Source: Oscillospiraceae bacterium (lineage in GTDB: Bacteria > Bacillota > Clostridia > Oscillospirales > Ruminococcaceae). Taken from it: 33,967 nt of DNA. The stretch covers positions 1 through 33,967 of the forward strand of contig JAQXNQ010000061.1 of the NCBI GenBank assembly GCA_029098085.1. The letters run 5' to 3'. A model generated the notes under the pieces. That model had not been told where the DNA came from, ran no database searches, and saw nothing but the letters and a program-made list of their open reading frames with translations. This document shows positions 1 to 33,967 of the stretch, one piece after another. A program made the position numbers and the translations under genes. Each line of letters starts with the position of its first letter. Position 1 is the stretch's first letter.

Positions 1-225
1 CTGTTTGCCGCGTACAAACACCACGCAGATGATGTCCATCATCTCCGCGGTGCGGATCACCTGTGGATTGACCAGGCCCGTGAGCAGCACCGACTGGTCC
101 TTCACAAAGGCCAGCACATCGCTCATCATGTCCGAACCGCAGGCGTCATGCACTTCTATGTCCAGCTGATCCTCGCCGCTGAGCACGGTGGCGTTCAGGA
201 TTCTTGCAACATCTCTGACAGTCAT
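1..225 (-). CDS. DRTGG-domain protein, C-terminus cut by window edge
   Basis: Reverse-strand translation gives MTVRDVARILNATVLSGED... and then LLTGLVNPQVIRTAEMMD and VVFVRGKQ, where the window ends with the frame still open. This matches, from memory, the small (about 110-120 residue) DRTGG-domain proteins found beside clostridial [FeFe]-hydrogenase operons, whose biochemical role is not established. The ORF track misses it because it has no stop in the window. Two in-frame ATGs are possible, at 237 and 225. GGAAAGG sits only one base before the first and about 12 bases before the second; I prefer 225 because family members begin MTVRD-like. It is divergent from the hydrogenase operon, which supports a regulatory or accessory link. 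A promoter for it is visible at 387-415. Confidence 0.75.
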   Translation of the reverse strand, partial: MTVRDVARILNATVLSGEDQLDIEVHDACGSDMMSDVLAFVKDQSVLLTGLVNPQVIRTAEMMDIICVVFVRGKQ

Positions 226-386
226 ATTGATGACCATTCCTTTCCCGTTCTGGAGTGGAGACTCCGGCAGCACGCAGATGCGCGGGGCCGTGTGAACCGG
301 CCGCAGCCGGGGAAAAGCGGTCATGCTTCAGGAGCATTTCCCCTCTTTCGGAGGCACATTTTCTCCCCGCCGGTGCGGCTGTTCCC

Positions 387-415
387 ATTATAGCAAATTT
401 CATCACTTTTTTCAA
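387..415 (-). promoter_or_regulatory. Sigma-A promoter for the DRTGG gene
   Basis: On the minus strand TTGAAA is followed by 17 bases and TATAAT, with TGC directly before the -10 (extended -10). It points at the DRTGG gene and implies a leader of about 140-155 bases. Confidence 0.65.
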
Positions 416-547
416 TACTTGGTTTTTGCCGTTTTGCATTATTATTGATTTTGCACAGCTTTTTTTCTTCTCCGCCCGGAGGTCCAATTATGTACTTTTT
501 CATATACCCGGGAGAATATTTTCGTGCTTTTTGCCAAGTCACGTCCG

Positions 548-578
548 TCTAAACTATACTCAAACAGGATAGTTTAGA
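548..578. promoter_or_regulatory. Inverted repeat, putative regulator site
   Basis: TCTAAACTAT, an 11-base spacer, then ATAGTTTAGA: perfect 10-base arms about two helical turns apart centre to centre. It lies about 70-100 bases upstream of the hydrogenase -10, an activator-like position. A further GATAGTTT half-like copy is at 621-628. No known regulator is assigned. Confidence 0.5.
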
Positions 579-642
579 TAATAGTCACAAAATTATCAAT
601 GTTCCCTTATTCATTAAGCTGATAGTTTTTTAAGCGGTAAAA

Positions 643-651
643 TGCTATAAT
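643..651 (+). promoter_or_regulatory. Extended -10 promoter of the hydrogenase operon
   Basis: TGCTATAAT is a perfect extended -10. No good -35 is found 16-18 bases upstream, which fits a promoter that needs an activator. GATAAC (652-657) and GTTATC (670-675) form an inverted repeat over the likely start site, and AGGAT/ATCCT (663-677) a nested one. Confidence 0.6.
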
Positions 652-776
652 GATAACGATATAGGATGGGTTATCCTGTGTAAATCTCACAGAAGTTTTA
701 CATAGCGTGAAGGGCTGCCTTTTGGTGAGACAGCGGCCGTCCATGCGATATCAAGCCAAATCAAGGAGGTTTATCT

Positions 777-1271
777 ATGGCTAACACAAAAGGTGGCGTT
801 GCGTTCCACGACACTCCTGAACAGGCTGCGAAGCTGCAGGAGATCATCGCAGCGCACAAAAACGACAAGGGCGCACTGATGCCTGTTCTTCAGCAGGCTC
901 AGGAGGTGTACGGCTACCTTCCCATCGAAGTGCAGACCGTCATCGCCGAAGGACTGGAAGTTCCTCTGGAAGAGGTTTACGGCGTCGTGACCTTCTACGC
1001 GCAGTTCTCCCTCTACCCCAAGGGACAGTACAAGATTTCCGTCTGTCTCGGCACTGCCTGCTATGTCAAGGGCTCCGGCGATCTGTATGACCGTCTGCAG
1101 CAGGTACTGGGCATCGGCGGCGGCGAGTGCACCCCCGACGGAAAATTCTCCCTGGAGGCCTGCCGCTGCGTGGGCGCCTGCGGCCTTGCACCCGTCATGA
1201 TGGTCAACGAGGATGTTTACGGCAAGCTGGTTCCCGACGACATTCCGGGCATCCTGGCCAAATACGCCTGA
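777..1271 (+). CDS. hndA: NAD(P)-linked [FeFe]-hydrogenase, NuoE-like 2Fe-2S subunit
   Basis: This 164-residue protein is the NuoE/24-kDa-type subunit of a soluble hydrogenase (HndA in HndABCD, HydC in HydABC). It carries one [2Fe-2S] cluster on a thioredoxin-like fold and is thought to pass electrons within the complex. The helical N-terminus (LQEIIAAHKNDKGALMPVL) and YGYLPIEVQ are family-typical. The four cluster cysteines appear as CLGTAC (C-x4-C) and CRCVGAC (C-x3-C pair). The ATG at 777 has AAGGAGG about seven bases upstream. It is the first gene of a five-gene operon that continues with a HATPase, HndB, HndC and HndD. Length is normal for the family and nothing appears broken. Confidence 0.93.
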   Translation: MANTKGGVAFHDTPEQAAKLQEIIAAHKNDKGALMPVLQQAQEVYGYLPIEVQTVIAEGLEVPLEEVYGVVTFYAQFSLYPKGQYKISVCLGTACYVKGSGDLYDRLQQVLGIGGGECTPDGKFSLEACRCVGACGLAPVMMVNEDVYGKLVPDDIPGILAKYA

Positions 1272-1294
1272 TCTCTCATACGTTGATTGTAAAA

Positions 1295-1301
1295 GGGGGA
1301 G
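1295..1301 (+). promoter_or_regulatory. Ribosome binding site supporting a CTG start
   Basis: GGGGGAG lies six bases before CTG at 1308. An in-frame TAA at 1290-1292 closes the frame upstream, and no ATG, GTG or TTG occurs in frame before 1413, so this site is the best argument for initiation at CTG. Confidence 0.6.
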
Positions 1302-1307
1302 ATTCCG

Positions 1308-1850
1308 CTGCAGGAATTATCGCTGAACGTTCTGGACATCGCCCAGAACTCCATCCGTGCCAACGCGGCCCTGATCACCATTTCCATCAGCGAGAACACC
1401 GCTGAGCACCTGATGGAGATCTCGGTCTCCGACGACGGCTGCGGCATGTCGGAGGAGCAGGTTGCCCATGTGATGGATCCCTTTTTTACCACCCGCACCA
1501 CCCGCAAGGTGGGGCTCGGCGTTCCGCTGTTCCGGATGTCGGCCGAGGCCACCGGCGGCAGCTTCTCCATCCGCTCCAAGCTGGGAGAAGGCACCGTCAC
1601 CACCGCCTCCTATCACACCGATCACCTGGATATGCTCCCTCTGGGAGACATGACCGCCACCATCACCTCTCTGATCTCCGTCAACCCGGATCTGGACTTT
1701 GTCTATACTCGCACGGTGAACGGAAAAAGCTTTACGCTGGACACCAGAGAGCTGCGCACCGTGCTGGAGGGCGTTCCCCTGAATACCCCTGACGTGCTGC
1801 TGTTTATCAGGGATATGATCAACGAAAACACCGCTGAGCTGTCCGCGTGA
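1308..1850 (+). CDS. Stand-alone HATPase (GHKL) domain protein, probable CTG start
   Basis: The reading frame encodes a small GHKL ATPase with no phosphoacceptor domain. From 1308 the product is about 180 residues, beginning LQELSLNVLDIAQNSIRANA, and includes the N-box (the Asn of AQNS). The G1 box is DDGCGMSEEQ and the F/G2 region is DPFFTTR...GLGVPL. The ORF track starts at ATG 1413, which would remove the N-box, so that start is probably wrong. Proteins of this type recur between NuoE- and NuoF-like genes of clostridial hydrogenase operons; I recall them as roughly 180 residues starting MKELSLHILD-like. Their role is unknown, possibly a serine-kinase or anti-sigma-like switch. The C-terminal 60 residues are a separate small region without a recognised motif. 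Confidence 0.8.
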   Translation: MQELSLNVLDIAQNSIRANAALITISISENTAEHLMEISVSDDGCGMSEEQVAHVMDPFFTTRTTRKVGLGVPLFRMSAEATGGSFSIRSKLGEGTVTTASYHTDHLDMLPLGDMTATITSLISVNPDLDFVYTRTVNGKSFTLDTRELRTVLEGVPLNTPDVLLFIRDMINENTAELSA

Positions 1851-1925
1851 CAGAGCGGCAAATCCGATTCCCACGCGGGCGGATGAAGCTCCGCCCATAA
1901 TACCCGGAAAGGAATGATCATTCGA

Positions 1926-2291
1926 ATGAAAAGCCTGGAAGAACTCAAAGCAATTCGGGACAAAATGAAGAACACCGTCAATATCCGTGAAGAAAACAGC
2001 GACAACATCCGTGTCGTGGTCGGCATGGCCACCTGCGGCATCGCCGCCGGCGCCCGTCCCGTTCTGACTGCCTTCACCGAAGAGGTTGCCAAACGGAATC
2101 TGCAGAATGTCACTGTCACCCAGACCGGCTGCATCGGCATCTGCCAGTATGAGCCTGTTGTAGAGGTCTATGAGGCCGATGGTACCAAGACCACCTACAT
2201 CAAGATGACCGCCGACAAGGTGGCCAAGGTCGTCACCGATCATCTGGTCAACGGCAGCGTCGTCAAAGAATACACCATCGGAAATCTGTAA
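1926..2291 (+). CDS. hndB: HndB-like [2Fe-2S] thioredoxin-fold ferredoxin
   Basis: This protein of about 121 residues belongs to the (2Fe-2S) ferredoxin family of NADP-reducing hydrogenase subunit HndB. Cluster cysteines are visible as GMATCGIAAGA near the N-terminus and TGCIGICQYEP further on, ahead of VVEVYEADG. It presumably carries one [2Fe-2S] cluster in the electron chain of the hydrogenase. ATGs at 1914 and 1926 are both in frame. GGAAAGGA ends about two bases before the first and 12 before the second, and the second gives the typical MKSLEELKAIR start, so I use 1926. It lies between the HATPase gene and hndC, with a 16-base gap to hndC. Confidence 0.88.
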   Translation: MKSLEELKAIRDKMKNTVNIREENSDNIRVVVGMATCGIAAGARPVLTAFTEEVAKRNLQNVTVTQTGCIGICQYEPVVEVYEADGTKTTYIKMTADKVAKVVTDHLVNGSVVKEYTIGNL

Positions 2292-2306
2292 GGAGGAGGG
2301 CGCCCC

Positions 2307-4100
2307 ATGTATCGTTCCCACGTACTTATCTGCGGCGGCACCGGATGCACTTCTTCCGGCAGTCAGCAGATCGCTGAGACCCTCGAAAGCGAGCTCCGCA
2401 AAAACGGACTCGAGGAAGAGGTAAAAGTTGTAAGAACCGGCTGCTTCGGCCTGTGTGCTCTTGGCCCCATCATGATCGTCTATCCCGAGGGCTGCTTCTA
2501 TTCCGAAGTCAAGGTGGACGACATCCCCGAGATCGTCAGCGAGCACCTGCTCAAGGGCCGTATTGTCAAACGGCTGCTGTACTCCGAGACCGTTTCTCAG
2601 GAAGACAGCAACGTCAAGTCCCTGAATGAAACCCAGTTCTATGCCAAGCAGCACCGCGTTGCTCTGAGAAACTGCGGTGTTATCAACCCCGAAAACATCG
2701 ACGAGTACATCGGTATGGACGGCTACCAGGCTCTGGGCAAGGTTCTGACCGAAATGACTCCCCAGCAGGTCATCGACGAGATCCTGGCCTCCGGTCTGCG
2801 CGGACGCGGCGGCGGCGGATTCCCCACCGGCAGAAAATGGTCTCTGGCTGCGGTCAACGCCGCTCCTCAGAAGTATGTATGCTGCAACGCTGACGAAGGC
2901 GACCCCGGCGCATTCATGGACCGCTCCATTCTGGAAGGCGACCCCCATGTGGTGCTGGAAGCCATGGCCATCGCCGGCTATGCCATCGGTGCGACCCAGG
3001 GCTACATCTATGTCCGCGCCGAGTATCCCATCGCCGTGCATCGTCTGCAGGTTGCCATCAAGCAGGCCCGCGAATACGGTCTGCTGGGCAAGAACATCTT
3101 CGACACCGGCTTTGACTTCGACGTCGAGCTGCGGCTGGGCGCCGGCGCTTTTGTCTGCGGCGAGGAAACCGCTCTGATGACCTCCATCGAGGGCCACCGC
3201 GGTGAGCCCAGACCCCGTCCTCCCTTCCCTGCTGTCAAGGGTCTGTTTGAAAGCCCCACCATCCTGAACAACGTGGAAACCTACGCCAACGTTCCCCAGA
3301 TCATCCTCAAAGGCGCCCAGTGGTTCGCCTCCATGGGCACTGAGAAGTCCAAGGGCACCAAGGTCTTCGCTCTGGGCGGCAAGATCAAGAACACCGGTCT
3401 GGTCGAGGTTCCCATGGGCACTCCTCTGAGAGAGATCATCGAGGACATCGGCGGCGGCATTCCTAATGGAAAGAAGTTCAAGGCTGCCCAGACCGGCGGT
3501 CCTTCCGGCGGCTGCATCCCCGCTTCCCTGATCGACACCCCCATCGACTATGACAACCTGATCGCCATCGGCTCCATGATGGGCTCCGGCGGCCTGATTG
3601 TCATGGACGAGGACACCTGCATGGTGGATATCGCCAAATTCTTCCTGGAATTTACCGTAGACGAGTCCTGCGGCAAATGTACTCCCTGCCGTGTCGGCAC
3701 CAAGCGCCTCTATGAGATGCTGGACAAGATCACCCGCGGCACCGCCACCATGGAAGACCTGGACAAGATGGAAGAGCTCTGCTACTACATCAAGAACAAC
3801 TCCCTGTGCGGCCTGGGCCAGACTGCACCCAACCCCGTTCTGTCCACTCTGAGATACTTCCGTGATGAATACGAAGCCCACATCAAGGAAAAGCGCTGCC
3901 CCGCCGGCGTCTGCAAGCATCTGATGCAGATCACCATTCTGGCGGACAAGTGCAAGGGCTGCACCCTGTGCGCCAGAACCTGCCCTGTCGGCGCCATTGA
4001 GGGCACCGTCAAGAATCCTCACAAGGTCAACCAGGACAAGTGCATCAAGTGCGGCGCCTGCATGGAAAAGTGCAAGTTCGGCGCGATCATCAAGAAGTAA
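2307..4100 (+). CDS. hndC: Hydrogenase NuoF-like flavoprotein subunit (FMN, NAD(P)H site)
   Basis: At 597 residues this is the NuoF-type subunit that oxidises or reduces NAD(P)H at an FMN. Domain order: an N-terminal thioredoxin-like [2Fe-2S] domain (CGGTGCTSSGS, later RTGCFGLCALGP), then the NADH/FMN-binding domain from about residue 165 (GRGGGGFPTGRKW, ADEGDPGAFMDR). An SLBB-type segment follows, then the [4Fe-4S] NuoF C-terminal motif ESCGKCTPCRVG. At the end are two ferredoxin-type [4Fe-4S] motifs, CKGCTLCARTCPVGAI and CIKCGACMEKCKFGAI. This is the layout of HndC/HydB in electron-bifurcating or NADP-reducing hydrogenases. AGGAGG precedes ATG 2307. All cluster motifs look intact. Whether NAD or NADP is used cannot be read from sequence alone. 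Confidence 0.95.
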   Translation: MYRSHVLICGGTGCTSSGSQQIAETLESELRKNGLEEEVKVVRTGCFGLCALGPIMIVYPEGCFYSEVKVDDIPEIVSEHLLKGRIVKRLLYSETVSQEDSNVKSLNETQFYAKQHRVALRNCGVINPENIDEYIGMDGYQALGKVLTEMTPQQVIDEILASGLRGRGGGGFPTGRKWSLAAVNAAPQKYVCCNADEGDPGAFMDRSILEGDPHVVLEAMAIAGYAIGATQGYIYVRAEYPIAVHRLQVAIKQAREYGLLGKNIFDTGFDFDVELRLGAGAFVCGEETALMTSIEGHRGEPRPRPPFPAVKGLFESPTILNNVETYANVPQIILKGAQWFASMGTEKSKGTKVFALGGKIKNTGLVEVPMGTPLREIIEDIGGGIPNGKKFKAAQTGGPSGGCIPASLIDTPIDYDNLIAIGSMMGSGGLIVMDEDTCMVDIAKFFLEFTVDESCGKCTPCRVGTKRLYEMLDKITRGTATMEDLDKMEELCYYIKNNSLCGLGQTAPNPVLSTLRYFRDEYEAHIKEKRCPAGVCKHLMQITILADKCKGCTLCARTCPVGAIEGTVKNPHKVNQDKCIKCGACMEKCKFGAIIKK

Positions 4101-4116
4101 AGGAGTGTAAGCCCCA

Positions 4117-5859
4117 ATGATCAATTTGAAAATCAACAACATCCCTGTGTCGGTGGAGCCCGGAACCACCATCCTGGAAGCTGCCCGCCAGCTGGGGATC
4201 AACATTCCTACCCTCTGCTACCTGAAGGACATCAATGAGATCGGCGCCTGCCGTATCTGCACCGTTGAGGTCAAGGGTGCCCGCGGCCTGCTGCCTGCCT
4301 GCGTTTACCCCGTCAATGAGGGCATGGAAGTATTCACCAACACCAAGAAGGTGCTGGATGCCAGAAAGACCAACCTGGAACTGCTCCTGTCGGTTCACAA
4401 CCGCAAGTGCCTGTCCTGCCCCAGAAGCGGCAGCTGCGAATTCCAGAAGCTCTGCAACGACTACAACATCACCGCCGAGGATGCCTTTGAGGGCGTCAAG
4501 AACGATTATGAGATCGACGATACCGCCCCTCACATGATCCGCGACAACTCCAAGTGCGTTCTCTGCCGCCGCTGCGTCGCCGTCTGCCGCAAATGGCAGG
4601 ATGTAGGCGTCATCGGCCCCAACGAGCGCGGCTTCAACACCCATATCGGCTGTGCCTTTGACACCGAGCTGGGCAGCGTTTCCTGCGTCTCCTGCGGTCA
4701 GTGCATCGTCGCCTGCCCCACCGGCGCTCTCCAGGAAAAGGACAGCACCGAGGCTGTCTGGGCGGCTCTCTCCGATCCCACCAAGACCGTCATCGTGCAG
4801 ACCGCTCCCGCCGTCCGCGCTGGCCTGGGTGAAGCCTTCGGCTATCCCATGGGCACCGATGTGGAAGGCAAGATGGTCGCCGCTCTCCGCCGCATCGGCT
4901 TTGCCAAGGTGTTCGACACCAACTTCGGCGCTGACCTGACCATCATGGAAGAGGCCAACGAGCTGGTAGAGCGGATCCAGAACGGCGGCGTGCTGCCCAT
5001 GATTACCTCCTGCTCTCCCGGCTGGGTCAAGTACTGTGAGCACTACTTCCCCGACCTGATCCCCAACCTTTCCTCCTGCAAGTCTCCCCAGCAGATGTTT
5101 GGCGCCATCGCCAAGACCTGGTACGCCAAGCAGATCGGCGTGGATCCCAAGGATATGGTCGTTGTTTCGGTCATGCCCTGCACCGCCAAGAAGTTTGAGA
5201 TCGGCCGTCCCGATCAGTCTGCTGCCGGCGTTCCCGACGTGGACATCTCCATCACCACCCGTGAGCTGGTCAAGATGATCCATGCTGCCGGTCTGGAGTT
5301 TACTGCTCTGCCTGACGAAGAGTTCGACGCTCCTCTGGGCCTGGATACCGGCGCCGGCGTCATCTTCGGCGCAACCGGCGGCGTTATGGAAGCAGCTCTC
5401 CGTACTGCCAAGGACTGGCTCACCGGCCAGGACAACCCCGTTGAAGCGCTTGATTATCAGGCGATCCGCGGCACCGAAGGCATCAAGGAAGCTTCCTTTG
5501 AAATCGGCGGCCTGACCCTGAAGGTAGCTGTCTGCTCCGGTCTGGTCAACGCCAAGAAGGTGCTGAAGGCCGTTCAGGCCGGCACTGCTGACTACCAGTT
5601 CATCGAAATCATGGCCTGCCCCGGCGGCTGCGTCAACGGCGGCGGTCAGCCCTTCCAGCCCGCTTCTGTCCGCAACTTCGTGGACATCCGTGCGGAGCGC
5701 GCCAAGGCCCTGTACTCCAACGACGAGGGCAATACCCTGCGCAAGTCTCATGACAATCCTGCCATCAAGAAGCTGTACGAGGAGTTCCTCGGCAAGCCCG
5801 GCAGCCACACCGCTCATGAGATTCTGCATACCTCCTATGTGGCCCGTCCCAAATATTGA
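4117..5859 (+). CDS. hndD: [FeFe]-hydrogenase catalytic subunit (HydA/HndD)
   Basis: This 580-residue group A [FeFe]-hydrogenase reversibly reduces protons to H2 at the H-cluster. The order is: N-terminal plant-type [2Fe-2S] domain (GACRICTVEV), a His/Cys-ligated [4Fe-4S] site (HNRKCLSCPRSGSC), two ferredoxin [4Fe-4S] motifs (CVLCRRCVAVC, CVSCGQCIVAC), then the H domain. H-cluster motifs are TSCSPGW (Cys299), MPCTAKKFE (Cys355) and EIMACPGGCVNGGGQP (Cys501, Cys505). The spacing almost equals that of Clostridium pasteurianus CpI as I recall it. The L1 motif has Ser where classic enzymes have the second Cys of TSCCP. It is the last gene of the operon, 16 bases after hndC, and is followed by a strong terminator. 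Confidence 0.96.
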   Translation: MINLKINNIPVSVEPGTTILEAARQLGINIPTLCYLKDINEIGACRICTVEVKGARGLLPACVYPVNEGMEVFTNTKKVLDARKTNLELLLSVHNRKCLSCPRSGSCEFQKLCNDYNITAEDAFEGVKNDYEIDDTAPHMIRDNSKCVLCRRCVAVCRKWQDVGVIGPNERGFNTHIGCAFDTELGSVSCVSCGQCIVACPTGALQEKDSTEAVWAALSDPTKTVIVQTAPAVRAGLGEAFGYPMGTDVEGKMVAALRRIGFAKVFDTNFGADLTIMEEANELVERIQNGGVLPMITSCSPGWVKYCEHYFPDLIPNLSSCKSPQQMFGAIAKTWYAKQIGVDPKDMVVVSVMPCTAKKFEIGRPDQSAAGVPDVDISITTRELVKMIHAAGLEFTALPDEEFDAPLGLDTGAGVIFGATGGVMEAALRTAKDWLTGQDNPVEALDYQAIRGTEGIKEASFEIGGLTLKVAVCSGLVNAKKVLKAVQAGTADYQFIEIMACPGGCVNGGGQPFQPASVRNFVDIRAERAKALYSNDEGNTLRKSHDNPAIKKLYEEFLGKPGSHTAHEILHTSYVARPKY

Positions 5860-5882
5860 TCTCACCACCCAGCCATAGAACT

Positions 5883-5922
5883 GGCCCCCGCGGAGTCTGT
5901 GCTCCGCGGGGGCCTCTTTTTT
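5883..5922 (+). terminator. Rho-independent terminator of the hydrogenase operon
   Basis: GGCCCCCGCGGAG and CTCCGCGGGGGCC form a perfect 13-base stem with a six-base loop, followed by TCTTTTTT. Confidence 0.93.
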
Positions 5923-5944
5923 CGGGAAGATATGCCCGCTTGAA

Positions 5945-5973
5945 TTGTATTCTGCCGCAGAATATGGTATAAT
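5945..5973 (+). promoter_or_regulatory. Promoter of the rlmB operon with palindrome in the spacer
   Basis: TTGTAT, 17 bases, then TATAAT preceded by TGG (extended -10). The spacer region holds ATTCTGC-C-GCAGAAT (5949-5963), a perfect 15-base palindrome that would overlap RNA polymerase and could be an operator. Downstream, the leader to 6107 has two small stems, TCTGC/GCAGA (5992-6009) and GGCCGG/CCGGCC (6074-6091). The second lies directly before the GGAAAGG ribosome site. Confidence 0.65.
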
Positions 5974-6107
5974 AAAAAATAATCGGCAAAATCTGCTGTT
6001 TTCCGCAGACTGCCGCCACCTGTGAAGGAATCTGTCCCGGCAGGCCGTTTTCTGATTGCATTCATTTCAAAGAGGCCGGCTTTCTCCGGCCGGAAAGGCA
6101 GTACAAT

Positions 6108-6983
6108 ATGACCAAACCTCCCCGTAAAAACGACCGAAACGACCGTCCCGCCCGGTGGGGCAACCGGCCGCCCCGTCCCCAGCGCCCCCGTCAGAAATCC
6201 GAGAGCTACGCCGAGCAGGGCGGCTATGACAACATGATTGCCGGCCGCAACGCCGTGCTGGAAGCCCTCAAGACCGGTCAGCGGATCGATACCCTCTATC
6301 TCGCTCCCGGGCAGACCGGCAGCATCTCCCGCATCATCGCCGCGGCCAAGGAGCTGGGCTGCCCCATCAAGGAAGTTTCCTATGAAAAGCTGGACGCCAT
6401 GGCCTTCGGCATCAACCACCAGGGCGTGATTCTGACCCTGTCCGCCGCGGAATATGTGGAGGTGGCGGACATTCTCCGCGCTGCCGCCGACAAGGGCGAA
6501 GCGCCCTTCCTGATCATCGCCGACGAAATCGAGGATCCCCACAATCTGGGAGCCCTGATCCGCACCGCCGAAACCGCCGGCGCGCACGGCCTTGTGATCC
6601 CCAAGCGGCGGGGCGTGGGCCTGACCTCGGCCGTCTTCAAGTCCTCCGCCGGTGCCGCCGCCCATCTGCCGGTGGCGCGGGTGGCCAATCTGGCATCGGT
6701 GGTGGAGGAGCTGAAGAGCCAGGGCATCTGGGTCTATGGCTGCGATATGGATGGCCAACCCTGGTGCCAGGTGGACTTCTCCGGCGGCGTGGCTCTGATT
6801 GTGGGCTCGGAAGGCCGGGGCATGAACCGCCTGCTCAAGGATAAATGTGACACCATGGTCACCCTCCCCATGCAGGGCGAGATTTCCTCCCTCAACGCTT
6901 CGGTGGCGGGAGGCATCATCATGTACGAGGTCGCCCGGCAGCGGCTGGGGCTGACCGCCGTTTCCCCCAAGGTCAAGGATTAA
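6108..6983 (+). CDS. rlmB: 23S rRNA (guanosine-2'-O-)-methyltransferase, TrmH/RlmB family
   Basis: This 291-residue SpoU/TrmH-class SAM-dependent ribose methyltransferase carries the family motifs in order. These are an N-terminal substrate-binding domain (AGRNAVLEALKTG at about 44-56), motif 1 IEDPHNLGALIRTAE, motif 2 VGSEGRGM and motif 3 LPMQGEISSLNASVA. RlmB of Escherichia coli methylates G2251 of 23S rRNA; the exact target here is inferred. About 40 residues before the substrate domain are basic and proline-rich (PRKNDRNDRPARWGNRPP), probably a disordered RNA-binding tail. The ATG at 6108 follows GGAAAGG by about nine bases. It heads a three-gene unit with the pseudo-ATPase gene (28-base gap) and the acetyltransferase gene. 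Confidence 0.92.
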   Translation: MTKPPRKNDRNDRPARWGNRPPRPQRPRQKSESYAEQGGYDNMIAGRNAVLEALKTGQRIDTLYLAPGQTGSISRIIAAAKELGCPIKEVSYEKLDAMAFGINHQGVILTLSAAEYVEVADILRAAADKGEAPFLIIADEIEDPHNLGALIRTAETAGAHGLVIPKRRGVGLTSAVFKSSAGAAAHLPVARVANLASVVEELKSQGIWVYGCDMDGQPWCQVDFSGGVALIVGSEGRGMNRLLKDKCDTMVTLPMQGEISSLNASVAGGIIMYEVARQRLGLTAVSPKVKD

Positions 6984-7011
6984 AAAGCCGCCAGGGAAGG
7001 AGTGAGGTCCG

Positions 7012-9405
7012 GTGAGCCAAAAAGATCCTACCATCGACGATATTCTCAGAGAACTGGAGCTGGCGGATTCCGCCCAGAGCGATAGCAGCCCCACGGGACT
7101 GCCGGATGTGGACGCTCTGGTGCAGGATCTGATCGAAGAGCGGCAGCAGCCCGGCATTGACCCCCATTCCGGAAAGGAACTGCCCACCCGGGTGTTCCTC
7201 CGCTCCAAAAAGAAACGCCCCCCTGCAGAGCCTGCCGCAGCGGAGCCGCTGGAAGCCCTGCTGTCCGAGCTGGGCGCCGCCCCGGCCGCTGATGCGCAGA
7301 AAGCGCCGCCCTCTGCGCCGTCCCCCGCTCCAAAAGTCCCTTCTCCGGATGAGGCACCCAAAGTGCAGACCCCGCCTGCCGCAAATCCCTCAAAACCCGA
7401 GCCGCCGGAGGCGGAGCCTTTTGAAAAAACGCCGCCTCCATCTGCACCGAAAGCTGCGCCGCCCAAAAAGCAAGCGCCTCCCTCCGAAGACGAGACCGCC
7501 TATATCACCGGCCCCATCTCCATCGATATCGACGCCATCCGTGCCGGAACCCCCACCCCCAAGCCCATCCCCGCTCAGAAGATCGAGCCGGAGGAGCAGT
7601 CTCCCCCGGAGGAGGATCCCGCCTCCGGAAAGCCCCAGACCGCCCCGCGGTCGGGCCGGAACCCCCTTGCCCCCTGCTTCCGGCGGGCAGCCGCCGGAAA
7701 GGATCCCAATCAGCCCGGCGAGCTGGAAGCCATCTTCCGCCGGATCAGTGCCTCGGCCCAGACAAGGGGATGGATTCTGCTGCTGCTCTTCGTCTTTTCG
7801 CTGGTGCTGGTGTTTCTGATGGATCAGAGCCGCCACGCCGAAGCCGGGTGGATTCCCTCCCGCTGGCTCATGGGCCTGCTGACCGGTCTGGGCATCGGCG
7901 CCGGAGCAGCTGCGCTGCCGGTCATTGGAAGCGGCCTTCTCTCCCTGTGCAAGCTGGAGGAAAACCGCGACACGCCGCCCGCTCTGGCCTGGCTCATCAC
8001 GCTGGCCCAGACCCTGACCCTGACCATCTGGCCGAAGGGCTTCATCCATCCGCACATTCACTGTTACCTGCCCCTGGGCATCCTGCTGCTGGCGGCCGCC
8101 TTTCTGGGACGGCTGCTGACAGCCCACGCCGGTCTCCGCAGCCTGCGCTTTCTCCATGGACAGGGGGACAAATACGTTCCCCATCTGGTGGAGGACAAGC
8201 GGCTCGCCTCCGAGTTGTCCCGGGGTCTTCCCAATGAAGGGGAGCCGCCCGCCGTCAACCGCCGTTCCGCCGCCATCACCGATCTGGCCGCCTCCGCGCT
8301 GGGCACCGATTCCAGCGACCGGATGAGCCGGGTTCTGGTGCTGATCGGTCTGTCTGCCGGTGCGGCGGCAGCGCTGATCGGCCTCATCTGCACCAGTCAG
8401 AAGCATTTCGCCGTCACGCTGTTTTCCGCTGTCAACCTTCTGTTTGCCTCCATCCCGCTGGTTTTGCTCACGGCCTCCCCCGTCTCCCGCACGGCCAGGC
8501 TGATGGAAAAACAGCGGGGCATGGTCAGCGGCGAAGCCGGAGCCGAACGCTACCGGCAGGCGGGCTCCGTCCTGCTCAGCGCTCCCCAGCTGATTCCCTC
8601 CGACTTCATCTCTCTGGCCGCCATCAAAACCTTTGAGGGCACCCGACTGGACGATGTGCTGGTGGATGCTGCCTCGGTGCTGCGGGAGACCGACAGCATC
8701 CTGACCGACCTGTTCACCAAAATCACCGGGCAGAAAAAAGAACTGCTCCGTCAGGCGGACAACGTGGAACTGGAGGAAGGCTGCGGCATCTCCGGCTGGG
8801 TCGACGGAAAGCGCATCCTCATCGGCAATCGGGCCATGATGGCCGCCTACGATGTCCGGATCCCCAGCAAGGAATACGAGCGGCGCTACACCTCCAAGGG
8901 TCACGATCTGGTCTATCTGGCCGCCTCGGGCGAACTGGCCGCCATTTTCGTGCTGACGCTCCATGTGCCGCTGCAGGTTTCGGAGGCGGTTCAGTCCCTG
9001 GCGGACAACGGCTTCGGCCTGATCGTACATTCGGTGGACAGCCTGCTGACACCGGAGCGTCTGGGCAGACTGTTCGATGTGGATCCCGCTCAGATCAAGG
9101 TGCTGCCCCACCGGCTGATTCCCTACGCCGGACGGCTGAGCAGCGACGTGCGGGCCAAGCAGGCCCTGGCTGTCAACGACGGCAGCATCAGCGGACTGAC
9201 CGGCTGCCTGATCGGCGCCCGGCAGCTGCGGTCCATGATCTCCCTGAACCGGGTGCTGGCCATTACCTCCATCGTGCTGGGCTGCATGCTGCTGCTGATC
9301 TTCTCGCTGCTGGACGCCATGCGCTACCTGTCCCCCCTGCTGCTCTGCGGCTATGCACTGACCTGGATGGTGCTTAGCTGGCTGCTGCAGAAATTCTTCC
9401 GCTGA
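7012..9405 (+). CDS. Degenerate P-type ATPase-like membrane protein with Pro-rich N-terminus
   Basis: This 797-residue protein starts at GTG with GGAAGGAG upstream. Residues 1 to about 240 are low-complexity, rich in Pro, Ala, Glu and Lys. Four membrane segments follow (about 253-375), then a cytosolic stretch, a further pair (about 439-495), a soluble domain and C-terminal helices (from about 745). From about 480 it follows the order of a P1B-type ATPase. ASIPLVLLTASPVSRTARL sits where the CPC helix belongs, and GSVLLSAPQLIPSD where DKTGT should be. GCGISGWVDGKRILIGNR matches the nucleotide-domain GxGVxGxVxGxxxxxGN motif. LPHRL and AVNDGSISGL sit where LPEDK and the GDGxNDxP loop should be. 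The phosphorylated Asp, the metal-binding Cys pair and the TGE loop are not found. I infer a pseudoenzyme of unknown role. Confidence 0.7.
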   Translation: MSQKDPTIDDILRELELADSAQSDSSPTGLPDVDALVQDLIEERQQPGIDPHSGKELPTRVFLRSKKKRPPAEPAAAEPLEALLSELGAAPAADAQKAPPSAPSPAPKVPSPDEAPKVQTPPAANPSKPEPPEAEPFEKTPPPSAPKAAPPKKQAPPSEDETAYITGPISIDIDAIRAGTPTPKPIPAQKIEPEEQSPPEEDPASGKPQTAPRSGRNPLAPCFRRAAAGKDPNQPGELEAIFRRISASAQTRGWILLLLFVFSLVLVFLMDQSRHAEAGWIPSRWLMGLLTGLGIGAGAAALPVIGSGLLSLCKLEENRDTPPALAWLITLAQTLTLTIWPKGFIHPHIHCYLPLGILLLAAAFLGRLLTAHAGLRSLRFLHGQGDKYVPHLVEDKRLASELSRGLPNEGEPPAVNRRSAAITDLAASALGTDSSDRMSRVLVLIGLSAGAAAALIGLICTSQKHFAVTLFSAVNLLFASIPLVLLTASPVSRTARLMEKQRGMVSGEAGAERYRQAGSVLLSAPQLIPSDFISLAAIKTFEGTRLDDVLVDAASVLRETDSILTDLFTKITGQKKELLRQADNVELEEGCGISGWVDGKRILIGNRAMMAAYDVRIPSKEYERRYTSKGHDLVYLAASGELAAIFVLTLHVPLQVSEAVQSLADNGFGLIVHSVDSLLTPERLGRLFDVDPAQIKVLPHRLIPYAGRLSSDVRAKQALAVNDGSISGLTGCLIGARQLRSMISLNRVLAITSIVLGCMLLLIFSLLDAMRYLSPLLLCGYALTWMVLSWLLQKFFR

Positions 9406-9415
9406 AGGAGCTATT

Positions 9416-9973
9416 ATGTTTGACATCATCGAGCTTCCCGTCGAAGCCTGGAAGGGAACCTGTCTGCCCCTTTCCTACACAACCCGTCAGTATTACGATG
9501 TAGCCCTTTCCCGAAAGCCCGACGGCTTCTCTGTAGAGCTCACCCTGAAGGAGCTGGAAAAGCCCTACACCAGCTCGCCGGAGCAATACGACTTTCCTGA
9601 CCGGCTGTATGCCGACTGGTGGGAGGGCGCGCTGGCCCGGGGCGTCGTTCTGGACGGCAAGCTGATCGCCGCCATCGAAACCTGCCCCGAAAATTGGTCC
9701 AACCGGCTGCGGGTCACCGAGCTGTGGGTGGACACCCCCTATCAGAAGCAGGGGCTGGGTCACGCCCTGATGGAAACGGCCAAGCAGCAGGCCCTCCGGG
9801 AAAACCGCCGGGCTGTGATTCTGGAAACCCAATCCTGCAACGTCAATGCCATCGGCTTTTACCTGCACGAGGGCTTCACCCTCATCGGCCTGGACACCTG
9901 CTGCTACTCCAACCGGGACATCGAACGCAAAGAGGTGCGGCTGGAAATGGGCTGGTTCCCGGAGCAACCCTGA
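9416..9973 (+). CDS. GNAT acetyltransferase, streptothricin-acetyltransferase-like
   Basis: This 185-residue GNAT-fold protein would transfer acetyl from acetyl-CoA to an amine. The pyrophosphate-binding motif is YQKQGLGHALM (Q-x-x-G-x-G). After it come LETQSCNVNAIGFYLHEGF and LIGLDTCCYSN, which resemble, from memory, the SAT4-type streptothricin acetyltransferases (LETQxNNxxAxxFYxxxGF, then GSVDTxxY). The substrate is therefore unknown; calling it a resistance gene would go beyond the evidence. AAGGAG is well placed before ATG 9416, ten bases after the pseudo-ATPase stop, so it is probably co-transcribed with rlmB. A bidirectional terminator follows it. Confidence 0.82.
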   Translation: MFDIIELPVEAWKGTCLPLSYTTRQYYDVALSRKPDGFSVELTLKELEKPYTSSPEQYDFPDRLYADWWEGALARGVVLDGKLIAAIETCPENWSNRLRVTELWVDTPYQKQGLGHALMETAKQQALRENRRAVILETQSCNVNAIGFYLHEGFTLIGLDTCCYSNRDIERKEVRLEMGWFPEQP

Positions 9974-9989
9974 CAGAAAAATAAAAGAG

Positions 9990-10033
9990 AGGCCGGATAC
10001 CCCGCACGCTGGTGCGCCGTATCCGGCCTTTTC
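9990..10033. terminator. Bidirectional terminator between converging operons
   Basis: AGGCCGGATAC (9990-10000) and GTATCCGGCCT (10019-10029) form an 11-base stem, with an inner GCAC/GTGC stem. It is followed by TTTTCT on the plus strand and flanked by an A-rich stretch that serves the minus-strand operon. Confidence 0.85.
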
Positions 10034-10043
10034 TATTCCTTGA

Positions 10044-10388
10044 TCATACAGAGCAGCTCCGCCCATGGGTCGAATCCGCCGCCTTCCAGGCAGCGGACAG
10101 GGCGCGCAGCCATTTCCGTGCCCGGTTCTCTGGACGGGGCTTGGGCAGAGCCTCGGTCATCCGCACCAGAATGGCATCCTCGCCGATGACCTCAATGTTC
10201 TGCCAGGGGATGGTCAGATCCGGTTCCCGCCCCAGCAGGCCAAACCACCGCAGCCGTCCGCAGACCACCAGCGCCCGCACAGAGGCCGTATCCAGATCCA
10301 CCAGCAGATGATCCGCATAGCCGATCCGGCTGCCGTCCTTCAGACTGAGAATTTCCTTCCGCTCCAGCTCTCCGGACCGAACCTCCAT
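10044..10388 (-). CDS. ylmC: YlmC/YmxH-family PRC-barrel sporulation protein
   Basis: This 114-residue protein begins MEVRSGELERKEILSLKDGSRIGY and continues DHLLVDLDTASVRALVV and EPDLTIPWQNIEVIGEDAILV. That is the PRC-barrel pattern of the YlmC/YmxH family, whose Bacillus members are linked to sporulation but lack a defined biochemistry. The C-terminal 35 residues (LPKPRPENRARKWL onward) are basic and extend past the barrel. The ORF track starts it at 10517 inside the upstream gene. I choose ATG 10388 because GAAGGGGGAA lies about seven bases upstream and the family start fits. It is the last gene of the minus-strand unit, 38 bases after the pseudouridine synthase gene. Confidence 0.8.
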   Translation of the reverse strand: MEVRSGELERKEILSLKDGSRIGYADHLLVDLDTASVRALVVCGRLRWFGLLGREPDLTIPWQNIEVIGEDAILVRMTEALPKPRPENRARKWLRALSAAWKAADSTHGRSCSV

Positions 10389-10426
10389 ACCGCTTCCCCC
10401 TTCGCGCCGCATTCCTGCAACACAGT

Positions 10427-11389
10427 TTATTCTGTCAGCGCAGCCGGTATGCCATCCCGGGCAAACCAGACGTCCTCCACCTGAAACACCCGGCCGTTCA
10501 GATAGGACAGAAGGCATTCCTCCCGGAAATCAAAGACCAGCTTGTAAGAATAGAGAGCCTGACAGTCAAAGCCCAGGGCCTTTTCCTTCTGATTTTTGCC
10601 ATACTTGCCGTCTCCCACCAGCGGGCAGCCGATATAGGCCATGTGGGCCCGGATCTGGTGGGTGCGGCCGGTCTTCAGATCCACCTCCACCAGCGAGTAT
10701 TTCCCATTGGTGGTCAGCACCCGGTAACGGGTGATCATGGTGCGGGCGCCGGGGCGGGGTTTGTCGAAGATCACGGCCCGGTTTTCTTTCTCGTCCTTCA
10801 TATGATAGTGGGTCAGGGTGGCCTCCCGGGGACGGGGACAGCCCTTGACCAGACAGAGATAGTACTTGTGCAGCTCCCGATTTTTGATGCAGTCGTTGAG
10901 CAGCCGCAGGGCGGGGGCGTTCTTGGCCACGATGACGATGCCGCCGGTGTTGCGGTCGATGCGGTTGCAGAGGGCGGGCGCAAAGGAAGCCTCCGCATCG
11001 GGGTCATACTCCCCCTTGTCGTAGAGATAGTGCTGCACCCGGTTGATCAGGGTGTCCACCGTCTCTCCCTCGTCCTCGTGGACGATCAGACCCTGAGGCT
11101 TATCGCAGAGCAGGATGTTTTCGTCCTCGTACACGACCTTCACCTGTCCGCTGGCCTGCAGAAAGGCGGGGCGCTCCTGCGCCTCAAAGAATTCGTCGCC
11201 GATATACAGCGTCACCCGGTCGCCGGGCTGCAGGCGAGTGCTGATCTCGCTCCGCTTGCCGTTGACCTTGATCCGCTTGAGCCGAAGATACTTGTACATC
11301 AGGCTCTTGGGCAGGGCACGGACCGCCTTCTGCAGGAACTTGTCCAGACGCTGCCCGGCGTCGTTTTCGTTGATCACAAATTCTCTCAC
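10427..11389 (-). CDS. RluA-family pseudouridine synthase with S4 domain
   Basis: This 320-residue enzyme isomerises uridine to pseudouridine in rRNA. Residues about 13-65 are an S4 RNA-binding domain (AGQRLDKFLQK, KRIKVNGKR, LQPGDRVTLYI). The catalytic domain includes CDKPQGLIVH, the active-site Asp145 in NRIDRNTGG, and the conserved GRTHQIRAHM and LVGDGKYG segments. This layout is that of RluC/RluD-type enzymes, but the exact target uridines cannot be assigned. The usual HRLDxxTSG reads NRIDRNTGG, a variant I have seen in Firmicutes. The start is GTG at 11389 and overlaps the stop of the upstream small gene as GTGA, so the two are translationally coupled. Confidence 0.92.
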   Translation of the reverse strand: MREFVINENDAGQRLDKFLQKAVRALPKSLMYKYLRLKRIKVNGKRSEISTRLQPGDRVTLYIGDEFFEAQERPAFLQASGQVKVVYEDENILLCDKPQGLIVHEDEGETVDTLINRVQHYLYDKGEYDPDAEASFAPALCNRIDRNTGGIVIVAKNAPALRLLNDCIKNRELHKYYLCLVKGCPRPREATLTHYHMKDEKENRAVIFDKPRPGARTMITRYRVLTTNGKYSLVEVDLKTGRTHQIRAHMAYIGCPLVGDGKYGKNQKEKALGFDCQALYSYKLVFDFREECLLSYLNGRVFQVEDVWFARDGIPAALTE

Positions 11390-11595
11390 AGCTCAAAATC
11401 CTCCGGGCGGTATTTGGGCAGCAGCCGGACGCCCCGGGGCCTGCGCTTCAGCGGAGCGTACTGGAACCGCCGGCAGGAATAATAGGGGGATACCACGCCG
11501 TTTTTGGGGCAGAAAACCATCTGACCGTCCTGATCCGGCCGTCCCAGCTCACAATAGCTGCAGGCGGGCTCAACATTTTTTCCGAAAAGCTTCAT
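11386..11595 (-). CDS. Small Cys-rich conserved protein, function unknown
   Basis: This 69-residue protein has four spaced cysteines: CSYCELG, MVFCPKNG and YYSCRRFQYAP. They could bind zinc or an FeS cluster. It is basic toward the C-terminus (KRRPRGVRLLPKYRPEDFEL). I recall similar short proteins upstream of RluA-type genes in Clostridia, but know no function. The ORF track extends it to 11733, inside the carboxypeptidase gene. The ATG at 11595 with AGGAGA about eight bases upstream is the sensible start. The 4-base GTGA overlap with the pseudouridine synthase suggests a related role in RNA or ribosome biology, which is inference. Confidence 0.75.
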   Translation of the reverse strand: MKLFGKNVEPACSYCELGRPDQDGQMVFCPKNGVVSPYYSCRRFQYAPLKRRPRGVRLLPKYRPEDFEL

Positions 11596-11615
11596 CGTCT
11601 GTCTCCTGAAAAGTT

Positions 11616-12524
11616 TTATGCATCGTCCACGGTGGGCTCCAACAGGGTCAGGGTGCCGGCTCCGGCATCCAGCCTTGCCCGGATGCCGATGGGCAGAATG
11701 CCCGACCGCAGGCCGTGACCGTAATCCTCGCACCGCACCACCGGAATGTTCCAGCGCTGGCCCACCCGGCGCAGAATGTCGTCAACCAACGGCTGGGGCT
11801 CATCATCGTAATAGCCCCAGAGGAGGCCTTTTACCTGCCGGAAGAGTCCGCTCTGCTCGATGTGGCTGAGCCACTTGCTGACGGCGGCAGGCTTGTTCAG
11901 ATGAATCATATCCTCCAGAAAGAGGATGCAGGGTTCGTCCGGCATGCGATACCAGGCACCGCCCAGCATGGCGGCGAAGTTCATCAGATACCCGCCGGTC
12001 AGAACGCCCTCACAGCTGCCCGGGCAGAGGGACACCCACTCGCTCCCCTTCGGAAAGGTGTAGGGCGCGCCGCTGCAGACCGCCGCGTCAAAATGCCGCC
12101 GGTTGAAATCGCCGGGCTGGATAAAGCTCCGGGGTGACTGGCCATAATAGGTACAGATGCCGCAGCGGGAGGACACGGCCTCCAGAATGGTGGTGCCGTC
12201 GCTGTAGCTGAGCAGGAGCTTCGGATCCGCCGCCAGGGCATCGTAGTCGATCAGCGGCAGGAGCTCGTTGCCCACCTCGCCGCCGCCGAACAGAATCATC
12301 CGTACCCCGGGATCGCGGATCATGGCGTTGAAATCCGCCGCCCGCTCCTCAGCCGAAGCGGCAAAGCCCCAGCTGTTCCGAAACAGGTTCTCCCCCAGCT
12401 TCACCTGAAAGCCGGCGGCCTCCAGCACCCGGACGGCCCGGGTGATTTTTTCCTCTTCAGCGGCATAGCAGGGGGCGACGATGCCGATCTGGTCACCGGC
12501 ACGCAGTCTGCAGGGCTTTTTCAT
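11616..12524 (-). CDS. LD-carboxypeptidase (peptidase family S66)
   Basis: This 302-residue protein belongs to the LdcA/MccF group of serine peptidases, which trim the terminal D-amino acid from murein tetrapeptides or cleave peptidyl-nucleotide antibiotics. The N-terminal start GDQIGIVAPC, the segment ILFGGGEVGNELLPLIDYD and the nucleophile elbow LSYSDGTT (Ser108) are family-typical. Candidates for the Glu and His of the Ser-Glu-His triad lie in LFLEDMIH and DYGHGLRSG. There is no signal peptide, consistent with a cytoplasmic peptidoglycan-recycling enzyme. It has its own promoter overlapping the end of ylbJ and lies 20 bases before the small Cys-rich gene. Confidence 0.9.
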   Translation of the reverse strand: MKKPCRLRAGDQIGIVAPCYAAEEEKITRAVRVLEAAGFQVKLGENLFRNSWGFAASAEERAADFNAMIRDPGVRMILFGGGEVGNELLPLIDYDALAADPKLLLSYSDGTTILEAVSSRCGICTYYGQSPRSFIQPGDFNRRHFDAAVCSGAPYTFPKGSEWVSLCPGSCEGVLTGGYLMNFAAMLGGAWYRMPDEPCILFLEDMIHLNKPAAVSKWLSHIEQSGLFRQVKGLLWGYYDDEPQPLVDDILRRVGQRWNIPVVRCEDYGHGLRSGILPIGIRARLDAGAGTLTLLEPTVDDA

Positions 12525-12556
12525 GGGTGCATTCTCCCTTTCAGATGTTTGCTTTT

Positions 12557-12585
12557 ATTATAGCACGCTCTTTTCTTCCCTGCAA
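12557..12585 (-). promoter_or_regulatory. Promoter of the LD-carboxypeptidase-rluA-ylmC unit
   Basis: On the minus strand TTGCAG, 17 bases, then TATAAT preceded by TGC. The -10 contains the TAA stop codon of ylbJ. It would allow the four downstream genes to be expressed during growth independently of the sporulation genes. Confidence 0.65.
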
Positions 12586-13613
12586 GGCTTCTTCCCGCTC
12601 TGAGGCAAGGTCAACGGCAGCATCAGGCAGAGCATCACCAGACAGACCGCCGCCGTCACCGAGCCGCTGCCGTTTTGGGGAAGCGGCTGGGAAAAGCTGG
12701 AGAAAACCTCCGCCGGAATGCGGCAGAAGCGCACCGAAACCAGGGTAAACAGCAGGCTGAAAAAGCAGTGGGGCAGCCGGAACAGCAGAAATGCTCCCAG
12801 CCGCACGCCGGTTCCCCGCAGAAAGCAGCCCAGCTGCATCCAGACGCAGACCCCGCCCAAAGAGGTGTAGATGGTGGACAGAATCAGCGCCTGCCGGAAG
12901 GAAATGCCCTTCAGGCCGCCGCAGCCCACCGTCACCTCCAGCAGTCCTGACAGCACCCTGCCGCCCGGCAGCAGCTCCGCAAAGGTCTGCACGGCGGAAA
13001 AGAGCAGTACAAAGCAGCAGATGGCGAAAACGGCCCGGCCTGCGCCGGTCACCGACCGGACAAAGCAGGCGGCATAGTCCTGTTCTCCGGCGAAGGGATC
13101 CCCCTCCGCCCTGTCGCAGGGCATCAGAAAGCCGGCCAGCACGCCGGTCACCACCATGGCCGCCGTCTGACAAAGCCAGAGCAGCAATCCCATCCGGGCA
13201 CTGCCGAACACCGCCGCGCCCACCGCCCCGGTCAGGAAGGACGGCGAGCAGCAGACGCAGCTGCACAGCAGCTTTTCGCCGGTCCTGGGCCCCAGCCTCC
13301 CCTGCCGCACCAGATTGCCCACCATCCGCGCGCCGGCAGGATACCCGCCCACGAGGCTCACCGCCAGAACCGGCGCCGTCTCCCCCGGCAGCTGAAACAG
13401 CCGGCAGACCAGCCGGAAGGGCCACAGCAGCGCCGGGGCCAGGTCGGCCGAGGACAGAAAGTCCGCCAGAATCATAAACACAAACAGCGATGGGATCACC
13501 GACTCCAGACAGAGCCGCATCCCCGCCCTGACCCCCTGCAGAACCCGGTCGCTTTCCCACAGAAGGAGAAACGCAGCGGCTGCAGCCCCGCCGGATACCA
13601 TCCATTTTTTCAC
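12558..13613 (-). CDS. ylbJ: Sporulation integral membrane protein YlbJ-like
   Basis: This 351-residue polytopic membrane protein has the nucleoside-recognition/Gate pattern of YlbJ and SpmA-like proteins. It begins with an N-terminal segment, then LCLESVIPSLFVFMILADFL, the conserved LVGGYPAGARMVGNL and SCVCCSPSFLTGAVG, and several further hydrophobic helices. In Bacillus subtilis ylbJ is expressed under sigma-E and is needed for heat-resistant spores; what it transports is unresolved. The start is GTG at 13613 with GGAGGG upstream, ten bases after yqfC. Pairing with yqfC is unlike B. subtilis. It is somewhat shorter than the roughly 400 residues I recall for the Bacillus protein. Confidence 0.85.
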   Translation of the reverse strand: MKKWMVSGGAAAAAFLLLWESDRVLQGVRAGMRLCLESVIPSLFVFMILADFLSSADLAPALLWPFRLVCRLFQLPGETAPVLAVSLVGGYPAGARMVGNLVRQGRLGPRTGEKLLCSCVCCSPSFLTGAVGAAVFGSARMGLLLWLCQTAAMVVTGVLAGFLMPCDRAEGDPFAGEQDYAACFVRSVTGAGRAVFAICCFVLLFSAVQTFAELLPGGRVLSGLLEVTVGCGGLKGISFRQALILSTIYTSLGGVCVWMQLGCFLRGTGVRLGAFLLFRLPHCFFSLLFTLVSVRFCRIPAEVFSSFSQPLPQNGSGSVTAAVCLVMLCLMLPLTLPQSGKKPCREEKSVL

Positions 13614-13623
13614 AGATGCCCTC

Positions 13624-13917
13624 CTATCCGAATTCGACAGAGGTGAAGCTTCCCCGCACCAGCAGCCGTCCGTCCCGGTATTCCTCCACCCGGATGTCCC
13701 TGCCGAAAACCGTCACCGGCACCTTTCCCGCCGTGAAGCGGATGTAGCCCTCTCCGAAATCCAGCACGCCGCCGCACCGCTCCAGATAAAGGGTATGGCT
13801 GCCCCACAGCTGCAGCGGCGGCTGCAGTCCCAGCTCCAGCTCATCCAGAAAGGCCGCTGTCCTTGAAAACGCCTTCCGATCCGGCTTTTCCCGCGGTTTT
13901 CGATGTCGCTCTCTCAA
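13624..13917 (-). CDS. yqfC: YabP/YqfC-family sporulation protein
   Basis: This 97-residue protein has a basic N-terminus (RERHRKPREKPDRK) followed by LQLWGSHTLYLERCGGVLDFGEGYIRF and VTVFGRDIRVEEYRDGRLLVRGSF. This is the YabP/YqfC fold: the segment on the spore-coat or IM-associated factor ends in a short beta-rich domain. YqfC normally acts with YqfD during sporulation. The start is TTG at 13917 with GGAAAGGAAGG about eight bases upstream. Unlike in Bacillus, where yqfC directly precedes yqfD on one strand, it is divergent from yqfD here and leads into ylbJ instead. Confidence 0.85.
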   Translation of the reverse strand: MRERHRKPREKPDRKAFSRTAAFLDELELGLQPPLQLWGSHTLYLERCGGVLDFGEGYIRFTAGKVPVTVFGRDIRVEEYRDGRLLVRGSFTSVEFG

Positions 13918-13976
13918 ACCGTCCGCCTTCCTTTCCGCCCTGCGGCAATTGCACGGCTTCCCGTTCTTCTGGCATT

Positions 13977-14004
13977 ATATTCCTTTGTTCCGCTTCATAT
14001 ACAT
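13977..14004 (+). promoter_or_regulatory. Possible sigma-E-like promoter of yqfD
   Basis: ATATT, then 14 bases, then CATATACAT resembles the sigma-E pattern (ATA about 16 bases before CATACANT), but the last position does not fit well. It lies about 35 bases before yqfD. Sigma-E control would be expected for this gene in spore-formers. Confidence 0.35.
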
Positions 14005-14036
14005 GGGACATGAGAAGCGGGAAAGGAAGGATGACC

Positions 14037-15218
14037 ATGATGAAAACAGGCTGCCTGCTGTTCCGGGCCGAGGGGGAGGACATCAGCGGATTTCTGACCC
14101 TGGCGGCCGATTATGACCTGACCATTCAGAAATTCTGCAAGGCGGACGGCATCTGCTTCGGCTATCTGCCGCCCCGGGAATACCGCACCGCCGCCCGGCT
14201 GGCCCGATCGGTGGGGGTGCGGCTGCAGATTCTGGAAAAAAACGGCGTCTCCTTTGCTCTGAGGCGGTACCGGAGGCGGCTGGGGCTGCTGCTGTGGCCA
14301 ATACTGTTCACCGGCCTGCTGCTGTTTTCCCAGTGCTTTCTCTGGGCGGTGGATGTGACCGGCTGCGAAAAAATGCAGCCGGAGACCATCCGGCAGGCTG
14401 CCGCCGGGTTGGGACTGAAGCAGGGAATCTTCCTCCCCGCCGCCGACCTCGCCGCCATCACCACCCGGCTGCGGCAGGACTTCCCAACCATCGCCTCCCT
14501 TTCCCTGAACCGGGTGGGAAGCCGGGTGGAAATCGCCCTCACCGAAGCAACCCTCAGCCCGCCTATCCTGCCGGAGGATCCCTGCAATCTGGTGGCGGCC
14601 CGCACCGGGCGGATCACCTCCCTTTCGGTCACGCGGGGCCAGTCCGCCGTCAAGCTGGGCCAGACCATCGCAGAGGGGCAGCTGCTCATCAGCGGCATCA
14701 CCGAAACCCCCGACGGCAAGATCGCCTACGATCACGCCTCGGGGCAGGTTCTGGCTGAAACCAGCTTCCAGAAGGCCTTCACCCTGCAGCTGAAGCAGCA
14801 GGAAAAGCAGTTTGACCAGGTAGAAAAACAGTGCCGGTACCTGGATCTGTTCGGCAAAAAGCTGCCGCTCTTTCTGCCGGACGGTCTGCTCCGGCGGCTT
14901 ACCGGCAAGGAAGAGCAGCTGTACGAAAGCAGCCGGACGCTGGAGCCTCTGACAGTGCTGGGCATAGAGCTGCCGCTGGGCGTCGAAACGGAAACGCGCG
15001 CCTATTACACCCTGCGGGAAAAGGTCTTCACCGAGGAAAGCGCCCTGCGGGAGCTGGAGGAGGCTGCGGCGGATTTTGAGCAGCATGAGCTGCAGGACGC
15101 CCAGATTCTCACCCGGGAAAGCGCTGCCTCTGTCTCGGAGGGGGTCATGACCCTGACCCTCAGCTACACCTGCATCGAGGATATCGCCCGTGAAAGGGCC
15201 ATTGAAATCGTCCCATAG
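14037..15218 (+). CDS. yqfD: Sporulation protein YqfD
   Basis: This protein of about 393 residues begins MMKTGCLLFRAEGED. It has an N-terminal domain with YLPPREYRTAARLARSVGVRLQ, a single membrane helix near residues 85-105 (LGLLLWPILFTGLLLFSQCFLW), and a large outer domain. That domain includes AARTGRITSLSVTRGQSAVKLGQTIAEGQLLISG. This is the architecture of YqfD, a sporulation membrane protein required for efficient sporulation in Bacillus. The ORF track starts it at 13863, inside antisense yqfC; GGAAAGGAAGG at 14020-14030 points to ATG 14037 (or 14040). It precedes phoH as in other Firmicutes, although a 183-base gap with a promoter separates them. Confidence 0.9.
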   Translation: MMKTGCLLFRAEGEDISGFLTLAADYDLTIQKFCKADGICFGYLPPREYRTAARLARSVGVRLQILEKNGVSFALRRYRRRLGLLLWPILFTGLLLFSQCFLWAVDVTGCEKMQPETIRQAAAGLGLKQGIFLPAADLAAITTRLRQDFPTIASLSLNRVGSRVEIALTEATLSPPILPEDPCNLVAARTGRITSLSVTRGQSAVKLGQTIAEGQLLISGITETPDGKIAYDHASGQVLAETSFQKAFTLQLKQQEKQFDQVEKQCRYLDLFGKKLPLFLPDGLLRRLTGKEEQLYESSRTLEPLTVLGIELPLGVETETRAYYTLREKVFTEESALRELEEAAADFEQHELQDAQILTRESAASVSEGVMTLTLSYTCIEDIARERAIEIVP

Positions 15219-15401
15219 CAAAAAATGATCCCGCATTCGGCCAATGCCGACTTTTTCTGACACCCTTTTACAGGATAACGGATAGGAAGCGGGGAATTCG
15301 GGAAAATTTTGTGGATTTCACATAGATACAAAAGCGGAATTTTATGGTATAATGCTAGTAATTCAAGATAGCCACTCAGGGCCAAAGGAGATTGAGAAAT
15401 T
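15219..15401 (+). promoter_or_regulatory. yqfD-phoH intergenic with phoH promoter
   Basis: TATAAT (15348-15353) is preceded by TGG, an extended -10, with a weak -35 (GATACA, 15325-15330). A small GCATT/AATGC stem followed by ACTTTTTC (about 15231-15257) could be a weak terminator of yqfD. Nothing else is seen. Confidence 0.55.
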
Positions 15402-16376
15402 TTGAGCGAACGCACGCTTACGTTTGACAGCACGGAACAGCTGTCCACGCTCTGCGGCAGCTTCGATAAAAACCTGCAGATCCTGAAAAAAGCCTACTCG
15501 GTGGAGCTGGTGGTTCGGGACTGCGATCTGAAGATCATCGGCGGGGAGGAGCAGGTCGCCCAGTGTGAGCGCGCCGTCCGGAGTCTGCTCTCCATGATCG
15601 CCTCCGGCAAGGAAATTGACGAGCTGGCCGCCCGGTACGCCGTCTCCATGATCAGCGAGGGTGCCGAGGCGCAGATGCAGGAGCTAAGCGACGGCTGCAT
15701 CTGCATCACCCAGAAGGGCAAGCCCGTCCACCCCAAAACCGTCGGACAGAAGCGCTATATCAAAACCATTGAGGAAAATACCATCACGCTGGGCATAGGC
15801 CCCGCCGGAACCGGCAAGACTTATCTGGCAGTGGCCATGGCGGTCAAGGCCTTCAAGGCCGGCACCGTCCAGCGGATCATCCTCACCCGTCCCGCCGTGG
15901 AAGCGGGTGAAAAGCTGGGCTTTCTGCCCGGCGACCTGCAGAACAAGGTGGATCCCTATCTGCGGCCGCTGTACGACGCGTTGTTTGACTTTCTGGGAGC
16001 GGAAACCTTCCAGAAGCTGCAGGAGCGGGGCAGCATCGAAGTGGCGCCGCTGGCCTACATGCGGGGACGTACGCTGGACGAATCCTTCATCATCCTGGAC
16101 GAAGCCCAGAACACCACCCGGGAGCAGATGAAAATGTTCCTGACCCGTCTGGGATTCGGCTCCAAGATCATCATCACCGGCGATATCACCCAGATCGACC
16201 TGCCCACAGACAAAAAGTCCGGCCTGCTGGAGGCCATGAAGGTGCTCCGGAGCGTGGAGGATATTGGCATCGTCCGCTTCACCGACAAGGATGTGGTCCG
16301 GCATAAGCTGGTACAGGATATTATCAAGGCCTACGACAAATACTATGAGGAGGGTAAAATCAAACATCATGAATAA
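15402..16376 (+). CDS. phoH: PhoH-family ATPase
   Basis: This 324-residue PhoH-like protein is a P-loop ATPase related to the N-terminal half of superfamily-1 helicases. It has an N-terminal KH-like region (ELVVRDCDLKIIGGEEQ), Walker A GIGPAGTGKT at about 131-140 and Walker B FIILDEAQNTT. A motif-III-like IITGDITQIDLP follows. PhoH proteins are thought to act in RNA metabolism or ribosome quality together with YbeY, their regular neighbour, but the reaction is not settled. The start is TTG at 15402 with AAAGGAG about 12 bases upstream, slightly far. The end overlaps ybeY by eight bases, so the two are coupled. Confidence 0.93.
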   Translation: MSERTLTFDSTEQLSTLCGSFDKNLQILKKAYSVELVVRDCDLKIIGGEEQVAQCERAVRSLLSMIASGKEIDELAARYAVSMISEGAEAQMQELSDGCICITQKGKPVHPKTVGQKRYIKTIEENTITLGIGPAGTGKTYLAVAMAVKAFKAGTVQRIILTRPAVEAGEKLGFLPGDLQNKVDPYLRPLYDALFDFLGAETFQKLQERGSIEVAPLAYMRGRTLDESFIILDEAQNTTREQMKMFLTRLGFGSKIIITGDITQIDLPTDKKSGLLEAMKVLRSVEDIGIVRFTDKDVVRHKLVQDIIKAYDKYYEEGKIKHHE

Positions 16377-16872
16377 GGTAAAGGTTGTCATCACCAATCG
16401 TCAGAAGGAAGTCAAAATCCCCACCGGTATCCGTCTGCTGGTCAGGCGCTGCTGCAACGCCGCTCTCCGGCTGGAGGGCTTCACCGAGGACGCGGAGATC
16501 GATGTCTCCTTCGTCAGCAATGAGGAAATTCAGGCGCTTAACGCCAAATACCGGGGCAAGGACGCCGTCACCGATGTCCTGTCCTTCCCTCTGGGAGAAA
16601 ACGGAAAATACGACCGGAACGAGGCCACCGGCGCACTGCTGCTGGGTGACATTGTGATTTCCATGCCCAAAGCGGTGGAGCAGGCGGACTTTTACGGCCA
16701 CTCCCTGCAGCGGGAAATCGGATTCCTCACCACCCACTCCATGTTCCATCTGCTGGGCTACGACCACGAGGCCGGCGGCGTGGAAGCTGTCAAAATGCGG
16801 GAAAAGGAAGAAACGGTCCTGACCATGCTGGGCATCCCCAAGGGCGCCAGCTATGTCATGGAAAATGACTAA
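16369..16872 (+). CDS. ybeY: Endoribonuclease YbeY (rRNA maturation factor)
   Basis: This 167-residue metal-dependent single-strand endoribonuclease takes part in 16S rRNA 3'-end processing and ribosome quality control. The zinc motif H-x3-H-x5-H is present as THSMFHLLGYDH, and the segment YRGKDAVTDVLSFPL is diagnostic for the family. The ORF track runs it back to 16264. The start MNKVKVVITNRQKE at 16369 fits the family and lies about 14 bases after GGAGGG, overlapping phoH by eight bases. The HD-family gene (yqfF/pgpH) that separates phoH from ybeY in Bacillus is absent here. Confidence 0.94.
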   Translation: MNKVKVVITNRQKEVKIPTGIRLLVRRCCNAALRLEGFTEDAEIDVSFVSNEEIQALNAKYRGKDAVTDVLSFPLGENGKYDRNEATGALLLGDIVISMPKAVEQADFYGHSLQREIGFLTTHSMFHLLGYDHEAGGVEAVKMREKEETVLTMLGIPKGASYVMEND

Positions 16873-17347
16873 GCCCCGGGGAAGATTCACAGCCTTCTTA
16901 AACAGCTTTCTGTACGCCCTTCGCGGCATCCGGTACTGTATTGTCCATGAGCGGAATATGCGCGTCCATCTGAGTGCGGCGGTGCTGGTCACCGCCTTTT
17001 CCGTGTCCTATGGACTGACTGCGGCGGAGTACGGATTGCTGTTTTTTGCTGTGGGGCTGGTGCTTTGCGCCGAAGCCCTGAACACCGCCATTGAAAAGGC
17101 TGTGGATCTGGTCACCAGAGAGCAGCGGCGGCTGGCCGCCATTGCCAAGGACTGTGCTGCCGGGGGCGTTTTGCTGGCGGCTCTGACTGCTGCGGCAGTG
17201 GGGCTCGCTCTTTTTCTGCATTTTCCAAAATTGACCGACACCCTGCTGCGGATCCTGTCCAGCCCCGCCCTGACGCTTTTGTACCTTGTACTGCTGGTGT
17301 CCGGCGTTCTGTTTTCCTTCTGGGGCGACAGGCTCTTCCGTCAGTAA
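16853..17347 (+). CDS. dgkA: Diacylglycerol/undecaprenol kinase (DgkA family)
   Basis: This 164-residue integral membrane kinase has the family signature EALNTAIEKAVDLV followed by AAIAKDCAAGGVLLA. It would phosphorylate undecaprenol (the usual activity in Gram-positives) or diacylglycerol with ATP. Core helices are near residues 40-75 and 100-125. The C-terminal 35 residues add another hydrophobic helix (ALTLLYLVLLVSGVLFSF), making it longer than the roughly 120-130 residues usual for the Bacillus protein. ATG 16853 has AAGGG upstream; ATG 16865 is an alternative. It overlaps ybeY by 20 bases, as expected for a tightly coupled cluster. Confidence 0.88.
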   Translation: MSWKMTKPRGRFTAFLNSFLYALRGIRYCIVHERNMRVHLSAAVLVTAFSVSYGLTAAEYGLLFFAVGLVLCAEALNTAIEKAVDLVTREQRRLAAIAKDCAAGGVLLAALTAAAVGLALFLHFPKLTDTLLRILSSPALTLLYLVLLVSGVLFSFWGDRLFRQ

Positions 17348-17358
17348 AGTTTTTTCAC

Positions 17359-17387
17359 TTGACAAGCCGTCCTGCGGGTGTTAGAGT
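17359..17387 (+). promoter_or_regulatory. Promoter of era
   Basis: TTGACA, exactly 17 bases, then TAGAGT. It lies about 90 bases before era, in the 129-base gap after dgkA. Confidence 0.65.
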
Positions 17388-17476
17388 AAAGGAAGCGTCC
17401 GCCGGAGACAGCCAGCCCCTCAGACCGCCGAACCGACAGAGGCGGCGGCTTTACCGAAATCATCAAAGGAGACTCT

Positions 17477-18382
17477 ATGAAATCAACCACCAAATCCGCC
17501 TTCGTGGCCATTGTAGGCAAGCCCAATGTGGGCAAATCCTCCCTTCTCAACGCCCTGCTGGGGGAGAAAATCGCCATCGTTTCCTCCAAGCCCCAGACCA
17601 CCCGCACCCGGATCATGGGCGTCCTCACCGAGGAGGAGCTGCAGCTCTGCTTTCTGGACACGCCCGGATTCCATAAACCCCACACCAAGCTGTCCGGCCA
17701 TATGAACACCGTCGTCACTCAGAGCATCGGCGATGTGGATCTGGCCCTCTTCCTGGTGGAGCCCATGGGCGCCCTGAACGAGGAGGAGCAGAAGCTCATC
17801 GAGGAGTTCGGCCGCCGGAAACTGCCGGTCATCCTGGTCATCAACAAGATCGATCTGGTTGAAAAAGAGCAGCTGCTGGCCCGAATCGCTGAAGTGGGCT
17901 CTCTGTACGATTTTCTGGCCGTAGTGCCGGTCAGCGTCACCGGCCGGGACGGGCTGGACATCCTGATGCAGGAGCTGAAGACCCATACCCCCGAAGGCCC
18001 TCACTACTTCCCCGACGATACCCTGACCGATCAGCCGGAGCGGATCATCGCCGCCGAAATCATCCGTGAAAAGATCCTGCGCAATATGCGGGACGAAATT
18101 CCCCACGGCACCGCCGTGACGGTGGAAAAGATGCGGGAACGGGAAAACAATCCCGGCCTGCTGGACATCGAAGCCACCATCTACTGCGAGCGGGACAGCC
18201 ACAAGGGCATGATCATCGGCAAGGGCGGTCAGATGCTGAAAAAAATCTCCTCCGAAGCGCGGCTGGAGCTGGAAAGCTTCCTGGACACCCGCGTCAACCT
18301 CAAGTGCTGGATCAAGGTGCGGGATGACTGGCGCAACAGCGAAAGCGCCATCCGCTCCATGGGATTCAAGTACGAAGAGTAA
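17477..18382 (+). CDS. era: GTPase Era
   Basis: Era is a 301-residue essential GTPase that binds 16S rRNA near its 3' end during 30S assembly. G1 is GKPNVGKS (14-21), G3 is DTPGFHKP and G4 is NKID. The C-terminal KH RNA-binding domain carries GMIIGKGGQMLKKISSEAR. The ATG at 17477 follows AAAGGAG. Its place after ybeY and dgkA and before recO is the standard Firmicute order; cdd, which often lies between dgkA and era, is missing. All motifs are intact. Confidence 0.97.
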   Translation: MKSTTKSAFVAIVGKPNVGKSSLLNALLGEKIAIVSSKPQTTRTRIMGVLTEEELQLCFLDTPGFHKPHTKLSGHMNTVVTQSIGDVDLALFLVEPMGALNEEEQKLIEEFGRRKLPVILVINKIDLVEKEQLLARIAEVGSLYDFLAVVPVSVTGRDGLDILMQELKTHTPEGPHYFPDDTLTDQPERIIAAEIIREKILRNMRDEIPHGTAVTVEKMRERENNPGLLDIEATIYCERDSHKGMIIGKGGQMLKKISSEARLELESFLDTRVNLKCWIKVRDDWRNSESAIRSMGFKYEE

Positions 18383-18495
18383 TTTCAGTCTCACAAATCC
18401 ATATCGTATTCTTTTTATTCGCATACTCCTCCCCTTTCGGCAGAAAATAGAAGTGCCGGATCCGTTCCGGCCAACATGCCGACAGGAGGATGGAT

Positions 18496-18810
18496 ATGAA
18501 AACTCAGCCTGAACAGAAGCCACTGTTCCCCGAAATTCCCATGCCCGGCCGCAGCGCTGAAATTCCGGCCCTGCCGCCCATCGGCACACCGCCCTTCCCG
18601 GATCCCGCTCCCCGCGTGAATGACCTGTATCCGGAGGGCAGCGCCTATGACCAGTTCGCCCGAACGGGCAGCATTTCGGATTATCTTCTGTACAAAAACC
18701 AGTCCGCCCGTGAAGGAGGCTTTCCCCTTGACCATCAAAACCCGGGGCATCGTCCTGGCACAGACGGCGCTCAGTTCCCAGGACAAAAAACTGACCCTGC
18801 TCACTTCTGA
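18496..18810 (+). CDS. yqzL: YqzL-like small protein with extended tails, overlapping recO
   Basis: AGGAGG six bases before ATG 18496 supports a 104-residue frame. Its middle, YDQFARTGSISDYLLYKNQ, fits the YqzL family pattern (W/F..TG.I..YLLYK). That family is a short protein of about 45-50 residues encoded between era and recO in many Firmicutes and has no known function. Here about 45 proline-rich residues precede the motif (PEIPMPGRSAEIPALPPIG). The C-terminus runs 83 bases into recO in another frame (GHRPGTDGAQFPGQ), which looks non-conserved. Either the gene simply lacks an early stop, or a frameshift removed it. Confidence 0.6.
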   Translation: MKTQPEQKPLFPEIPMPGRSAEIPALPPIGTPPFPDPAPRVNDLYPEGSAYDQFARTGSISDYLLYKNQSAREGGFPLDHQNPGHRPGTDGAQFPGQKTDPAHF

Positions 18811-19477
18811 TCTGGGGCTGATCGACGTCTTCGCCAAGGTCTCCCGGGGGAAAAAGGGCCGGGCCGCAGCTGCCACCGAGGTGCTGGCCTACAGCGAGTT
18901 TTGCCTGTTCAAGGGCAAGACCCGCTACATAGTGGACGGCGCCGACCTGGAAAACAATTTTTACGGCCTGCGGGAGGATCTGCAGAGCCTGTCCCTGGCG
19001 GCCTATTTCTGCGAGCTCTGCCGCTTCGTGCTGCCGTCGGAGGATAACGGCGGCGAATGCCTGCGGCTGCTGCTGAACACTCTCTACCTGCTGGAACAGA
19101 AAAAGCGCTCCCCTGCCTTTCTGAAGGCAGTCTTTGAGCTGCGGCTGCTGACCCTCTGCGGCTTTGCGCCGGACATGGACGGCTGCTCGGTCTGCGGCTG
19201 CGGGGAAGCGGAGCAGCTTTACTTCCTGCCCGGCGAGGGACAGCTGGTCTGCGGCCGGTGCCGGTCCGTCCTTCCGGAGGAAACGGTTTGCCTGCCCATG
19301 GCTCCGGCCCTGCGGAAGGCCTTCTGCCATGTGATTCAGTCGGAGGAACGGGCCATCTACTCCTTCCGACTCTCCCCCGAGGGAGAAACAGCCTTTGCCC
19401 ATGCGGCGGAGACCTTTGCGGTCTTCCACATCGGCGGACAGTTCAAGTCCCTGGAATTTTACAAAAGCATGCTGTAA
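18728..19477 (+). CDS. recO: DNA repair protein RecO
   Basis: RecO helps RecR load RecA on SSB-covered single strands. The 249-residue product has an N-terminal OB-fold (TIKTRGIVLAQTALSSQDKKLTLLTSDLGLIDVFAK), a helical middle, and a zinc module with CSVCG and CGRC. The ORF track begins it at 18620, which adds an unrelated stretch. TTG at 18728 has AAGGAGG eight bases upstream and gives the typical start, so I choose it. It overlaps the yqzL-like frame. Length is normal for the family. Confidence 0.92.
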   Translation: MTIKTRGIVLAQTALSSQDKKLTLLTSDLGLIDVFAKVSRGKKGRAAAATEVLAYSEFCLFKGKTRYIVDGADLENNFYGLREDLQSLSLAAYFCELCRFVLPSEDNGGECLRLLLNTLYLLEQKKRSPAFLKAVFELRLLTLCGFAPDMDGCSVCGCGEAEQLYFLPGEGQLVCGRCRSVLPEETVCLPMAPALRKAFCHVIQSEERAIYSFRLSPEGETAFAHAAETFAVFHIGGQFKSLEFYKSML

Positions 19478-19519
19478 ACCGGCCGCTGCCGGTTTGCCAT
19501 CCTTACGAAAGGTTTCATC

Positions 19520-21922
19520 ATGATCAATCCCAAATATACCAAAACACTGGAGCTGGATAAAATCCTCCGCATGGCGGCCGACCTGTGCCACTATGAGGAC
19601 TCCAAAAAGAAGGCGGTGTCCATCACGCCGCTCACCGATATCGATGATGTGCTGCACGAGCTGCACCGCACCAACGACCTGTTTCAGCTGACGGTCCGGT
19701 ACGGCACACCCTCCTTCATCGGTTTTCACAATCCCTGCGGACGGCTGAAAATCGCCCAGCAGGGCGGCGTCCTGTCTCCCGGCGACCTGCTGAACATCGC
19801 GGCGGTGCTGCGTCAGTCCCGACTGCTGTCCCAGTGGAGCGACCCCTTTGCTGAAGAGGAAAACGCCGTTTCGGAGCAGTTCTCCCGGCTGTATCAGAAC
19901 AACTCTCTGGAGCGGGAAATCTCGTCGGCCATTGTCAGCGAGGACATGATCGATGACAACGCCTCCGGCGAGCTGGCAGCCATTCGCCGCAAGATCCGTC
20001 AGACCGAGCTGAAGGCCCGGGAAAAGATGGAGAAGATGATCCGCTCCAGCTCCTACCAGAAATACCTGCAGGACAGCATCATCACCATGCGGGACGGCCG
20101 CTTCGTGGTGCCGGTCAAGGCGGAGTACAAGGGCGAGGTGCCCGGTCTGGTGCATGACACCTCGGGTAGCGGCTCCACCTACTTCATCGAGCCCATCGCC
20201 GTGGTGGAAGCCAACAACGAGATCCGGGTGCTGCAGGCCAAGGAGCAGGAGGAAATCGAGCGGATTCTGGCCGAGCTCTCCGCCCACTGCGGCGACTGCT
20301 GCGAGGACATCTGCTGGGCCTTTGAAAACATCGTGGATCTGGATCTGCTGTTTGCCAAATGCAATCTGGCCTCCCGGATGAAGGCTCAGATGCCCAAGGT
20401 GGTGGACAACGGCCAGATTCTGCTGAAAAAGGCCCGCCATCCCCTGATCGACCCGCAGAAGGTGGTGCCGGTGGACATCCGGCTGGGCGACGACTTCACC
20501 AGTCTGGTCATCACCGGCCCCAACACCGGCGGCAAGACCGTCACCCTGAAAACCCTGGGTCTGCTGACCCTGATGACCATGTGCGGCCTGCTGATTCCGG
20601 CGGCTGACGGCTCGGTCATCTCCACCTTTGAGGATGTACTGGTGGACATCGGCGACGAACAGAGCATCGAGCAGTCGCTGTCCACCTTCTCCTCCCACAT
20701 GGTCAACATGATCTCCATTCTGGATCGGGCGGATTACCGCTCCCTCTGCATCATCGACGAGCTGGGCTCCGGTACTGACCCGGTGGAGGGCGCGGCGCTG
20801 GCCATCTCGATTCTGGAAAAGCTGCAGAAGAAGGGCTGCCGGGTGGCAGCCACCACCCACTATGCCGAATTAAAGATGTACGCGCTGCAGACGCCCGGTG
20901 TGGAAAACGCCTGCTGTGAATTCGACGTGGAAAGCCTGCGGCCCACCTACCGGCTGTTGATCGGCGTGCCCGGCCGCTCCAACGCCTTCGCCATTTCCCG
21001 GAAGCTGGGATTGGGCGACGATGTGATCGAGCGGGCCAAAGCGCTGGTGCAGAGTGAAAACAAACGCTTTGAAGATGTCATCGACTCACTGGAGGGCTCC
21101 CGCCGTCAGTATGAGGCCATGCAGCAGCAGCTGGAAGAGGAAAAGCGGGAGATCGACCGCCGCCGGGACGAGATCAAGGCCTATCAGGATCAGCTGATCG
21201 CCGATCGGGAAAAGGAAGCTGAGCGGGCCAAGGCGGAGGCCATGAAAATCGTCACCGATGTCCGCCGTCAGGCCGAAGGTGTGCTGGCTGAGCTGGATGA
21301 GGTGCGCAGGATCAAGGATTCGGAGGAATTCAGCCGTCGGCTCAACGCGGCCCGCTCCCAGATCAAGGGACAGCTGGGCCGGATGCACGATGCCGCCAAC
21401 CCTGTCACTGCCCGGGGCAACAGCGGCTACAAGCTGCCCAGACCCCTGAAGGTGGGCGATGATGTGCTCATCGTGGACATCGACAAGGAAGGCACCGTCA
21501 TCAAGGCCCCCGACAAGTCCGGCATGGTGCTGGTGCAGGCCGGGATCATGAAGTCCCGGGTGCAGCTGGAAAATCTCCGGCTGATCGAGCGGGATCGGGT
21601 CAAGGTCAACGGCACGCCCAGAGGCAAGATCCGCACCGCCGATGTTTCCAGAGGGCTGAAGTCCGGCTCCCAGCGGGGCGGCTTCCCCGAGGTGGATCTC
21701 CGGGGCATGAACGCGGAGGAGGCCATTCTGGAGGTGGACAGCTTCATTGACAACGCGGTGCTCAACGGCATCCATCAGGTGACCATCATCCACGGCAAGG
21801 GCACCGGCGTCCTGCGGGAGGCGGTGCAGCAGCACCTGAAGCGCCACAAGAGCGTCAAGTCCTACCGGCTGGGCGTTTTTGGCGAGGGCGAAACCGGCGT
21901 CACCATCGCGGAGCTGAAATAA
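19520..21922 (+). CDS. mutS2: Endonuclease MutS2
   Basis: This 800-residue MutS-family protein lacks the mismatch-recognition domain and acts on recombination intermediates or, in Bacillus, in ribosome collision rescue. The N-terminal lever and core region is followed by Walker A TGPNTGGKTVTLKTLG (about residue 332), Walker B IIDELGSGTDP and a long coiled coil (EEEKREIDRRRDEIKAYQDQ). A KOW-like linker (KVGDDVLIVDIDKEGTV) comes next. The C-terminal Smr nuclease domain begins near 725 (VDLRGMNAEEAI, IIHGKGTGVLREAV). ATG 19520 follows GAAAGG. It sits 42 bases after recO. Confidence 0.96.
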   Translation: MINPKYTKTLELDKILRMAADLCHYEDSKKKAVSITPLTDIDDVLHELHRTNDLFQLTVRYGTPSFIGFHNPCGRLKIAQQGGVLSPGDLLNIAAVLRQSRLLSQWSDPFAEEENAVSEQFSRLYQNNSLEREISSAIVSEDMIDDNASGELAAIRRKIRQTELKAREKMEKMIRSSSYQKYLQDSIITMRDGRFVVPVKAEYKGEVPGLVHDTSGSGSTYFIEPIAVVEANNEIRVLQAKEQEEIERILAELSAHCGDCCEDICWAFENIVDLDLLFAKCNLASRMKAQMPKVVDNGQILLKKARHPLIDPQKVVPVDIRLGDDFTSLVITGPNTGGKTVTLKTLGLLTLMTMCGLLIPAADGSVISTFEDVLVDIGDEQSIEQSLSTFSSHMVNMISILDRADYRSLCIIDELGSGTDPVEGAALAISILEKLQKKGCRVAATTHYAELKMYALQTPGVENACCEFDVESLRPTYRLLIGVPGRSNAFAISRKLGLGDDVIERAKALVQSENKRFEDVIDSLEGSRRQYEAMQQQLEEEKREIDRRRDEIKAYQDQLIADREKEAERAKAEAMKIVTDVRRQAEGVLAELDEVRRIKDSEEFSRRLNAARSQIKGQLGRMHDAANPVTARGNSGYKLPRPLKVGDDVLIVDIDKEGTVIKAPDKSGMVLVQAGIMKSRVQLENLRLIERDRVKVNGTPRGKIRTADVSRGLKSGSQRGGFPEVDLRGMNAEEAILEVDSFIDNAVLNGIHQVTIIHGKGTGVLREAVQQHLKRHKSVKSYRLGVFGEGETGVTIAELK

Positions 21923-21928
21923 GCCTGG

Positions 21929-21955
21929 GGCGCAGTCCAAACGGGCTGCGCCTTT
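21929..21955 (+). terminator. Terminator-like hairpin after mutS2
   Basis: GGCGCAG and CTGCGCC form a seven-base stem with a ten-base loop, followed only by TTT before the palindromic element begins. The T-tract is short, so termination here may be weak. Confidence 0.6.
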
Positions 21956-22109
21956 AGCGTATCGATAAAGTCAGTGCACACTGGCAATTCGCACAAATAA
22001 GGTATTACCTATCGTTAGACTGCCAAGGCAAAGAAAGTTTTGCCAACCAATTGAAAGTAAGTTGCCTATTTGTGCAAATCGTCAATCAGTAGTGACTTTA
22101 TCGACACGC
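21956..22109. repeat. AT-rich element with long imperfect terminal inverted repeats (MITE-like)
   Basis: The left end AGCGTATCGATAAAGTCA and the reverse complement of the right end AGCGTGTCGATAAAGTCA match in 17 of 18 bases. After an equal 17-base imperfect stretch (9 of 17), GCACAAATA matches again, giving inverted repeats of about 44 bases in a 154-base unit. The interior has GGTATTACC and GGCAAA/TTTGCC (22027-22044). It is clearly AT-richer than the genes around it and has no ORF. A non-autonomous mobile element or a structured RNA are both possible. No clear target duplication is seen. Confidence 0.6.
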
Positions 22110-22111
22110 TG

Positions 22112-22143
22112 CTGCGCCGGAAGCAAATCCGACGCAGTTTTTT
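22112..22143 (+). terminator. Terminator downstream of the palindromic element
   Basis: CTGCGCCGGA and TCCGACGCAG pair with one mismatch around a six-base loop, followed by TTTTTT. It is the stronger of the two hairpins after mutS2. Confidence 0.75.
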
Positions 22144-22164
22144 ATATTCCGGATAAAGTTTCCC

Positions 22165-22220
22165 TTGACAAACCGCCCATATTGGAGTACAATTGAGTCT
22201 GTAAATGATTAGTTTACTAA
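22165..22220 (+). promoter_or_regulatory. Promoter and operator-like palindrome of the ABC exporter operon
   Basis: TTGACA (22165-22170), 17 bases, TACAAT (22188-22193). Downstream lies TTAGT-TT-ACTAA (22209-22220), near or just after the start site. Such TTAGTNNACTAA sites are typical of MarR-family operators, but no MarR gene lies in the operon here. Confidence 0.65.
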
Positions 22221-22276
22221 CTATGTGTCCAGTGGGCTGACAGAAGCAGCCGCCGGACGAAAGGAAGGATGCAGAC

Positions 22277-24013
22277 TTGAAACGATGGATGAAGTATGTG
22301 AAGCCCTACTGGCCTTACTTTCTCATCGGCCCTCTGTGCATGATCATTGAGGTCGTCGGTGAGATTCTCATGCCCAAGTTCATGGCTTCCATCATCAACA
22401 ACGGCGTTGCCGACAAGGATGTCTGGTACATCGTAGGCATCTGCCTGTTCATGGTGCTCACCGCCCTGCTGATGATGGCCGGCGGCGTGGGCGGCGCCTA
22501 TTTCGGTGCCAAGGCCTCGGTCAACTTCGCGGCGGATCTGCGGCAGGATGTCTACAGCAAGATCCAGAAATTCTCCTTTGCCAACATCGACAAATTCAGC
22601 ACCGGTTCTCTGGTCACCCGTCTGACCAACGACGTGACCCAGATGATGAACTTTATCAACATGCTGCTGCGGATGTGCCTGCGCGGACCCGGCATGCTCA
22701 TCGGCGCCCTGATCATGGCCATCGCCATGAACCCCCGGCTGGCGACAGTACTGGCGGTCACCATTCCCCTGATCGTCATCACCCAGGTTCTTGTCATCCG
22801 GGTGGGCTTCCCCCGATTTAACCGGATGCAGAAAAGAATCGATAGCCTGAACTCCACCGTCCAGGAAAACCTCACCAATGTGCGGGTGGTCAAATCCTTT
22901 GTCCGCGAAGGTCACGAGCAGGATAAATTCGGCCGCAGCAACCGGGAACTGAAGGACGCCAGCCTGTCTGCCGTCGGCATCATGATCCTCATGCAGCCGC
23001 TGATGACACTGTTCATGAACCTGACCTCCCTGGCTGTGGTCTGGTTCGGCGGCAAACAGGTCATTGCCGGCGACATGCTGGTGGGCGATTTGACCGCCTT
23101 TATCACCTACATCACCCAGATCCTGTTTTCCCTGATGATGCTGACCATGGTCTTTATGAACAGTTCCCGTGCCCTGGCCTCTGCCCGGCGCATCTCCGAG
23201 GTGCTGGATGAAAAGATCGACCTGACCGATGAGCAGGCTGCCCAGCCCGATCGTCTGGTGCAGGAGGGCCGAATTGAATTCCGCCATGTCAGCTTCCGCT
23301 ACTACAAAAACAGCGCCGAAAAGGTTCTGTCCGACATCAGCTTTACCATTGAACCGGGCCAGACTGTGGGCATCATCGGCTCCACCGGCTGCGGCAAGAC
23401 CACGCTGGTCTCCATGATCCCCCGGCTGTACGACACCGATGAGGGTGAGGTGCTGGTGGACGGCGTCAACGTCCGGGACTACAGTCTCAGAAACCTGCGC
23501 AACGGCGTCGGCATGGTTCTACAGAAGAATGTGCTCTTCTCCGGCAGCATCACCGAAAATCTCCAGTGGGGCGATGAAGATGCCACCATGGAGCAGCTGC
23601 GGGCTGCAGCCGCCAGCGCTCAGGCCGACAGCTTCATTCAAAGCTTCACCAACGGCTACGATACTGAACTGGGGCAGGGCGGCAGTAATGTCTCCGGCGG
23701 TCAGAAGCAGCGGCTCTGCATCGCCCGCGCCCTGCTGAAAAAGCCCAGAATCCTGATTCTGGACGACTCCACCAGCGCTGTGGACACCGCTACCGAGGCC
23801 CGCATCCGCAAGACCTTTACCGGTGAACTGAAGGATTCCACCAAGCTGATCATCGCCCAGCGGATCACCTCGGTCATGGAAGCGGATCAGATCATCGTTA
23901 TGAACGAGGGACGCATCACCGGCATCGGCACCCACGAGGAGCTGCTGGCCGGCAACGAGGAGTATCAGGAAATCTACTACTCCCAGATGGACAGAAAGGA
24001 GGCGCAGGCCTGA
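22277..24013 (+). CDS. ABC exporter half-transporter, degenerate nucleotide site subunit
   Basis: This 578-residue fused six-helix permease and ATPase of the multidrug/lipid exporter type starts at TTG with AAGGAAGG eight bases upstream. The membrane domain spans about residues 10-300. In the ATPase domain, Walker A is GSTGCGKTT (about 367) and the signature is VSGGQKQR. Walker B reads LILDDSTSAVD, with Asp in place of the catalytic Glu, and the switch reads IIAQRITS, with Gln for His. These are the marks of the degenerate half of heterodimeric exporters such as TM287/288 and BmrCD. The partner follows with a one-base overlap. Substrate unknown; drug efflux is only one possibility. Confidence 0.92.
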   Translation: MKRWMKYVKPYWPYFLIGPLCMIIEVVGEILMPKFMASIINNGVADKDVWYIVGICLFMVLTALLMMAGGVGGAYFGAKASVNFAADLRQDVYSKIQKFSFANIDKFSTGSLVTRLTNDVTQMMNFINMLLRMCLRGPGMLIGALIMAIAMNPRLATVLAVTIPLIVITQVLVIRVGFPRFNRMQKRIDSLNSTVQENLTNVRVVKSFVREGHEQDKFGRSNRELKDASLSAVGIMILMQPLMTLFMNLTSLAVVWFGGKQVIAGDMLVGDLTAFITYITQILFSLMMLTMVFMNSSRALASARRISEVLDEKIDLTDEQAAQPDRLVQEGRIEFRHVSFRYYKNSAEKVLSDISFTIEPGQTVGIIGSTGCGKTTLVSMIPRLYDTDEGEVLVDGVNVRDYSLRNLRNGVGMVLQKNVLFSGSITENLQWGDEDATMEQLRAAAASAQADSFIQSFTNGYDTELGQGGSNVSGGQKQRLCIARALLKKPRILILDDSTSAVDTATEARIRKTFTGELKDSTKLIIAQRITSVMEADQIIVMNEGRITGIGTHEELLAGNEEYQEIYYSQMDRKEAQA

Positions 24014-25890
24014 TGCCCAGACGCGATCTTGAAAACCTGGCAAAACGCTACAACAGCGCCTCTGCTCAGAAAATGGCCATGCGTGGTCCCGGAGGCCCGG
24101 GAAGAGGCCCGGGTGGACCCGGCGGACCCAGAAGCCGGGGCACGGGCGGCAAGCCCAAGGACACCGGCAAAACCATCAAGCGGCTGTTCTCCTATGTTTC
24201 CGCCTATAAAGCCCGCATGTGCGTGGTCTTTGTCTTTATGGTGCTGCGCACCCTGTCGGCTCTGGCTGGCTCCTACATGCTGCGCCCCATTATCAACAAC
24301 TACATCGCCGCAGGCAGAATGGAGGGCTTTCTGTACGCCCTGCTGACTTTGGGCGCCGTTTATCTGGTAGGCATTGTCACCACCTATGCCCAGAACCGGC
24401 TGATGATTACCGTTTCCCAGAACGCCATTGAAAAAATCCGGAACGATCTGTTCGGCAAGCTGCAAAAACTGCCGGTGCGGTTCTATGACACCGAAAACAA
24501 CGGTGAAATCATGAGCCGGTTCACCAACGACGTGGACAATATCGGCATGATGCTGGACTCCACCCTGCTGAGCCTGGTCTCCGGCTCCATCACGCTGGTC
24601 GGCACTGTGGTCATGATGGTATACACCAACATCTGGCTGGCCCTGCTGACCATGCTGTTCACTCCCCTGTTCATGAAGGCAGGCAGCATGATCGCCTCCC
24701 GCAGCCGCAAATACTACTCCGCACAGCAGGCTGCCCTGGGCGCCGTCAACGGCTACATCGAGGAATCGGTATCCGGTCAGAAGGTGGTCAAGGTCTTCTG
24801 CCACGAGGACATCTGCGAGGAAGAATTCGGCCTGCTGAACAGCGATCTGCGGAACAAGCAGCTCAACGCTCAGTTCTTCGGCGGCATCATGGGTCCGGTG
24901 CTGGGCAACCTGAGCCAGGTCAGCTACGCCCTGACCATCGGCATCGGCGGCATCCTCTGCGCTGTCGGCTCCTTTGACGTGGGCGGCCTGACCGTATTCG
25001 GCAACTACGCCCGCCAGTTCAGCCAGCCCATCAATGAAGTGGCCAACCAAGTCTCCACCATCTTCTCGGCTCTGGCCGGTGCGGAGCGGGTGTTCAACAT
25101 CATGGACAGAGAGCCCGAAGCGCCTGACGCTCCCGACGCGCTGGACATGACCGATATGAAGGGTCATGTGGTGCTGGACGATGTGACCTTCGGCTACAAC
25201 CCCGACAAGGTGATTCTGAAGCACATCTCCCTCTACGCCAAGCCCGGTCAGAAAATCGCTTTTGTGGGCTCCACCGGCGCCGGCAAAACCACCGTCACCA
25301 ATCTGCTGAACCGTTTCTATGACATTCAGGAAGGCAGCATCACCATCGACGGCGTTGACATCCAGCAGATCCGCCGGGAAACCCTCCGGCACAACATCGC
25401 CATGGTGCTGCAGGACACCCACCTCTTCACCGGCACCGTCATGGAGAACATCCGGTACGGACGGCTGGACGCCACCGACGAGGAGGTCATTGAAGCGGCC
25501 AAAACCGCCAGCGCCCACAGCTTCATCATGCGTCTGGCCGACGGCTATGACACCATGCTGGAAGGCGACGGTCAGAACCTGTCCCAGGGGCAGCGGCAGC
25601 TGCTGAACATCGCCCGGGCAGCCCTCAGCAAAGCGCCCATTCTGGTCATGGACGAAGCCACCAGCTCGGTCGACACCCGAACCGAACGCCATATTGAGCA
25701 CGGCATGGATCGGCTGATGCACAACCGCACCACCTTCGTCATTGCCCACCGTCTGTCCACCGTCCGCAATGCCGACGCCATCATGGTGCTGGAGCAGGGC
25801 GAGATCATCGAACGGGGTAATCACGATCAGCTGCTGGCCATGAAGGGCCGCTACTACGAGCTTTACACCGGAAAGAGAGAACTGGACTGA
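24013..25890 (+). CDS. ABC exporter half-transporter, canonical ATPase subunit
   Basis: This is the 625-residue partner of the preceding half-transporter. Its N-terminus is a Gly/Pro/Arg-rich cytosolic tail (GPGGPGRGPGGPGGPRSRG) of about 50 residues, then six membrane helices and an ATPase domain. Walker A is GSTGAGKTT (about 419), Walker B VMDEATSSVD with the catalytic Glu, and the switch IAHRLST with His. Its signature is LSQGQRQL rather than LSGGQ, which matches its role of completing the degenerate site. Translation overlaps the previous stop (TGATG). A terminator follows directly. Confidence 0.92.
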   Translation: MPRRDLENLAKRYNSASAQKMAMRGPGGPGRGPGGPGGPRSRGTGGKPKDTGKTIKRLFSYVSAYKARMCVVFVFMVLRTLSALAGSYMLRPIINNYIAAGRMEGFLYALLTLGAVYLVGIVTTYAQNRLMITVSQNAIEKIRNDLFGKLQKLPVRFYDTENNGEIMSRFTNDVDNIGMMLDSTLLSLVSGSITLVGTVVMMVYTNIWLALLTMLFTPLFMKAGSMIASRSRKYYSAQQAALGAVNGYIEESVSGQKVVKVFCHEDICEEEFGLLNSDLRNKQLNAQFFGGIMGPVLGNLSQVSYALTIGIGGILCAVGSFDVGGLTVFGNYARQFSQPINEVANQVSTIFSALAGAERVFNIMDREPEAPDAPDALDMTDMKGHVVLDDVTFGYNPDKVILKHISLYAKPGQKIAFVGSTGAGKTTVTNLLNRFYDIQEGSITIDGVDIQQIRRETLRHNIAMVLQDTHLFTGTVMENIRYGRLDATDEEVIEAAKTASAHSFIMRLADGYDTMLEGDGQNLSQGQRQLLNIARAALSKAPILVMDEATSSVDTRTERHIEHGMDRLMHNRTTFVIAHRLSTVRNADAIMVLEQGEIIERGNHDQLLAMKGRYYELYTGKRELD

Positions 25891-25902
25891 GTTTCCGTGT
25901 GA

Positions 25903-25935
25903 CCTCCGGAAGGAAATCTTCCGGAGGTTTCCCTT
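25903..25935 (+). terminator. Terminator of the ABC exporter operon
   Basis: CCTCCGGAAG and CTTCCGGAGG form a ten-base perfect stem with a five-base loop, followed by TTTCCCTTT. Confidence 0.8.
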
Positions 25936-25955
25936 TCCCTGCCTCCGGATCAAAC

Positions 25956-25995
25956 AAAAACGGTGCAGCCCCGCTCGGGAAGCTGCACCGTTTTT
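25956..25995 (-). terminator. Terminator of the oxidoreductase operon
   Basis: AAAAACGGTGCAGC and GCTGCACCGTTTTT form a 14-base stem. The A-run at its left edge gives the U-tract on the minus strand, and the T-run at its right edge lets it also stop plus-strand reading. Confidence 0.88.
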
Positions 25996-26009
25996 TATAC
26001 CGGGATGAA

Positions 26010-27164
26010 TCAGATTTCGGGGATCTCCACCTCAACCTCATGGCCCAGTCTGGCGGACTCGGCGATGCTGGAGAGGATGGCCTGGTTGTACAGGATCTGG
26101 CTGGTGGGAACGGGAGCGCTGCCGCCGTTCTTCACCGCATCCAGGAAGGTCCGGATCTTGCGGTCGAACAGGTTGGCGTTGTCCTCAATGATGGGGATCT
26201 CGGTCTCCACCTGAGCACCGGCCACCTCGTGGTAAATCTTCATGGGGCCGCCCACCGAGCCGTTCCAGCATTCGGTGGAGGGGATCCGCAGACCGCCCTT
26301 GGTACCCATGATGATGGTGTCACCGGGAGTGTCCAGGTTCATGGCCCATGCGATGCGGAAGTCCAGGATGATGCCGCCTTCCAGACGGACAAAGGCAGCG
26401 GCGAAATCGTCCACGCCGAACTTCTCGGCATACTCGGGATGGGTGGGATAGTAGCTGGGACGGGTGCCGAAGAAATCGGACTTGTAGCCAGTAACGGTCA
26501 GAGGCTTGGGGTAGCCGATGGCGTTGAGCACCATATCCAGAGAGTAGCAGCCGATATCGGCCAGAGCGCCCAGACCGGCAGTCTGCTCTTCAATAAAGGT
26601 GGTGCCGAAGGGGGTGGGGATGCCGCGCCGACGCCCGCCGCCAGTCTGGATGTAGTAGATGTCGCCCAGTTCGCCGGATTCGACGATCTTCTTGATCATC
26701 TTCATGTTGGCGTCAAAACGGGGCTGGAAGCCGATGGACAGCACCTTGCCGCTGGCCTTTTCGGTGCGGCAGAGGTCAACGGCCTCTTCCAGGGTGACGC
26801 ACATGGGCTTCTCCAGCAGCACATGAACGCCCTTCTCCAGAGCGTACTTGGCGCAGGGCACATGCTGACGGTTGTAGGTGCAGACGCTCACCGCGTCCAG
26901 CTCCTCGTTGTCCAGCATCTCCTTGTGGCTGGGGTAGCAGCGGACATTCTCCAGTCCGAAGCGCTTGAAGAAGGCTTCTGCCTTGCCGGGGATCAGATCG
27001 GCGCCGGCCACGATTTCCACATCGGGCATCCGCAGATAGCTGTCCATATGGGCTTCCGCGATCCAGCCGGTTCCGATGATGCCGATTTTCAGCTTTTTGC
27101 TGGTGTCAATGGCTGCTTCGCCTTCCTGGTCGGTTTTGAATTTGTCCAGAATGTTTTCTGCCAT
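26010..27164 (-). CDS. Gfo/Idh/MocA-family NAD(P)-dependent oxidoreductase
   Basis: This 384-residue protein has a Rossmann fold starting at LKIGIIGTGWIAEAH (about residues 26-40). It also has the family lysine motif VLLEKPMCVTLEEA and a C-terminal alpha/beta substrate domain with ADIGCYSLDMVL. Members oxidise or reduce hydroxyls of sugars, inositols or glycosides. Pairing with a sugar phosphate isomerase/epimerase-type gene 22 bases upstream suggests a route for myo-inositol-like or 3-keto-sugar compounds, an inference from co-occurrence. The ATG at 27164 has GGAGAGAG upstream. No signal peptide is seen, so it is cytoplasmic. Confidence 0.9.
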   Translation of the reverse strand: MAENILDKFKTDQEGEAAIDTSKKLKIGIIGTGWIAEAHMDSYLRMPDVEIVAGADLIPGKAEAFFKRFGLENVRCYPSHKEMLDNEELDAVSVCTYNRQHVPCAKYALEKGVHVLLEKPMCVTLEEAVDLCRTEKASGKVLSIGFQPRFDANMKMIKKIVESGELGDIYYIQTGGGRRRGIPTPFGTTFIEEQTAGLGALADIGCYSLDMVLNAIGYPKPLTVTGYKSDFFGTRPSYYPTHPEYAEKFGVDDFAAAFVRLEGGIILDFRIAWAMNLDTPGDTIIMGTKGGLRIPSTECWNGSVGGPMKIYHEVAGAQVETEIPIIEDNANLFDRKIRTFLDAVKNGGSAPVPTSQILYNQAILSSIAESARLGHEVEVEIPEI

Positions 27165-27186
27165 GATTCTCTCTCCTTATGATTTA

Positions 27187-28014
27187 TTAAAGGCCCAGCG
27201 ACTTCAGGTAATCGCGGCTCATTTCAGCGCACTCCATGGAGCTCTTGCCCATGGAAGGACGGTCCTGCTCCACGACAACCCACTCCGCGCCGGCTTCCTC
27301 CGCCGCTTTCAGGATTGCAGGGAAATCCTGCATGCCGTAGCCCACGGGACGGAACTCAAAGACGTTCTCCCCGCCGGCCTTCTGATCGCTGCCGATCAGC
27401 TCGTAAAAAGGAGCGTCGCCGGCGTTCTCCCGGCTGCTCAGATAGAAGTCCTTCAGATGCACCACCGGCGCCCGTCCGGCATATTTGCGGACAAAGGCAG
27501 CGGGCTCTTCTCCGCCAACATTGACCCAGCAGGTGTCCAGCTCGGTCTGCAGCAGCTCCGCGGGAATGGTGCGGTACATATAGTCCAGGCAGTATTCCTC
27601 GCCGATTTTCACAAACTCAAAGTCATGATTGTGGTACAGCATGGTCATGCCGTGCTTTTTGGCAACGCCGCAAAGCATCTCAATCTCCTTCATGGTGCGG
27701 TCAAAGCCGTCGGTACCGGCTCTCCGCTCCTCGGGCAGATAGGGAACCGCCACAAAGCGGCAGCCGATCTCGGCATAGCCGGCCAGCACACCGTCCGGAT
27801 CCGCCAGCATCTCATCCAGCGGCACATGGGCGGAAATGGGGGTCAGCCCCACCTTCTTCATCATGTCCCGGACTTCAGCGTAAGAATGGCCGTACAGACC
27901 GGCCAGCTCGGCGCCGTCGTAGCCCATCTCTTTGATTTTCCGCAGCGTCCCTTCCAGGTCCTGCTCCGCAAAGTCGCGAACCGAATAGACCTGCAGCGCA
28001 ACCTTAAAATTCAT
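27187..28014 (-). CDS. Sugar phosphate isomerase/epimerase (xylose-isomerase-like TIM barrel)
   Basis: This 275-residue TIM-barrel protein of the AP_endonuc_2 group begins MNFKVALQVYSVRDF. Likely metal ligands are seen in GYDGAELAG, YHNHDFEF, LDTCWV, VVHLKDF and WVVVEQD. Such enzymes isomerise or epimerise sugars and inositols, or cleave 3-keto glycosides; the substrate is not clear. The ORF track starts it at 28032. ATG 28014 with GAAGGGAG about eight bases upstream is better. It leads the operon with the Gfo/Idh/MocA gene, under a strong promoter carrying a LacI-type operator. Confidence 0.88.
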   Translation of the reverse strand: MNFKVALQVYSVRDFAEQDLEGTLRKIKEMGYDGAELAGLYGHSYAEVRDMMKKVGLTPISAHVPLDEMLADPDGVLAGYAEIGCRFVAVPYLPEERRAGTDGFDRTMKEIEMLCGVAKKHGMTMLYHNHDFEFVKIGEEYCLDYMYRTIPAELLQTELDTCWVNVGGEEPAAFVRKYAGRAPVVHLKDFYLSSRENAGDAPFYELIGSDQKAGGENVFEFRPVGYGMQDFPAILKAAEEAGAEWVVVEQDRPSMGKSSMECAEMSRDYLKSLGL

Positions 28015-28032
28015 GACATACGCTCCCTTCAA

Positions 28033-28046
28033 TGTAATCGTTTACT
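28033..28046. promoter_or_regulatory. LacI/GalR-type operator
   Basis: TGTAATCGTTTACT: a GTAA/TTAC pair around a central CG, the usual LacI-family operator shape. It lies between the -10 and the start codon of the isomerase gene, a repression position. Confidence 0.6.
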
Positions 28047-28049
28047 CTC

Positions 28050-28078
28050 ATTATAGCGGCAAGTTTTTTTGCTGTCAA
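28050..28078 (-). promoter_or_regulatory. Promoter of the isomerase-oxidoreductase operon
   Basis: On the minus strand TTGACA, 17 bases, TATAAT: a full consensus match. Confidence 0.8.
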
Positions 28079-28235
28079 GCCTTATTTCAGCCAGACATCA
28101 GAACCTTTTCTTGTGGAAAAACACAACGAACACGGTCCTTCCAACCCGCTCTGAACAATCAGACGCTTTTTCCTCTTCAGACCGGCTGTCCGGCGTTAAT
28201 TTTTGCAGCTTTGGCCTTAGATTTTGTCAGGCCCC

Positions 28236-28264
28236 TTGCATTCTCCTCCATTTTCCGATAAGAT
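28236..28264 (+). promoter_or_regulatory. Promoter of the DUF6440 gene
   Basis: TTGCAT, 17 bases, TAAGAT, about 40 bases before ATG 28305. Confidence 0.55.
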
Positions 28265-28304
28265 AAAGATGGTACATGTCATTCCTGCCCGAAAGGAGTT
28301 CCCT

Positions 28305-28505
28305 ATGGCTGAGAAAAAAGAAAAGCGCTTCATGGTTGTGTCCAATGAAACGCCCAAAGGAAATGTTTTTGCCAACTGTCTGGTGCTGGTGGACCGGGAA
28401 ACCGGCGTCAATTATCTGCTGGCCAGCAACGGATCCGGCACCGGCCTGACCCCCTTGCTGGATCGGGACGGCAAACCCATCGTCACTTCCGTATACGATG
28501 AGTAA
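28305..28505 (+). CDS. DUF6440-like small protein
   Basis: This 66-residue protein, MAEKKEKRFMVVSNE..., contains LVDRETGVNYLLAS and GLTPLLDRDGKPIV. That pattern matches the DUF6440 proteins I recall from Firmicutes, which are small, soluble and of unknown function. AAAGGAG about eight bases before ATG 28305 decides the start over the longer frame from 28224 in the ORF track. It has its own promoter and converges on the LUD gene with a 22-base gap and no obvious terminator between them. Confidence 0.75.
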   Translation: MAEKKEKRFMVVSNETPKGNVFANCLVLVDRETGVNYLLASNGSGTGLTPLLDRDGKPIVTSVYDE

Positions 28506-28527
28506 TTTTATTTGCCGATAATACAGA

Positions 28528-29202
28528 TTAGTAGCCCAGCTCCTCATCCACCAACACAACGGTGATCCGGCCGGGAACACTCTGATTTTTCATGATCACA
28601 AAGTCGTTGCAAATGCTGTTTTTGCCGCAGCCGCTGGTCAGGGTGGGATTGCCGCTGAGGAAGGCTGCGCACTCACCCTTTTCCCGACAGTAGGTGGGAC
28701 AGCCCAGCCGCACTGTATTGGCGGGACAGGCGATCTTCTTGACCCGCACCTCCGCCTCCTTCAGATCCGAAACGATCTTGTTGACGCCCACGACCAGAAT
28801 TACCCGACGGGGGCCGTACAGCAGCGCCGCCACCCGGTTGCCGTTGCCGTCCACATTGAACAGCTCGCCGTTTTCGGTCAGGGCATTGACCGAGGACAGG
28901 TACACATCGCTGAGCAGCGCCTGCCGCATCCGTTCGGTGCGCTCCTCCCGGGTCAGGCCGGGCTGATCCCGATCCAGATAGCGCAGCCGCGGCTCCTGCC
29001 GCAGCCAGTCCACAACACCGCATTCCGCCAGCGTCATGGAGCCGCCATGGGCAACCGATGCTCCATCCGGGATGGCCTGCTGCAGCCAGGGCAGAACCTG
29101 CTGCCGGCTTTCCAGATAAACAGCGGACATTCCGTTTTGCTGAAGATGATCCATGGTCTTGCGGATCCGCAGATCCAAAACCGCTTTTTTGTTGGCATCC
29201 AT
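28528..29202 (-). CDS. LUD-domain protein (LutC/YkgG-like, DUF162)
   Basis: This 224-residue protein has the LUD pattern: an N-terminal helix with DLRIRKTMDHLQQNGMSAVYL, GASVAHGGSMTLAECGVVDWL, and the conserved ALTENGELFNVDGNGNRVAALLYGP and VVGVNKIVSDL. It ends with a Cys-rich stretch (CPANTVRLGCPTYCREKGEC) typical of stand-alone clostridial members. LutC is part of the L-lactate oxidising LutABC system, but this stand-alone type sits without lutA or lutB and its role is unknown. The ATG at 29202 has AGGAGG upstream. Confidence 0.88.
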   Translation of the reverse strand: MDANKKAVLDLRIRKTMDHLQQNGMSAVYLESRQQVLPWLQQAIPDGASVAHGGSMTLAECGVVDWLRQEPRLRYLDRDQPGLTREERTERMRQALLSDVYLSSVNALTENGELFNVDGNGNRVAALLYGPRRVILVVGVNKIVSDLKEAEVRVKKIACPANTVRLGCPTYCREKGECAAFLSGNPTLTSGCGKNSICNDFVIMKNQSVPGRITVVLVDEELGY

Positions 29203-29256
29203 GCTGATTCCTCCTGTACAGTTCGTAATTTTTCTGAAAAGTATACGGCTTTCGCT

Positions 29257-29889
29257 CTATTTTACTGACTTACTGCTTAACAGTTCAAACTGCTGCCGGG
29301 TCATCTCATACACCCGACAGTTGTACAGCCCGTTTTCGGTGGAAACAGGCACCGAATCTCCCGGCCGCCGAACCATGCCGCATTTCTCCATGACCCGTCC
29401 GGAGGAGGGGTTCTCAATGGCATGCATGGCGATGAGCTGCCGACAGCCCACCTCGCTGAAGAAAAAGTCCATCACCCGATGGAGCGCCTCCGGGCAGATG
29501 CCCCGCCCCCACCAGGGATAACCGATGCAGTATCCGACCTCCAGGCACTGATGACCGGCCGCTTTGGTCGCGCCCACCGAGCCGATCAGCTGACCGCTGT
29601 CCTTCAGCACAATGCCCCACTCATAAAAATCCTTGCGGCTGTACTGTCGCTGCCAGTACTCCAGCACCGACCGGGTCTCGTCCACCGTCTGATGGGCCCG
29701 CCACAGCAGGTAGCGGGTCACCCGGGGATCGCCGGCCCAGTTCCGGAACATAGTCTCCGCGTCCTCCACCCGAAAGGGGCGGAGAAGCAGCCGGGACGTT
29801 TCCATCGGAACGGTGCCCCGGTGGGTCAGCAGCAGCTTATGCCGGCGCTGCCCCTTCCCCGCAGGAGAATGGGCGCCGAATAGGGTCAT
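29257..29889 (-). CDS. GNAT acetyltransferase, RimJ/RimL type
   Basis: A protein of about 210 residues with METSRLLLRPFRVEDAETMFRNWA, an N-terminal signature of RimJ/RimL-like acetyltransferases. GYCIGYPWWGRGICPEALH (acetyl-CoA binding) and NPSSGRVMEKCGM follow. It would acetylate an alpha-amino group or a small molecule; the target is unknown. About 30 residues precede the usual ETxRLxLR start. ATG 29889 has GGAAAGG about 11 bases upstream; GTG 29898 is also in frame. It is separated from the LUD gene by about 54 bases and probably shares its transcript. Confidence 0.85.
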   Translation of the reverse strand: MTLFGAHSPAGKGQRRHKLLLTHRGTVPMETSRLLLRPFRVEDAETMFRNWAGDPRVTRYLLWRAHQTVDETRSVLEYWQRQYSRKDFYEWGIVLKDSGQLIGSVGATKAAGHQCLEVGYCIGYPWWGRGICPEALHRVMDFFFSEVGCRQLIAMHAIENPSSGRVMEKCGMVRRPGDSVPVSTENGLYNCRVYEMTRQQFELLSSKSVK

Positions 29890-29998
29890 GATCGTCACGA
29901 CCTTTCCAAAAGAATCCGGACAGGAGCTTCCCGTCCTTTTCCCTATATTATATCAGCAAACATCCTCAAAGAAAAGACTTTTAAAGGAGATTTTATCC

Positions 29999-30817
29999 AT
30001 GCATCCTCTTCTTGACTGCCACAATCACTCGCTGCACAGCTTCGACGGCCAGGAACCCGTTGACCTCATCTGCCGCCGGGCGGCAGAGCTGGAGCTGCAG
30101 GTCTTTGCCGTCACCGACCACTGCGACCTCTATCCCGCCCGCTATCCGGTGGAGCAGGTCAAGGCGGCCATCTGTGCTTCGGTGGACGAGGTCAGCCGCT
30201 GGCGGCAGGAGCATGCCGGTTCCACCCGTATTCTGACCGGCTTTGAGCTGGGAGAAGCCATCGACTATCCGGCCCTTGCCGAGGAAATACTGGCCATGCG
30301 GCAGGTGGATGTGGTCATCGGATCCATTCACCGGGCCGGTGACGTGGAGGACTTCTACTATCTGGATTGCCGAAATACCCCTGTCAGCCGGATTCTGGAG
30401 CTGCTGGACGATTACTTCGACCGGCTGATCCGGCTGGTGGAATGGGGAATGACCGATGTGCTGGCCCATATCACCTACCCGCTGCGCTACATCGTGGGCG
30501 ATGCGGGCATTCCGGTGGAGCTGGACCGCTATAAAGACAAAATCGACCGTCTTCTCCGGCTGACCATCGACAGCGGCATGGCGCTGGAGGTCAATTCCAG
30601 CGGTCTCCGCCAGAAGATCAGTGTTCCCCTGCCCGATCCGGGCATCGTCAGCCGCTACCGCCAGCTGGGCGGCCGCCGGATCACCCTGGGCTCCGACGCC
30701 CACAAGGCCGGCGACATCGCCTCGGGCATTCCGCAGTGCCAGCAGCTGCTGCGGGAGTTGGGCTTTGAAGAGCTGACCTGGTTCCGGCAGCGCCAGCCCC
30801 AAACCATTCGCCTGTAA
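29999..30817 (+). CDS. PHP-domain phosphatase, histidinol-phosphatase-like
   Basis: This 272-residue PHP-superfamily protein has metal ligands in order: DCHNHSLHS, VTDHCDL, GFELGEA, IGSIHR, LAHITYPLRY and LGSDAHKAGD. The family hydrolyses phosphoesters at a trinuclear metal site. Its closest named relatives are histidinol phosphatases (HisK/HisJ type), but no other his gene is nearby, so the substrate is open. The ORF track runs it back to 29813; ATG 29999 with AAAGGAG at about 29984-29990 is the real start. The membrane-protein gene follows after 17 bases. Confidence 0.9.
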   Translation: MHPLLDCHNHSLHSFDGQEPVDLICRRAAELELQVFAVTDHCDLYPARYPVEQVKAAICASVDEVSRWRQEHAGSTRILTGFELGEAIDYPALAEEILAMRQVDVVIGSIHRAGDVEDFYYLDCRNTPVSRILELLDDYFDRLIRLVEWGMTDVLAHITYPLRYIVGDAGIPVELDRYKDKIDRLLRLTIDSGMALEVNSSGLRQKISVPLPDPGIVSRYRQLGGRRITLGSDAHKAGDIASGIPQCQQLLRELGFEELTWFRQRQPQTIRL

Positions 30818-30834
30818 TCCGGGAGGGATTTGCC

Positions 30835-32520
30835 TTGACCCTTGAGATCACCCGCCTTCTGGAAATCAGTCCGGACAGCAGCCTGCCGGAAATCCGCAAG
30901 GCCTACCACAAACGCCGCAGGGAAATCGATCCCGACATGACCTGGCAGCTGGAAAAGCTGGACACCGCCTATGAGCAGGCGCTGATCTGGTTCCGGCAGC
31001 ATCCCCACGATGATCCCACGTCAGCCCGCTCTCCCCACAGTGAGCATCTGAACCCGGAGCGGCCCGCGCAGCAGCGGATGCCGGTCAACGCAAACTGCTC
31101 CGAGCTGCAGCGGCAGGCCATGGAGCTTCTGGGCGCGGCGCCCGGCTGCGACCTGAAGGCGGCTGCCGGTATAGCCCGGCGGAAGGGTGTGCCGGAGGAT
31201 GACATTCTCCGGGCCTGCGAGCTGATTTCCACCATGCCCGGCAGCAGTGGTGCCCTCCATCTGCCGGTTCAGGCCCTCTGGAAGGTGTTGGCCGCCCTGC
31301 CCGCCCTGATTGCTTTCGGCCTGTACAATCTGCTCTTCGGCAGCGGCGTCGACTTTTTCCCCGGTCACTCCTACCCGGAGATGGCCCGCTGGTTCTCCGG
31401 CACCCTGCTGGCCTCCTCGGTGACGGCGGCGGCGTACACCATCGCCGTTCCCCTGCTGCTTCTGCTGATCGTCCGCAGGCTTCGCCGGGGCAGACGCGCC
31501 TGCAAGCACTACCGCATCACGCCCGCCTCCCGAAGCGTCCTGGCCTCTCTCTCCGCCCGGGTCGATCTGCTGATTTTCCTCTTCAGTCTGTTTATCAGCT
31601 TTGCCTCCCACCCTTTCTACCGGAATACGGTCCGGTACGCCATGGATTATGAGAATATGGCAAACGAGCGCTATGTCTCTGCGCAGGCGATTGAACCGGA
31701 CCTGGATTACCGCTCCTCCCACGGCGATTTCGGCATGCTGTACCGTCTGGACAACGGCCAGACGGTGCAGGTTCGCGACAACCTCTATATGCGGGAGGAG
31801 GTCACCGGCTACGACCAGGGCTGGGTTCATGAGGTTTCCCTTTCCTATCTGCCCCACACCGGACTGGCCCATGACGCCGAGGTATTTTCCTACGAGCTGT
31901 ATACCGCCTATCTCAGCAGCGATGGGGAGTGCCTGGAAACCTCCTACACCCTGAACTGCACCGTCCGCCTGCAGAGCGACGGAGAGCTGGCCATCTACCG
32001 GGGGAGTTTTTACGACAGCAGCGAGCTGGAAAGCGCAGAGCTGCTGAACCGGTTTGATCTTGCCCGGCTGCTGGGTCTGCAGGCCCTTTCGCTGGAGCAG
32101 GATCCCTTCCTGCTGTTCGACTCGGCAAGCGGCAGGATCCAGCTGTTGACCAGCGTCACCGATCCCGAAACCGGCGCAGCACACACCGCTCTGGCGGCCA
32201 TCGATGCTGAAACCGGCCAGATCGTGCAGAGCGCCCTGCTGGAAAACTGGACCCCCGAACGGCTCTTCCTGCTGGACAACGGCGATCTCTGCGCACTGCT
32301 TTTCCACTCGCTCTATGGCAGCAGCTATTACAGCAGCGGTGCCCGGGCGGCGGCTGTGCTGCTGGACGGCGAGACCCTTTCGCCGCTGTCCATGACCGAG
32401 GATCCGCCCAGATTCGCCTCTTTCTACGACTGCACCGTGGGCTCCGTTTCGGAAAACGGAATGGAAGTCACCCTGAGCCAGTTTGAAAAGGAGGAAACGT
32501 TCCTGATCCCCATTCCATAA
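30835..32520 (+). CDS. Membrane protein with degenerate J-like N-terminus
   Basis: This 561-residue protein starts at TTG with GGGAGG about seven bases upstream. Residues 3 to about 50 (LEITRLLEISPDSSLPEIRKAYHKRRREIDPDMTW...) resemble the first helices of a J domain, but the HPD tripeptide reads DPD. A linker of about 100 residues follows, then three probable membrane helices near residues 150-175, 188-215 and 243-262. A 300-residue outer region ends the protein. It has no family I recognise; it contains repeated D/E-TG-like stretches (IDAETGQIVQSALLENW) that could be beta-propeller-like. It is probably co-transcribed with the PHP gene. The function is unknown. Confidence 0.6.
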   Translation: MTLEITRLLEISPDSSLPEIRKAYHKRRREIDPDMTWQLEKLDTAYEQALIWFRQHPHDDPTSARSPHSEHLNPERPAQQRMPVNANCSELQRQAMELLGAAPGCDLKAAAGIARRKGVPEDDILRACELISTMPGSSGALHLPVQALWKVLAALPALIAFGLYNLLFGSGVDFFPGHSYPEMARWFSGTLLASSVTAAAYTIAVPLLLLLIVRRLRRGRRACKHYRITPASRSVLASLSARVDLLIFLFSLFISFASHPFYRNTVRYAMDYENMANERYVSAQAIEPDLDYRSSHGDFGMLYRLDNGQTVQVRDNLYMREEVTGYDQGWVHEVSLSYLPHTGLAHDAEVFSYELYTAYLSSDGECLETSYTLNCTVRLQSDGELAIYRGSFYDSSELESAELLNRFDLARLLGLQALSLEQDPFLLFDSASGRIQLLTSVTDPETGAAHTALAAIDAETGQIVQSALLENWTPERLFLLDNGDLCALLFHSLYGSSYYSSGARAAAVLLDGETLSPLSMTEDPPRFASFYDCTVGSVSENGMEVTLSQFEKEETFLIPIP

Positions 32521-32818
32521 AAGGCCGCGGCGCTTCCGGCATCCGGGAGCGCCGCTTTTTCGGCCTGTCCGCTGTGCCATCTCATTTTGGACATACTCTT
32601 TTCTCCTCTTCTTCAGAATTTATTCATTATTCCGATTTTCATAATACTTTCCCCACAAGGCGTCAAAAGGCCTTGCATTTTCCAAAAACTCCAATATAAT
32701 GTATCATGGCGGAATGAGGCGATACAGATAAAAGCCCGTTTTCGGCAGATTTTCCCGGGAAACAGATTTTTCCGTTATTCTGCCAGCCAGTATCTTCAGG
32801 GAAAGGGACGTATTGTAC
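32521..32818 (+). promoter_or_regulatory. Intergenic: terminator and antiporter promoter
   Basis: This 298-base gap has a terminator (32527-32560). It also has a promoter TTGCAT (32673-32678), 16 bases, TATAAT (32695-32700). The ORF called at 32587 shows no family resemblance and runs into the antiporter start region. Confidence 0.6.
32527..32560 (+). terminator. Terminator of the PHP and J-like operon
   Basis: GCGGCGCTTCCGG and CCGGGAGCGCCGC pair around a CAT loop with one wobble or mismatch, followed by TTTTT. Confidence 0.85.
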
Positions 32819-33967
32819 ATGGAGTATGGTTATCTTTTTGACATTGCACTGATCCTGATCAGTACCAAGATTCTGGGACTGGTCACCCGCAAGTTCCAGA
32901 TGCCGCAGGTGGTCGGCGCGCTGGTGGCGGGTCTGCTGCTGGGCCCTGCCGTGCTGGGCATCTTGCAGCCCACGGATTTTCTTTCCAATATCGCCGAGAT
33001 GGGCGTCATCGTCATCATGTTTTCTGCCGGTATGGACACCAACCTGCAGGATCTGAAAAAGACCGGCAAGCCCGGCCTGATCGTCGCTTTGTGCGGTGTG
33101 CTGATCCCGCTGGCACTAGGCGCTGTGCTGATGCTCTTCTTTAACCGCGGCGAGTTCTCCTACCCCGGAAGCAAGCTGCTGCAGAACCTCTTCATGGGCA
33201 CCATCCTCACCGCTACCTCGGTGAGCATCACAGTGGAAACCCTGAAGGAGATCGGAAAGCTGTCCACCAGAGTGGGCAATACCATCCTGGCCGCCGCTCT
33301 GATCGACGATATTCTGGGTCTGATCTGTCTGACCATCGTCACCAGCATGGCTGGCGCTGATGTCAACATCGGCATTGTCCTTCTGAAAATCGTACTTTTC
33401 TTCGTTTTTGCCGGCGTGGTCGCTTTCCTGTTCCTGAAGTTTTTCAACTGGTACGACCACAGAGTGGCCCATGACCAGAACCTGCGCCGGTTCCCCATTC
33501 TGGCCTTCGTCCTCTGCCTTGTCATGGCCTTCATGGCGGAGGAGGTCTTCGGCGTGGCCGACATCATCGGCGCCTTTGCCGCCGGTCTGATCATCGCCAA
33601 CACCTCCAAGGGCAGCTACATCGCCAGCAAATTCTCTCCCCTCTCCTACCTGCTGCTTTCCCCCATCTTCTTTGCCAACATCGGCCTGAAGGTGGAGCTG
33701 CCCCACATGGATACCTTCGTGCTGTTCTTCACGGTGCTGCTGGTTCTGGTGGCCATCGGCTCCAAGCTGATCGGCTGCGGCCTGGGCGCCCGTTTCTGCG
33801 GCTTCGACAAGATCCGTCAGTGCGTCCAGATCGGCTGCGGCATGGCCTGCCGCGGTGAGGTGGCCCTGATCGTCGCCAACAAGGGCATGGCGCTGGGCAT
33901 GCTGAATCCCGTCTTCTTCGGCCCGATCATCATTATGGTGGTCTGCTGCGCAGTCCTGACGCCCATC
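32819..33967 (+). CDS. CPA2-type cation:proton antiporter, 3' end cut by window
   Basis: The frame encodes at least 383 residues beginning MEYGYLFDIALILISTKILGL and continues to the last base. Many hydrophobic helices, FQMPQVVGALVAGLLLGPAVLG, ALIDDILGLICL (the DD-type ion-binding motif) and DIIGAFAAGLIIANT identify a CPA2 antiporter of the NapA/GerN kind. Such proteins exchange Na+ or K+ for protons across the membrane. The ORF track lacks it because the stop is outside the window. AAAGGGA about ten bases before ATG 32819 and an upstream promoter support this start. Ion specificity and any regulatory TrkA-type domain beyond the edge cannot be seen. Confidence 0.9.
   Translation, partial: MEYGYLFDIALILISTKILGLVTRKFQMPQVVGALVAGLLLGPAVLGILQPTDFLSNIAEMGVIVIMFSAGMDTNLQDLKKTGKPGLIVALCGVLIPLALGAVLMLFFNRGEFSYPGSKLLQNLFMGTILTATSVSITVETLKEIGKLSTRVGNTILAAALIDDILGLICLTIVTSMAGADVNIGIVLLKIVLFFVFAGVVAFLFLKFFNWYDHRVAHDQNLRRFPILAFVLCLVMAFMAEEVFGVADIIGAFAAGLIIANTSKGSYIASKFSPLSYLLLSPIFFANIGLKVELPHMDTFVLFFTVLLVLVAIGSKLIGCGLGARFCGFDKIRQCVQIGCGMACRGEVALIVANKGMALGMLNPVFFGPIIIMVVCCAVLTPI

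Follow-up and report, generated by a model that had tools for sequence, protein, structure and literature searches.

A putative CTG start codon in the GHKL ATPase gene of an [FeFe] hydrogenase operon from an Oscillospiraceae bacterium

According to figures cited in PMC11497404, CUG makes up 0.024% of bacterial start codons, and its output in a study cited there was 0.86% of that of AUG. Switches from an ancestral AUG to CUG were reconstructed in 2 of 61,358 cases (PMC5622118). The CUG of Caulobacter dnaA, together with an upstream Shine–Dalgarno site, gave initiation complexes in vitro but was unused in vivo (PMC8443254). The gene described here resembles the natural CUG starts (PMC11497404; PMC5622118) in having CTG for ATG at a conserved start and a Shine–Dalgarno site at normal distance, and differs from them in being a case from one genome, known from sequence alone.

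The closest described proteins, by both sequence and structure matches, are the GHKL ATPase domains of histidine kinases (WalK, KinB, ZraS), with which the product shares the ATP-binding fold, the N-box Asn, and the DxGxG motif. Unlike these kinases, it stands alone as a domain, has a C-terminal part of its own, and lacks a dimerisation or phosphoacceptor domain. In Oscillospiraceae and relatives, the orthologues encoded in [FeFe] hydrogenase operons (loci L007, L088, and others) are of equal length and carry near-identical residues from codon 2 onwards (MQELSLNVLDIAQNS), and the position after a NuoE-like gene is shared with the closest relatives; the difference is CTG in place of ATG or GTG, which, among the genomes scanned, is found in the window genome only.

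The hydrogenase operon and its ATPase

The window, i.e., the whole stretch of DNA analysed (33,967 nucleotides), is the entire contig C61 of a fragmented 2.77 Mb assembly (447 contigs, 86.6% complete, 6.5% contaminated). The operon is encoded in the following order:

777–1271, plus strand: NuoE-like subunit gene, directly upstream of the HATPase gene (PF01257, 3.7e-52)
1308–1850, plus strand: HATPase gene from CTG, 180 residues, orthologues of which begin at codon 1308 (Pfam HATPase_c, 4e-15)
1926–2291, plus strand: [2Fe-2S] ferredoxin-like gene (NCBIfam fdxn_Clost, 2.1e-12, below cut-off)
2307–4100, plus strand: NuoF-like subunit gene (TIGR01959, 4.1e-153)
4117–5859, plus strand: NADH-dependent [FeFe] hydrogenase, group A6 (NF040763, 909 bits against a cut-off of 765)

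All frames of the operon are intact and dN/dS is low. By comparison of starts, the ferredoxin-like gene begins in relatives at the equivalent of ATG 1926 and not of ATG 1914. The HATPase gene is a single-copy gene in the genome, with no paralogue as a substitute, and was present in 13 of 14 genomes from the genus; the one genome lacking it is 67% complete.

By predicted fold and by motif, the protein is a stand-alone GHKL ATPase, for which binding or hydrolysis of ATP would be predicted. It matched PF02518 with 56.6 bits (curated cut-off 26.4), and both the N-box Asn and the DxGxG (G1) motif of this family are present. Its place among the genes of the hydrogenase makes a role in regulating this enzyme, or in assembling it, most likely; a literature search for HATPases in hydrogenase operons returned nothing informative. 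Divergently from the operon, positions 1–225 (minus strand) encode the start of a DRTGG-type protein, whose 75 residues by themselves gave no Pfam match. In the closest relative (locus L128), two genes lie divergently upstream on the minus strand, a DRTGG-domain gene (226–795, PF07085) followed by a second, anti-sigma-like HATPase (620–1111, PF13581). Such a DRTGG-type gene neighbourhood would fit a regulatory module.

Position of the start codon

The open frame of the HATPase gene spans 1293–1850, and its 5′ end comprises the following elements:

1290–1292, plus strand: in-frame TAA closing the frame upstream
1293–1301, plus strand: Shine–Dalgarno site AAGGGGGAG, separated by six bases from the CTG codon (pairing energy with the 16S tail −11.3 kcal/mol)
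1308–1310, plus strand: CTG codon where 92 of 98 distinct orthologues have an ATG (90) or GTG (2) start, the other six having ATG one codon upstream
1311–1412, plus strand: codons 2–35, which would be lost with a start at ATG 1413, encoding the N-box helix (N14) and strand 22–30 (identified from dN/dS, invariant residues, and the structure model)
1413–1415, plus strand: first in-frame ATG, an internal Met (residue 36), 35 codons downstream of CTG 1308

The preliminary description had placed the start at CTG 1308, behind a stop at 1290 and a strong ribosome binding site, and had located the N-box Asn between the CTG and the first ATG. These sequence features were reproduced: TAA is followed by AAG GGG GAG ATT CCG and then by CTG, the GGGGGAG motif ends at 1301, and, with CTG as codon 1, the N-box Asn is encoded by codon 14. 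Between the stop codon and position 1413, the frame contains no ATG, GTG, or TTG. A canonical start further upstream was rejected as the frame is shut at 1290, and ATT 1302 was rejected as a start since it abuts the Shine–Dalgarno site with zero spacing.

The first genome scan yielded 80 relatives whose match began at query residue 1. In 76 of these, ATG took the place of the CTG; the other 4 carried ATG TTA, with the ATG one codon further upstream. Each of the 12 congeneric relatives that carry the gene has ATG, and the broader family set contained two orthologues with GTG as the start codon. After removal of duplicates, 98 distinct orthologues besides the window's own were retained. As the earlier description had proposed that orthologues be aligned and their codons compared at this position, exact starts were tallied: 92/98 begin at codon 1308 (90 with ATG, two with GTG), six have ATG one codon earlier, and none begins at the equivalent of ATG 1413. 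From this comparison of sequences, codon 1308 is, with near certainty, the start site of the gene. The claim that the HATPase starts at CTG thus holds as to position, while that the CTG is real and used is a point we infer.

A pattern of CTG plus the first HATPase residues, scanned against the class (391 genomes) and the family (398 genomes), matched only the window genome and two others (G102, G189). Both were discarded as further CTG starts, because an ATG that overlaps the upstream TGA immediately precedes the CTG; consequently, no CTG-started HATPase without a preceding ATG was found outside the window genome in the 391 class and 398 family genomes. Some Lachnospiraceae orthologues (L052, L063, L072, L079, and other loci) begin with ATG TTA CC, which puts their start one codon further upstream. 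The HATPase ATG of many relatives overlaps or adjoins the stop of the NuoE-like gene, which suggests translational coupling; in the window's genus, a short spacer and an own ribosome site mostly precede the gene.

When 4,839 window positions were sampled, the leader of CTG 1308 ranked within the top 2.1% for strength of pairing, and none of the operon's 98 internal in-frame CTGs has a leader that pairs as strongly (best −9.8 kcal/mol). ATG 1413 has no Shine–Dalgarno site (−3.0 kcal/mol). In the closest relative, which starts with ATG, the Shine–Dalgarno site is stronger (−16.9 kcal/mol), so the site in the window, good but not unusual, does not look like a special compensation for CTG. A hairpin (GATTCC-GCTGCA-GGAATT, 1301–1318, −6.1 kcal/mol) places CTG 1308 in its loop and does not form in the equivalent stretch of two relatives; compared with shuffles over 43 nt, it was not significant (z = −1.15).

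Conservation and fold of codons 2–35

The residues upstream of 1413, about 35 of which had been described as conserved, proved to be so. Against the two nearest relatives, dN/dS was 0.19–0.22 for codons 2–35 and 0.11–0.26 for the whole gene, and by this measure purifying selection is acting on the segment. The N-box Asn (N14) occurs in 99/99 orthologues including the window's own, and L6, N7, D10, Q13, N14, S15, A18, and A20 are invariant in an alignment of 23 proteins, as are D42, G44, and G46 of the DxGxG (G1) motif. The structure model (pLDDT 88.6) shows a helix at residues 6–17 bearing N14 and a strand at 22–30. According to this model, a protein begun at 1413 would lack the N-box helix, the first long strand, and part of the sheet; with that start the Pfam score drops from 56.6 to 44.2 bits.

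Going by the ATG/GTG/TTG rule alone, gene finders limited to these codons would probably lose the first 35 amino acids. The N-terminal peptide of the CTG-started product, as read from the sequence, would be (M)QELSLNVLDIAQNSIR.

Weighing the readings of the CTG codon

The best explanation, to which we assign a probability of about 0.62, would be that a single recent A-to-C change turned an ancestral ATG into CTG in the lineage of the window, and that ribosomes initiate at CUG 1308 on AAGGGGGAG, presumably with fMet and at reduced efficiency, to give a full-length HATPase of 180 residues. In its favour are the CTG at the orthologous start, without a canonical in-frame start nearby, and the usable Shine–Dalgarno site at normal spacing. 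The reality of C at 1308 and the use of CUG in the cell are the parts of this explanation that we infer. Points against the use of CUG are that no CTG start was found in the other scanned genomes, the low output of CUG, the Shine–Dalgarno site weaker than that of the closest relative, the Caulobacter dnaA precedent (PMC8443254), and the fragmented and partly contaminated assembly. The main rival, less probable though still to be taken seriously, is a consensus or assembly error or a mixing of strains, in which case the true base would be A and the start an ordinary ATG. CTG is one base away from ATG, every relative has ATG or GTG here or an adjacent ATG, and the genome, with its contamination, is a single genome of its species (no second one was found among the genomes scanned); the prior for a consensus error would also be similar in size to that for a true AUG-to-CUG change. 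Against an error stand the intact frames and low dN/dS of the operon and the result of a wider, modest comparison of starts between 442 kb of the window genome (G000) and 1.12 Mb of its closest relative, in which inspection of the flagged cases among 64 closed orthologue pairs left no other lost start. The comparison thus gives no sign of frequent errors, and on this modest sample general use of CUG in the genome was rejected. An altered initiator tRNA was likewise rejected, as the one tRNA-Met found has anticodon CAT and an ordinary stem (GGGCTCATAACCC). Elsewhere in the window, two minus-strand genes (at 11389 and 13613) carry GTG in place of the ATG of the closest relatives; switches to weaker starts thus occur at other genes, though to canonical codons.

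It is unlikely that a real CTG is a start-loss mutation, with little or no translation of the gene and its incipient decay in this lineage. By the figures in PMC11497404, CUG initiates poorly, and the nonsynonymous branch of codons 2–35 in the window genome (0.150) is about twice that of two relatives (0.070 and 0.063), which, on 34 codons, is too little to argue decay; for the rest of the gene, both relatives have longer branches than the window genome (0.022), and the frame is intact, the Shine–Dalgarno site is kept, and the gene is retained across the genus. Translation from ATG 1413, which a default annotation would predict and which would yield 145 residues, is scarcely credible: this codon is the first ATG, GTG, or TTG in frame, but no orthologue examined uses it, its leader has almost no 16S pairing, and the segment upstream is conserved coding sequence that includes the modelled N-box helix and a strand. 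That the change from ATG to CTG is adaptive, a weak start keeping the ATP-binding protein at low dose relative to the hydrogenase subunits, possibly with the hairpin presenting CUG in its loop, appears quite improbable; compensation for the weak codon by the Shine–Dalgarno site was not seen.

The CTG at the HATPase start would belong to a class of starts that is rare but documented; a wrong single base in the assembly is the possible alternative. The finding is mostly a correction of annotation within ordinary biology, and its biological weight would be small unless the CTG were confirmed and shown to tune dosage. It provides an orthologue-anchored example of a start missed by gene finders that consider only ATG, GTG, and TTG, where a truncated annotation would drop the N-box and the ATPase of this operon would look defective.

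Follow-up and report, generated by a model that had tools for sequence, protein, structure and literature searches.

What does a protein with the build of a copper pump do once its catalytic motifs are gone? This question is raised by an open reading frame in the window, i.e., the whole stretch of 33,967 nucleotides of an Oscillospiraceae bacterium analyzed here, that begins 28 nt after the end of rlmB (Table 1). P-type ATPases are textbook pumps, and to our knowledge pseudo-versions of them are hardly known. A sequence-only reading of this DNA had called the product a pseudo-P-type ATPase, and the comparisons below bear this out.

Descent of the protein and loss of its motifs

The Pfam search with the 797-aa protein returned no family at or above cut-off, and Pfam gave only weak hydrolase matches across 32 of its relatives. 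The best NCBIfam match was the CopA equivalog (NF007952, E = 1.4e-11), with a score of 43.3 bits versus a curated cut-off of 1316 bits. No Pfam or NCBIfam model covers the family, and no paper on it was found, in line with the earlier remark that no such family had been described. The closest solved relative by sequence is Legionella CopA (LpCopA 3rfu, E = 3e-8). A profile-profile comparison of the family with P1B ATPases (hhalign) gave E = 6.8e-34 over 472 columns. When the core is aligned with true P-type ATPases encoded in the same or in related genomes, it is collinear with CopA through MA, MB, M1, M2, a reduced A domain, M3, M4, P, N, P, M5, and M6. The P1B order had been thought to be kept from the sixth helix on; this is not the case, as the profile alignment begins before MA and the helices follow that order from the first one on.

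The core was modeled with AlphaFold2 from 79 natural sequences (pLDDT 89.8, pTM 0.83). Eight long membrane helices are predicted, with MA and MB ahead of M1 as in the P1B layout, and the P and N domain folds, predicted with high confidence, match those of solved P1B ATPases. Indeed, the top 13 Foldseek matches in the PDB were all P1B ATPases; LpCopA 4bbj was matched with E = 2.5e-17, and the highest TM-score, 0.60, was obtained with 7r0g. The membrane, P, and N domains thus have fold and homology in common with the P-type ATPase superfamily, and it is near certain that the product is a CopA-type P1B ATPase by descent over the whole length of its core.

Table 1 Features of the rlmB and pseudo-P1B-ATPase locus in the window
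Feature	Position	Strand	Remarks
rlmB, 23S rRNA (guanosine-2251-2'-O)-methyltransferase	6108..6983	+	TIGR00186 8e-71, above cut-off
Pseudo-P1B-ATPase gene	7012..9405	+	GTG start, 797 aa, no internal stop
N-terminal helical motif DPTIDDILRELELADS	7027..7074	+	Family consensus Y-x-V-D-D-I-L-x-E-I-x-x-K-K
Pro/Ala/Glu low-complexity linker, residues 25-230	7084..7701	+	Predicted disordered
Helices MA, MB, M1, M2, residues 235-381	7714..8154	+	AF2 helices 235-275, 283-314, 321-345, 353-381; CopA alignment
Actuator (A) domain remnant, ~50 residues, TGE deleted	8158..8307	+	Strands 387-392, 413-423
Helices M3-M4, residues 434-500	8311..8511	+	CPC position is SIP; xP[L/F] in many relatives
P domain part one, residues 501-545	8512..8646	+	DKTGT position is SAPQL
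N (nucleotide-binding) domain, residues 546-628	8647..8895	+	SEHP lost, GxG...IGNR retained
P domain part two, residues 629-724	8896..9183	+	TGD position is SVD; GDGIND deleted
Helices M5-M6, residues 726-795	9187..9396	+	YN, MxxSS lost

None of the motifs TGE, CPC, DKTGT, SEHP, TGD, GDGIND, YN, and MxxSS is kept in any of the 47 aligned family members; in the reference set, 20 true P-type ATPases encoded in the same or in related genomes, DKTGT and GDGIND were present in 20/20. DKTGT is therefore lost across the clade rather than in one decayed copy. The TGE site is absent by deletion in 46 of the 47 members, and TGES was found in none of 126. Alignment with true P1B ATPases revealed deletions of ~60 A-domain residues spanning TGE and of ~30 P-domain residues spanning GDGIND. 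The earlier claim that CPC, DKTGT, TGE, and GDGxND are lost or replaced thus holds for all four, with the refinement that TGE and GDGxND were removed by deletion and not by mere mutation. DKTGT is replaced in register: an Asp is retained at its position in some members and is never followed by K-T-G. The CPC/CPx position in M4 is mostly xP[L/F/I/A/V] across the 47 members. DKTG or GDGxxD strings occur in five members and were ruled out as catalytic sites, as they are located in the tail or in the linker between P and N.

Judged from these alignments, loss of catalysis in the family is near certain. Since neither a CopA-like phosphorylation cycle nor copper binding would be possible, pumping by the P-type cycle is rejected with high confidence; with SEHP lost, the affinity for ATP may be gone as well. 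As the protein is a P1B ATPase by descent and lacks every catalytic feature of that class, we file it as a pseudo-P-type ATPase. With CopA (P1B-1 copper exporter; LpCopA 3rfu/4bbj, NF007952) it shares the eight-helix layout, the domain order, and the N and P folds. It differs from CopA in the absence of CPC, TGE, DKTGT, SEHP, GDGxND, YN, and MxxSS, in its reduced A domain, in having no metal-binding domain, and in its long disordered N-terminus, which carries a motif of its own.

N-terminal motif, linker, and conservation

A disordered tail of 240 residues had been described for this protein. Disorder is predicted here as well; however, the tail is N-terminal (about residues 25-230) and follows a conserved motif (residues 8-19). 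This motif reads I-D-D-I-L-R-E-L in the window protein and V-D-D-I-L-x-E-I in most relatives, and I11, L12, and E14 are nearly invariant. It was found within the first 60 aa in 91/120 members, compared with 0.15 expected from shuffles, while 29/120 have no recognizable motif. In one family of the order (f10), most of the sampled genomes have open frames of only ~550-565 aa, and the tail is thus mostly missing there. The full-length model has a helix at residues 8-24 (mean pLDDT 81 over residues 11-20), then a linker with mean pLDDT mostly below 50 (residues 65-216), and then the high-confidence core.

Conservation follows the same layout, with 0.66 for the motif and 0.37, the lowest value of the protein, for the linker. 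The N domain is the most conserved part, at about 0.68-0.72 versus 0.48-0.60 in the rest of the core. Residues G592, W596, R601, and G605 are invariant there in the 79-sequence alignment, and W596, V597, and R601 are new invariant residues of this family. The parts retained under selection are the bundle of membrane helices, the N domain, and the N-terminal motif.

The idea that the motif is a general tag of many proteins was dropped, as its N-terminal matches in DNA pattern scans mostly belong to the pseudo-P1B-ATPase family. The sole other N-terminal, tail-bearing case in these scans was an ABC-2 permease in genome G536. By eye, this protein (L186/L202) resembles permeases of polysaccharide export and combines the motif FSIDDILAEI with a disordered-looking linker and a membrane domain; it may share the putative partner of the pseudo-P1B-ATPase.

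Distribution, selection, and linkage to rlmB

The family was matched in 184/197 genomes of the order, which we infer to be GTDB Oscillospirales, and in 149/154 of those of good quality; no match was found in 279 genomes of the class outside the order. When 399 genomes of the phylum were searched with a profile, six genomes of the order scored E < 1e-148. None of the other 393 had a comparable score; the best of them reached ~1e-40 over the part in common with ordinary P-type ATPases, and DKTGT was present in those of these matches outside the order that were retrieved. Named members include Anaerotruncus, Caproiciproducens, Acetanaerobacterium, Negativibacillus, and Hydrogenoanaerobacterium. 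Each matched genome has a single copy, the one exception being the fragmented G494, with two matches. What looked like a second copy in Merdimmobilis hominis (G017; L035 ~4660-6700) was dismissed as an assembly artefact, as an N scaffold gap is flanked there by repeated rlmB and family-gene sequence.

Pairwise comparisons of the core gave dN/dS values of 0.03-0.22, which indicates purifying selection, and nearly all genomes have an open reading frame for the protein. An in-frame TGA at ~5252 splits the gene in G058 (L018/L039). Since the gene is strictly maintained with its engine gone, the protein must do another job than pumping. The view that this is a decaying pseudogene, which the lost catalytic motifs might suggest, is refuted by the same loss throughout the order together with the low dN/dS and the open frames, and we give it almost no weight. 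The earlier proposal that the scaffold has been given a new role, as a sensor or a structural protein, is well supported, as far as repurposing goes, by conservation, selection, and single copy number.

The linkage to rlmB proved to be conserved. In 38/40 regions from some two dozen families, the methyltransferase gene is the immediate upstream neighbor and has the same orientation; it is also directly upstream in 71/80 named loci. Of the other nine loci, five are cut off by a contig edge, in three rlmB lies slightly further upstream, and one is L137. In at least two genomes (G014 and G037), rlmB is found elsewhere, unlinked. Of the two neighbors pointed out earlier, an rRNA methylase and an acetyltransferase, only the former is conserved: downstream neighbors, including the GNAT gene of the window, are not conserved in the compared regions. 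Neither copA nor any other metal gene was seen linked to the family gene in these regions, and an EF-G-like gene lies near the family gene in 9 of the 40. Among the 13/197 genomes without the family gene, 11 are also without rlmB, and four of these 11 have a completeness of 95% or more, a pattern that would fit joint loss as well as a shared assembly gap. Distances between RlmB proteins correlate with those between family proteins (r = 0.62, Mantel 0/2000), as expected under vertical inheritance.

The usual neighbor of rlmB in Bacillus is yacP. PF05991 (NYN_YacP) was found in 15/59 genomes of the order, only within open frames of ~870-1330 codons, and a stand-alone yacP was not seen in the 59; this suggests that NYN_YacP is fused to a larger protein in the order. 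A conserved protein of ~90 aa is encoded upstream of rlmB in seven regions (e.g., L042:5762-6034, L044:4856-5140, and L036:11046-11348); its consensus is MxxGVNKxIxEIN...YFEKAILF, and neither of the two sequences tested had a Pfam match. Directly upstream of rlmB in the window (777-5859), translations read by eye point to an electron-bifurcating [FeFe] hydrogenase-like cluster with NuoE-like, NuoF-like, and iron-only hydrogenase subunits.

Possible roles of the family

In our best explanation, these proteins are a family of pseudo-P-type ATPases, confined to the order and not described before, that arose from a CopA-like copper pump before the radiation of the order. The comparisons show P1B descent and fold, the loss of every motif required for phosphorylation, dephosphorylation, and metal transport, single copy number, purifying selection, and rlmB linkage. 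Held at slightly less than even confidence is the function we infer for them, that of a membrane-anchored scaffold or ligand-gated adaptor/receptor. Such a protein would neither pump nor hydrolyze ATP through the P-type cycle; its eight-helix core would serve as a membrane anchor, the retained N domain would be a binding module for nucleotide or protein, and the N-terminal helix on its long flexible tether would catch a cytosolic partner. The binding module is suggested by the high conservation of the N domain, and the tether by the motif in 91/120 members ahead of a poorly conserved linker. Several observations speak against this model: the tail is mostly missing in f10, 29/120 members have no recognizable motif, ATP affinity may have gone with SEHP, and rlmB is unlinked in at least two genomes. 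It should be noted that the rlmB linkage does not point to a scaffold role in particular.

KdpB of KdpFABC is among the fold matches of the family; unlike the family, it is catalytically active, as a subunit of the four-subunit K+ pump. P1B ATPases usually act as monomers, which speaks against a regulatory partnership with an active P-type ATPase, such as the real CopA of the genome, via hetero-association. The family descends from CopA, and many of the genomes that carry it, including G000, also encode true CopA-type pumps; the metal motifs are gone, however, and with no copA or metal-gene linkage seen, we regard such a partnership as quite improbable. Transport by another mechanism, e.g., as a passive channel, seems more improbable still: all eight helices are predicted to be retained, but the metal-coordinating CPC, YN, and MxxSS are lost in 47/47 members, and the part of the A domain that couples the cycle is deleted.

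A translation-linked membrane protein that docks ribosomes, RlmB, or a translation factor would account for the pairing with rlmB in 38/40 regions, and the co-absence of rlmB in 11/13 genomes, the EF-G-like gene close by in 9/40 regions, and the lack of yacP in most of the order (PF05991 in 15/59) are consistent with it. However, adjacency and contig gaps would lead one to expect most of the co-absence, operons can last throughout an order without direct functional coupling, and rlmB is unlinked in G014 and G037, so that we consider this role unlikely. Somewhat unlikely, too, is the other main rival, in which the N domain would sense a nucleotide or metabolite: a ligand bound without hydrolysis would shift the membrane helices or free the tail and so signal the energy or nucleotide state. 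The N domain has the highest conservation of the protein, GxG...GN of the P1B nucleotide pocket is partly kept (GN in 25/47), and G605 is invariant even in the most diverse alignment. Against this, the adenine-contacting SEHP is lost in 47/47, and the new invariant W596, V597, and R601 may instead serve protein contacts. A sensor also has some precedent in human TMEM94/ERMA, which lacks TGES; in one study, it showed no ATPase activity but bound AMPPCP with micromolar affinity (PMC12134183). An opposing study describes TMEM94 as an active Mg2+ ATPase (PMC13322241), and the catalytic activity of this protein is disputed. The likeness to our family, drawn from published descriptions, lies in a P-type architecture without TGES; TMEM94 differs in its ten helices, its location in the eukaryotic ER, and a candidate phosphorylation-site Asp (D417) that is still discussed. 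TMEM94 was the sole relevant precedent found in the literature, where no pseudo-P-type ATPase was found described as conserved across a bacterial order.

More tentatively, the scaffold or receptor may be a core, possibly essential, non-catalytic component that defines the order and whose motif, on its disordered leash, tethers a cytosolic machine, perhaps a translation-linked one. As a near-universal, single-copy, order-specific, and unnamed gene of dominant gut bacteria (relatives of Anaerotruncus and Caproiciproducens), it is a strong target in the search for a core function special to this order, and the family provides a natural test of what the P-type scaffold can do after the loss of its catalytic cycle.
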